This document shows positions 1 through 39,894 of a stretch of 39,894 nt of DNA, piece by piece. The notes below the pieces were generated by a model. It was not told the origin of the DNA and ran no database searches. It saw nothing but the letters and a program-made list of their open reading frames with translations. Source of the stretch: a virus; the IMG/VR virus record IMGVR_UViG_3300030430_000824, positions 1 to 39,894 of that record, one strand, 5' to 3'. Each line of letters opens with the position of its first letter. Within the stretch, counting starts at the first letter, position 1. Both the position numbers and the translations under genes were made by a program.

Positions 1-109
1 AGTATATAGTATATATAATATATATATAATATATATATAGTAATATAGTATATATAGTAATATATAGTAATTATAGTAAGTAGTAAATAGTAATATAGTA
101 TATATAGTA
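1..109. repeat. C-free AT-rich TAGTA/TATA tract at left end
   Basis: The first 109 bases contain no C, and G occurs almost only within AGTA units. The tract is built from irregular TATATA and TAGTA units. A similar 16-base string (TATAGTATATATAGTA) occurs at 94-109 and again at 39877-39892 at the other end. This could be a physical terminus, a circular junction where assembly stopped, or an unwinding region. There is no coding potential. Confidence 0.7.
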
Positions 110-138
110 CCGCTTTTGTATTTATAGTACCGCCTTTG
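103..138 (+). repeat. Two 16-base direct repeats, 20-base period
   Basis: TATAGTACCGCTTTTG at 103-118 and TATAGTACCGCCTTTG at 123-138 differ at one base and start exactly 20 bases apart, about two helical turns. They lie between the AT-rich end and the first promoter, so they could bind a protein in the divergent control region. The function is unknown. Confidence 0.55.
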
Positions 139-313
139 GGGAAAACTTCCAAAAATTTCAGAAAAATATATTAGCATGTGTGTTTCTCTTTTTTTGCACA
201 CGGCCGCCCCCCTAATCCGTTTCTAGGTTAGAAATATTGTGTTAGAAAAAACAAATTGACTTAAGCCAGTTATATTATATACCGCAAATTTTTTTTAAAA
301 AAGTTTAAATATT

Positions 314-345
314 ATGAAACTTTTTTCATTTCTGGAGCGTATAAT
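314..345 (+). promoter_or_regulatory. Early promoter P0 upstream of the DUF932 gene
   Basis: ATGAAACTTTTTT at 314-326 is followed by a perfect TATAAT at 340-345. The left element resembles the TTGGAACTTT block of the other early promoters, but the spacing is one base longer (GAAACTT, 17 bases, TATAAT). No gene lies on either strand before it, and 578-1546 is the first gene after it. Confidence 0.55.
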
Positions 346-347
346 AG

Positions 348-373
348 TCAAAGACATTGACTAAATGTCTTGA
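348..373 (+). promoter_or_regulatory. Dyad overlapping the P0 start site, candidate operator
   Basis: TCAAAGACATT (348-358) and AATGTCTTGA (364-373) are complementary over ten base pairs with one extra A in the left arm and a five-base centre. The dyad starts three bases after the -10 box, so it covers the expected transcription start. It could be a repressor site, or a hairpin at the 5' end of the transcript. No repressor gene was recognised in the window. Confidence 0.4.
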
Positions 374-577
374 TGTTCTTTGACAATTATACGATATGCA
401 GTCAGCCGATGGTGGTCGGACTGTACCTTTACCTTGTGATGTATGTAAGAATGAAGCCGGGTATTGGATACGGTGAAAATAGACCTAGACTTATTATGGA
501 TGCATCGCTACCTGATCGTAGAATGAAGGGTAGCACAAAACAAACATATTTCTTAATCTAATAAAATGGAGTAAAAT
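374..577 (+). other. Leader before the first gene; no firm gene
   Basis: About 200 bases lie between P0 and the first gene. A hairpin at 399-423 pairs CAGT and CCGA with TCGG and ACTG. A 26-codon reading frame at 396-476 encodes a CDVC half-knuckle but lacks a clear ribosome site and a second Cys pair. A second frame of about 62 codons (from 373 to 561) has no ribosome site and no recognisable content. I do not call either as a gene. Confidence 0.35.
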
Positions 578-1546
578 GTGAATAATACACAAATACAAAT
601 AGTGCCTAACATGAATAACATCAGTCAATTAGTCGAAGTAGAATCTGTTGATAAACCAATTATAGTTAATCAATTTGACAATACATTAGACCCATTTACT
701 GAGATACAGAAATTACCATTGCAAACACAATACGGTGGATTATCTAAAGCACATTCAATTAGATTGATGCTTAAAGGAAAAGATACTGAGATGGGTATTG
801 TAAAAGAAAATTACTTATGCGTTTCTAATAAAGAAATATCTGAAGTAGGACGTGAAATTCGTAATGCATCTGGTATGCATTGGGAATTACAAAAAGTATT
901 TTTTGATGGTAAAGTGTTTAGAGAAACTTGGTTATGTAAGGACGGTGGGTTAGAAGCTAAGGTTCCTGAAGTTGGTGATGTTGTTGGTCTAGTTATGGAA
1001 GTTGTTAATAGCTATGATAGTAGCACTAAAGCTGGTATCTTATGTTATTTTATGAGACTGGTATGCAAGAATGGAATGAGATCAAAAACGCATAAGTTTG
1101 GTTATGAGTTTAGACATACTTTAAACAATCAACTAGACTGGCAGTCCGAAATCAATCAGTCAGTAGCACAACTTACTGGTAGGAATCCAGAATATATGCT
1201 TAATCAGTTTTCACAAGCTTGTGGTAAATTACAGAAACCTATTGATTTTCAGGAATTGCAAGTACTTACAGATAATGATAAATATCTAGGAAAGCTTCCT
1301 ACTCAGCAATATGGTCAAATTGTAAAGAATATGCTAGTATCTAAGGAATATCCACAAACTGGTACTGAGTTTACAGCATGGGACTTATTGAATAGCGGTA
1401 CTCAAATACTATGGCACCAGAAAAAGATAACCCAAGGGGCTATCAAAAACAATGCTCTAGTAGTTGATGGACTTCTACAATATGGTAAAGATACCTATGA
1501 TGAACCATTTGTAGACCCTAACCAAACTGATATATTCCAGTCATAA
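578..1546 (+). CDS. DUF932-family phage/plasmid protein
   Basis: The 322-residue product has the hallmark DUF932 stretch in its middle: VNSYDSST at 143-150, then RLVCKNGM at 160-167. DUF932 proteins are common on phages and plasmids; their biochemical role is not settled, though they often sit near replication or recombination genes. The start is GTG, chosen because GGAG lies six bases upstream and the ATG two bases earlier is followed at once by a stop. It is the first gene after promoter P0 and is followed by a terminator-like hairpin and the iteron region, so a role in replication is a reasonable but unproven guess. Confidence 0.8.
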   Translation: MNNTQIQIVPNMNNISQLVEVESVDKPIIVNQFDNTLDPFTEIQKLPLQTQYGGLSKAHSIRLMLKGKDTEMGIVKENYLCVSNKEISEVGREIRNASGMHWELQKVFFDGKVFRETWLCKDGGLEAKVPEVGDVVGLVMEVVNSYDSSTKAGILCYFMRLVCKNGMRSKTHKFGYEFRHTLNNQLDWQSEINQSVAQLTGRNPEYMLNQFSQACGKLQKPIDFQELQVLTDNDKYLGKLPTQQYGQIVKNMLVSKEYPQTGTEFTAWDLLNSGTQILWHQKKITQGAIKNNALVVDGLLQYGKDTYDEPFVDPNQTDIFQS

Positions 1547-1552
1547 CACAAA

Positions 1553-1587
1553 ACATCCTGAGCATGATGTAAAACTGCTCTTTTTTT
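1553..1587 (+). terminator. Terminator-like hairpins after the DUF932 gene
   Basis: GAGCA (1560-1564) pairs with TGCTC (1576-1580), directly followed by seven T. An interleaved stem, ACATC (1553-1557) with GATGT (1566-1570), cannot form in the same simple fold, so the two are alternatives or a pseudoknot. The stems are short, so strength is uncertain. Confidence 0.5.
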
Positions 1588-1623
1588 GTATCTTTTTTTA
1601 TTTCTATATTTTTTTATATTTCT

Positions 1624-1716
1624 GTGCACGTAGGTAGATTGTGCACGTAAGTAGTTTTTTTATAACTTTGTGCACGTTGGTAGTTTATTTTTATTATATA
1701 GTGTGCACGTAGGTAG
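1624..1716 (+). repeat. Four GTGCACGTAGGTAG iterons, candidate origin
   Basis: Four near-identical 14-base direct repeats lie at 1624-1637, 1641-1654, 1670-1683 and 1703-1716 (copies 1 and 4 identical, copies 2 and 3 each with one change). Each contains the self-complementary core GTGCAC. Start-to-start spacings are 17, 29 and 33 bases. An AT-rich stretch follows. Directly repeated protein-binding sites beside an AT-rich unwinding element are the usual layout of an iteron origin; an operator array is the alternative. Confidence 0.6.
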
Positions 1717-1859
1717 GTAAATCGCCTAAGTTCTGTAATATGTGGGTATATATGTAAGTTAATTACTTCCCCTATTTATCCTATATTATATAAGCTGATT
1801 TATATACCACATCCCCCTTACACATCCCCCCAAAAAAGATTTAATTTTTTTTAATTATT
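1717..1859. other. Non-coding AT-rich segment with inverted and direct repeats
   Basis: No gene is seen here. ATGTGGGTATATA at 1740-1752 is the near-perfect inverted copy of TATATACCACAT at 1801-1812. ACATCCCCC occurs twice, at 1809-1817 and 1822-1830, followed by an A/T tract. Together with the iterons this makes a compact 200-base non-coding block that fits a replication origin or control region. Confidence 0.45.
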
Positions 1860-1890
1860 TTGGAACTTTTTTTAATACTAAGAGTATACT
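1860..1890 (+). promoter_or_regulatory. Early promoter P1
   Basis: TTGGAACTTT starts at 1860 and TATACT lies at 1885-1890. The distance from GGAACTT to the -10 box is 16 bases, the same as in P2 to P5. It reads into the gene at 1918. Confidence 0.65.
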
Positions 1891-1917
1891 ATATATAACA
1901 ATTAATTAGGAATTAAA

Positions 1918-2112
1918 ATGAATAAAATACAGACATATTATATATATAATAAAACCGATGATGAAAAATATTATAAAACTTTTGATACTTATGAGGATTG
2001 CTATTGGTGGGTAGTTGATAATTTAGATTTAAATAAAAAGTGGGAAACAAGTATAAGAAGAAATACTTTGTATTCAAGAATTACAAAAGATATTTCTTAT
2101 TTTAAAAGATAA
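1918..2112 (+). CDS. Small hypothetical protein (64 aa), early monocistron
   Basis: Not recognised. The product is rich in Tyr, Trp, Asp and Lys, with an aromatic run YEDCYWWVVDN near residue 25-35 and no membrane segment. It starts with ATG after TTAGGAATTAAA and stands alone between promoters P1 and P2, so it is probably expressed very early. Such lone small early phage proteins often act on host functions, but nothing in this sequence shows that. Confidence 0.6.
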   Translation: MNKIQTYYIYNKTDDEKYYKTFDTYEDCYWWVVDNLDLNKKWETSIRRNTLYSRITKDISYFKR

Positions 2113-2122
2113 TAAAAAAACT

Positions 2123-2153
2123 TTGGAACTTTCCGCAACTCGGATAGTATAAC
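2123..2153 (+). promoter_or_regulatory. Early promoter P2
   Basis: TTGGAACTTT begins at 2123, TATAAC is at 2148-2153, with 16 bases between GGAACTT and the -10 box. AAGTAAC follows the -10 box, as in P3 and P5. It reads into the gene at 2187. Confidence 0.7.
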
Positions 2154-2186
2154 AAGTAACAAAACAAAAAATGGAGTAAAAATAAA

Positions 2187-2507
2187 ATGGAACAAGTAAA
2201 CAGTACAGAAATTAAGTCAGGTTTTGGAAGTAATAGAAAACCTGTGAAGGCTCGTCTTTGGGATGGTGAAGGTTTATCATCTTGGCAAAAAATGAAGGTA
2301 TGCGAAAACACAGACGAAGGAAGAAATATAATAAGCATTAGCAGAGTTGAAGACGTTTCAAACAAACGTGATGCTCAATTATTTTTCTTGCTTGAAGACA
2401 TACCCTCACTAATCGCAACCCTTACAAAAGTTGCAGAGGATTCACAAAAGACAGAGTTTCAAAATCAAATTGATTCGCAAGTAAACCAAATAAAAAAAGG
2501 ACTATAA
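2187..2507 (+). CDS. Hypothetical early protein (106 aa)
   Basis: Not recognised. It is a soluble-looking protein with a conserved-looking N-terminal half (residues 10-35, Lys/Arg/Trp-rich) and a more helical, Gln/Asn-rich C-terminal half. The ATG follows GGAGTAAAAATAAA. It is the first gene behind promoter P2, and the next gene starts three bases after its stop, so the two are co-transcribed. Confidence 0.65.
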   Translation: MEQVNSTEIKSGFGSNRKPVKARLWDGEGLSSWQKMKVCENTDEGRNIISISRVEDVSNKRDAQLFFLLEDIPSLIATLTKVAEDSQKTEFQNQIDSQVNQIKKGL

Positions 2508-2510
2508 AAA

Positions 2511-2705
2511 ATGAGAACATTTGACAAATACAAACAAAACCTCAGAGCCACAGACGATTCTGTATATAGCTATGAAACAAGAGTGGCAGAGATAGACCAC
2601 AAAAACAGAACAATTACACCGCTCGGATGGTGGTCTGTAACAACATCAAAGCACATAAATTATGTGGGTTCTGAGTACGGATACAAAGTACAGAAAGTAA
2701 ACTAA
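2511..2705 (+). CDS. Small conserved-type phage protein (64 aa)
   Basis: The product reads YETRVAEIDHKNRTI, then WWSVTTSKHINYVGSEYGY. From memory this 'evdh... TTSKH.NY' pattern recurs in small proteins of aquatic phages and is a family of unknown function; this is recollection and was not checked. It has no catalytic motif or membrane segment. It lies three bases after the previous gene and is probably co-translated with it. Confidence 0.65.
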   Translation: MRTFDKYKQNLRATDDSVYSYETRVAEIDHKNRTITPLGWWSVTTSKHINYVGSEYGYKVQKVN

Positions 2706-2717
2706 CTTACAGAAATT

Positions 2718-2744
2718 AAAGGGGGTGTGTAATGCATCCCCTTT
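2718..2744 (+). promoter_or_regulatory. Hairpin directly upstream of a Shine-Dalgarno site
   Basis: AAAGGGGGTG (2718-2727) pairs with CATCCCCTTT (2735-2744): ten pairs including one G-T, with a seven-base loop. The ribosome site AGGAG begins at the very next base (2745). There is no T-run, so it looks like an mRNA processing, stabilising or start-site insulating hairpin rather than a terminator. Confidence 0.6.
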
Positions 2745-2756
2745 AGGAGAAATAAA

Positions 2757-2966
2757 ATGAATAAAAAATATAGAATAGTTTTTGTAGATGATGAAATTGG
2801 ATGGAGTACTTGTGATGTGTGTAATAAATACGGAAACTTTTTTGATGGTTATTTTTACGGATTTAATGGATTTACACAAGAAGAACTAAACGAACTAGGA
2901 CTATCTAATTTAGATGCAAGTAAAGATAATGTTAGATGTAATGATTGTTTAACAATTAAAAAATAA
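2757..2966 (+). CDS. Small zinc-ribbon protein (69 aa)
   Basis: Two Cys pairs, CDVC near residue 20 and CNDC near residue 62, are separated by a Gly/Phe-rich segment and could bind one zinc ion. The protein is otherwise unrecognised. Its ribosome site AGGAG sits immediately behind the hairpin at 2718-2744. Zinc ribbons of this size usually bind nucleic acid or a protein partner; nothing further can be said. Confidence 0.6.
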   Translation: MNKKYRIVFVDDEIGWSTCDVCNKYGNFFDGYFYGFNGFTQEELNELGLSNLDASKDNVRCNDCLTIKK

Positions 2967-2967
2967 A

Positions 2968-2998
2968 TGGGAACTTTATTTTAATAGTGTAGTATAAT
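2968..2998 (+). promoter_or_regulatory. Early promoter P3
   Basis: TGGGAACTTT begins at 2968 and TATAAT is at 2993-2998, with the 16-base gap between GGAACTT and the -10 box. AAGTAAAC follows at once. It reads into the gene at 3031. Confidence 0.7.
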
Positions 2999-3030
2999 AA
3001 GTAAACAAACAATAAAAGGAGCAGTAACAA

Positions 3031-3330
3031 ATGAGTAATGAATACAACGGATGGCCAAATTATGAAACTTGGAATTTTAATCTGTGGATTACAAACACAG
3101 AGGGAGATTATAGCCATGCTAGAAAACTTGCAATGGCTTGTTTAAGTAAATATGAACTAGCCAAGCAACTTGAAAAGTGGGCAATAAGAATGGCTGATGA
3201 TGTGTTTAGTTCATGTGAACATACATACGGGTTTATTAACGACATCGTAAACAGTTCTATAAGGGAAGTCCAATTCTATGAGGTGGCTGAAAATCTGTGG
3301 GATGAGGTACATGATGAGGAGGAAGAGTAA
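3031..3330 (+). CDS. NGW-NYETW family small phage protein (99 aa)
   Basis: The N-terminus YNGWPNYETWNFNLWITN matches a pattern I recall from small proteins of many phages and some large viruses ('NGW.NYETW...LW'), a family of unknown function. The rest is helical with a very acidic C-terminus (DEVHDEEEE). The ATG follows AAAGGAGCAGTAACA. Its stop overlaps the next start as TAATG, so the next gene is translationally coupled. Confidence 0.7.
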   Translation: MSNEYNGWPNYETWNFNLWITNTEGDYSHARKLAMACLSKYELAKQLEKWAIRMADDVFSSCEHTYGFINDIVNSSIREVQFYEVAENLWDEVHDEEEE

Positions 3331-3824
3331 TGCACATGATAATAAGAAACATAGTCTACGCTAATTCTGGAAGTGAGGCGATTTCCAAAGCTAGAAATAA
3401 CATGGAATATTTATGCGAAGGGCAATATCCATTTGACTACTACGATACTTTTGATAATGGTGGTACTTCGTATTGGGGCGATAGGTTGCAACCAGTGTCG
3501 GAGATAAGCACCGCAGAAGGGCGTAAATTGGTGGTAGATGGATGGAGAAACACATTAAGGGATATGAGGTATCACTTACAGGAAATACGGAAGATTACAG
3601 AAAATAAGAGCGACCTAGAAATTATAAAATCTCTGAAAGATAGTCATCTTCAGTACCATTACAAATCTGTGGGAGACTACCGAGGTTCAGGAGTGTGGAT
3701 GTATGATAGCGATGGCGAAGGGATAAAGTCTAGGAGTCATTTAAACAATGTGCTGAACAAATGGGATGCCAAGAACCTGCAAGATCAAAAGGTTTTTGTA
3801 GTACCGGCAGATGTACATTATTAA
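3330..3824 (+). CDS. Hypothetical early protein (164 aa)
   Basis: Not assigned. The N-terminal part contains VYANSGSEAISKARNNM, resembling the start of small proteins that often sit beside NGW-NYETW proteins; residues 35-55 are Tyr/Asp/Gly-rich, and the middle is helical. It overlaps the upstream stop by one base (TAATG) and sits nine bases before the HNH gene, so all three form one unit under P3. Confidence 0.6.
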   Translation: MHMIIRNIVYANSGSEAISKARNNMEYLCEGQYPFDYYDTFDNGGTSYWGDRLQPVSEISTAEGRKLVVDGWRNTLRDMRYHLQEIRKITENKSDLEIIKSLKDSHLQYHYKSVGDYRGSGVWMYDSDGEGIKSRSHLNNVLNKWDAKNLQDQKVFVVPADVHY

Positions 3825-3832
3825 GGAGGTGT

Positions 3833-4255
3833 ATGATGACAGAAACAAGAACGTGTAAGGGGTGTAATGTCAGTATGGATTTATCAGAGTTTGCTAAGAC
3901 GAGTATGCTTGACAAGTCGGGTAATCCATACAGAAGATACTACTGTACAAAACATGGATGCTATTGGGATCACAAAAAGAAAACACCCAACGGAAGAATG
4001 GAGAAAGCTAGAAAGGTGAGAGAGTACAAGGAACAACTGAGTTGTGTAAGTTGTGGTTACTCTCAGAAATCAAGAGGTAAAAAGTTTTCTACTTGGGCAT
4101 TACAATTCCATCATCACGACCACACGAAGGAAGCCAATGTTGGCAACATGATTAGTGATGGATTCGGACTCAAAAAGATATTTGATGAGATCAAGAAGTG
4201 TATTGTCCTTTGTGCTAACTGCCACATGGAATTACATGGGCATCAAAATTATTAA
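3833..4255 (+). CDS. HNH endonuclease with N-terminal zinc ribbon (140 aa)
   Basis: The C-terminal half carries an HNH/treble-clef pattern: CVSC, then LQFHHHDH, then CIVLCANCHMELH, giving two Cys pairs and the catalytic His cluster. The N-terminus adds CKGC and CTKHGC, a second zinc-binding unit. Such free-standing HNH proteins in phages are homing or DNA-nicking endonucleases. AAGGAGG lies just before a double ATG at 3833/3836; the longer open frame upstream runs into the previous gene and lacks a ribosome site. The target is unknown. Confidence 0.8.
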   Translation: MMTETRTCKGCNVSMDLSEFAKTSMLDKSGNPYRRYYCTKHGCYWDHKKKTPNGRMEKARKVREYKEQLSCVSCGYSQKSRGKKFSTWALQFHHHDHTKEANVGNMISDGFGLKKIFDEIKKCIVLCANCHMELHGHQNY

Positions 4256-4261
4256 AATAAA

Positions 4262-4292
4262 TTGGAACCAATACGAACTAACCTCGTATAAC
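4262..4292 (+). promoter_or_regulatory. Early promoter P4
   Basis: TTGGAACC begins at 4262 and TATAAC lies at 4287-4292; the gap from the seven bases GGAACCA to the -10 box is again 16. The -35 block is also a small palindrome (ATTGG-AA-CCAAT). CAATAAAC follows the -10 box. It reads into the genes from 4313. Confidence 0.6.
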
Positions 4293-4312
4293 CAATAAAC
4301 AAAGGAGAAGTA

Positions 4313-4450
4313 ATGGGTAAAATAAAAGCGTTAGTAACCGAGATGGGTTACGATAGTGCCAAGAGATACTTGGAAGAGATCAAAAGAAAACTAGAGCGTG
4401 ATAAGGAAAGGAGTAAACATGCCGTATCCAATGATAAAAAAGATAACTAA
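4313..4450 (+). CDS. Basic micro-protein (45 aa)
   Basis: A 45-codon frame opens after a strong AAAGGAG site and promoter P4. The product is a charged helix-forming peptide, with Lys/Arg/Glu making up most of residues 17-35. It overlaps the next start by 32 bases in another frame, so the two genes may be coupled. It is not recognised. Confidence 0.5.
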   Translation: MGKIKALVTEMGYDSAKRYLEEIKRKLERDKERSKHAVSNDKKDN

Positions 4451-4613
4451 AGAAGATGTAGCTATGTTCTTTGAACTGGATATTGACAACTGCAAACTAA
4501 AGAAAAAAGACTTTTGTGAAGTGATAGCAAGTTTCATAAACGATCCGATTTCTACAAGCAAACTATATAGAGAAGAGATCAATCTATACTTTGAAACTAG
4601 GAGAAACTTATGA
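4419..4613 (+). CDS. Hypothetical early protein (64 aa)
   Basis: Not recognised; a soluble helical protein with FFELDIDN and a Lys-rich middle. I place the start at the ATG behind AAAGGAGTAAAC, not at the in-frame upstream start, which has no ribosome site. It overlaps the preceding micro-gene and shares ATGA with the following gene, so it is part of a tightly coupled operon running from 4313 to 5928. Confidence 0.6.
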   Translation: MPYPMIKKITKEDVAMFFELDIDNCKLKKKDFCEVIASFINDPISTSKLYREEINLYFETRRNL

Positions 4614-4951
4614 ACTCAAAAGAATATCAATTTATGAGAGAGGACTTCCTCAAGAAAACTCTCAAACTTTCAGACGACAAACGCATTGAGTATACAGAAG
4701 GACACCATAACTCAAATGTTTTATGGAACTTCGAGAACATAGCAAAAACATTAGGGCTATCACCAATGAAGGTACTTTCTGTATATTTAATGAAGCACAC
4801 AAGTAGTCTTTTTAACTATTTCAAAGATGGTAAAGAATACTCGGAAAGCATAGAAGGTAGAATTATGGACATCATTAACTATCTTTTGTTATTAGTCTGT
4901 ATGATAAGAACATATAAACAAAAAGGAGAAGTAAAAGATGAAAGGTTATGA
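4610..4951 (+). CDS. Hypothetical early protein (113 aa)
   Basis: Not recognised. The middle (residues 45-65, IAKTLGLSPMKVLSVYLMKH) looks like a helix-turn-helix-like or packing helix pair, but the match is too weak to call a DNA-binding protein. The C-terminus has a Leu-rich helix. It starts at ATGA over the stop of the previous gene, and its end overlaps the next gene by 14 bases. Confidence 0.6.
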   Translation: MNSKEYQFMREDFLKKTLKLSDDKRIEYTEGHHNSNVLWNFENIAKTLGLSPMKVLSVYLMKHTSSLFNYFKDGKEYSESIEGRIMDIINYLLLLVCMIRTYKQKGEVKDERL

Positions 4952-5108
4952 GTTAGACAAGTTAGCTGAGTTAGTTCACCCTGACCTAGACGAAGCTATT
5001 GAAAGGGAACTAGAACATATTGCTAGTGAGTATGGATTGAATGAAGAACTGGTAACAATAGCTTGGGAAACATGGATATTAAAAAGGGCAAAGCAGGTGG
5101 AGGGATAA
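4938..5108 (+). CDS. Acidic micro-protein (56 aa)
   Basis: The frame opens at ATG after AAAAGGAGAAGTAAAAG and ends at TAATG, overlapping the next start by one base. The peptide is strongly acidic and helical (LDEAIERELEHIASEYGLNEE) with a short basic tail. It is not recognised; position and ribosome site support it as a real gene. Confidence 0.55.
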   Translation: MKGYELDKLAELVHPDLDEAIERELEHIASEYGLNEELVTIAWETWILKRAKQVEG

Positions 5109-5269
5109 TGGATAAAGTGATTTCATGGGACACATCTCTAATAATGGATAAACTAAAAGAGATTGAGAAGAAGCTAGACGAATATGATAAGATTTTATTC
5201 TTTCACCTAGAGTTATTAACTGATCTTAATAAACAATTAAAAAAGACACATCAAAAGGAGGAGAAGTGA
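5108..5269 (+). CDS. Coiled-coil micro-protein (53 aa)
   Basis: The ATG at 5108 follows GGTGGAGGGATA and overlaps the previous stop (TAATG); upstream in-frame codons would only offer a TTG start inside the previous gene. Residues 10-53 have heptad-like Leu/Ile spacing with many Lys and Glu, so a coiled coil is likely. It ends in GTGA, which is also the start of the first micro-membrane protein, suggesting joint production and perhaps interaction. Confidence 0.55.
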   Translation: MDKVISWDTSLIMDKLKEIEKKLDEYDKILFFHLELLTDLNKQLKKTHQKEEK

Positions 5270-5409
5270 TACATTGGTTACAGTCTTTATCAGAGAATGG
5301 ATTTGATGTTTTTATAGTCGTATATCTTGCGGTGTTACATCTTATCTACCACTACTTAATGAGATGGTACATAAGAACTGAGATTAAAAAGTTAAAGGAG
5401 GAAAAGTGA
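5266..5409 (+). CDS. Micro-membrane protein 1 (47 aa)
   Basis: GTG start overlapping the previous stop (GTGA), with AAAAGGAGGAGAA before it. One hydrophobic segment, residues about 12-31 (GFDVFIVVYLAVLHLIYHYL), is followed by a basic RWYIRTEIKKLKEEK tail, predicting a single-pass membrane protein with a cytoplasmic basic end. It is unrecognised. Size and context resemble small early membrane effectors or holin-like proteins, but it is far from the endolysin gene. Confidence 0.55.
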   Translation: MIHWLQSLSENGFDVFIVVYLAVLHLIYHYLMRWYIRTEIKKLKEEK

Positions 5410-5537
5410 TACTAATAGATTTAGCAGAGTGGATAGTAAACTTTTTAATACTTGGTATGGGTTTGGTAGCTTTCTCAATGGGAATGTTTTTGGTAACTTT
5501 AGTGGTTTACACAATCCAAGACTGGAGGGGAAAATGA
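5406..5537 (+). CDS. Micro-membrane protein 2 (43 aa)
   Basis: GTG start overlapping the stop of the gene before (GTGA), with AAAGGAGGAAAA as ribosome site. Residues about 9-36 are almost wholly hydrophobic (WIVNFLILGMGLVAFSMGMF and onward), followed by QDWRGK. A single, long membrane helix is predicted. It is unrecognised, and its stop overlaps the next ATG (ATGA). Confidence 0.55.
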   Translation: MILIDLAEWIVNFLILGMGLVAFSMGMFLVTLVVYTIQDWRGK

Positions 5538-5638
5538 CAGAGTTGGTCATCTTGCTATTCATCATAATTTTATGCACAGCATTTGTAGTTTCCATAGATG
5601 AAGTGAAGCGTGAAAAACAGAAGAGGTTTCGTAAGTGA
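5534..5638 (+). CDS. Micro-membrane protein 3 (34 aa)
   Basis: ATG start in an ATGA overlap, with TGGAGGGG before it. Residues 4-20 form one membrane helix (LVILLFIIILCTAFVVS), followed by a charged tail ending in KQKRFRK. Only the part after 5534 of a longer open frame is likely translated, because upstream codons would overlap protein 2 without a ribosome site. It is unrecognised; its stop overlaps the next gene's GTG. Confidence 0.5.
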   Translation: MTELVILLFIIILCTAFVVSIDEVKREKQKRFRK

Positions 5639-5928
5639 ATAAATATAAGGAGTTACAGCTAGAACTACTACAGTATGAAGCTATGGTAGAAAGGCGAGAT
5701 GCAAAGATCAGAAGACTCAAGGATGTTATCAAGGCTCAGGATGATAACGATTGCAAAGTGTTCCGCTGTTGGCAATGTAAGTCAGAGTTAATATGGGGTG
5801 GCGATCACGATGTCCAAGAGGTGTATGAAGACGAACAGAGCGAAGGTATCGTATCTAACTTTACTTGCTCAAATTATGATTGCAATACCCATGTTGAGGT
5901 CTACCATATCTTTGACGTGAAAAATTAA
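5635..5928 (+). CDS. Coiled-coil zinc-ribbon protein (97 aa)
   Basis: Residues 1-37 are a charged helix with coiled-coil character; then CWQC and, about 36 residues later, CSNYDC make a likely zinc-binding unit with an acidic loop between. GTG start overlapping the upstream stop. It closes the operon that begins at 4313. Nothing marks a function, though ribbon plus helix suggests binding to a protein or nucleic acid. Confidence 0.6.
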   Translation: MNKYKELQLELLQYEAMVERRDAKIRRLKDVIKAQDDNDCKVFRCWQCKSELIWGGDHDVQEVYEDEQSEGIVSNFTCSNYDCNTHVEVYHIFDVKN

Positions 5929-5929
5929 T

Positions 5930-5960
5930 TTGGAACTTTTTGAAACTTGGTGCGTTTAAT
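5930..5960 (+). promoter_or_regulatory. Early promoter P5
   Basis: TTGGAACTTT begins at 5930, TTTAAT is at 5955-5960, with the same 16-base gap between GGAACTT and the -10 box and AAGTAAGC directly after. It reads into the gene at 6006 and probably drives the long transcript through the recombination block. Confidence 0.65.
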
Positions 5961-6005
5961 AAGTAAGCACGAAGCTTAAAACAACAATAATAAAAAGGAG
6001 CTATT

Positions 6006-6365
6006 ATGAAAGACCAAACTGTTAGTAAAAATAAAACCAGAGGAAAATGGGAATTAGATGAAGTCAACCGCAATACGATACTTGGGTACGTTGAGGACGA
6101 AGCCTTTGCAGAGGTAATTTGCGAGATAAACGACACCCTGCCTAAAAAGGAAGTTGAGAGCAATATTAAGTTGATAACGTCTGCACCTGAAATGCTAAGC
6201 GTTTTAAAGGCTGTAAACAAATACAACTGGGATTGCAATCAGGGTAGACTAGATGATCGCCATGAAAGAAACATGAGGTTTAATGCGATATGGTATCTAG
6301 TTCAGCGTGTTCTTGAAAGAATGGGCGAATACGAAGAGTATCCCGTAGAGGAAGAGGTAGCGTAA
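6006..6365 (+). CDS. Phage protein with ITSAPEML motif (119 aa)
   Basis: The stretch KLITSAPEMLSVLKAVN (residues about 56-72) matches a motif I recall from small proteins in very many phages ('liaaAPeLLeaLk'), with no assigned function. The N-terminal part is mixed and the C-terminus acidic. The ATG follows AAAAGGAGCTATT and it is the first gene after promoter P5. A GC-rich hairpin follows its stop. Confidence 0.65.
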   Translation: MKDQTVSKNKTRGKWELDEVNRNTILGYVEDEAFAEVICEINDTLPKKEVESNIKLITSAPEMLSVLKAVNKYNWDCNQGRLDDRHERNMRFNAIWYLVQRVLERMGEYEEYPVEEEVA

Positions 6366-6373
6366 ACTAAACT

Positions 6374-6393
6374 GGGGCGGGGCAACCCGCCCC
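6374..6393 (+). promoter_or_regulatory. GC hairpin with GCAA tetraloop before a Shine-Dalgarno site
   Basis: GGGGCGGG (6374-6381) pairs perfectly with CCCGCCCC (6386-6393) around GCAA, a GNRA-type stable loop. It is followed by TATAAAAAGGAG, the ribosome site of the next gene, and not by a T-run. In an AT-rich genome such a stem is conspicuous; RNA processing or protection is more likely than termination. Confidence 0.65.
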
Positions 6394-6411
6394 TATAAAA
6401 AGGAGCAAATA

Positions 6412-6609
6412 ATGAAACTAACTAAGAAACAAAAACTACAGCTAAAAGACAAAGGATATGAGCCTTGTGTCAGACATCTTAATCTGTACCCAGAAGACTT
6501 TTATAAACTTAAGACTTGGGTAGAGGTCAGGGAGTGTCTAGGCATTGATGATTGTGATGAAGTCGTGTTAAGTGTATCAGGTGTTAAAACAAAGCAGGGA
6601 GTCAACTAA
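6412..6609 (+). CDS. Hypothetical early protein (65 aa)
   Basis: Not recognised; a small mixed-charge protein with Lys-rich N-terminus. The ATG follows AAAAGGAGCAAATA, just behind the GC hairpin, and the stop overlaps the next start by one base (TAATG). Confidence 0.6.
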   Translation: MKLTKKQKLQLKDKGYEPCVRHLNLYPEDFYKLKTWVEVRECLGIDDCDEVVLSVSGVKTKQGVN

Positions 6610-6794
6610 TGAAAGAGTACTACTGGACAATAACAGCTAGTGGATTTGTAGAAGCTGAGTCAGTTGAGGAAGCTAGGTCTATTCTGAAAAAAGATGCGAT
6701 TGGTTATGTCATGGATGATGAGAAATATTTAGAGATAGATGTAGACTCAGGTGATTCAAAAGAAAACATTGAATCTGAAACTAGAAATAGCTAA
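6609..6794 (+). CDS. Hypothetical early protein (61 aa)
   Basis: The N-terminus YYWTITASGFVEAESVEEARSI resembles the short beta-strand then 'v.A.s.eEA...' fold seen in many small phage proteins, whose function is unknown. The C-terminus is acidic. It is coupled to the upstream gene by TAATG and ends 22 bases before the preferred start of the HNH gene. Confidence 0.55.
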   Translation: MKEYYWTITASGFVEAESVEEARSILKKDAIGYVMDDEKYLEIDVDSGDSKENIESETRNS

Positions 6795-6816
6795 ATTAAC
6801 AGAATCGAAACTTGAG

Positions 6817-7335
6817 ATGTTGAAGAGATGTGCCACATGTAAAGAAGAGAAACCCCGTAAGGAGTTTTATATCAATCGTGCTAAACCCGATGGTAGACAA
6901 TACTCCTGTAAGGTTTGTCAAAGAAAGTATCACAACGATACGTGGTATGAATCTCATAGGGAACACAGGATACAGCAAGTCAAAGAAAGAAAGGCTCGTG
7001 TAACAAGAGAAAACTATAAGAAAATATTTATGGAGTACTTTATTCATGGCTGTGTAGATTGTGGTGAGAACGACCATCGACTTCTGGAGTTTGATCACGT
7101 TAAGGGAGTCAAGAAGAGAGGGAGGATAAGACCAACCGAAGGAGTTGGTAGCCTTGTCAGAGCAGGATACAAATGGGAAACCATAGAGAAAGAAATACAG
7201 AAGTGCAAGATAAGATGTAGAAACTGCCATCACTTGAAAACCCACAAGCAATTTGATTACATGAAGAACATAAAAGATATTGTAGAAGAATATAATAATA
7301 AACGGGAACAAATCAGTAAACGATGCGTTACATAA
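6817..7335 (+). CDS. HNH endonuclease with zinc ribbon (172 aa)
   Basis: N-terminal CATC and CKVC form one zinc unit. The C-terminal HNH/treble-clef has CVDC, LEFDHVKG (the D-H pair of the active site) and KIRCRNCHHLKTH. This is the DNA-cleaving HNH type common as free-standing phage genes. I prefer the ATG at 6817, which lies outside the preceding gene; an in-frame GTG at 6751 would add 22 residues but overlaps that gene and has no ribosome site. It differs from the HNH gene at 3833 well beyond a simple duplication. Confidence 0.8.
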   Translation: MLKRCATCKEEKPRKEFYINRAKPDGRQYSCKVCQRKYHNDTWYESHREHRIQQVKERKARVTRENYKKIFMEYFIHGCVDCGENDHRLLEFDHVKGVKKRGRIRPTEGVGSLVRAGYKWETIEKEIQKCKIRCRNCHHLKTHKQFDYMKNIKDIVEEYNNKREQISKRCVT

Positions 7336-7359
7336 TAGAACAACAAAAAGGAGACAACG

Positions 7360-7599
7360 GTGTTTACAGTATTAAGTAAACTAAAATATCAAATAGCTAA
7401 GGAGATCACTAACGTGGAGAAGCAGTGGGATGATAATCCATCTAACGATTATTATTTCGCTGAGATTACTGGTCTAAGAAAAGCTCTGGAGTTCGTGCAG
7501 AAAGCAGAGTCATCTGAATACAATGCACTAGATAAATGGGCACAAACAATACAAGGAGAGGACAATGCAGTCAACACTAGGGAACTATCAAGAAGTTAA
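7360..7599 (+). CDS. Hypothetical early protein (79 aa)
   Basis: Not recognised; a helical, soluble protein (residues 5-25 and 34-52 likely helices). The GTG start is chosen for AAAAAGGAGACAACG just upstream. It overlaps the following gene by 35 bases in another frame, indicating coupled translation. Confidence 0.55.
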   Translation: MFTVLSKLKYQIAKEITNVEKQWDDNPSNDYYFAEITGLRKALEFVQKAESSEYNALDKWAQTIQGEDNAVNTRELSRS

Positions 7600-7753
7600 T
7601 ATACATAAGGTTAAATCTCTATCTGTGGAGGAGTACCCGATCAGAGGTGGCAAGACTTACGTCAAAACAATCTATGTCAAAACAGATGAGGGTGCTGTCA
7701 TAGAGATTAACTTGTATGCAGACAAAGAAAAAACATTGGAGATAAAAGATTAA
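7565..7753 (+). CDS. Hypothetical early protein (62 aa)
   Basis: Not recognised; mostly short beta-strand-like segments (HKVKSLSVEEYPI, TYVKTIYVKTDEGAVIEINLY). The ATG follows AAGGAGAGGACA inside the end of the previous gene. It is the last gene before the structured element at 7766-7845. Confidence 0.55.
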   Translation: MQSTLGNYQEVNIHKVKSLSVEEYPIRGGKTYVKTIYVKTDEGAVIEINLYADKEKTLEIKD

Positions 7754-7765
7754 ATGAAATTATTA

Positions 7766-7845
7766 CAGGGCAGGCAGGATCGGTTTTTGCTCCAACGAAT
7801 TTTCCGATCCACTCCGCAACTACACATCTCAAAGGGCCTGCCCTG
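7766..7845 (+). ncRNA. Structured RNA element before the exonuclease gene
   Basis: CAGGGCAGGC (7766-7775) is perfectly complementary to GCCTGCCCTG (7836-7845). Inside it GGATCGG (7777-7783) pairs with CCGATCC (7804-7810) around a 20-base loop, leaving 25 unpaired bases (7811-7835) on the 3' side only. Seventeen Watson-Crick pairs nested in an AT-rich genome are unlikely by chance. It sits in a 116-base gap, ending 25 bases before the start codon of the exonuclease gene. It could be a cis-regulatory leader, a processed RNA, or a DNA cruciform; no known RNA family is recognised. Confidence 0.55.
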
Positions 7846-7869
7846 CCTCATTATACCAAAGGACAAACT

Positions 7870-8598
7870 ATGTTAAACATCCAAAAGATATACGAAGACT
7901 GGTTGCGGAAAGGCAATGACCTTCACCAGAAAAAACGATATCAAGGAAAAGAGAAATGGTTTCACGCTTCATCGGCAGGTATGTGTGTGCGAAAGCATTA
8001 CTTCCAACATGTTGCAGATGTACAACCAAAACCAGTAGATGATGATACCATGAGATTATTTAGGCTTGGAGACTTGGTACATGGAGACATTCAAGAGGCA
8101 TTGATAGATTATGCAAGAATCAACGGTTCTCAGATAATGATAGAACGTGAGATACAATTACCTGATGTAAATGTGCGTGGGTTTCTAGATGTAATTATTG
8201 TTGAAGATAACGCACTCTACGATATTAAAACGTGCAATGCTTGGAAGTGGAAAAGCTTGTTTGGTAGAAAGCCTGATCCTAATCCATCTGTTAATTATAA
8301 CATACAGCTAGGTACGTACGGTTGGTGGTTTGAAGAACATACTGGGAACAAATTAAAGAAACTAGCGTTACTATATTATAACAAAGATAATTCAAGAATG
8401 AAAGAAAAGGTAGTGCCAGTATCCTATATTAAAAAAGCAAAAGAATATTGGTATTATGTCAAAGAGAATTTTAAAACAGGTAATCCACCTATAGAGTTAG
8501 GTATAGCTCCTGTATACAAATGGGAGTGCAACCCTAAGTATTGCAACTTCTATGAGGTATGTGGCGGTGGATACAAAGAGAAAGGAGTCGATCTATGA
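7870..8598 (+). CDS. Cas4/RecB-like PD-(D/E)XK exonuclease with Fe-S cysteines (242 aa)
   Basis: The nuclease motifs are in order: LGDLVHGDIQEAL (H71), RGFLDVI (D107), YDIKT (D118, K120) and QLGTYGWW (Q146, Y150). Cys39, Cys220, Cys225 and Cys231 match the four-cysteine iron-sulfur arrangement of Cas4 and AddB-type nucleases. The likely role is 5'-3' or end-directed DNA resection in phage recombination. The ATG follows AAAGGAC. Its stop overlaps the next gene (ATGA), and it opens the recombination block to 10702. There are no CRISPR repeats here, so a Cas role is not implied. Confidence 0.8.
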   Translation: MLNIQKIYEDWLRKGNDLHQKKRYQGKEKWFHASSAGMCVRKHYFQHVADVQPKPVDDDTMRLFRLGDLVHGDIQEALIDYARINGSQIMIEREIQLPDVNVRGFLDVIIVEDNALYDIKTCNAWKWKSLFGRKPDPNPSVNYNIQLGTYGWWFEEHTGNKLKKLALLYYNKDNSRMKEKVVPVSYIKKAKEYWYYVKENFKTGNPPIELGIAPVYKWECNPKYCNFYEVCGGGYKEKGVDL

Positions 8599-9002
8599 GC
8601 GACAAACAACCCGATTGGGATAAGATAACAGAAGGTAAAATACGACATGGTGTCGCAGTAGCCTTCATTGAGAAAGGGCATGACCTTACACCTGACAACA
8701 TGAAGACAATGGAGAAATGGGTGCAGTTTATCATACATGGTTATCACGGCATTAAAGAAATGCTTGATAGGAAAGAAGCCATGACAGATGAAGAACTGGT
8801 GAAGGAGGTAAAGGATAAGTTTAACGGTAAGGTAATTAAGGAGACAGATCAGGAATACGTTGAGAAGCAGATAAAAAAAGCGGTGGAGTCTTTAGGTGCT
8901 AAGAACAGGAACAAGGTGCTATATCAGTTAAAGAATGGCAACATTACTATTGACAACTTAGAAGCATGTCTATCTAAAATAGAGGTAATGAAGTCAGCCT
9001 AA
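8595..9002 (+). CDS. Recombination-block protein of unknown role (135 aa)
   Basis: The N-terminus (DWDKITEGKIRHGVAVAFIE) resembles proteins I recall next to phage exonuclease genes; no catalytic motif is visible. The rest is helical, Lys/Glu-rich. I place the start at the ATG in the ATGA overlap with the exonuclease stop, with AAAGGAG before it, not at the longer upstream frame inside the exonuclease. Coupling suggests a partner of the exonuclease or the SSB-like protein. Confidence 0.6.
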   Translation: MSDKQPDWDKITEGKIRHGVAVAFIEKGHDLTPDNMKTMEKWVQFIIHGYHGIKEMLDRKEAMTDEELVKEVKDKFNGKVIKETDQEYVEKQIKKAVESLGAKNRNKVLYQLKNGNITIDNLEACLSKIEVMKSA

Positions 9003-9003
9003 G

Positions 9004-9477
9004 ATGGATTTAGGAGATGCATTTTATCCCGGTGATCCACTTGATTTCAGTAAGTCAGTCCCTGCGGGAAGGTACACCGCTAGTATTGTAAGTATGGATA
9101 TATCTAAAAATGTAAAGTTTGGTAGGTATGTGGCAGATATATTCAAACCTGAATACGAAATAGACAAGGATGAACATCCCGACTATGCTGATAGTATTGT
9201 GAGGGATAACGGTATATTCAGATATAAGAAGACAGAAGATTCACTATACGAACACAAGAAGAACTGGGGCTTTGCAAAATTTATCTCCATGATGAAGCTT
9301 AGGAAAGAAGAGGGGGAGGGCAACCAACTGCCCTTCCTCTATCTTCACGATATTAAAATGGCTAAGGTATTGATCGATGTATATAGGAAGAAGTTTATAA
9401 ATGATCTAGATACAGAGGTTCACTACCCGGTAGCCACAGTAATACAATTATTAGAACAACCGCCTGTACCATTCTAA
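9004..9477 (+). CDS. Putative single-stranded DNA-binding-type protein (157 aa)
   Basis: The product starts with beta-strand-rich sequence (PAGRYTASIVSMDISKNVKF) and ends in LLEQPPVPF. A Pro-Phe tip recalls the C-terminal protein-interaction tip of bacterial and phage SSB proteins, but the usual run of acidic residues is missing. Position between the exonuclease and the resolvase-like nucleases supports an SSB or annealing-accessory role. The assignment rests on context and the tip only. It overlaps the next start by one base. Confidence 0.4.
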   Translation: MDLGDAFYPGDPLDFSKSVPAGRYTASIVSMDISKNVKFGRYVADIFKPEYEIDKDEHPDYADSIVRDNGIFRYKKTEDSLYEHKKNWGFAKFISMMKLRKEEGEGNQLPFLYLHDIKMAKVLIDVYRKKFINDLDTEVHYPVATVIQLLEQPPVPF

Positions 9478-9959
9478 TGGATATACTAACAGATAAAGGA
9501 CAAAAGTCTTTAGAGTATGAAAGAAAAATGTTAGAGAAAATAAACTTTCATATATGCAAAGAGCACAAGGACAACTCTATGTTAATCGAAACAGATAAAG
9601 ATATGGATGCTAAGGTTGATGGTATCATTGTGAAAAACAATCAGGTCTCAGGAATTTTCGAGTCTAAGTGTAGAGATATGAGTCTTATGAAACTCAGGGA
9701 GTTTGGGTCTTGGCTTATTACATTTGACAAGATACTTGATGGCAGGAAACTATCACAACTTTTGAGAGTTCCTTTCATTGGCTTTCTTTATCTAATACCA
9801 GATGAGATTATTATGTATTGGAAAATAACAGATAAATATGGAAACTTTTTGTTTGATTTTGACGTTAAAAATACAAAGACACAGAAAACAATTAATGGTG
9901 GTAGTATTGTTAGAACCAATGCATATCTGCCAGTAAATAGAGGAGCAGAATTAATATGA
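9477..9959 (+). CDS. PD-(D/E)XK nuclease-like protein (160 aa)
   Basis: Residues 44-68 contain D48, a short hairpin, then FESKC with E62 and K64: the D ... ExK pattern of the restriction-type fold. The rest alternates strands and helices with hydrophobic FIGFLYLIPDEIIMYW around residues 95-110. Candidates are a Holliday junction resolvase or a nuclease working with the Cas4-like protein. TAATG overlap with the upstream gene and ATGA with the next show tight coupling. Confidence 0.55.
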   Translation: MDILTDKGQKSLEYERKMLEKINFHICKEHKDNSMLIETDKDMDAKVDGIIVKNNQVSGIFESKCRDMSLMKLREFGSWLITFDKILDGRKLSQLLRVPFIGFLYLIPDEIIMYWKITDKYGNFLFDFDVKNTKTQKTINGGSIVRTNAYLPVNRGAELI

Positions 9960-10210
9960 AAAAATATACTTGTACAGCTTTGATTAAATATTCTAAAGAA
10001 GAAGTTTCACTTCACATTAATGCATTGAGCATGGCTATACTAGGTTTTAAAGATAATAATATGCATAGCTATATCAAACCTTACAAATCTTTATTGAAAG
10101 ATATGAGAAGAATTGAGTCTAAAATGCTAGACAAGGAAAACAATGCAATTTTAGATAGGTTAGAAGAAGAAAAATTAACAGTAGAAGGTTCTGTAGTAAA
10201 AAATGTTTGA
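9956..10210 (+). CDS. Hypothetical helical protein (84 aa)
   Basis: Not recognised. It is highly helical and Lys/Glu-rich (MRRIESKMLDKENNAILDRL), with ATGA overlap to the nuclease-like gene upstream and an eight-base overlap with the next small gene. Confidence 0.55.
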   Translation: MKKYTCTALIKYSKEEVSLHINALSMAILGFKDNNMHSYIKPYKSLLKDMRRIESKMLDKENNAILDRLEEEKLTVEGSVVKNV

Positions 10211-10373
10211 CCTTACCAGAACAAAATATATCAATGGTCAGTATGTCATAGAATATCTATATCAATGTGATAAGTGTGACAATACTCACTGGTCAGATTC
10301 TAAAAGGCTTTATATGAGTTGCCCTCGCTGTAGAAATAAAAAGATGTACAGTAAAATGAGGTTAGCAGTATGA
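10203..10373 (+). CDS. Zinc-ribbon micro-protein (56 aa)
   Basis: This frame encodes CDKC and CPRC separated by about 16 residues, a classic small zinc ribbon, with a basic C-terminus. The start overlaps the preceding gene and the stop overlaps the next start (ATGA), so it fills the gap exactly. A similar ribbon occurs in many phages; its job is unknown, but it lies between two nuclease-type genes. Confidence 0.6.
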   Translation: MFDLTRTKYINGQYVIEYLYQCDKCDNTHWSDSKRLYMSCPRCRNKKMYSKMRLAV

Positions 10374-10702
10374 AGAATCCAAAGAACGTAAGGCGTGGCA
10401 GAAGGGCAAGGCAACGTGGTGCAGAGTTACAGAGACAAGCAGTACGCATGGCAAAAGAAGCAGGGCTCCAAGCGTTTAACAGAGACCGAGGTGGTGCACA
10501 GCATGAGCAAGGAGATATAGAAATAGAAGGTCAATATTTTGGATGCAAAAGAAGAAAGCAGATAGCAATGTGGATGAAGCCAGAGAAACAAGAGCATGGC
10601 GTAGTAATTCGTGAAGATCGTGGCAAACCTTATATTGTTTTAGATTATGAATATTTTATTAACACACTATCTATAATGAAGGAGATGGCAAATGAAGAAT
10701 AA
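10370..10702 (+). CDS. Holliday junction resolvase-like PD-(D/E)XK protein with altered motif (110 aa)
   Basis: RGAELQR (E19), NRDRGGAQHEQGDIEIEG (D49) and GCKRRKQ follow the order seen in archaeal-type resolvase-like phage nucleases. In such proteins the last motif is normally E-C-K; here it is G58-C59-K60, with GGA at 10541-10543 where GAA would be expected. Either the protein is catalytically weakened, another residue substitutes, or it binds DNA without cutting. GAGG precedes its ATG, which overlaps the ribbon gene (ATGA). Confidence 0.6.
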   Translation: MKNPKNVRRGRRARQRGAELQRQAVRMAKEAGLQAFNRDRGGAQHEQGDIEIEGQYFGCKRRKQIAMWMKPEKQEHGVVIREDRGKPYIVLDYEYFINTLSIMKEMANEE

Positions 10703-10904
10703 TAAACTGATGGGAGCAAGAGGTCTCGTTAAATATTATAAAAAAATTATTAAAGAAGGTCGAGTTTCAGAAAATGGATCGACTTACAAAAGAATGGTAG
10801 AACTTGAAACAAGATTGAATAACAAAACAGGGCAGGCTAATAATTACAAAAAAGAGAATGACAATGTAAAGTCTCTTAGTTGGCTAAAAAATGTAATGAA
10901 TTAG
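10692..10904 (+). CDS. Hypothetical basic protein (70 aa)
   Basis: Not recognised; Lys/Asn-rich, helical in residues 6-45, no membrane segment. The ATG follows AAGGAGATGGCAA and overlaps the resolvase-like gene by 11 bases, so it belongs to the same transcript. Confidence 0.55.
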   Translation: MKNNKLMGARGLVKYYKKIIKEGRVSENGSTYKRMVELETRLNNKTGQANNYKKENDNVKSLSWLKNVMN

Positions 10905-10927
10905 TTTGCCCATAACTAGGAGGCAAA
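10905..10927 (+). promoter_or_regulatory. Hairpin partly covering a Shine-Dalgarno site
   Basis: TTTGCC (10905-10910) is complementary to GGCAAA (10922-10927), which ends right at the ATG (10928). The ribosome site AGGAGG (10918-10923) lies in the loop and partly in the stem. Such an arrangement can lower translation until a protein, a ribosome or another RNA opens it. Confidence 0.4.
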
Positions 10928-11137
10928 ATGGCCGAATACAAAACAAAAGACAACAGCTTTACGCTGTGGAAAAACAAGTACAAAAAAGACGGTGATAAAA
11001 AGCCTGACTACACTGGCAACGGTATGGTAAACGGAGAGAAGAAAGATTTTTCTCTTTGGATTAACGAAACCGATAAGGGAGATAGGTATCTTTCTGGTCA
11101 GTTTAAGGAAGAGTACAAGAAAAAAACGCCATTTTAG
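10928..11137 (+). CDS. Small phage protein with PDYTGNG motif (69 aa)
   Basis: The sequence FTLWKNKYKKDGDKKPDYTGNGMV, then SLWINETDKGDRYLSGQFK, follows a pattern I recall from small phage and plasmid proteins ('F.n..k....PDY.G......sawi...kgG.kyLsi.f'), an all-beta protein of unknown role. It may be controlled by the hairpin over its ribosome site, and a stable hairpin follows its stop. Confidence 0.65.
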   Translation: MAEYKTKDNSFTLWKNKYKKDGDKKPDYTGNGMVNGEKKDFSLWINETDKGDRYLSGQFKEEYKKKTPF

Positions 11138-11148
11138 GTCTTGTTAAT

Positions 11149-11174
11149 AATAGGGGGGCTACGGCCCCCTTATT
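11149..11174. terminator. Strong hairpin with TACG tetraloop, possibly two-way terminator
   Basis: AATAGGGGGGC (11149-11159) pairs with GGCCCCCTTATT-side bases to 11174 as an eleven-pair stem with one G-T, closed by C-TACG-G, the very stable UNCG loop. On the + strand ATAGTTTTTATTT follows within a few bases; on the - strand TATTATTAACAAG follows. It lies 500 bases before the convergence point, so it could stop early transcripts, late read-through, or both. Confidence 0.6.
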
Positions 11175-11200
11175 CAATAGTTTTTATTTAGGCGATACTT

Positions 11201-11503
11201 ATGTCCAATAATTTATTTTACAGCGAAAATCGTGAGATTAGAGGGGGTTTTTTAAAGCCAATGTTTGAAATTTGTAGTAAAATTGATAGAACCTGTGGTT
11301 TTTGCGGTAAATCGTATTTTAATCCACAAAAGCAGAAAAACGATGACCAACTTAAAAAATTTTGTGGTGTTGCAGGTAGTTATGACACTCAAGTTTCCTC
11401 ACTTCCAGAGTGTTGGTTGAAGATGACAAAGAGTCAAAGGTCTACATATACAAAGAAAAAGAAAGAAGAACTTTTTTCTATAGAAATAAGGAGTGGTAAG
11501 TAA
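11201..11503 (+). CDS. Cys-rich zinc-finger-like protein (100 aa)
   Basis: Residues 26-75 hold CSKIDRTCGFCGK, then KKFCG and PECW, a spacing that fits one or two structural zinc sites. The C-terminus is Lys/Arg/Ser-rich. The ribosome site is weak (AGGCGATACTT). It follows the hairpin at 11149-11174, so it needs read-through or its own promoter, and none is seen. Its stop overlaps the next start (TAATG). Confidence 0.6.
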   Translation: MSNNLFYSENREIRGGFLKPMFEICSKIDRTCGFCGKSYFNPQKQKNDDQLKKFCGVAGSYDTQVSSLPECWLKMTKSQRSTYTKKKKEELFSIEIRSGK

Positions 11504-11700
11504 TGGATATATTGGATGACTTTCCAGTAGAAGAAAAACCTATGGAACCTGAACTGGTTTCTGAGTTTATGCAAATTATAAAAGACTTAAAAAGAAACCG
11601 TATCACAACAAAAGTATATTACAAAAGATTAGCTAAGTTCTGGGAGAAGCATGGGTTTCCAGAATTTGCAGAAGAAACTTTATTGTACGTTACGGATTAG
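11503..11700 (+). CDS. Hypothetical protein (65 aa), last early gene
   Basis: Not recognised. An acidic N-terminus is followed by a basic helix (LKRNRITTKVYYKRLAKFWEKH) and an acidic end. It is coupled to the gene before by TAATG. Its last eleven bases overlap the end of the opposing late operon, so the two transcripts meet inside coding sequence without a visible terminator. Confidence 0.6.
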   Translation: MDILDDFPVEEKPMEPELVSEFMQIIKDLKRNRITTKVYYKRLAKFWEKHGFPEFAEETLLYVTD

Positions 11701-14700
11701 TTCTCCTTACGTTTTCTTGTCTCTTCTTTATTCTGTTTATAATTCTTTCTGTAATCGCATCTGCATCGTAGTCATCATATAGTATAGGATTTTCTGCTCC
11801 ATAAGTTCTATTGTAATCTTGTATTAATCTAACGGCTTTGTCGCTATCACCATCTATAATAGCATCTCTTATGTCTCCTAATCTTAATTGTTTAATTCTT
11901 AAAACATAAGCGTTTCTCTGACCAACGGGTTCAAACTTCTCAGCAAATCTTCTAGGAACTGTACCGAGTATAGGAGCCACATACTTTGGAAGTCTTTTAA
12001 CTGTTCCTAATCCGTATGTCTTTGTATCTTCTATTGTTCTGGTCATAGCACTCCATATCTTATCAAAGTCCTGAACGATCGCAGGTTTGAAAGCAAACTC
12101 AATAGCTCTTATTTTATTTTCATTAGCAACAATATCTCCTATGACACCAAACGCACCAACAGATGCAAACCTATCTACATAATCGTCTATGGTAAATTCA
12201 GACATTTCTACAAATTGATCTGATCCCACATCTGATAGCTTAGTTCCTTTTAGTAGGTACGGAAACATATATCTATTATTATCATAGACCTCATTACCTG
12301 CTATATATTCTGCAAATGCATCTCTCGCATATCCAACAAACTCACCACCTGCCATCCCCGCCACACCAAGTCTTAGCATAGGAAACAAGTTACCACGAGA
12401 CACCTCTGCCTGTAACTGCTCTCTCATCCAGTTAAACTGTTTATAACCAAACTTTTTAAATAAAAAGAAAGGTCTCCATCTAGGGTCAAGAGAAACTAAA
12501 GGTTCTGTGAGCACGTTTCTTTGTAGCTGACTGTCTCTTGAGAACTTATACATAGCTTCATATAGTTGTCTCTGTGTGGGAGTTTTTGTATGATCTGCAA
12601 AGCCTAATTCATTTAGGGTCTTAATCGCCCACTGCCTTCTGTTTATCCTAGCACCGCCTAACAACTGAGGTAACTTAATACCTGTATCTAGTAAAGCACT
12701 TCTTCCATTAGCTGTTTTCCTAAGTGCCAGTATCCACTCCCTAGCCGCCGCCGCAGAAAGTATTTGGTTGTACTCATTTATTCTTTGGAATTGTGAAACC
12801 CTTGTTGTTATATCCGCAAACCTACCCATGAACCTATCTGATGGTTCTAAGTTAGAAATCATTTGAAAGACAGACAAATTAGAAACACCAGACTTTCTAA
12901 TAGCATCTCTGTATCTTAATCCAGTTTTAGAATCCACTACAGGGTTTACAGATAAATTATACATTGACCTTACCAAAGGCCTATACCCTGTTCGTATTGC
13001 AGTAGAGATAAAAGTCTGTGTTATGTTTGGTATTGTAGCAAAACCTAAACCAATCTTTGTACCTATTTGGAAATCAACAATATCTCCCCAAAACTTTCTT
13101 GCAGTTGGTGTCTTCCAATTATAAGATGGATCAATTTCAATTTTATTTGTAGAGGCAGAAAATAACTGTTTTAACAATCTACTTGATTCACTAAGTTGCT
13201 TTGAAAGTTTTAAATCTCCTGCTTTTAAAGCATCCTTAGAAGACTTATGCAGTGCATTAATTCTGCTAGTAATAACTTCTCCCTTCTTGCCAAAGGTTTC
13301 CACAAAAGATATTCTGTTTGCCACTTGTTTTGAGTATCTTGAAAGAACTAATCTGACATCTCTTTCCATAAATTCTTTTGGTATATCAACCCCTTTTCTA
13401 GCAACTTCTAAGTTCTTTGCTGTATTAGCAAACTGAACCGTAACTGCACGGTTAAGGTCGTAAAAAGCTTGAGCCATCTTTCTATTGACCTCAGCTTGCT
13501 GTGCTCTTGTTCTGGGTGTTACACTAGGGTCAACCCCACCCATTTTTTGCAGTGCATTAATAGTAGCAGGATCAAACTGTTTTGTGTCTATGTAAGACTT
13601 TAGCAAGTCTTGAAAATTTTTATTGTTTGCTAGTTTACTATCAAATGCTAACTCTGCATTATTCTTTGCTATATTTGCTATGTCTTTATTAAATATTCCT
13701 AAAAACTCAGGCTTTATCATTCTAGGAAAATAAAATTGTTCTTTAGGGCCTAGATCAATACCAGCCTTATTAGCCAACTCCCATATGCTATCAAATGTTT
13801 TTCTAATCTCTTGTACCTTTTGGAAGTCTGGTAGGTTTTTATTTTTTGCAATAGCGTATCTAGGGTCTTCAAGCTTGTCAGCTAAAGATTGATTGTATTC
13901 TAATAACTTTTTTCTTTTAAATAAACCGCCTTTAAACACACCTGCACTTCTAAACTGCTGTATAAAGTCACCAGTCAATGTTAGCTCTCTAATGTTGAAG
14001 CGATCAAAGTCTCTAAATGACAACGTTTCTAATTGTGTTGTTCCTCTATTTTTTGTTTGCCTGTAAAACTTAGGAAGAGTGGGGAACAGATCATCAAAAA
14101 ATCTTTTCTTTGGTAGTAAGCTACCCTCCCAACCTGCTTTCGTTAACTGCTTACCCAAATCAAGAACTCTCTTCTCATGCCTAAGCTCATTTAACAGCTT
14201 AAACCTTTCTACGCCACTTAAAGAATTTAAGGAGTATTTATTTTTTACACCTTCTGCTGGTGGCTTTAGTCTTGATGCATCTATATGCTCATTAAATTTT
14301 TTAGTATCTAATTTTAACTCTTTTGTAAGGTTTTTTATTTGATTATTTCTATATGTAGCAAGACCTTTTTCTGTTCTAGCTTTGCTTTTTCTTCTAAATA
14401 ATAATTGGTCAAATTGATCGTAATTAATTTTATCTATTTTCTGAGTCTGCTTGTTTCGCAACTGAACTGTTTTTTGTTTATCATTAAAACGCAAACGATC
14501 AAACTCTGTTCCATATCTATCCGTAAAAACTTCATTGGTTTCTATCATATTACGAACACTTCTTTTTTGAACGTCTTTACCAGTCTCCTCCATTATGTAT
14601 CTTGCTGTAGTTTCAGCATCCATTGCGTTCTCGTACTGCTTAGACTTTACAGCATCTATACCTTTTTTAGCATACCTTAACGCCGCTTTCTGTGCTGTTA

Positions 14701-15694
14701 ATCCACCTATAACACCTGCCGCATGTATATACCCTTCTACATTTATATCTTCTCCGCTAAGAATAGGAGCAAGAGTACCAAACTCAGCAGTCTCTACAGC
14801 TTTTACAGCAAGAGTTTGAGTTGTAGGATTTAAACCTTTTAGGGCAGACCTTACAATCGGCCCAGTGCCTGCTGTCACAGCACCTAACGCACTACCTTTA
14901 ATACTTTCTTTTAAAGCCATAACTTCATCAAAGTCACCGCTTTCAATCTTTGTCATTTGCCCTGTGGCTAGACCCTGATAAAAACCTAATCCTGTTGCTC
15001 CAGCCGCACCTTCAATTAATGCCTTATGAACTACTCTAGGGGCGGCTTGCTCTACAGCTTTCTTAGCTACCGTAGGTGCAACTCCACCATTTACCATTAA
15101 TTGTATTGCTTTATTTGGAGCATTGCCCAATATTTCTTTTACTGCAAGATCATCTAATTTATTAGTTACTATCTTATTAGTAGCTGTTTTTGACAGCCCT
15201 TTTTTTAGAGCCTCTTTTGCTCCAGATTTCAATGCTTGTTTAGCGGCGAACCCTCCAATACCACCACCAGCCGCCATTGTTGCAAAATCTAGTGGTTGTA
15301 TAAAAGATATTACGGTAGCACCTATGTCCTCTAATGTGCTAGGATTATAATTACCAAGATTAAACCTTTGCTCTCCAGATACAATCTGTTCTGACAGGCC
15401 CGTTATACTTCTATTGTACCCATCCTTAACCCAGTCTGGTAGCCAGTTTCCGGGTATAAATCCATACAAAGATTCATCTTCAGATGACCTTTTTATTTTA
15501 TTTGATTCCTGTAAAAAGTTTTCTGTGTATGCATCTGGATCAAATGTGTCAGTAACAGGGTCAGAATCAGATTCTAAAAAATCTGACCTTTCATGTAAAC
15601 TGTTTAAAGTTGTATTATTTATTTTATCTGGATTATTGTAAGCCAGATTTAAAGCATCTGCAAAAGACCTGTATGAATCTGGGTTTGTTGGCAT
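11690..15694 (-). CDS. Very large internal virion/ejection-type protein (1334 aa)
   Basis: This is the last and largest gene of the late operon, in the position of the largest ejection protein of short-tailed phages (compare T7 gp16 at about 1300 residues). Ala/Gly-rich amphipathic or membrane-like stretches occur near residues 124-155 and further on, plus long Lys/Glu-rich helical parts. I see no lytic transglycosylase or other enzyme motif. The inferred role is to leave the capsid with the DNA and build a passage across the envelope. Assignment rests on size, order and composition. Three bases separate it from the preceding gene. Confidence 0.6.
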   Translation of the reverse strand: MPTNPDSYRSFADALNLAYNNPDKINNTTLNSLHERSDFLESDSDPVTDTFDPDAYTENFLQESNKIKRSSEDESLYGFIPGNWLPDWVKDGYNRSITGLSEQIVSGEQRFNLGNYNPSTLEDIGATVISFIQPLDFATMAAGGGIGGFAAKQALKSGAKEALKKGLSKTATNKIVTNKLDDLAVKEILGNAPNKAIQLMVNGGVAPTVAKKAVEQAAPRVVHKALIEGAAGATGLGFYQGLATGQMTKIESGDFDEVMALKESIKGSALGAVTAGTGPIVRSALKGLNPTTQTLAVKAVETAEFGTLAPILSGEDINVEGYIHAAGVIGGLTAQKAALRYAKKGIDAVKSKQYENAMDAETTARYIMEETGKDVQKRSVRNMIETNEVFTDRYGTEFDRLRFNDKQKTVQLRNKQTQKIDKINYDQFDQLLFRRKSKARTEKGLATYRNNQIKNLTKELKLDTKKFNEHIDASRLKPPAEGVKNKYSLNSLSGVERFKLLNELRHEKRVLDLGKQLTKAGWEGSLLPKKRFFDDLFPTLPKFYRQTKNRGTTQLETLSFRDFDRFNIRELTLTGDFIQQFRSAGVFKGGLFKRKKLLEYNQSLADKLEDPRYAIAKNKNLPDFQKVQEIRKTFDSIWELANKAGIDLGPKEQFYFPRMIKPEFLGIFNKDIANIAKNNAELAFDSKLANNKNFQDLLKSYIDTKQFDPATINALQKMGGVDPSVTPRTRAQQAEVNRKMAQAFYDLNRAVTVQFANTAKNLEVARKGVDIPKEFMERDVRLVLSRYSKQVANRISFVETFGKKGEVITSRINALHKSSKDALKAGDLKLSKQLSESSRLLKQLFSASTNKIEIDPSYNWKTPTARKFWGDIVDFQIGTKIGLGFATIPNITQTFISTAIRTGYRPLVRSMYNLSVNPVVDSKTGLRYRDAIRKSGVSNLSVFQMISNLEPSDRFMGRFADITTRVSQFQRINEYNQILSAAAAREWILALRKTANGRSALLDTGIKLPQLLGGARINRRQWAIKTLNELGFADHTKTPTQRQLYEAMYKFSRDSQLQRNVLTEPLVSLDPRWRPFFLFKKFGYKQFNWMREQLQAEVSRGNLFPMLRLGVAGMAGGEFVGYARDAFAEYIAGNEVYDNNRYMFPYLLKGTKLSDVGSDQFVEMSEFTIDDYVDRFASVGAFGVIGDIVANENKIRAIEFAFKPAIVQDFDKIWSAMTRTIEDTKTYGLGTVKRLPKYVAPILGTVPRRFAEKFEPVGQRNAYVLRIKQLRLGDIRDAIIDGDSDKAVRLIQDYNRTYGAENPILYDDYDADAITERIINRIKKRQENVRRTNP

Positions 15695-15697
15695 GTT

Positions 15698-17221
15698 TTA
15701 TATTGCTTGTTGTACTGGCTTTGCTGTAGAAAAACCTTTGAATAATTGTTTTAATTGATCTTGAGGTACATCGCTATATAAACTTAATACAGAAAAGAAA
15801 TCATTGCTAAATTCACCACTGCTAAATTCACCTGTGTTTGGATCAATAAACTCTCCATATTCTTTTTTAATATCGTTAGATATTTTTTCAATTTCTTTGT
15901 TTAGTTTTTTTCTGGTAAAATCTCTGCTTTTTTCATTTGGTATATTTTGAACATCTAGCAATCTGTTAGATAAGTTTTGTAATTTTTTAACATCGTTAGC
16001 ATACCTCCTAGCTGTTTGCGGGTTTTTCAACACGGGTTTAGCTGTAGATATATCCTTTACGTCAAAGTTGTCCGTTGACTGTGCACTAATAGTTTCACCA
16101 AGTTGCAAATCAGCAGGTTGAGTAGTGTCTTGTTCTGTTGTCTGAGGTTGAGCCTGTGCACTAGGTATATTTAGTATGTCTTGTATAGGAGTCCTACTCT
16201 CAACTTGAACACTGTCGGGTTGTGATTCCGGTGGTGCAATTAATTTTTCAACAGCCTCATTGACATCCATACCAGCAAGAGATTCTTCAGATGAAGGCGT
16301 AAACTCATCTATGTTAAAAGTATTTTCACCCATGTTTATATTAGGTTGAGATAAACCTAATTGAGAGCGTGCCTCTGACTTTGTTCTAAAATTATATTCT
16401 GCCTCTGTTTCCAGTTTATATTTAGGCTTATTCATTATTTGAGATATTTTATTTCTTTGGTTTTCTATCCTCTCTGATATACTTGGGCCACCAAGACCAG
16501 ATGAAATTACACCCGCTCCCATTACTTGCTCTTCTCGCAACTCGCTTATAACTTTTTCTGCATCTTTCACCGCATTATAATCCGCTCTAGCTTCAGGGTC
16601 TAAAGTTTTCCATTCTTCAAGTGGTATCATTCCTTGGTTTTGCCTGTTAACTTTTTGAGTGTTTAATTGCTCTAGTCGAAACAACTGACCATCTAAATCG
16701 CTATTGTCTCCGGGTCTTATATTGAAATCTTCTCTGAATTTTTTCAACTCTGATTTATATTCAAAGTGATTAGTGTCTGACCTACCTGCCTTTGCCCTAA
16801 GCTCAGCAAACCTATCTGCTCTTCCAACGGTGCTTTCCTGAATAGACTGAATACGTGCAACATTATCCACATCACCAAGATTTTTAAATATTTGTAGTGC
16901 AGGCTCATACTGACCTTGAGACATAAAAGAGTTTGCAACCCTTCTTTTTTCGTTTTTTTCATCCCTAGCTATCTTATCATCCAATCTTTGTTGTTGAGTA
17001 TCGTAACGTTTTTGTTCTTCTTCTCTCTGCTGTCTAGCTAATTCTTTTGAATCCTCATATCTTTTATCTGCCAGTTGCTGTCTTTCAAGAGCTAGTTGGT
17101 TTCTCTGGTAATCGTTAAAATAATCTGGCAGTCTATCTAAAAAGTCTGCAAGGGGATTGTCAAACCTAGCAGGGCCTAACCTCCGATCTCTGCTGTATAT
17201 ACTTCTAGTGTGTCCGGGCAT
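15698..17221 (-). CDS. Coiled-coil internal virion-type protein (507 aa)
   Basis: Residues about 35-95 are a dense Gln/Arg/Glu coiled coil (RNQLALERQQLADKRYEDSK), followed by a helical middle and a low-complexity Pro/Gln/Thr/Ser-rich part around residues 330-390. It sits between two other large late proteins in the place of the middle ejection protein of podoviruses. There is no enzyme motif. ATG overlaps the upstream stop as TAATG. It could instead be a tail or assembly factor. Confidence 0.5.
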   Translation of the reverse strand: MPGHTRSIYSRDRRLGPARFDNPLADFLDRLPDYFNDYQRNQLALERQQLADKRYEDSKELARQQREEEQKRYDTQQQRLDDKIARDEKNEKRRVANSFMSQGQYEPALQIFKNLGDVDNVARIQSIQESTVGRADRFAELRAKAGRSDTNHFEYKSELKKFREDFNIRPGDNSDLDGQLFRLEQLNTQKVNRQNQGMIPLEEWKTLDPEARADYNAVKDAEKVISELREEQVMGAGVISSGLGGPSISERIENQRNKISQIMNKPKYKLETEAEYNFRTKSEARSQLGLSQPNINMGENTFNIDEFTPSSEESLAGMDVNEAVEKLIAPPESQPDSVQVESRTPIQDILNIPSAQAQPQTTEQDTTQPADLQLGETISAQSTDNFDVKDISTAKPVLKNPQTARRYANDVKKLQNLSNRLLDVQNIPNEKSRDFTRKKLNKEIEKISNDIKKEYGEFIDPNTGEFSSGEFSNDFFSVLSLYSDVPQDQLKQLFKGFSTAKPVQQAI

Positions 17222-18711
17222 TATCCACCTCCACCAGAAATACCACCACCAAAACCTCCACCAGAAAGAACTTGACTGGCAGTTATGTATTGACCAGAAT
17301 TATCATCCCATACATATTGAGTACCGTTAAAAATAACAGGGCCTTGATCTGATGTTGGTAAAGAAGATACCGTAGTTGACGGAGGGTTAAAAGTGTCGAA
17401 CTCCACTTCTTGCTCTTCAAACCTAGCTAAATCTGCTAATGTTCCCGATTCAAATGCTTTTTGCTGATCTTCTCTTTGTCGATCTAAAGAAGCTTGACTT
17501 CCCGATACAGCTTCTGCAATAGCTGATGTTTGTGCTCCAAAACCAGAACCAGCACTAGCCAATCCCTGACCACCCGTCATACCCATTAAGCTATCGCTAA
17601 TCGCTTCAGTAGCTCTAGACAGCTGTGTAGGGTCAAACTGCTCAAACAAAGCTAACTGCTCTGGAGAAGCAGTAACCCCAGCATCTTGTAAAATCCGTTG
17701 TATATTAACACTACCACCATTCTGATATTCAATGAGACCACCATCTTCCATAGCTAATTCAGTGCTATATGGATTACCACCAAATATAAACTGATCTAAT
17801 CCACTTTCTCTAGCCTGTCTAAAAGCATCTGAAAAAGACAATCCTGATCCACTATTTGGAGCGGAAACTTGAGACAGCAATGTATCTGTATTTAATACCG
17901 GAGGCAACCCACTTGAAGTAAATTGTGGTGCAAATCCAGATCGAGCTGTACTAAGAGCACCTTCTGTAGTAAACTGCATATCTGGCAAGGCTCCTATGCC
18001 AGCACCAGTTGAGGGATCAAAAACACGTCTTGCCTGAGAAACAGCTCCTGTATCTATACCGGGAGTTTTAAGCGGATCCATATTCAGCAAACCTGTATCC
18101 GCAATAGGAACAGATTTAGCTAGTTGAGCCGCTCTTAACTTTCCACCTGCATCTCTAGCCTTTCCAAATATGCCTCCACCGGGAGTAAGGCCAGCCATTA
18201 AAGCAGACTTTAAACCAGATACTATGGCTCTTTCACCCATACCTCTGGTGTAATCTCTACTAGCCTGTTCTAAATCTCTAAAAGACTGTTGTCCAAATAC
18301 AGTTCCTTCTGTGTCCGCTTTTCTTGTTTTACCAGCACCAATACCTTCACCTGCTCTTCTACCTAAAGCGGTTCCAAGACCAGCGGCTAAAGCCAAACCT
18401 AAACCACCAGTGCTTACCCCAAGAGCCCCTAACAAAGCTGAACCAAGTAAACCTCCACCTATGCCACCAATACTACCAAACAAACCACCACGCTTTTGTC
18501 TCTTAGCTTCTGCCCTTTGCTGTTTTTCTAGCTCTCTTATATCTGCACGTCTTTGTCTAGACCGAGCAAGAATAGCCGCACCACGACTAGGTTGCCCACC
18601 AGTCTGCATCATCTCCATTAGGCTACCAGATTTACCCATATCAAAGCCCATCATATTAGGGCCGGATTTCATAGGTAAGTAACCTTTTGATTTTGAGGAA
18701 TGTTCAATCAT
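17221..18711 (-). CDS. Glycine-zipper ejection-type protein (496 aa)
   Basis: Residues about 48-75 are strongly basic and helical, followed at 75-126 by a Gly/Ala/Leu glycine zipper (GGLFGSIGGIGGGLLGSALL and onward), a pattern of proteins that insert into membranes. The remaining part is low in charge and rich in Gly, Ser and Gln, ending in poly-Gly. It is a good candidate for the membrane-inserting ejection protein. The ATG follows AAGGAATTATACC. Confidence 0.55.
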   Translation of the reverse strand: MIEHSSKSKGYLPMKSGPNMMGFDMGKSGSLMEMMQTGGQPSRGAAILARSRQRRADIRELEKQQRAEAKRQKRGGLFGSIGGIGGGLLGSALLGALGVSTGGLGLALAAGLGTALGRRAGEGIGAGKTRKADTEGTVFGQQSFRDLEQASRDYTRGMGERAIVSGLKSALMAGLTPGGGIFGKARDAGGKLRAAQLAKSVPIADTGLLNMDPLKTPGIDTGAVSQARRVFDPSTGAGIGALPDMQFTTEGALSTARSGFAPQFTSSGLPPVLNTDTLLSQVSAPNSGSGLSFSDAFRQARESGLDQFIFGGNPYSTELAMEDGGLIEYQNGGSVNIQRILQDAGVTASPEQLALFEQFDPTQLSRATEAISDSLMGMTGGQGLASAGSGFGAQTSAIAEAVSGSQASLDRQREDQQKAFESGTLADLARFEEQEVEFDTFNPPSTTVSSLPTSDQGPVIFNGTQYVWDDNSGQYITASQVLSGGGFGGGISGGGG

Positions 18712-18744
18712 GGTATAATTCCTTAGAATTTAATAAAGTTTTTA

Positions 18745-19425
18745 TCATATTTCCACCTCTACTCGCCAAACTGATGAAATATAAAAATCTTGATTTCCCA
18801 TAATGTCGCTTGAAGCTTGAATGCTTAAACCACAAAGCTTACCAGCATCTACTGTTGGAGCATTATCAAAATCAGATTTATTTAATTCAAAATTTGTATC
18901 ACTAGAAATGGCTCCAGATGATGAAACATCGTATACTGCTGTAGCGACAACATCTTCAGTGTTGTCATTGTCTTGTTTTTCAACTCGTATGGTTATATCG
19001 TCAGAGCCAGTAAGGTTGTCAGCACGAATAATAATTTTATGTAACGTCATTTTAAATGGAGTTACAAAACCAACTCTGTGGTCATCCATTCCTGTGCTTT
19101 CTGTTGTTCCCCACCAAGGCATGTAAACTTTTGAAGTGTTAATATCATCTTCAAAATTGTGCATAAAGACACGATAATCTACAAATGAGGTTCTATACTC
19201 TAGGTTATTAACAGTCAACCTACCCTCAATATTTCTATTGTTACCTGTGTTCATATCTGAACGCCAGAGTAAACCCTTTTCTTTTCTGTATCTAGATAAT
19301 GAACCATTTTTGTTAAAAAACAAAACTTCTTCACCCTCTCTCATAGACTGCACAGAAGGTTGAAAATTTACTACACGTATTTTATCTTGCTTTTTACCAC
19401 TTAAATAACGACTTACCCTATCCAC
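18745..19425 (-). CDS. Late structural protein, probably tail (226 aa)
   Basis: Not recognised by name. Beta-rich sequence with Asp/Asn/Thr and no membrane segment, typical of a virion surface or tail component. It begins with GTG overlapping the stop of the beta-propeller-type gene by one base, so it is probably made in similar amount and works next to it. A tail-tip or fibre-anchor role is a guess. Confidence 0.5.
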   Translation of the reverse strand: MDRVSRYLSGKKQDKIRVVNFQPSVQSMREGEEVLFFNKNGSLSRYRKEKGLLWRSDMNTGNNRNIEGRLTVNNLEYRTSFVDYRVFMHNFEDDINTSKVYMPWWGTTESTGMDDHRVGFVTPFKMTLHKIIIRADNLTGSDDITIRVEKQDNDNTEDVVATAVYDVSSSGAISSDTNFELNKSDFDNAPTVDAGKLCGLSIQASSDIMGNQDFYISSVWRVEVEI

Positions 19426-21935
19426 TATACACCTTTTCTGTATATAACTCTATACTCAATCGATATGTCGTTTATGTAAACCTTAGCGGATGTAGAGGAA
19501 GTGTCAAGCTGTACAGATATTTTGTTGCAAACCACAGGAGAAGAAGGCGTAAGCTTTACCTTTGCCCAGTTAACTGCACTAGCATTAATTGTTCCGCTCA
19601 AAGAACTACTTGAATTGTCTTCTTCTATCAAAGAAAACTTATTCGTTAAGGCCACATCTGATTTATAAGTAATATGAACCGCATACACCTTTTTTACCTG
19701 TGCAGGGTCTCCAAAGTCTATTGCTCTAGTCAAAAATTTAGTTAGGGTAGTAGCCGCTACAGACCTATTTAATTGGTAAATATCTGTAGAACTGCCTGTG
19801 TCGTGACCTATTAAAGTTTGATTGCTCTCAGTATCTACAGAATTAGTTAAACCATCGTTACTGTCTAAAACAAAATCTTTTATAAGTGTAAAGTTTCCCC
19901 TCTTTAAATCACACATAAAAGCATCACCATCATTGTCTAAACTTTTTATTATAAAAGCCATAGATTCTTGCTCATCATAAATAATTCCTGTAAATGAACC
20001 AACATGAGAGCTCCAATCAGAATCGCTAATTCTATTTTCTTTTAGGTTTCTAATTGATGAACCATCGTATAGGTATAAACCCTGTTTATTAGCCCATAAT
20101 ACGCCATATTGGGTTCTTTTTACTGCTTCTGGATGCAACACACCCTGATACTTTTTACTGTCCTCTAAGAACCAATTACGGTCATCTCCTGATATGTTTA
20201 TAATATCTAAACTTTTATTTTTGTAAGCCAACAATCTATCGGCATGAGCTTCTATAGCCACATAGACATCAGCATCACCTTTGGCCGCTTCTATGTAGTT
20301 ATCAGATGGAAACGTATCGTACCTGTTCGGCATTGAATACATAATTCTATCAGGATAAGACCTTAAGGTTGCATCTGCTTTTGTTTCTCCTGTGTTTTCA
20401 TCCTTCATCGTAACGTTACAAACAAACACTCTATTATTAGCCACAACTGCATCCTTCCAATGTTCTCCCGAATCACCCAAAGCGTTGCTAAAAATGCTAG
20501 AGCTAAACCCGTTTATTACTTCGTATGTAATAAAACCAAGCTGTTTAATGCTAAAATTTGCAGATGCTGTTGCGGTAGGACAGTTGTATTGAGAACTACC
20601 AGCATCATGCCAAGAAGTGAAATCATCTGATAACTTAATACGAGCCCCTTTTGTTAGGTCTATATCTAACAACATAACAAACTCAGAGTCATCACCTTTT
20701 TTTCTAATGTATATCCTGCCTCCAGATATTCGCTCATCATAAGGGCCTTTAGCACCAATGTTTACCGAAAGTGATTTTAAACTATTCTCTTCGGTAACAG
20801 TATGAGTGTTTGTGTACTTTAGGGGAAGAGACTCTTGGTTTCCATCGTATATAAAAGTAGATGCTAATTCATACTCAGCCGCTTCTATAAAACCGTCTAC
20901 ATCTGTTTCTGTTGCTATCGCTATTTCAAAGCCAGTTCCTGCGGTATTAGGATAAGCAGACACAGCTCCAGAAGTCCCAGAAGAAGTTGCAAGGTCATCC
21001 TCTGTAGGAGAAGCTAAATCGTTGTCTTTAGGGAAGTAATCCATGTATGAGTTAACATTGTCAAGAGTAGAATTAGCACCCTCAAAGTGTCTTCTTTGAA
21101 TCCATCCGTACCATTGTATTTTAGAATTATTTTTATCAGCAGTATCACAACATCTAATAGAATCCTCTATCCTAAAATACTTTACTTTTGATGCGGTGCT
21201 TACTACTGTGCTATTTAATGTAATAACATTGTGCGTGTAGTTATTTGCTGTTGTAGAAAACACATCAATATTATGTGCGGCAGGGTCAGCTAAAAGTAAA
21301 ACTTGATCCCCCAAAGAAGTTCCCTTAAGTATTAGTGAAAACTTATCATCAATATCTACAGGATCAACCTCTGCAAACTTAGCATCAACTTCACGATCTA
21401 ATATAATATCATTACCAGAGGTGTCTACAACCGTATATATTCCCTGAGCAGATGAATTTAATTTATTGTTAGCAAAAGAACGGGTTGCTGTAGAAACACC
21501 TGACAAAAGCAACAGGGTTCCAATGGGAAATGAAGAAGCTAAATTTGTCTCAACATTACTTACCTTTAGGTTTAATCTCCTATTATCTCCACCACTAGGC
21601 GTTCTAGTTGTTCCATCGCTTTCAAGAAGGTCAAATCCGTTTTGGCGATTCATGGTTGCATTGTCATACGTAACCGTTACAGCATCCCTAGCGTGATCAG
21701 TCTCAAAATAACCTAAGCCATATCCGGGTTGAACAGTGGATATGTCACCATTGTTATAGGCACTTATTTTATTATTGGTAGAGTCTGTCATAATATATGC
21801 TGGTTGCATACCACCATACACATTAAACATAAGGTTCTGCCCTACCGATACCTCATTGTCATTTATATCAGCAACGTCTTTTACTGTATTTAAACCACCG
21901 CTAAAATCATTCAGCTTATAAAGCCTTTTAGGCAT
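19425..21935 (-). CDS. Beta-propeller-type tail/nozzle protein (836 aa)
   Basis: The N-terminus (LYKLNDFSGGLNTVKDVADINDNE) is the common opening of podovirus tail and stabilisation proteins ('l..F.GGLN'). The body consists of short beta-strand repeats with motifs such as DRLLAYKNKSLDIIN and YGVLWANKQGLYLYDGSSI, typical of propeller blades. Related proteins (P22 gp10, T7 gp12 by role) plug or extend the portal. It is larger than P22 gp10 (about 470 residues), close to T7 gp12 (about 790). Directly upstream of the ejection-type genes in the operon. Confidence 0.65.
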   Translation of the reverse strand: MPKRLYKLNDFSGGLNTVKDVADINDNEVSVGQNLMFNVYGGMQPAYIMTDSTNNKISAYNNGDISTVQPGYGLGYFETDHARDAVTVTYDNATMNRQNGFDLLESDGTTRTPSGGDNRRLNLKVSNVETNLASSFPIGTLLLLSGVSTATRSFANNKLNSSAQGIYTVVDTSGNDIILDREVDAKFAEVDPVDIDDKFSLILKGTSLGDQVLLLADPAAHNIDVFSTTANNYTHNVITLNSTVVSTASKVKYFRIEDSIRCCDTADKNNSKIQWYGWIQRRHFEGANSTLDNVNSYMDYFPKDNDLASPTEDDLATSSGTSGAVSAYPNTAGTGFEIAIATETDVDGFIEAAEYELASTFIYDGNQESLPLKYTNTHTVTEENSLKSLSVNIGAKGPYDERISGGRIYIRKKGDDSEFVMLLDIDLTKGARIKLSDDFTSWHDAGSSQYNCPTATASANFSIKQLGFITYEVINGFSSSIFSNALGDSGEHWKDAVVANNRVFVCNVTMKDENTGETKADATLRSYPDRIMYSMPNRYDTFPSDNYIEAAKGDADVYVAIEAHADRLLAYKNKSLDIINISGDDRNWFLEDSKKYQGVLHPEAVKRTQYGVLWANKQGLYLYDGSSIRNLKENRISDSDWSSHVGSFTGIIYDEQESMAFIIKSLDNDGDAFMCDLKRGNFTLIKDFVLDSNDGLTNSVDTESNQTLIGHDTGSSTDIYQLNRSVAATTLTKFLTRAIDFGDPAQVKKVYAVHITYKSDVALTNKFSLIEEDNSSSSLSGTINASAVNWAKVKLTPSSPVVCNKISVQLDTSSTSAKVYINDISIEYRVIYRKGV

Positions 21936-22162
21936 TACTTACCTTTAAATACACCTTCTAGCATATCTGTCATTACATCAACCAACTTCTCAAAAAGCTC
22001 CTGCTCTTTTTCTTCGTTGATCCAAGGTATATTTACCTTCTCGTTAATTTTTGTAGCTAAATTTTTTGTGAACTCATCCGATGCTAAATGCTTTAACGCT
22101 TCTTCCTGCATCTTATCTGCCTGCTCTTCGGCAAGCTTTACTAACATTGACTTAATATCCAT
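21935..22162 (-). CDS. Hypothetical helical late protein (75 aa)
   Basis: Not recognised. Entirely helical and acidic/basic mixed (KLAEEQADKMQEEALKHLAS), without membrane segment. It begins one base after the stop of the 48-residue membrane protein and its stop shares one base with the start of the propeller-type gene. A chaperone or assembly role is possible but unsupported. Confidence 0.5.
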   Translation of the reverse strand: MDIKSMLVKLAEEQADKMQEEALKHLASDEFTKNLATKINEKVNIPWINEEKEQELFEKLVDVMTDMLEGVFKGK

Positions 22163-22309
22163 TTAATCTTCCTTTATTTTCTTGGTTTTTAAATACAAAT
22201 AATAAATTTGCACTGCAAACATTATACACATAAGAACACCAGACAATAAATCTGTCCAGTATACAATACCTAAGCTTGTGCTTAATCCTGTTACCTTTAG
22301 ACTATCCAT
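22163..22309 (-). CDS. Micro-membrane protein, holin-like size (48 aa)
   Basis: One membrane helix at residues about 21-40 (LLSGVLMCIMFAVQIYYLYL) is followed by the basic KTKKIKED tail. The ATG overlaps the stop of the preceding membrane/coiled-coil gene (TAATG). In a cluster of membrane genes in a late operon, a holin or antiholin role is plausible. Unrecognised by sequence. Confidence 0.5.
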   Translation of the reverse strand: MDSLKVTGLSTSLGIVYWTDLLSGVLMCIMFAVQIYYLYLKTKKIKED

Positions 22310-22626
22310 TAGTGTTTACCATTTATTCTGCTTAGAGAACCATCTATTCTAGATACTTGGTTGTCTAAGTCGTTTATCTCTTTCGTTAAAGCATCAAACT
22401 TGCGATCTAGTTTATCGTCTGATTGATTCCATCTGTTGATAAGCTTTATAATCATACCTTCCATGTTTTCTAATGTTTCAGACTGGCCCTTATTTTCTAC
22501 TTTTAAATTTTCTAATTGTTCTTGCTGTTTAGCACTTTTGTTTGACAATGATATAACTAAATATACGAACATAGCACCAACCACTCCTATCATTCCTGCT
22601 TCACCGTATATTGCTAAAAAATCCAT
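22309..22626 (-). CDS. Membrane-anchored coiled-coil protein (105 aa)
   Basis: N-terminal membrane helix at residues 9-27 (EAGMIGVVGAMFVYLVISL), then a heptad-patterned coiled coil to the C-terminus. I start it at the ATG in TAATG with the upstream stop; a TTG eight codons earlier lacks support. The plan resembles inner-membrane spanins or small phage membrane anchors, and the neighbour upstream has the same plan. Confidence 0.5.
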   Translation of the reverse strand: MDFLAIYGEAGMIGVVGAMFVYLVISLSNKSAKQQEQLENLKVENKGQSETLENMEGMIIKLINRWNQSDDKLDRKFDALTKEINDLDNQVSRIDGSLSRINGKH

Positions 22627-22946
22627 TACTTCTTCTTTCTCTTGCCCCAACTTAGTGGGTTGATGTTAAACTCTTTTTCGTAGAAAGCTACTTTCTGTTC
22701 AAGCTCTTCTCTCTTAACCCGTTCTTCCACGATGTGCTTATCAAGTAAGCTCCCAATTTGTTCGTCTGCATAAGTAACTTTATCTTCCAGCTTTCTAATA
22801 CGGCTTTCAATCTGCCAGTAACCATAAACCAACATTCCGATAAGGACTGCAATCTGACCCAACCATTTAAGGTTAATGCTAACAATGGCGTTATCGTCAA
22901 GAATAGTAGTCCTATAACTTCTAGCGGTATCTGGCTTTGCACTCAC
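22626..22946 (-). CDS. Inner-membrane spanin-like protein (106 aa)
   Basis: A short N-terminal part is followed by a membrane helix at about 29-45 (WLGQIAVLIGMLVYGYW), a coiled coil at 46-90, and a basic GKRKKK end. GTG start chosen because it overlaps the lipoprotein stop (GTGA) with GAGG before it. An anchored coiled coil directly after a small lipoprotein is what an inner spanin and outer spanin pair would look like. Only context and topology support this. Confidence 0.45.
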   Translation of the reverse strand: MSAKPDTARSYRTTILDDNAIVSINLKWLGQIAVLIGMLVYGYWQIESRIRKLEDKVTYADEQIGSLLDKHIVEERVKREELEQKVAFYEKEFNINPLSWGKRKKK

Positions 22947-23176
22947 TTTACCTCGACTTTTTCCCAATCATTATGTAAGTAGCACCAATTAGTATGATCA
23001 GACACACGACCATGATACCAATGTGTAATAGAGTCAGCATCAACAATCTCTATAAACACTGTATTTGTAAATTTTTCCTCCTCTCCTATTGGCACGTTTG
23101 CCACTATCCACCCCTGACTTGTGCAACTGTGGATTGCTAACATAACTAACAGGAATGTTATAACTCGTATGTACAA
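22943..23176 (-). CDS. Small lipoprotein, outer-spanin candidate (77 aa)
   Basis: The N-terminus LYIRVITFLLVMLAIHSC is a short signal with a cysteine at the end of the hydrophobic stretch. His two before Cys is unusual in a lipobox, so processing is uncertain. The start is probably TTG at 23176 behind GGAG; a TTG two codons earlier is too close to it. The gene begins inside the preceding gene in a different frame. The rest has HWYHGRVSDH and one further Cys. Confidence 0.4.
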   Translation of the reverse strand: MYIRVITFLLVMLAIHSCTSQGWIVANVPIGEEEKFTNTVFIEIVDADSITHWYHGRVSDHTNWCYLHNDWEKVEVK

Positions 23177-23219
23177 CTTCAAAGTCTCCGTTCTTTAATG
23201 TTTTAATTGTTTTGTTCAT
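23040..23219 (-). CDS. Small late protein overlapped by the lipoprotein gene (59 aa)
   Basis: The ATG overlaps the stop of the gene before (ATGA). The peptide is basic, without membrane segment (KTIKTLKNGDFEVV, GKRANRRGGKIYKY). More than two thirds of it is also read in another frame by the lipoprotein gene. Not recognised; it could be a real gene or only a translated lead-in that lets ribosomes reach the TTG start. Confidence 0.35.
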   Translation of the reverse strand: MNKTIKTLKNGDFEVVHTSYNIPVSYVSNPQLHKSGVDSGKRANRRGGKIYKYSVYRDC

Positions 23220-23509
23220 AGCACCATCCACCAAGCTATACCAGTTTCTACAATTATATCAGCCATAGTGTTATATGCCCACGCTTTTTTGGTTCCGTAT
23301 GTTTCCTCATCGCCTTCAATTACCCATTCAAATACCTCCCACAGAACGCCTATGATAAACACACCCATTACACACCAAAAATCTGACCAACTCAACCATT
23401 GGAATATTTTACATAAAAAAGCACCAGCCGCTAAATGATATGCAGTCCAGCCATCTAGTTGTCCAGTTTTATATTGCCATGATACCAGTGTCGCTAAAGG
23501 ATTTTTCAT
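23216..23509 (-). CDS. Three-helix membrane protein, holin candidate (97 aa)
   Basis: Hydrophobic segments lie at about 22-38, 43-60 and 81-97. Charged residues sit within or at them: His25, the WEVFEW pair Glu58/Glu61, and Asp84/Glu88. That pattern recalls small VanZ- or YjdF-type membrane families more than a plain holin, but size, topology and the location beside spanin-like genes allow a holin role. ATGA overlaps at both ends show it is one unit with its neighbours. Confidence 0.5.
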   Translation of the reverse strand: MKNPLATLVSWQYKTGQLDGWTAYHLAAGAFLCKIFQWLSWSDFWCVMGVFIIGVLWEVFEWVIEGDEETYGTKKAWAYNTMADIIVETGIAWWMVL

Positions 23510-23796
23510 TTATTCTGTATCACGTTATTTACAAGCTCATGCTTGCCTATTATCATTCTTCCTGCTCCACCACCATGTTCATCATCGCATTTATCAACAT
23601 AAGCTTCTTCTATTGTATCCCAACTGTTGCTTCTCTTTATGACTTCTCCATTGTAAACTAAAAAATAACTATACCTAGAAGGATAAGTAAGGGTCTCTGT
23701 TGTACCGTCTGGATATTTCTTTGTACGAGTCGCACCGGGAGTTGTATTTCTATACAACTTTAGGTCGTGACCCTTAGAACTTTTCCTTATCAGCAT
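23506..23796 (-). CDS. Hypothetical late protein (96 aa)
   Basis: Not recognised; beta-rich N-terminal half (Tyr/Thr/Arg-rich, TKKYPDGTTETLTYPSRYSY) and a helical middle with DDEHGGGAGR. No membrane segment. Starts one base before the stop end of the preceding gene and overlaps the next by ATGA. Confidence 0.5.
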   Translation of the reverse strand: MLIRKSSKGHDLKLYRNTTPGATRTKKYPDGTTETLTYPSRYSYFLVYNGEVIKRSNSWDTIEEAYVDKCDDEHGGGAGRMIIGKHELVNNVIQNK

Positions 23797-24027
23797 TTAC
23801 TTGTCCTCTGATTCCTCTTCTTTAGATAAAGACTCTTTAAGCATATTGACAAATGCATTGTACCCAACTGCTAATTGTTCAGCTACAAATTGATTTGTTC
23901 TTTGCTTGTTCTGTATATCATTAAGATGATTTACCATTACTTTTTGCTCATCAGTCATATCCTCAATGATATATTCTTTATCATCTAAGGTCAAGACTGG
24001 CTTCTGTTCTTTTTGTTTTTTAGCCAT
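23797..24027 (-). CDS. Small late protein near the fibre (76 aa)
   Basis: KPVLTLDDKEYIIEDMTDEQK at the start resembles a pattern I recall in small proteins beside tail fibres in marine phages ('P.l.ldg.eY...dlsde.k'), followed by a long helix. Function unknown; a fibre-assembly helper is conceivable. GGAGTC precedes the ATG. Confidence 0.55.
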   Translation of the reverse strand: MAKKQKEQKPVLTLDDKEYIIEDMTDEQKVMVNHLNDIQNKQRTNQFVAEQLAVGYNAFVNMLKESLSKEEESEDK

Positions 24028-24048
24028 TTTTGACTCCTTGTTTGTTAA

Positions 24049-24291
24049 TTAATCTTTTTTCTTACTATCTTCGTAAGCTTTCTTTACTTCATCTGTCCAC
24101 AAAGCATTAGCTAAAGCTTGTACCTCTGCTGACTCTTTAGATACATCCATATCTGGGGTTAATACTTTTCTATGATACTTGTAAGAGATTTCTGCCCCAT
24201 CTTCCATAATAGAAGTTTTTGTGCGAATACTTATGTGTTTATAATCTGTTCTAATATCATAATCATCTTTTTCTACTTTTGTTAAAGCCAT
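24049..24291 (-). CDS. Small late protein after the fibre (80 aa)
   Basis: Not recognised by name. Beta-like N-terminal half (YDIRTDYKHISIRTKTSIME) and helical end (SAEVQALANALWTDEVKKAY). Its place directly after the fibre gene is typical for small fibre accessory proteins. AAAAAGGAAAAATAAC precedes the ATG. Confidence 0.55.
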   Translation of the reverse strand: MALTKVEKDDYDIRTDYKHISIRTKTSIMEDGAEISYKYHRKVLTPDMDVSKESAEVQALANALWTDEVKKAYEDSKKKD

Positions 24292-24326
24292 GTTATTTTT
24301 CCTTTTTAATTATCCAATTAAATATT

Positions 24327-27311
24327 TTAACTAATATATGTTCCACTCATTACAAAACCACCATTAACACTTAACTCATCTCGTGAGACTTGAGATGTAT
24401 TTCCAGATTCTCCTGTAGTAACTGGATCAACATCTACTTTTCTTAATTCTATAACTTGTGTTGCGGCATTTAAAAAACCAACAAGAAATTTTCCATCTGG
24501 TAAATTAAGACCTCCAGCACTTGAAACATTAAAAGATGCTCTAAAACCTCTATCCGTAGTAGAACTTCCTGCACAAACAAAAGGCAAGTTTTTTATTGCC
24601 ATGTCGCTGTTAGTTGCAGTTCCATTTCCACCAGCACCGCAATTAATACTAAGATGGACAAATCTACCAATTTTTACATAAGTACCAGCTTGTTCTCCGT
24701 TCATAGTCATTTCTTGACCAGTTGCACTTAGATTACAAAGAACTGGAGTCCATGTTCCTTCTTCATAATTATCAAGAGTGTTTACATCGGAACTATGTCC
24801 TGTAGCCGCATTATCTGGAAAATTTATTCCTTCTGAAACAACTGCTCCAGCACAATGAACTGTAGCACCACTATCTCGTGCCATATAAACATCGGTTATA
24901 TCTGCATTACCTAAAACTACTGAATTATCTGCGACTCCTTCTGCTTCTTTTCCTATTGCAATTTGATTTACAGCATTAGTTGCACTTACTTCTGCACCAT
25001 GCCCAATAACAACATTATCAGAACCAGTTCGGATTAAATCTCCACTTCTCCAACCAACACAAGTATTTCTAATTGCTGTATTGCTACCACCTGAATTAGA
25101 TTTCATTGATTCTATACCGATAGCTGTATTATAAGTACCATCATCTAAATGTTTTCCAGCTTCATGTCCTATTAATGTTGAATTACCTGCTGTACCATCT
25201 GCCTCTAAACCAGCTTGATATCCAATAATTGTTGAATTATCTCCATTGAAAGCTTTTCCTGATTCATAACCTATTACGACATTTTTAGCACCAGAAGTCA
25301 ATGCGTTCAAACTTTTAAATCCAATAGCAACTGTACCATCATTATTAGAACCAACTGCACCTAAAGCAGCATCTTTACCTATAAATACATTTGATTCTCC
25401 TTTTTGGTAGTATCCTGCCTGACAACCTATAAAAATATTATTTCCATGGTCTGTTACACTATATCCAGATTGCTCACCAATTGCGACCGATTGACCAGCA
25501 GTAGTTATATTAGTTAACGCTCTTGCTCCGATTGCGGTATTATTGTCTCCTGTTGTGGTACTTGCTCCAGCTTTATGCCCTATATAAGTATTATCTATAC
25601 CAGTATCTTGAATACTACTACCAGCTAAATATCCGAAAAGTGTGTTCCCACTTGTGCTATCTGTTCCTGTTGTACCACCAGCATCATTATTAGAAAGTGA
25701 AATTCTGGAGTTGGTGTTAATTTTAAACCTAACGCTTGAAGCAACTTCAAATTGAACATCGGAATTATCTAAAATTTGCATTCTTGAAGCAGTACTATCG
25801 TCTCCAATTATCACTCCCGAACTTCCACCAGCTATGTATAGATAATTATTTGAGTGTAAATTTATACTTGGGCCACTTATTGTATCATTTGTACCACTAA
25901 ATATTAATCTTTCTTGAAGTTTTAAGTCTCCAGATGCATCTATTCTAAGGCGTTCAGTACCATTATTGGTGTAAAAAGCTAATGTATTTGTGGTAGGTCT
26001 ACTTATTGCGACATCTGCACCCGTACTAACTGAATTTTGAAAAAACTGTAATGATTCAACTTTTGCTATATCTTGTATTTCAACATTATTAAAAAATTGA
26101 ACATCTCCATCGGCTCTTTTTATATTAATAACATCAACATGAGTTCCAGAAACTTCTTTTGTAATTCTTAAATCTCCATCTGTAGACCTTTCAAAGAAAG
26201 AAAATCCATGAGTATCATTTGCACCAATTTTAAAAGCCGCTACTGAATCAGAATTACCAACCACATGAAGCTTTGCATCTATTGTTGTAGAGCTTGTTCC
26301 AATACCAATATTACCAGCATTATCAAGGGTCATCACCTTGCTTGCAGTTCCATTTACCCCAAAACTTAAACCTAATCCTGTTTCAGCTAATAAAAATGGA
26401 GAATAATCTGTACCACTACCACTTATAGATGAAAACATACCTAAAAAGAATTTATTGTTTCCACCTTGTGCAAACCTTAATGTTCCTCCTGTGCTATTAG
26501 AAGAATTAAATCTTGCCATATTATTGGAAGATGTAGACAAATCTAAAGTATATGAAGGGGTAGTTCCAATACCAACATTACCATCTGAACCTTGCACAAA
26601 AAAAGCATGTGTATTTGTATCTGACTCAACTCTAAAGTCTACATCATTCCCAGCATCATTTATTGTAGTATTTCCACTTAAAAATATAGTGCCTGTTCCG
26701 TTTGTTGTTTGGAGTCCAAGATTTGCAGAAAAAATATCTCCACCGGTGACAGTTAAGTCTCCAGTAATAGTTGCGTTTTGGCTTGAGTCTATAGTCATCG
26801 CAGTAACTTCATTAGCTGTAAGGAATTTTATATTACCAGCACTTGTACCTTCAACTGTACCAAAAATCATAGTTTTGTTAGTTTCTTCATATCTAATCAT
26901 ACCAGCTATAGCATCTGAAGGACTACCAAAACCAATTGTTCCCATTTTATCATCTGGGGTTAATATTGATATACCAGCATTGTCGTTGTTTTCTATTACC
27001 AAATCATCAGATACGGCTGGTACTGTAATACTTCCAGCACTAGCTCTCTTAACCTTAAGACTTCCTTCTATTATCTCATCAAAAGCTAAACTACCCCCAC
27101 CTTGTACGGTTAAATCACCTGTAATCGTAACATCACCTGAAATAGTATTGCTACCACCAAGAGATACATTAAGTCTGTTATTAGAAGTATCAAGTACGGC
27201 GTTTAACGCTTCTTGAGATGTGTGAGAATTTGCGGCTACGGAGTTGCCTGAAGAATCTAGAAGTACCTTGTTTAGTACTTCTTTTGTAGTAAATTTATTT
27301 ATGTCTGACAT
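24327..27311 (-). CDS. Long tail fibre with YadA-like head repeats (994 aa)
   Basis: Residues 1-50 form an anchor-like N-terminus; next come beta repeats with GNVGIGT and GNIGIGT. Residues about 545-805 are a run of YadA/haemagglutinin-type head repeats (NTAIG, NIFIG, NVFIG, NVVIG, STIIG, STLIG and more), then a C-terminal domain at about 849-994 beginning EGTWTPVL with GTYVKIGRFVHL, as in receptor-binding ends of phage fibres. These repeats trimerise in bacterial adhesins. I see no S74 self-cleaving chaperone at the end. It probably determines host binding. Confidence 0.8.
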   Translation of the reverse strand: MSDINKFTTKEVLNKVLLDSSGNSVAANSHTSQEALNAVLDTSNNRLNVSLGGSNTISGDVTITGDLTVQGGGSLAFDEIIEGSLKVKRASAGSITVPAVSDDLVIENNDNAGISILTPDDKMGTIGFGSPSDAIAGMIRYEETNKTMIFGTVEGTSAGNIKFLTANEVTAMTIDSSQNATITGDLTVTGGDIFSANLGLQTTNGTGTIFLSGNTTINDAGNDVDFRVESDTNTHAFFVQGSDGNVGIGTTPSYTLDLSTSSNNMARFNSSNSTGGTLRFAQGGNNKFFLGMFSSISGSGTDYSPFLLAETGLGLSFGVNGTASKVMTLDNAGNIGIGTSSTTIDAKLHVVGNSDSVAAFKIGANDTHGFSFFERSTDGDLRITKEVSGTHVDVINIKRADGDVQFFNNVEIQDIAKVESLQFFQNSVSTGADVAISRPTTNTLAFYTNNGTERLRIDASGDLKLQERLIFSGTNDTISGPSINLHSNNYLYIAGGSSGVIIGDDSTASRMQILDNSDVQFEVASSVRFKINTNSRISLSNNDAGGTTGTDSTSGNTLFGYLAGSSIQDTGIDNTYIGHKAGASTTTGDNNTAIGARALTNITTAGQSVAIGEQSGYSVTDHGNNIFIGCQAGYYQKGESNVFIGKDAALGAVGSNNDGTVAIGFKSLNALTSGAKNVVIGYESGKAFNGDNSTIIGYQAGLEADGTAGNSTLIGHEAGKHLDDGTYNTAIGIESMKSNSGGSNTAIRNTCVGWRSGDLIRTGSDNVVIGHGAEVSATNAVNQIAIGKEAEGVADNSVVLGNADITDVYMARDSGATVHCAGAVVSEGINFPDNAATGHSSDVNTLDNYEEGTWTPVLCNLSATGQEMTMNGEQAGTYVKIGRFVHLSINCGAGGNGTATNSDMAIKNLPFVCAGSSTTDRGFRASFNVSSAGGLNLPDGKFLVGFLNAATQVIELRKVDVDPVTTGESGNTSQVSRDELSVNGGFVMSGTYIS

Positions 27312-27362
27312 AATCTATCCTATATTTCCACCACCACCGCTTTAAAGCATTCATATAGTTAA

Positions 27363-27393
27363 ATTATATGTCGTGAAACTTAGCCTAGATCAA
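27363..27393 (-). promoter_or_regulatory. Candidate late promoter before the fibre gene
   Basis: On the minus strand TTGATC (27393-27388) and a perfect TATAAT (27368-27363) are 19 bases apart, the same gap as between TTGGAA and the -10 box in early promoters. It lies in a 104-base gap, the longest inside the late operon apart from the ends. A dyad CATATA/TATATG and the palindrome GCTTTAAAGC (27339-27348) follow. Confidence 0.4.
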
Positions 27394-27415
27394 GACAAAT
27401 AATCAATCAGTAATC

Positions 27416-27844
27416 TTATGTAAAACTAGCTGGAACGACTGCTCTGGTTCCTCCAGTTTTACTTCTTTTCTTTGTGCCATATTTCTTAATGGCCATATCA
27501 AATTTTCTTTCATGTCTCATCATCAGGTTCATTGCCATCTGTGCTCTGTTACCATCCGATGTTTTTCCTGCACGATCCATGTATAAACATTTCTTTACAT
27601 AATCCACAATCGCAGAATGATATAAATTATCAACATCTGGAGTATCCGTGATTGCTGTAACCTTATTAGGATTTCCATAATAATGTATAAGTAGTCCGTT
27701 TGTAACCGAGTGGTCAAACGCTTGAAAAGCTTTCCTATCTGTTCTTGATTCACCTGTTGAAGAAAATGTTGTAATTAATCCTAAATGATCTCCTCTGATA
27801 AAGTACAATACCTTATCTTCTGGATGTTTTATATTGCTAGCCAT
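27416..27844 (-). CDS. Late structural/neck-type protein (142 aa)
   Basis: DNLYHSAIVDYVKKCLYMDRAG and MRHERKFDMAIKKYGTKKRSKTGG resemble a structural protein family I remember next to connectors in marine podovirus genomes ('lY.sai.DYVk..LYeD.ag...a...m..HE.kf...v.kyg'). Function unproven. It shares one base with the preceding connector-like gene. Confidence 0.6.
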   Translation of the reverse strand: MASNIKHPEDKVLYFIRGDHLGLITTFSSTGESRTDRKAFQAFDHSVTNGLLIHYYGNPNKVTAITDTPDVDNLYHSAIVDYVKKCLYMDRAGKTSDGNRAQMAMNLMMRHERKFDMAIKKYGTKKRSKTGGTRAVVPASFT

Positions 27845-28194
27845 TATGAAGGCTCCTCTATTGCAGACTCTGAAGTAATATCAAACATAAGTGGCTCACC
27901 ATCCAGTACCCTTGGAATCCTTATGTAATCACCGTCATTATCCATTATATCTACTCTATATACCTTGTTTATCCCCATTGCGTTACTAGAAGAATCTACA
28001 GCACTATCTGATAAATCATAAAACGTTTGATTTGCTACTATGTTAACTTTTGCAGACATTGACTTTTGAGAGTATTGTCCAAGCTCATTAATAGCATCAT
28101 TAATTAAAGATATGATATATGTTTCTGGTGCATCAGGAAAAACCTGTCGTACCCTACTGATAATCTGTTTTACTGTTAGAGAATGTATTGCCAT
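27844..28194 (-). CDS. Head-tail connector-like protein (116 aa)
   Basis: The N-terminal half is helical with TYIISLINDAINELGQYS and then strands (TFYDLSD, INKVYRVDIMD), the layout of short head-to-tail adaptor proteins (role like P22 gp4 or HK97 gp6 family). This is by composition and gene order, not a clear motif. It overlaps both neighbours by one base. Confidence 0.5.
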   Translation of the reverse strand: MAIHSLTVKQIISRVRQVFPDAPETYIISLINDAINELGQYSQKSMSAKVNIVANQTFYDLSDSAVDSSSNAMGINKVYRVDIMDNDGDYIRIPRVLDGEPLMFDITSESAIEEPS

Positions 28195-29435
28195 TACCTC
28201 AACGCCTGTATCCCTTTATCATAATCTGCTTGTAATTTAATTTGCTGTTGACTATACATGGTATAATTACGTTGATTATTTTCAAGATTTTGGGAATATT
28301 CTTGAACCTCAGAATTTACCAATGCACTGTACTTATTTAACTCTGCTAAGAACTTAGAAACTAAATCGTCATTATTTTGTATGGCCGCCTGCAAGGTCTG
28401 AGCTTTGTTTTGCAAATCCAACGCTTGGTCTTGAGACTTGTTAAACTTGTCTACATCCGTTGCTTGAGATGCTTCTTGTTGTGCATCAGCCGCATCAAGT
28501 TGAGCCTGTCTCAAAGCTACCTGTAAATCAGTATTATGCTTTGCAAGCTCTGCCTGCACACTAGCCTGATACCTAACGTTATCTTTGTTAAATTCATTTA
28601 ATTCATTTTGTATATCTGTTCTATGTGCATCAAGCAACTGATTTTGTTTTTGCAATTCTACAGATGCTAACTCAGTATCTTCATCAGTCCCTAATAGGGT
28701 ATCAAAATTATTACCACTTCCAAAGTTAACGGTGGTACTAGGCTTTGTATATGTTGGCACATTACCACTCGTATCTGCAACGGAAACCGTAGAAACAGTA
28801 ATGGCACTCACTGTACTAGAACTAGCATCTGCGTTGCTAGCATTTGAATAAGACAGCGTAGCCAGACTAGGAGCATTTGGTGCTGATGCAGATATACTTA
28901 AATCTGCTTTTATTAAGCTATTTATTTTATTTGTCAGAGACTTTATTGCACCGTAAAGAGGAACTAAATACTCATACTCATCTGGAAAATTACTTATAGA
29001 TGAAGCATCAAAAGCAACTGTAGGATTGTTAACCTCTAGGTACTTACAAGTCCCTGATGCTGGTAATGCATTTAACTTTCCATTATAAATATAATACACG
29101 GGGTCTGTAGCTGTAGCCGCTATCATATCATCACTATCAGAAGCTTTACCTCTTAATACAGCAGGTATCTCACGACATGGCTGATCTATTGTCCCGTCAT
29201 TTCTTGTAACGGATAAAACAGAAGAAGAATCCAATGTTTCTGCTTCGCTACCTACTGCCGTACTTGTAAAAGTATCTTCTGTTGCACATAACAACTTTAA
29301 CCGTGGTGGCATAGAGTTGATAACCTCAGCCGCACCATCTGTTAAGAACTGAGTTAGCTCTGCTTGAGTTGGTGCACTGCTACCATCTATATCTAAACTT
29401 GTTAACGCTTCTACCTGTGCTTCAAATGTTGCCAT
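28194..29435 (-). CDS. Late structural protein with coiled-coil tail (413 aa)
   Basis: Residues 1-170 contain AELTQFLTDGAAEVINSMPP and DPVYYIYNGKLNALP, resembling neck/adaptor-type proteins of marine phages. Residues 170-230 are Ser/Ala/Thr-rich linker, and 255-413 a long Gln/Asn/Asp coiled coil. It could be a connector-associated or stem protein. The stop shares one base with the next gene, so it belongs to the neck-protein group. Confidence 0.55.
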   Translation of the reverse strand: MATFEAQVEALTSLDIDGSSAPTQAELTQFLTDGAAEVINSMPPRLKLLCATEDTFTSTAVGSEAETLDSSSVLSVTRNDGTIDQPCREIPAVLRGKASDSDDMIAATATDPVYYIYNGKLNALPASGTCKYLEVNNPTVAFDASSISNFPDEYEYLVPLYGAIKSLTNKINSLIKADLSISASAPNAPSLATLSYSNASNADASSSTVSAITVSTVSVADTSGNVPTYTKPSTTVNFGSGNNFDTLLGTDEDTELASVELQKQNQLLDAHRTDIQNELNEFNKDNVRYQASVQAELAKHNTDLQVALRQAQLDAADAQQEASQATDVDKFNKSQDQALDLQNKAQTLQAAIQNNDDLVSKFLAELNKYSALVNSEVQEYSQNLENNQRNYTMYSQQQIKLQADYDKGIQALR

Positions 29436-29438
29436 ATA

Positions 29439-29753
29439 TTATTTCTTCTTTCTTCTAGTCGTTGTTTTCTTTTTAGCTGTTTTTTTCTTACCACCACGTA
29501 TTAAATCTGCATCTGCTTTTCTAGCCCCACCTTTACCCGTAGCAAAACTTCTTACCCTGCCAGCGGCCCATTGATGAGCACTGACCCCGGGTCTAGAACC
29601 ACTGGAGTAGTACGCACCCAAACCTCTTGAATACACCTTAGACAAAGTTCCTTTTGATATTCCAGAGCTTTTGGAATACTTAGCAATAACTGCGGCTTTA
29701 CTTCCTCCGCTTTTTTTTCTTGCTGGTTTTCTTTTTGCTGGTTTTCTTGCCAC
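29439..29753 (-). CDS. Lys/Arg-rich protein with DUF5824-like core (104 aa)
   Basis: Basic ends flank a core GTLSKVYSRGLGAYYSSGSRPG plus QWAAGRVRSFATG that matches my memory of DUF5824 ('L.kVYnRGLaA...G.RPGaT..QWg.aRV.SF'), a family of unknown role; unverified. GTG start with perfect AAAGGAG five bases before it. Its first 56 bases lie within the previous gene in another frame, and both frames there encode Lys/Arg-rich peptide. Nucleic-acid binding is likely from charge. Confidence 0.65.
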   Translation of the reverse strand: MARKPAKRKPARKKSGGSKAAVIAKYSKSSGISKGTLSKVYSRGLGAYYSSGSRPGVSAHQWAAGRVRSFATGKGGARKADADLIRGGKKKTAKKKTTTRRKKK

Positions 29754-29931
29754 TCTTACTCCTTTGTTTCGATATCATATCCATCATTGCAGGTGTCAAT
29801 GCACCTTCTCTGTACATCTTACGTGTTCTTAATATCTCATCCTGTGTTTTCTTTTGGTTCTTAGAGCCTTTAACATATTTTTTGGGTACGCCTCGTTTTG
29901 TCTTTGGTACTTTTTTAAACTTCCTAGCCAT
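29698..29931 (-). CDS. Lys/Arg-rich small protein (77 aa)
   Basis: KKVPKTKRGVPKKYVKGSKNQK and then EGALTPAMMDMISKQR resemble a small protein I recall in marine viruses ('kVPkTkgGvPkkYvsGak...y..GkltpaMmd.IskmR'), of unknown role. The last 20 residues are nearly all Lys, Arg and Ser. Starts one base after the preceding stop. Confidence 0.6.
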   Translation of the reverse strand: MARKFKKVPKTKRGVPKKYVKGSKNQKKTQDEILRTRKMYREGALTPAMMDMISKQRSKSGKKTSKKKTSKKKKRRK

Positions 29932-29932
29932 A

Positions 29933-30229
29933 CTACTTTTTCTTTTTATTTGTCCTTCTAATCGCTTCTTTACCCTTTTTAAAAATCTGTACCTGTGTTC
30001 GCTTTCCCGCTACCTTTGACCTCTGCTCTCCAACTGTTAGTATCTGTATCTTACGAGCAAAAGGCTTTCTAATTCTTTTTACCTTTGCAACCGTTGCTCT
30101 GGCATCAGCAGGCGTTGCATATTTAATTCTTACTGTATCTTTTGGGTTTTCATCTGTGTATAACCTACGTCCACTTCCCTTTGGCTTTTTACCCGTGCCA
30201 ACTTTCGGGTCTTTTTTCTTTCTAGCCAC
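29933..30229 (-). CDS. Lys/Arg-rich protein, DUF5872-like (98 aa)
   Basis: KDPKVGTGKKPKGSGRRLYT and KDTVRIKYATPADARATVAK match my memory of a conserved viral family of unknown function (possibly DUF5872, unverified) also seen in large algal viruses. GTG start sharing one base with the upstream TAG. The whole protein is strongly basic. Confidence 0.65.
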   Translation of the reverse strand: MARKKKDPKVGTGKKPKGSGRRLYTDENPKDTVRIKYATPADARATVAKVKRIRKPFARKIQILTVGEQRSKVAGKRTQVQIFKKGKEAIRRTNKKKK

Positions 30230-30351
30230 TACTTCTTAATCTTCTTAACTTTACCGTTTTTTGTTCTAGCAAACTTATGGGTTTTTGTCTCTCTTATCAA
30301 GGTTCCATAATGTCTCTTGCCACCCCACATCCAACTAACAGTCTTGGCCAT
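30229..30351 (-). CDS. Basic micro-protein (40 aa)
   Basis: Forty codons, ATG overlapping the stop of the poly-lysine gene as TAATG. Trp-rich start (SWMWGGKRHYGTLIR) and basic end (KNGKVKKIKK). Not recognised. The continuous start/stop coupling on both sides supports it as a gene. Confidence 0.5.
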   Translation of the reverse strand: MAKTVSWMWGGKRHYGTLIRETKTHKFARTKNGKVKKIKK

Positions 30352-30434
30352 TATTTCTTCTTTTTCTTCATCATCTTCTTTTTCTTCTTCTTCATAGACT
30401 TTTTACCACCGTATCCTGCTTTACTATGTTTCAT
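30351..30434 (-). CDS. Poly-lysine micro-protein (27 aa)
   Basis: Fifteen of 27 residues are Lys, the last part being two Lys runs broken by Met-Met. A ribosome site (AAGGAAAG) lies before the ATG, and its stop overlaps the next ATG (TAATG). The tip could bind DNA or RNA non-specifically. It is too short for any family match; the low-complexity purine coding strand also makes misreading possible. Confidence 0.4.
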   Translation of the reverse strand: MKHSKAGYGGKKSMKKKKKKMMKKKKK

Positions 30435-30435
30435 G

Positions 30436-30606
30436 TTACTTTCCTTTTTTCTTTGCGTTACTGTGCACCATTTGCACTTTAAAACTTGCCATTAAGCTAG
30501 AACCTTTGTGAGCTTTGTAACCACCTCTAGGGTTCTTCATTAATTTATAACCAGCACCAGCTTTCATCCAATGATAACCTTGTGGTGCTTTTACTTTTTT
30601 ATTCAT
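30436..30606 (-). CDS. Basic micro-protein with GYHWMK motif (56 aa)
   Basis: APQGYHWMKAGAGYKLMKN and HKGSSLMASFKVQMVHS recall a small protein I have seen in other marine phage genomes ('aPkGyHWMk.g.gykLMk....pHkGaS..akF.v'); no function known. It begins four bases inside the end of the DUF6321-like gene, with GGAAG nearby. Confidence 0.6.
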   Translation of the reverse strand: MNKKVKAPQGYHWMKAGAGYKLMKNPRGGYKAHKGSSLMASFKVQMVHSNAKKKGK

Positions 30607-30932
30607 TTCTTCCTCTTCTTTTTAGCTTTGTTTCTTTTGCTTATCGCCTTTGCTTTTCTTCTAGCATCAGCTTTTGAACTAGCACCCCACGCTCTTAAAG
30701 ACAGTAGTAAACGTGTGGGTTTACCATCTTTCTTTTCAGGCCCGGGCATATTACCCATCCTAGCAAGAAAACTAGCTCTTCTAGGATTATCTCCAGACTT
30801 AACAGGGGCTTTTAAGTTTCCCCCTGTCTGCCTATTGTAACTGGCTCTACCTTTAGCGTTTAAACCACCTTTAGGATTCTTACCTGCTTTTCTTTGCCAA
30901 GCAGGGGACTTACGCTTTTTCTTAGCTGGCAT
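30603..30932 (-). CDS. Lys/Arg-rich protein, DUF6321-like (109 aa)
   Basis: SPAWQRKAGKNPKGGLNAKG and NRQTGGNLKAPV, then RRASFLARMGNM, fit a conserved family of unknown function I know from marine phages and large viruses (I think DUF6321; unverified). Very basic, with a Lys/Arg tail. It overlaps the zinc-ribbon gene before it by 11 bases. Confidence 0.65.
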   Translation of the reverse strand: MPAKKKRKSPAWQRKAGKNPKGGLNAKGRASYNRQTGGNLKAPVKSGDNPRRASFLARMGNMPGPEKKDGKPTRLLLSLRAWGASSKADARRKAKAISKRNKAKKKRKK

Positions 30933-31128
30933 AACCTAAATTTTTTCTCATCTTCTGTATGTTATCACCCATAGACTGAGTTGATAGCTCTACGTCTGTT
31001 CTCTTTCCTAAATCAGATGTCATCCATAGGTTTGTGGTGAATTTGCTTTCAGAAGCTTTTTTACCGCAATATTTACAGTAAAACCATCCCTCTCTGTTTT
31101 CTTTATCGCAATGCATACATTTTTTCAT
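30922..31128 (-). CDS. Late zinc-ribbon protein (68 aa)
   Basis: CMHC and CKYCG about 14 residues apart at the N-terminus form a zinc ribbon; the rest is a polar helix. AAAGGAG precedes the ATG directly behind the hairpin at 31139-31189. It opens the cassette of basic proteins, so a role with nucleic acid is likely but not shown. Confidence 0.6.
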   Translation of the reverse strand: MKKCMHCDKENREGWFYCKYCGKKASESKFTTNLWMTSDLGKRTDVELSTQSMGDNIQKMRKNLGYAS

Positions 31129-31138
31129 AGTTTCTCCT

Positions 31139-31189
31139 TTTTAGGTTTTAGGGGCTATCTTTTATTGACAACCCCTACAGTACCTAAAA
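31139..31189 (-). promoter_or_regulatory. Two-part hairpin after the decoration gene
   Basis: TTTTAGG (31139-31145) pairs with CCTAAAA (31183-31189), and TAGGGG (31149-31154) with CCCCTA (31172-31177). It follows the capsid/decoration genes by 23 bases and directly touches the ribosome site of the next gene. There is no T-run on the minus strand, so partial termination, or mRNA protection separating high-level capsid expression from the genes behind it, is possible. Confidence 0.5.
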
Positions 31190-31211
31190 CTGTTATCCTT
31201 ATTGATTCGGA

Positions 31212-31640
31212 TTATGATATGGTTATATGAGCCGCATCGTGAGCTTGTGCTTTGGCGTAATACACTGCACCATCGCAAACTAACTCAACCTGATCTCCTA
31301 GAGCCGCACCACTAATGAATTGAATTTCATCAACAGCAGACTCAGCACTACTACCAGCATTACCATCAGCACCTACTGTTGTTCCAACAATAGTATCTTC
31401 AGATGTGTTATTAGCAATAGTCACTGCGTTAGATGCAACTTCGGATAAGATGAACTTAGCGTGCCAACCTGCACCAGCAGTAGCCGCTAGTGGCAAAGTA
31501 ATCTCATAAGCAGAGTCTTGCTGAATCATAAAAACCTTACCAGAATCTAAAGCAGTTAAAGTTTTAGCCGCATTTACAACTTCCACCTTCAGCTTTAGAT
31601 CGCTTTTACCGCTATTATTATTAAGATAATCAGCTCTCAT
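31212..31640 (-). CDS. Head decoration-type protein (142 aa)
   Basis: Beta-rich, Ala/Gly/Thr/Ser-rich protein with EITLPLAATAGAGWHAKFIL and TIVGTTVG, typical of small capsid decoration or fibre-like beta proteins in marine phages. Its position one gene after the capsid protein supports decoration of the capsid surface. Starts one base after the capsid stop. Confidence 0.6.
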   Translation of the reverse strand: MRADYLNNNSGKSDLKLKVEVVNAAKTLTALDSGKVFMIQQDSAYEITLPLAATAGAGWHAKFILSEVASNAVTIANNTSEDTIVGTTVGADGNAGSSAESAVDEIQFISGAALGDQVELVCDGAVYYAKAQAHDAAHITIS

Positions 31641-31641
31641 C

Positions 31642-33003
31642 TTAGACTCCTTCTAGGTTAAACAGTGCATGTGATTCAGGAAGAGTTACTTCAAGACCAG
31701 CTTCGGTCAAGATCATATCTTTCCTTAAATCCTCATCAGCCGCCTGTACGTTAGTCATAACTTGCGTATCACGATTGATACCGTTACCAATTAACGGACG
31801 ATATGCCAACTGAGTCATGTCAGCCATCAACATAAATCCAGATGCAATACCTCTAAACAATGGCTCTTTTACAAGATTCAATGTTCCGTGTATTGTATCT
31901 ATCACCATAATTGAATGACCAAATGAACCCTCTCTAGAATCAAAATTAATTCTGTAAGGGCCACTTGAATGGCCAACAGATGCATCCAAGAAAGCACCAT
32001 CTCCGAGCTTGTTGAAGAATGTGATGACTGGTAAACTACATAGAACCAGTTTCTCTGACATTCCACCCCTAGCTGGATCAAAGATAACTTCAAGGTCACT
32101 AAGTAACCTATCGTAAGTTAGCTCTGACTGAGCAACGCTTCTGTAATAGGCATTTCCAGATGAGTAGCTAAAAGCAGAATCATCCGCAGTAGGACTTACA
32201 TTTTTAACAATGTGACCAACTAGACCCTCTGTGTATTGGATACCTCCTACACGAGCTTTTTGACCGAAGAGCATGGCTCTTTCAATGTCAATCTTGTGCT
32301 CACGTAACTTGGTAGCCCAGATACGATTCCACTCTTCAGCATACCCACGATAGCGAGTTGCATAAGCAGTGTTTGTCATCTCTGCCGCTGTTTTAAAAAT
32401 CTGGGTGTACCCAAAATCATCTTCTAACTCAGAAGAGAATACATCGGGTGAACCAGAACCTTCCTCAAATGAAGAACCTATGATTTGAGCTACGTCATTA
32501 TCAGCGATGCTATTACTACCGCTTACAGCAGAAACATCAATTACTTTACCAGTAAATGTAGAATCTGAACTGCCATGAGAAACTCCTGAATCTACTCTCA
32601 CTAACGCTTGACCGTACCCATCTGTATCGTCTTTTGTTCCGATAGCTAAAACCATTCCTTTAATAAGAAACTCTACAGCGGCTCCACCAGCAGTATCAAC
32701 AGTAAATGAATACGAAGTACCTGCGGAAACCGATCCAACAGCACCTTTAATTAAAAAAGAACGGTCTGTAAAACTAATTCGGTTACGATTTTCTAAATAA
32801 CGGAACACGGGGTCATCGGTAGGTGACTTAGCAACCTGATTAAGATATACGAAGAATGGTGATTCTTCTGGAACTAACTCGGCAACTCTGTCACCGAAGT
32901 TAAATATTCGTCTTCTATCCGGTCTTTGACCTACACCAGCATCAGAGGTAGTAGCTGTTATATCACTGGATTTTAATACTCCAGAATTAAATGATATTGC
33001 CAT
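31642..33003 (-). CDS. Major capsid protein (453 aa)
   Basis: Order after portal and scaffold, length and sequence (AELVPEESPFFVYLNQVAKSP, RGYAEEWNRIWATKLREHKI, AMLFGQKAR) fit an HK97-fold capsid protein of the marine podovirus type; the fold itself is inferred. No separate protease is present, so scaffold removal is probably by exit rather than cleavage. AAAGGTAATAAA precedes the ATG. Confidence 0.75.
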   Translation of the reverse strand: MAISFNSGVLKSSDITATTSDAGVGQRPDRRRIFNFGDRVAELVPEESPFFVYLNQVAKSPTDDPVFRYLENRNRISFTDRSFLIKGAVGSVSAGTSYSFTVDTAGGAAVEFLIKGMVLAIGTKDDTDGYGQALVRVDSGVSHGSSDSTFTGKVIDVSAVSGSNSIADNDVAQIIGSSFEEGSGSPDVFSSELEDDFGYTQIFKTAAEMTNTAYATRYRGYAEEWNRIWATKLREHKIDIERAMLFGQKARVGGIQYTEGLVGHIVKNVSPTADDSAFSYSSGNAYYRSVAQSELTYDRLLSDLEVIFDPARGGMSEKLVLCSLPVITFFNKLGDGAFLDASVGHSSGPYRINFDSREGSFGHSIMVIDTIHGTLNLVKEPLFRGIASGFMLMADMTQLAYRPLIGNGINRDTQVMTNVQAADEDLRKDMILTEAGLEVTLPESHALFNLEGV

Positions 33004-33036
33004 TTTATTACCTTTGTGTTATGTGGTTATTATTAA

Positions 33037-33819
33037 TCACGGTAATCTTCCAGAACCTCCAGTCGATATGATCGAGTCAAACATCTTATCAGCATCATTG
33101 CGTTGAGATGTCTGTGGCTGTCCTTGAAGCACTCCTGCTGTGCGAGGAGCCTGCTTTGCCGCAGTTACCGCTTCCATTGTATCATTGTTTGCAACAGATT
33201 GACCGTTTTGCATCTGCCAAAGTTTAACTAGGTTGTTCAAACCTACTCTCTCTTTTGGCTGTGTTGTAAACTGTAAGAAACTACTTATGTCATTATCTGA
33301 CATCTTATATGTTCCTCTTAATTCATTCACAGTGTTTTGCATTTGCATTTCAGCCTGCATCTGTTGTTGTTGTTGAGCCAACTTAGAATTTAATCTCTGG
33401 TCAATCATATTAGTCATTTCTGATGCAAAAGCATCACCAGTTTTAGTACCTTTCTCAGTTAGCTCCCAAGGATTGAACTCTTCCTTGCTGACTGTTTGCT
33501 CTGGTTGCTGTTGTGTTTGTTTTCCGGCAATACCATCTTCAAGAACTTTTACCAAGTCTGGTCTCTGCTCCAATAGCTGAAGTATTTGAGCACCTTGTTG
33601 CAACTTAGCATTTTCGGCCTGAGCACGATCATACATAGATTGAAACTTCTTTGCTTCTGCTTCATAATCTATAGAAGTAGACTGTTCTTGTGTAGGTTCT
33701 TGATTTTCAGCAACAAGCTCTGGGCCTGCCTGCTGACTGATAATATCCTCTTCAAAAGCACTATTAGCACCGGGCTGTTCGCTAGGGACATTCACTTCCT
33801 GTTGTTCTAGTGTTGACAT
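33037..33819 (-). CDS. Scaffolding protein (260 aa)
   Basis: Glu/Gln-rich with a central coiled coil (YEAEAKKFQSMYDRAQAENA), long Gln runs (AQQQQQMQAEMQMQ) and a small ordered C-terminus. This acidic, helical make-up between portal and capsid genes is typical of an internal scaffold that shapes the procapsid and binds the capsid protein by its C-terminal end. Confidence 0.75.
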   Translation of the reverse strand: MSTLEQQEVNVPSEQPGANSAFEEDIISQQAGPELVAENQEPTQEQSTSIDYEAEAKKFQSMYDRAQAENAKLQQGAQILQLLEQRPDLVKVLEDGIAGKQTQQQPEQTVSKEEFNPWELTEKGTKTGDAFASEMTNMIDQRLNSKLAQQQQQMQAEMQMQNTVNELRGTYKMSDNDISSFLQFTTQPKERVGLNNLVKLWQMQNGQSVANNDTMEAVTAAKQAPRTAGVLQGQPQTSQRNDADKMFDSIISTGGSGRLP

Positions 33820-33838
33820 AGTTTCTCCTTAGATGTCT

Positions 33839-35869
33839 TTAGGCTTCTGGAGCAGAACTGACTTTTCTCTGAACATCTTTCAGATTATTAGCCAATTTCT
33901 CAACCTCAAGCTTCACCTCATTTTCTAGTTTTCCACGTTGTACCCTTCTATCTGCTTTAGACTCAGAATTGATTTCGGATAGTCTAGATTTAAACTTCTC
34001 GACTTCAACTCTCTTTCTATCACTGACAGACTCTCTTTGGGCAGTTTGCAAGTCACCCTGCAAATTCTTTATCTGTTCCTGCATTGCCTGTATCTGCTGT
34101 TGCAACAACTGCTTCTCTTCTGTTCTACGCATAATACCTTCCTTATCAAACAATTCAGGATTCTTCTTTAACACCTCGTAACGATCAACAATTCCTAACT
34201 GGAACGCTTCCAAGTAAACAGCAAGCTCTGCATATTTACTAGATGGTAATGTTGATCCGGGCTCAATTCTTACGTCATGCTGATCTAACTTATGTCTTTC
34301 TTTCTTTAGGTCTAACACAGCTTGAGATACATCTGTGTAAAAGTTAGCCATGACTTCTGTTATATTGTTATTTGGCTGTGCCAATCTAAAAATCTTTTTG
34401 TATGTGTAATGACCCTTGGATAGGTTATACAACACCTTACCCAACTTATTCATACTAAACTCTATGTCTCTAAGTTTAGACTTTGGTCTCTCGCTACCTA
34501 AAGCAATCATTCTTTCTGTAGCTCTCATAGTCTCTGGAGCTTTCTCTGCAAAACCATGCATCATCTCAGGGAGTCCAAATATAAAATCTATATAAAACTC
34601 TGACTGCTGTATCAACCTGTAAAACTCGCCAGCTAGAGGTTGAGGGGCTGGGTAGTGCGGTTCACCTTGGGATGAATCAACTTCTATTACGGCATTGGGG
34701 TTTGCCCAGTCTTTCTCTAACTGATCTATATCGTCCACACTACCCAAAGGGACTAACAATTTTAATCCTGCTGAAGCTTGTGCATGTGACAATGCAAGTG
34801 ACCATAACTTATTTAAAAGTCTTTGCATAGGTCTAGCCCTTGAGACATCTGACTTAGGATAAGGAGTGCCAGTCCAGATATTTGGAAGGGGCACTATTGG
34901 ATATTCATCGGTATTAAGTATCTGTTCATATAGCACAACCTCACCCATCGATGCACACACTTTTACACGAGTTTGTAAAACTTCTATAGTTGTAAATGCT
35001 CCAATGTCAAAAGCATCTGAGTTTTCCTCAAAGAACTTAGTATACTCTTCCTGAGAAAGAATATCCTCTTCTTGGGTCTTCATATCGATAACTCTGTAAT
35101 AAGGAACTTTTACTTTGAAAAATCTTTCTAGTACCTGATACTTCTTTACTTGATAATAGTCTTTATCTTTTACATCTGCTGGTGTAAATACCACCATTGA
35201 GTTTTTATTTTGAGAAGATGGATAATCTTCTTCATCGTATGTAAATCCAGATATATCGTTAATTAGACCGGGTATGGTTTCTCCTGTTACTGGATCAACT
35301 CTGTCTCCTAATTCTGGGTAGAGGTTAACGGCTTGTTCACCTGTTAAGATGGTGGAAAGGATAATACCATCAGAATCGCTAAACCAACGATCACGAGAGC
35401 TAGGAGAAGCATATACTCTAAACGGATCGACATAGGTAAACTTAACGTCACCTCTACCAAAATCTGACTCGGAATCTATATAAGCATATAGATAACCCAT
35501 TCCTGTTGTAGCATAATCCTGTATGGCCTGTTTCATTTGCCAGTCACCATCAGAGTTTTGCCACACATAGCCCATGATTGTTCTCCATAGAGTAGCGACC
35601 TGCACGTCTGAGTCTTCTCTTGGAGTCAATGTAAAAGCTGGTGCTCTTGCAGTTAAGACTGCTTTAAATTTTTCAATAGCCGCAGATACACGATCCATAG
35701 GTATGTCTGCCTGATTACGCTGTGATAACTCATCAGATTCATCTTGGCTAAAATGATTACCTAAATAAAAATCAATATCCTTACGAGCTTCTGTATCCCA
35801 GTCAGAACGTGAGTCACGCCACTGACGGTACAGTTCATCGTTATATAATGCTCTTGGGTCTTGTTCCAT
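33839..35869 (-). CDS. Portal protein (676 aa)
   Basis: Size and features fit a P22-type podovirus portal: N-terminal WDTEARKDIDFYLGNHF, DFGRGDVKFTYVDPFRVYA, then a central part and a long coiled coil at about 580-676 (QLLQQQIQAMQEQIKNLQG), corresponding to the barrel of long portals. It forms the dodecameric ring through which TerL pumps DNA and on which the tail is built. Six bases after the Met-rich gene, followed by scaffold and capsid. Confidence 0.75.
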   Translation of the reverse strand: MEQDPRALYNDELYRQWRDSRSDWDTEARKDIDFYLGNHFSQDESDELSQRNQADIPMDRVSAAIEKFKAVLTARAPAFTLTPREDSDVQVATLWRTIMGYVWQNSDGDWQMKQAIQDYATTGMGYLYAYIDSESDFGRGDVKFTYVDPFRVYASPSSRDRWFSDSDGIILSTILTGEQAVNLYPELGDRVDPVTGETIPGLINDISGFTYDEEDYPSSQNKNSMVVFTPADVKDKDYYQVKKYQVLERFFKVKVPYYRVIDMKTQEEDILSQEEYTKFFEENSDAFDIGAFTTIEVLQTRVKVCASMGEVVLYEQILNTDEYPIVPLPNIWTGTPYPKSDVSRARPMQRLLNKLWSLALSHAQASAGLKLLVPLGSVDDIDQLEKDWANPNAVIEVDSSQGEPHYPAPQPLAGEFYRLIQQSEFYIDFIFGLPEMMHGFAEKAPETMRATERMIALGSERPKSKLRDIEFSMNKLGKVLYNLSKGHYTYKKIFRLAQPNNNITEVMANFYTDVSQAVLDLKKERHKLDQHDVRIEPGSTLPSSKYAELAVYLEAFQLGIVDRYEVLKKNPELFDKEGIMRRTEEKQLLQQQIQAMQEQIKNLQGDLQTAQRESVSDRKRVEVEKFKSRLSEINSESKADRRVQRGKLENEVKLEVEKLANNLKDVQRKVSSAPEA

Positions 35870-35875
35870 GTAAGC

Positions 35876-36745
35876 CTATTGAGACATTCTTTGCATTTGT
35901 TGCATATTTAAAAACTCCATTAAATCTCTCAATTTCATAGAGTCTGCTTTAGTGGAAGGCATTGGCCTCATTGGCATATAGTCTACTGACTCTCCTGCAC
36001 CAGCTTGTCTTAAACTGTCTATTAGAGCCATTAACTTTAAACTGTTTTTTGCCTTGTTAACTGTATCCTGTTCTATGCTATCCTGCAACATCATAGCCTG
36101 ATCTCTCATAGCACCCAATGTGCTACCTTCATACATAGAAGGGTCTGCTTGTCTAACCCCAATCTGTAGCGGATCCATAGGTTGAGGTGGTAGCATTACG
36201 CCTCCACCCTCCTGCATACCCATCATGTTTTTCTTCATGGCCATTCCACCACCCATCATACCCATAAGTGAATCATCTACCATGCCACCCATCTGCATAT
36301 AACCCATACGGTTTCTTACCTTTTCTGGTAACTTACCTAAACCGGGATTGTCTTCTGGTACTGGTTTTAACTGTCCACCTTTTTCCATCATCATCATCTT
36401 ATCTTTGACCATACCACCATGACCATAGCTCATCATTTTATTTTTTACCATGCCACCGTGACCATACTGATCCATCACCATACCGCCACCACGATATGCA
36501 TCTACCATACCACCATGACCCATGGGCTTAGGCCCAGCTTTTACCATGCCGCCACCGTACATGCCTTTCATATTTTCTGTTGTTGCCATCTCGATGAGCT
36601 TATCGATATTAGAGTGCCCACCCTTTTCTGGCATATTGTTTATCATGTTCAACATAGGAACTCCTATCATATCTACGGCTTCTTTGCGGATAACAAATTC
36701 ACCGGGTGTTAAAATTGTTTTTACTGTATCTGTAGTGCCGGGCAT
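35876..36745 (-). CDS. Met/Gly-rich repeat protein (289 aa)
   Basis: Roughly one residue in six is Met. Residues 60-120 contain repeats of the form GGGMV and GHGGMVK, plus MMMM and MGMMGGGMAMKKNMMG later. The start (DTVKTILTPGEFVIRKEAVD) is a motif known from phage structural and tape-measure ends ('LtPGEfVirk'). The C-terminal third is helical. Role unknown: a virion protein with a flexible, metal-binding or membrane-active segment is possible. Starts at TAATG over the endolysin stop. Confidence 0.6.
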   Translation of the reverse strand: MPGTTDTVKTILTPGEFVIRKEAVDMIGVPMLNMINNMPEKGGHSNIDKLIEMATTENMKGMYGGGMVKAGPKPMGHGGMVDAYRGGGMVMDQYGHGGMVKNKMMSYGHGGMVKDKMMMMEKGGQLKPVPEDNPGLGKLPEKVRNRMGYMQMGGMVDDSLMGMMGGGMAMKKNMMGMQEGGGVMLPPQPMDPLQIGVRQADPSMYEGSTLGAMRDQAMMLQDSIEQDTVNKAKNSLKLMALIDSLRQAGAGESVDYMPMRPMPSTKADSMKLRDLMEFLNMQQMQRMSQ

Positions 36746-37152
36746 TATTCTTTAATCTCAAAATGTGGAAAGTCATCAAAGCGATTGTCTTTGACTTCCC
36801 ATCTACCTTTCTCTGAATACATGTCCCAGTTTCCACCCCATCTTATCTTATAGCCCATGCTCCTACCAATGCCAATAACGAACCCAGCAAAGAGGGTTTG
36901 TCGTTCCCTGTCCTCCCAATCCACAGGATAAGGGGTAACGTCAACGGCTTTAGAAGGGCTAGAGTTATGCCTACCATTAGGATACCTAACCTTAGTACGT
37001 TTTTCATCATATAGTTTATTTTGCCTCTCCTTACTTCTGTGACCTTCCAGTATAGAGCAGTCTACGTGCTTAATAACCTCATTAAACACCTTCTGCAACC
37101 TTTTGTCACAAGTTGCTAATCTTTTCTTTGATCTTGTTGAGTACCTTGGCAT
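36745..37152 (-). CDS. M15-type peptidase endolysin (135 aa)
   Basis: VanY/M15-like zinc peptidase: SILEGHRS, then H62 and D71 in RHNSSPSKAVDVTPYP, and H130 in FPHFEI give the expected His/Asp/His zinc ligands, with WGGNWD before the last. Such single-domain proteins cut peptidoglycan peptides. It lies in the packaging block between TerL and the Met-rich protein, far from the membrane/spanin cluster. No Shine-Dalgarno site is obvious before its ATG. Confidence 0.75.
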   Translation of the reverse strand: MPRYSTRSKKRLATCDKRLQKVFNEVIKHVDCSILEGHRSKERQNKLYDEKRTKVRYPNGRHNSSPSKAVDVTPYPVDWEDRERQTLFAGFVIGIGRSMGYKIRWGGNWDMYSEKGRWEVKDNRFDDFPHFEIKE

Positions 37153-37204
37153 GTGTGTATTTAGCTATCTTATCTTAACAATAAACAATGTAATAGTGCA
37201 ACAT
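37153..37204 (-). promoter_or_regulatory. Gap with weak promoter-like bases before the endolysin gene
   Basis: On the minus strand TTGCAC and TAAGAT are 18 bases apart in this 52-base gap, a weak promoter match. It could give extra expression of the endolysin and head genes. Low confidence; the A/T content makes chance matches common. Confidence 0.25.
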
Positions 37205-38794
37205 TTAAAGTCTAGAACCTGTCATCCAGTTGTATGCTTTGTTTTGTATCTTGCGTATAGGATGATTATCAACGTTTTCAATAGATTCTAGTTTAGACCT
37301 GCTACTCTTTGGTGCTTTTGCAAAGTAGTCTGCATAATACAAAGCATCCATAACATCATCATTTCTAGGCTTAGGATGTTCAAAGAACTCATCTACTAGC
37401 TCTGTCATTTCTCTTTGTATATACAATTTCTTAGAATTGACAATAGGGCCAAGGGTAGTTTCCAACCTGTCTTGTTTTTTGATTCTAGCCGGAGGCTTAA
37501 CTCCCTTAAATATACCCGGAAGAAGTCTTTTCTCTTTTGCGGAAAGCCGTGTAACCATATCCCGAACCATCTCCTGTGCCGCAACTGTCTCAATCGTGAC
37601 TCTACGTACAGGACTGTATTTGTTTGCAAGTCTAATAATCTCTTTCGGAATATCGAATGTTGGTATACGCTCACGAAAATACTCCAGTACATATCGATTA
37701 TTGCTGGAATCAATGCCCATGACCAGTATGACTTGATAGTCAGAAGTCTCTGAAGCTGTTGCCGCAAGGTCAACACCCATGTAGATATGGATTGGTATCG
37801 CATCTTCACCGTCTATAAGGTAATTAAATTTATTTTTACATTCAACCCTTCCGTTGTAGTACTGTATTCTGTCTATCTTAAACGATGCACTGGTAACATC
37901 TCTAGCATCATTCATATACTCCTGAGCAAACTTATTGACTAAACCAGCTTCAATAAACTCTCTCTTCTTTGCATCTAGTTTCTTTTTACTAAACTGCGAC
38001 TCCCATAACGGTTTACCATCTTCTATAGCTCTGTAAAAGTTTACGTCCCAAGGATATGTCCTTTTGTCCTCTTGTGCTTTTTTCCAACCATCATACGTCA
38101 TTTGCAGGTAAGAGTCATAGTGTACAATAGTTCCAGAAAGCCATATCCAGCCCTCTTTGCCCGGTGTTTCTTCTAAAGCAGGGTACACTGTGGATACGAT
38201 CCATTTTTTGATATCTGCACGTCTTTCTGGCGTTTTTGTGTTAAGTTCTGATTCAAAGTCATCAAGAACAATACCAGTATACCGTACATCTACTTCTGCC
38301 CTACCCCTAAGTCTTTGTGATGTACCTTTGGATATTACCCTGTCACCTTTGGGTGTAACTAAATCTTTTTCTGTCCAGCGTTTACCTACACTACCACCAT
38401 CCATATTACCAAAGTAGTATCGTATCATTTTATTGTTTTCAAAGTGAGAGCGGATATACTTTAGATGGTCTATAGCCTGTGACTGTTCTTCTGATACCCA
38501 TGCAATAAAATGTTGCTGGTCATCAGCCGCAAAGCAAAGTTTATGCATGATAGCGGCTTTGGCTACTACAGATTTACCATGACCTCTTGGTATAATATTG
38601 CATATTCTAGCTCCGGGTCTTGTATCTATCATCTTCTGACCCATTTCGTAATGAAAGGGTGCTGATTCTGATTTTTTTAGAAAGTCATTAGGAAGAAAGG
38701 CTCTTCCAAAGTAGATAAGATTTTTATATGCTTTTGCTAGTACCTCATCTCTTCTGTCCATCTCTGATCGAGGTGGGGTAATATTAAAACTCAT
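37205..38794 (-). CDS. terL: Terminase large subunit (529 aa)
   Basis: ATPase: PRGHGKS at 69-75 (Walker A), IVLDDFE at 175-181 (Walker B with catalytic Glu), WLSGT at 218-222 (motif III). RNase-H-like nuclease: MGVDLA at 339-344 (D342), E402 in TIETVAAQ, and RNDDVMDAL at 477-485 (D479/D480, D483). It packages DNA into the procapsid and cuts it. ATGA overlap with the small subunit gene. The sequence type could tell whether packaging is headful or leaves fixed ends, but I cannot place it by eye. Confidence 0.9.
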   Translation of the reverse strand: MSFNITPPRSEMDRRDEVLAKAYKNLIYFGRAFLPNDFLKKSESAPFHYEMGQKMIDTRPGARICNIIPRGHGKSVVAKAAIMHKLCFAADDQQHFIAWVSEEQSQAIDHLKYIRSHFENNKMIRYYFGNMDGGSVGKRWTEKDLVTPKGDRVISKGTSQRLRGRAEVDVRYTGIVLDDFESELNTKTPERRADIKKWIVSTVYPALEETPGKEGWIWLSGTIVHYDSYLQMTYDGWKKAQEDKRTYPWDVNFYRAIEDGKPLWESQFSKKKLDAKKREFIEAGLVNKFAQEYMNDARDVTSASFKIDRIQYYNGRVECKNKFNYLIDGEDAIPIHIYMGVDLAATASETSDYQVILVMGIDSSNNRYVLEYFRERIPTFDIPKEIIRLANKYSPVRRVTIETVAAQEMVRDMVTRLSAKEKRLLPGIFKGVKPPARIKKQDRLETTLGPIVNSKKLYIQREMTELVDEFFEHPKPRNDDVMDALYYADYFAKAPKSSRSKLESIENVDNHPIRKIQNKAYNWMTGSRL

Positions 38795-39546
38795 TCAGAT
38801 AATTGTTTCTTTGTTTCTGGTAATATACCCTGTTCAAATGCTTTGAGTTTGTCTCTACTAAACCCAGAGAACTCTTGTATCAGTGCTACTGAGTCTACTT
38901 TCTTTTCTGTAGATAGCAAACCAGATATTTTCATCAGTGTCTCCAAGGCTCTAAGCTTATCATTGTCTTTTGCATCTGCTTTGTCTACAACGTCTTTAGT
39001 ACTTTCTAGCAAGTATCTTTTTGTAATACCTACCTCTGACATTAAGTTTTCTATTTCTTTATCCACTGCTTGCCTCACTGTTTTGTTTTTAAGTAGTAGT
39101 GTTGATCTTTTCTCTGCATAGTCTAAACTGTTTGTAGTTGGAAAAGCTTTCTGATATGCTTCTATGGGTTCCATACCATGTGCAATATACTTTGCAAAGT
39201 TTTTTTTAGCCGATGTTAAATAGCCTTGAGTTGCTACATCGTATCCAGATCGTTTTGTAAACCTATACATTTCATCTTTAACTGAACCACTAAAAGGAAG
39301 TTTACTTTTTAAACTAAACATTCCTATGATCGTTCTTGTATATGGAGTTTTTTTCTTTCTCTTGTAAGCAAAAGAACCTTTTTTAAGTACTTGCACTATT
39401 TTACCATCGTCTGCAAGGCACCAGTCCCCCTCCTCTGCTTTTTTCCAGTCTGTAATCAGAGGTGTGTTAGGATGTGCAGTACGAAACTCCAGTTCAGATT
39501 CGTAAGCAAAATGCTTAACGCCTTTGATAGTACGGCTTAGTGCCAA
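38791..39546 (-). CDS. terS: Terminase small subunit-like protein (251 aa)
   Basis: Residues about 105-190 (GMEPIEAYQKAFP, then RSTLLLKNKTVRQAVDKEIE and MSEVGITKRYLL) fit terminase small subunits of the Terminase_2 type: helix-turn-helix plus oligomerising helices. It has an unusual N-terminal extension (residues 1-95) with a WCLADDGKIVQVLKK beta segment. The TTG start sits right after the preceding stop. It overlaps terL by ATGA, as expected for the DNA-recognising partner. Confidence 0.7.
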   Translation of the reverse strand: MALSRTIKGVKHFAYESELEFRTAHPNTPLITDWKKAEEGDWCLADDGKIVQVLKKGSFAYKRKKKTPYTRTIIGMFSLKSKLPFSGSVKDEMYRFTKRSGYDVATQGYLTSAKKNFAKYIAHGMEPIEAYQKAFPTTNSLDYAEKRSTLLLKNKTVRQAVDKEIENLMSEVGITKRYLLESTKDVVDKADAKDNDKLRALETLMKISGLLSTEKKVDSVALIQEFSGFSRDKLKAFEQGILPETKKQLSE

Positions 39547-39783
39547 CTAATTAGGCTCTTCGTCTGTAAACAGGTTTACGTCTAATATCTGTAGTTCCGG
39601 CATATTTTTCATGCGGTACAACAATTCGGATATTAAACCTATTTGCTTTGAGTTGGGGTCTATAACATCCATAAGCTTTAGTTCTGCTGATATCTCACGG
39701 CAACGCTCTAAGTTTTCATAAACGTTACCAATTTTAAAGTCACCAGATAAAGCTTTTTGGTATAATGTTTTGTATTCTGACAT
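39547..39783 (-). CDS. Hypothetical first late gene (78 aa)
   Basis: Not recognised; a helical acidic protein (NLERCREISAELKLMDVIDP, LISELLYRMKNMPEL). It is the first gene of the late operon, directly before the terminase genes with no gap, so a packaging or late-regulator role is possible but not shown. Confidence 0.55.
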   Translation of the reverse strand: MSEYKTLYQKALSGDFKIGNVYENLERCREISAELKLMDVIDPNSKQIGLISELLYRMKNMPELQILDVNLFTDEEPN

Positions 39784-39894
39784 GATTTAATTTAATAAAA
39801 ACTTGACAACTATGTTTTATATAATATATATTTAATTATCCTAGTTTAGTTTGCGGTTGGTTATTTATAATAGTACTATAGTATATATAGTATA
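39784..39894. promoter_or_regulatory. AT-rich right end; late upstream region
   Basis: No gene. On the minus strand this must hold the late promoter, but no -35/-10 pair with good spacing stands out. On the plus strand TTGACA (39803-39808) and TATATT (39827-39832), 18 bases apart, could fire out of the right end toward the early genes if the molecule is circular. The last bases repeat TATAGTATATATAGTA from the left end. Confidence 0.4.

What the first reader, a model, noticed from the sequence alone, without database searches (positions are those of the whole stretch)
7766..7845. 80-base paired RNA (or cruciform) before the Cas4-like exonuclease
A perfect ten-pair outer stem and a seven-pair inner stem are nested, with a 20-base loop and a one-sided 25-base unpaired strand. 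The GC-rich arms stand out in an AT-rich genome. It resembles no RNA family I know and sits where it could control the recombination operon or be a processed small RNA.
Basis: seen in the sequence. Interest (0 to 1): 0.7.

Follow-up and report, generated by a model that had tools for sequence, protein, structure and literature searches.

The report
Structured RNA before phage exonuclease gene
In a family of marine phages, an RNA hairpin about 80 bases long sits just before the start of a DNA-recombination exonuclease gene; its two stems have kept pairing through many compensating mutations, so it is a real structured RNA that most likely controls how much of that enzyme is made.

Summary
It is the only such hairpin in the window and none appears in 20 shuffles. 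Roughly 50 other contigs carry it in the same gap, between a small ORF and the Cas4-like exonuclease. In 34 distinct sequences 96.9% of stem cells pair, 13 of 17 pairs show changes on both sides, and the covariation score is 0.61 against at most 0.10 when the partner is slid. G-U pairs occur in 11 stem columns but A-C in only 1, which points to + strand RNA, not a dsDNA cruciform. The unpaired strand carries a conserved CNCAACUACAnC motif. There is one copy per genome, no Rfam match, no coding signal and no conserved terminator. Homologues with more divergent exonucleases lack it and have the exonuclease joined directly to the upstream gene. Best reading: a cis-acting leader or translational operator for the exonuclease (about 0.5). 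Main rival: an mRNA processing or stability element. Function is inferred; the structure is well established.

The parts
7766..7775 (+). outer stem, 5' arm (CAGGGCAGGC)
   Evidence: pairs with 7836-7845; 8 of 11 modelled outer pairs change on both sides among relatives
7777..7783 (+). inner stem, 5' arm (GGATCGG)
   Evidence: 5 of 6 modelled inner pairs change on both sides among relatives
7784..7803 (+). U-rich apical loop, 11-22 nt in relatives
   Evidence: alignment A7 printed; relatives
7804..7810 (+). inner stem, 3' arm (CCGATCC)
7811..7835 (+). unpaired 3' strand; conserved CNCAACUACAnC motif (CAACTACACATCTC at 7817-7830)
   Evidence: position; column conservation: A80 and C84 100%; C81, A83, C87 97%
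7836..7845 (+). outer stem, 3' arm (GCCTGCCCTG)
7853..7863 (+). conserved ATACCAAAGGA block holding the Shine-Dalgarno of the exonuclease; unique in the window
7870..8598 (+). Cas4-like PD-(D/E)XK exonuclease, the gene the RNA always precedes
7565..7753 (+). orf62, small beta-rich protein of unknown function whose stop is usually 6-12 nt before the RNA; dispensable for the association (absent before the RNA in L205)

Best explanation
It is a conserved structured RNA element inside a polycistronic phage early mRNA. SHOWN by sequence comparison: an outer helix (8-14 bp) and an inner stem-loop are stacked on the 5' side, and opposite them hangs a 17-28 nt unpaired 3' strand with a conserved CNCAACUACAnC sequence; the whole ends 17-28 nt before the exonuclease start. 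INFERRED: it works in cis as a leader or translational operator of the exonuclease. The stems present the unpaired strand to a phage or host RNA-binding protein. Binding there, with the adjoining conserved AUACYAAAGGA ribosome-binding block, would set how often ribosomes start on the exonuclease, independently of the genes upstream. The exonuclease or another recombination protein repressing its own synthesis is the simplest version, by analogy with T4 gp43 and gp32.
For: Structure: 96.9% of cells paired, 13/17 pairs doubly changed, covariation score 0.608 against a shuffled mean of 0.218 and 0.037-0.097 when slid. A double change occurs even between 92-93% identical relatives (window or L001 against L002, C-G to U-A). 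Strand: G-U in 11 columns, A-C in 1. Position: always directly before the exonuclease; every contig with a model match lies at this site, one copy per genome; motif scans not tied to the exonuclease gave no convincing RNA elsewhere. The RNA is kept in L205, which lacks orf62, so it goes with the exonuclease. Homologues without the RNA start the exonuclease on or next to the upstream stop codon, whereas carriers mostly have a conserved RBS block. The motif is G-poor and unstructured, as a recognition site would be. T4 gp43 and gp32 leaders are precedents (PMC3014915).
Against: No ligand, protein partner, transcript or expression data. The hairpin does not sequester the ribosome-binding site in the predicted fold; no co-varying pairing of loop or 3' strand with the start region was found (p = 0.95 and 0.91) and no pseudoknot is supported (p = 0.20). 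The AUACYAAAGGA block is missing in some carriers (L026, L027, L035, L191, L193). All known carriers are related phages found mainly through the exonuclease, so the association is partly shared ancestry.
Confidence: 0.5

Rival explanations
1. mRNA processing or stability element: a hairpin between cistrons cut by a host RNase (RNase III-like site) or protecting one side of the transcript, so that orf62 and exonuclease messages decay separately, as with T7 intercistronic sites.
For: Sits between two cistrons of one operon; outer plus inner helices total about 17-23 bp; stems vary freely in sequence while pairing is kept, as expected if shape matters.
Against: Does not explain the conserved sequence of the long unpaired strand; a 17-28 nt one-sided loop is unlike small-bubble RNase III sites (own knowledge); the upstream gene is not constant (L205).
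Confidence: 0.25
2. Trans-acting small RNA processed from the operon, using the unpaired CAACUACACAUC strand as a seed against a phage or host mRNA or tRNA.
For: Conserved G-poor single-stranded segment, single copy, compact fold. It can pair over 18 bp with the KGCVDCG codons of the upstream HNH gene in L015/L018 (-25.3 kcal/mol).
Against: The HNH pairing is not maintained: own-partner energies equal permuted partners (-15.79 vs -15.68, p = 0.41), and the other loci tested are near shuffle level. No own promoter-like or terminator-like site on the + strand around it. Host unknown, so host targets were not searched.
Confidence: 0.13
3. Single-stranded DNA element of the + strand, such as a primosome or complementary-strand start, or a recombination site next to the recombination genes.
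For: Lies in the replication/recombination gene block (exonuclease; RusA-like resolvase at 10370-10702). Strand asymmetry fits any single-stranded + form.
Against: No GC-skew turn at this site; skew turns at about 11.5 kb where gene direction changes. Always placed at a fixed short distance before one start codon. Frequent G-U pairs are more natural for RNA.
Confidence: 0.06
4. A leader peptide ORF of 33-51 codons that runs through the hairpin and often overlaps the exonuclease start; the protein or its translation is what is conserved.
For: An ATG 2-11 nt before the RNA opens such an ORF in most carriers, often ending at the exonuclease start.
Against: dN/dS over this frame is 1.06, against 0.14 for the exonuclease and 0.08 for orf62 in the same genomes. 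The ATG is absent in L026, L032, L035, L043, L191 and L192. L003, L007 and the window differ by 1-2 nt indels that keep the fold but shift the frame.
Confidence: 0.03
5. Intrinsic terminator or attenuator.
For: GC-rich stem followed by T runs in L032 (T7), L041 and L191 (T5).
Against: No T run after the stem in the window or most relatives; none predicted here.
Confidence: 0.03

Closest known systems
T4 gp43 (DNA polymerase) translational operator
   Same: Phage mRNA hairpin a few tens of nt upstream of the start codon of a DNA-metabolism gene, with a conserved unpaired segment and contacts reaching the ribosome-binding site (PMC3014915).
   Different: gp43 operator is an 18-nt simple hairpin; this is about 80 nt with two stems and a long one-sided loop. 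No protein partner is known here.
T4 gene 32 leader pseudoknot
   Same: Structured nucleation site upstream of an unstructured ribosome-binding region of a recombination gene (PMC3014915).
   Different: No pseudoknot supported here; SSB target not shown.
T7-type intercistronic RNase III sites (own knowledge)
   Same: Intercistronic hairpin with an internal loop in phage early mRNA.
   Different: Large, sequence-conserved one-sided loop; always tied to one downstream gene.
Marine phage structured RNAs manA, wcaG, PhotoRC-II (Weinberg et al. 2010, PMC2864571)
   Same: Covarying RNAs of marine phages upstream of genes, found by comparative genomics.
   Different: Those are reported with metabolic or photosynthesis genes and are in Rfam; no Rfam family matches here.

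Membership tests
Any Rfam 15 family | covariance-model score at or above the curated threshold | tested here: not met
   No match in the window at gathering scores; only chance-level matches at relaxed thresholds for the window hairpin, and none on the hairpin in five relatives.
Conserved structured RNA | compensatory changes beyond chance in the proposed stems | tested here: met
   113 doubly changed cells against 28.4 +/- 5.6 in shuffles; covariation score 0.608 against at most 0.097 when slid. The alignment was fitted to the model.
Translational operator (gp43/gp32 kind) | fixed position just upstream of the regulated start codon | tested here: met
   17-28 nt from hairpin end to the exonuclease start in the relatives; 21-25 nt in further ones
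Translational operator (gp43/gp32 kind) | specific binding by the encoded or another phage protein that lowers translation | not testable with these tools
   needs binding and reporter assays
Translational operator by base-paired RBS sequestration | pairing between the element and the ribosome-binding site | tested here: not met
   no co-varying loop/RBS or strand/RBS pairing (p = 0.95, 0.91)
Intrinsic terminator | U run directly after the stem | tested here: not met
   none in the window; present only in a few relatives
Protein-coding leader ORF | purifying selection on the reading frame | tested here: not met
   dN/dS 1.06
RNase III processing site | cleavage within the hairpin | not testable with these tools
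   no RNA data
Trans-acting antisense RNA | maintained complementarity to a target | tested here: inconclusive
   HNH target rejected by permutation; host targets not searched

The most novel reading that the evidence does not exclude
A new phage RNA class in which a conserved unpaired strand held by two stacked stems is bound by the Cas4-like exonuclease itself (or by orf62 or another recombination protein) to regulate exonuclease synthesis: an RNA-binding, autoregulating role for a Cas4/RecB-type nuclease.
Probability: 0.15. Interest if true: 0.8.

Novelty: new variant of a known kind. Interest (0 to 1): 0.6.

Why it matters
Covariation this strong over about 80 bases in a phage intergenic gap is uncommon, and the family matches nothing in Rfam. 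It marks a post-transcriptional control point on the recombination gene of an uncultured marine phage group, and it gives a compact, testable RNA with a defined recognition sequence. If the exonuclease or a neighbour binds it, it would add a protein class to the short list of phage proteins that regulate their own messages.

Tried and rejected
(1) dsDNA cruciform: disfavoured by the G-U/A-C asymmetry. (2) Coding leader ORF: dN/dS 1.06 and frame-breaking indels. (3) Base pairing of the 3' strand with the upstream HNH mRNA: striking in L015/L018 (18 bp) and at first looked conserved, but own pairs are no better than permuted pairs (p = 0.41); it probably reflects a CA-rich motif meeting GT-rich CVDCG codons. 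(4) Pseudoknot of loop with 3' strand, and pairing of either with the RBS: no co-variation. (5) Mobile repeat: single copy per genome. (6) Terminator: not conserved. (7) orf62 as an RNA-binding fold: three-stranded model, pLDDT 84, but no PDB fold match better than E 0.05 and no sequence match: uninformative. (8) A bacterial version: one match in a Marinimicrobia MAG on the contig that carries the exonuclease (L224); among 60 relatives of that genome only one weak match at E 0.05. (9) Pattern scan used gap limits that were too long and missed the family; repeated with proper limits. (10) Literature: no paper on this element found; one survey of structured RNAs in viruses and phages that I recall was not held under the DOI I tried, so it could already be an anonymous candidate there.

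Full report
CHECK OF THE OBSERVATION. Its fold is 5 standard deviations more stable than shuffles. No other place in the window has perfect arms of that length and G+C content at that span, and 20 shuffled windows gave none.

COMPARATIVE TEST. A search with the exonuclease protein found 61 loci in viral contigs, extended with a profile by further and more distant ones and one contig in a bacterial MAG. In about 50 contigs the gap before the exonuclease carries the same object. The stems differ strongly: inner GGATCGG/CCGATCC, GGTCGG/CCGACC, AGGCGGT/ACCGCCT, GGTTGG/CCAACC, GGTCTGG/CCAGACC; outer CAGGGCAGGC, ACGGGGCAGG, TAAGGGCGAG, GAAGGGGATAG. A covariance model from eight sequences recovered the others, one per phage at the same site. 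On the resulting alignment (34 distinct sequences), 96.9% of stem cells pair, 13 of 17 pairs change on both sides, and the covariation score is 0.608 against 0.218 in shuffles and at most 0.097 with partners slid. That alignment was fitted to the model, but the same two helices also appear in most single sequences folded alone, and a double compensatory change separates close relatives (window or L001 against L002). Two relatives (L044, L194) keep the outer helix but have an extra internal stem.

STRAND. G-U pairs occur in 11 of 17 pair columns, A-C in one; on the minus strand these would swap. The functional molecule is therefore the + strand, which is also the direction of the surrounding genes.

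ANATOMY. The outer helix has invariant GGG/CCC; the apical loop is U-rich; the unpaired 3' strand carries CNCAACUACAnC at 82-100% per central column. A small group (L028, L029, L031) has AACGUCAUGU instead. The RNA usually begins 6-12 nt after the stop of orf62 and ends 17-28 nt before the exonuclease start. Many carriers share AUACYAAAGGA across the Shine-Dalgarno; it occurs once in the window. The nearest upstream copy of a promoter-like repeat is near 5929, so the RNA is probably internal to a long early transcript (inference).

DISTRIBUTION. Full-contig searches with a second model (R2) found the RNA in carriers once each; in contigs with exonucleases at or below 66% identity the only matches were weak, at E 0.1 or worse. 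In those phages the exonuclease starts on or next to the stop of the upstream gene. L205 has the RNA without orf62 directly before it, so the RNA is linked to the exonuclease rather than to orf62. DNA-pattern scans that did not use the exonuclease followed by model searches gave no convincing copy elsewhere.

EXCLUSIONS. Coding: dN/dS 1.06 in the leader frame against 0.14 (exonuclease) and 0.08 (orf62). Terminator: none. Repeat or mobile element: single copy. Target pairing with the HNH gene: attractive in two or three phages but not maintained. Pseudoknot and RBS pairing: not supported. Rfam: none. No relative of the region or of the exonuclease among the isolated phages held; the terminase shows only distant similarity (about 24-26% identity among the listed best hits) to isolates including roseophages.

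MECHANISM. Shown: a conserved two-helix RNA with an exposed conserved strand, at a fixed short distance before one start codon. Inferred: protein recognition of the exposed strand, tuning translation of the exonuclease. Closest precedents in function are the T4 gp43 and gp32 leaders (PMC3014915). Closest rival is an mRNA processing or stability site. I put 0.5 on the operator/leader reading, 0.25 on processing, 0.13 on a trans-acting RNA, and under 0.1 each on DNA element, leader peptide and terminator. That it is a genuine structured RNA I hold at about 0.97.

NOVELTY. A new, unlisted RNA family of phages; its likely job, cis control of a phage gene, is a known kind of thing. Hence 'new variant of a known kind', interest 0.6.

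Noticed in passing
window 1859-1869, 2122-2132, 5929-5939; looser copies near 316 and 2970: Repeated TTTGGAACTTT followed about 20-30 nt later by TATAAT-like sequence, several lying before early + strand ORFs (2187, 3031, 6006): looks like a phage-specific early promoter family.
   Followed up: partly
window 6751-7335 and L015 about 905-925: Every RNA carrier with enough upstream sequence has an HNH endonuclease of the KGC[VIF]DC type 0.8-1.2 kb upstream of the exonuclease; its Zn-knuckle codons are complementary to the RNA's unpaired strand over 18 bp in some phages, without co-variation.
   Followed up: yes
window 1609-1719: Three spaced copies of a T-run plus GTGCACGTAGGTAG unit in a non-coding gap; possible iterons of an origin or operator.
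   Followed up: no
window 7565-7753: orf62: fast-evolving small beta-rich protein with no Pfam, PHROG or PDB relative, seen only in these phages.
   Followed up: partly
L044:5874-5984 and L194 upstream of 3001: Structural variants keeping the outer helix but with an additional stem, making a three-way junction.
   Followed up: partly
window 3761-4255: A second HNH endonuclease ORF in the early region.
   Followed up: no
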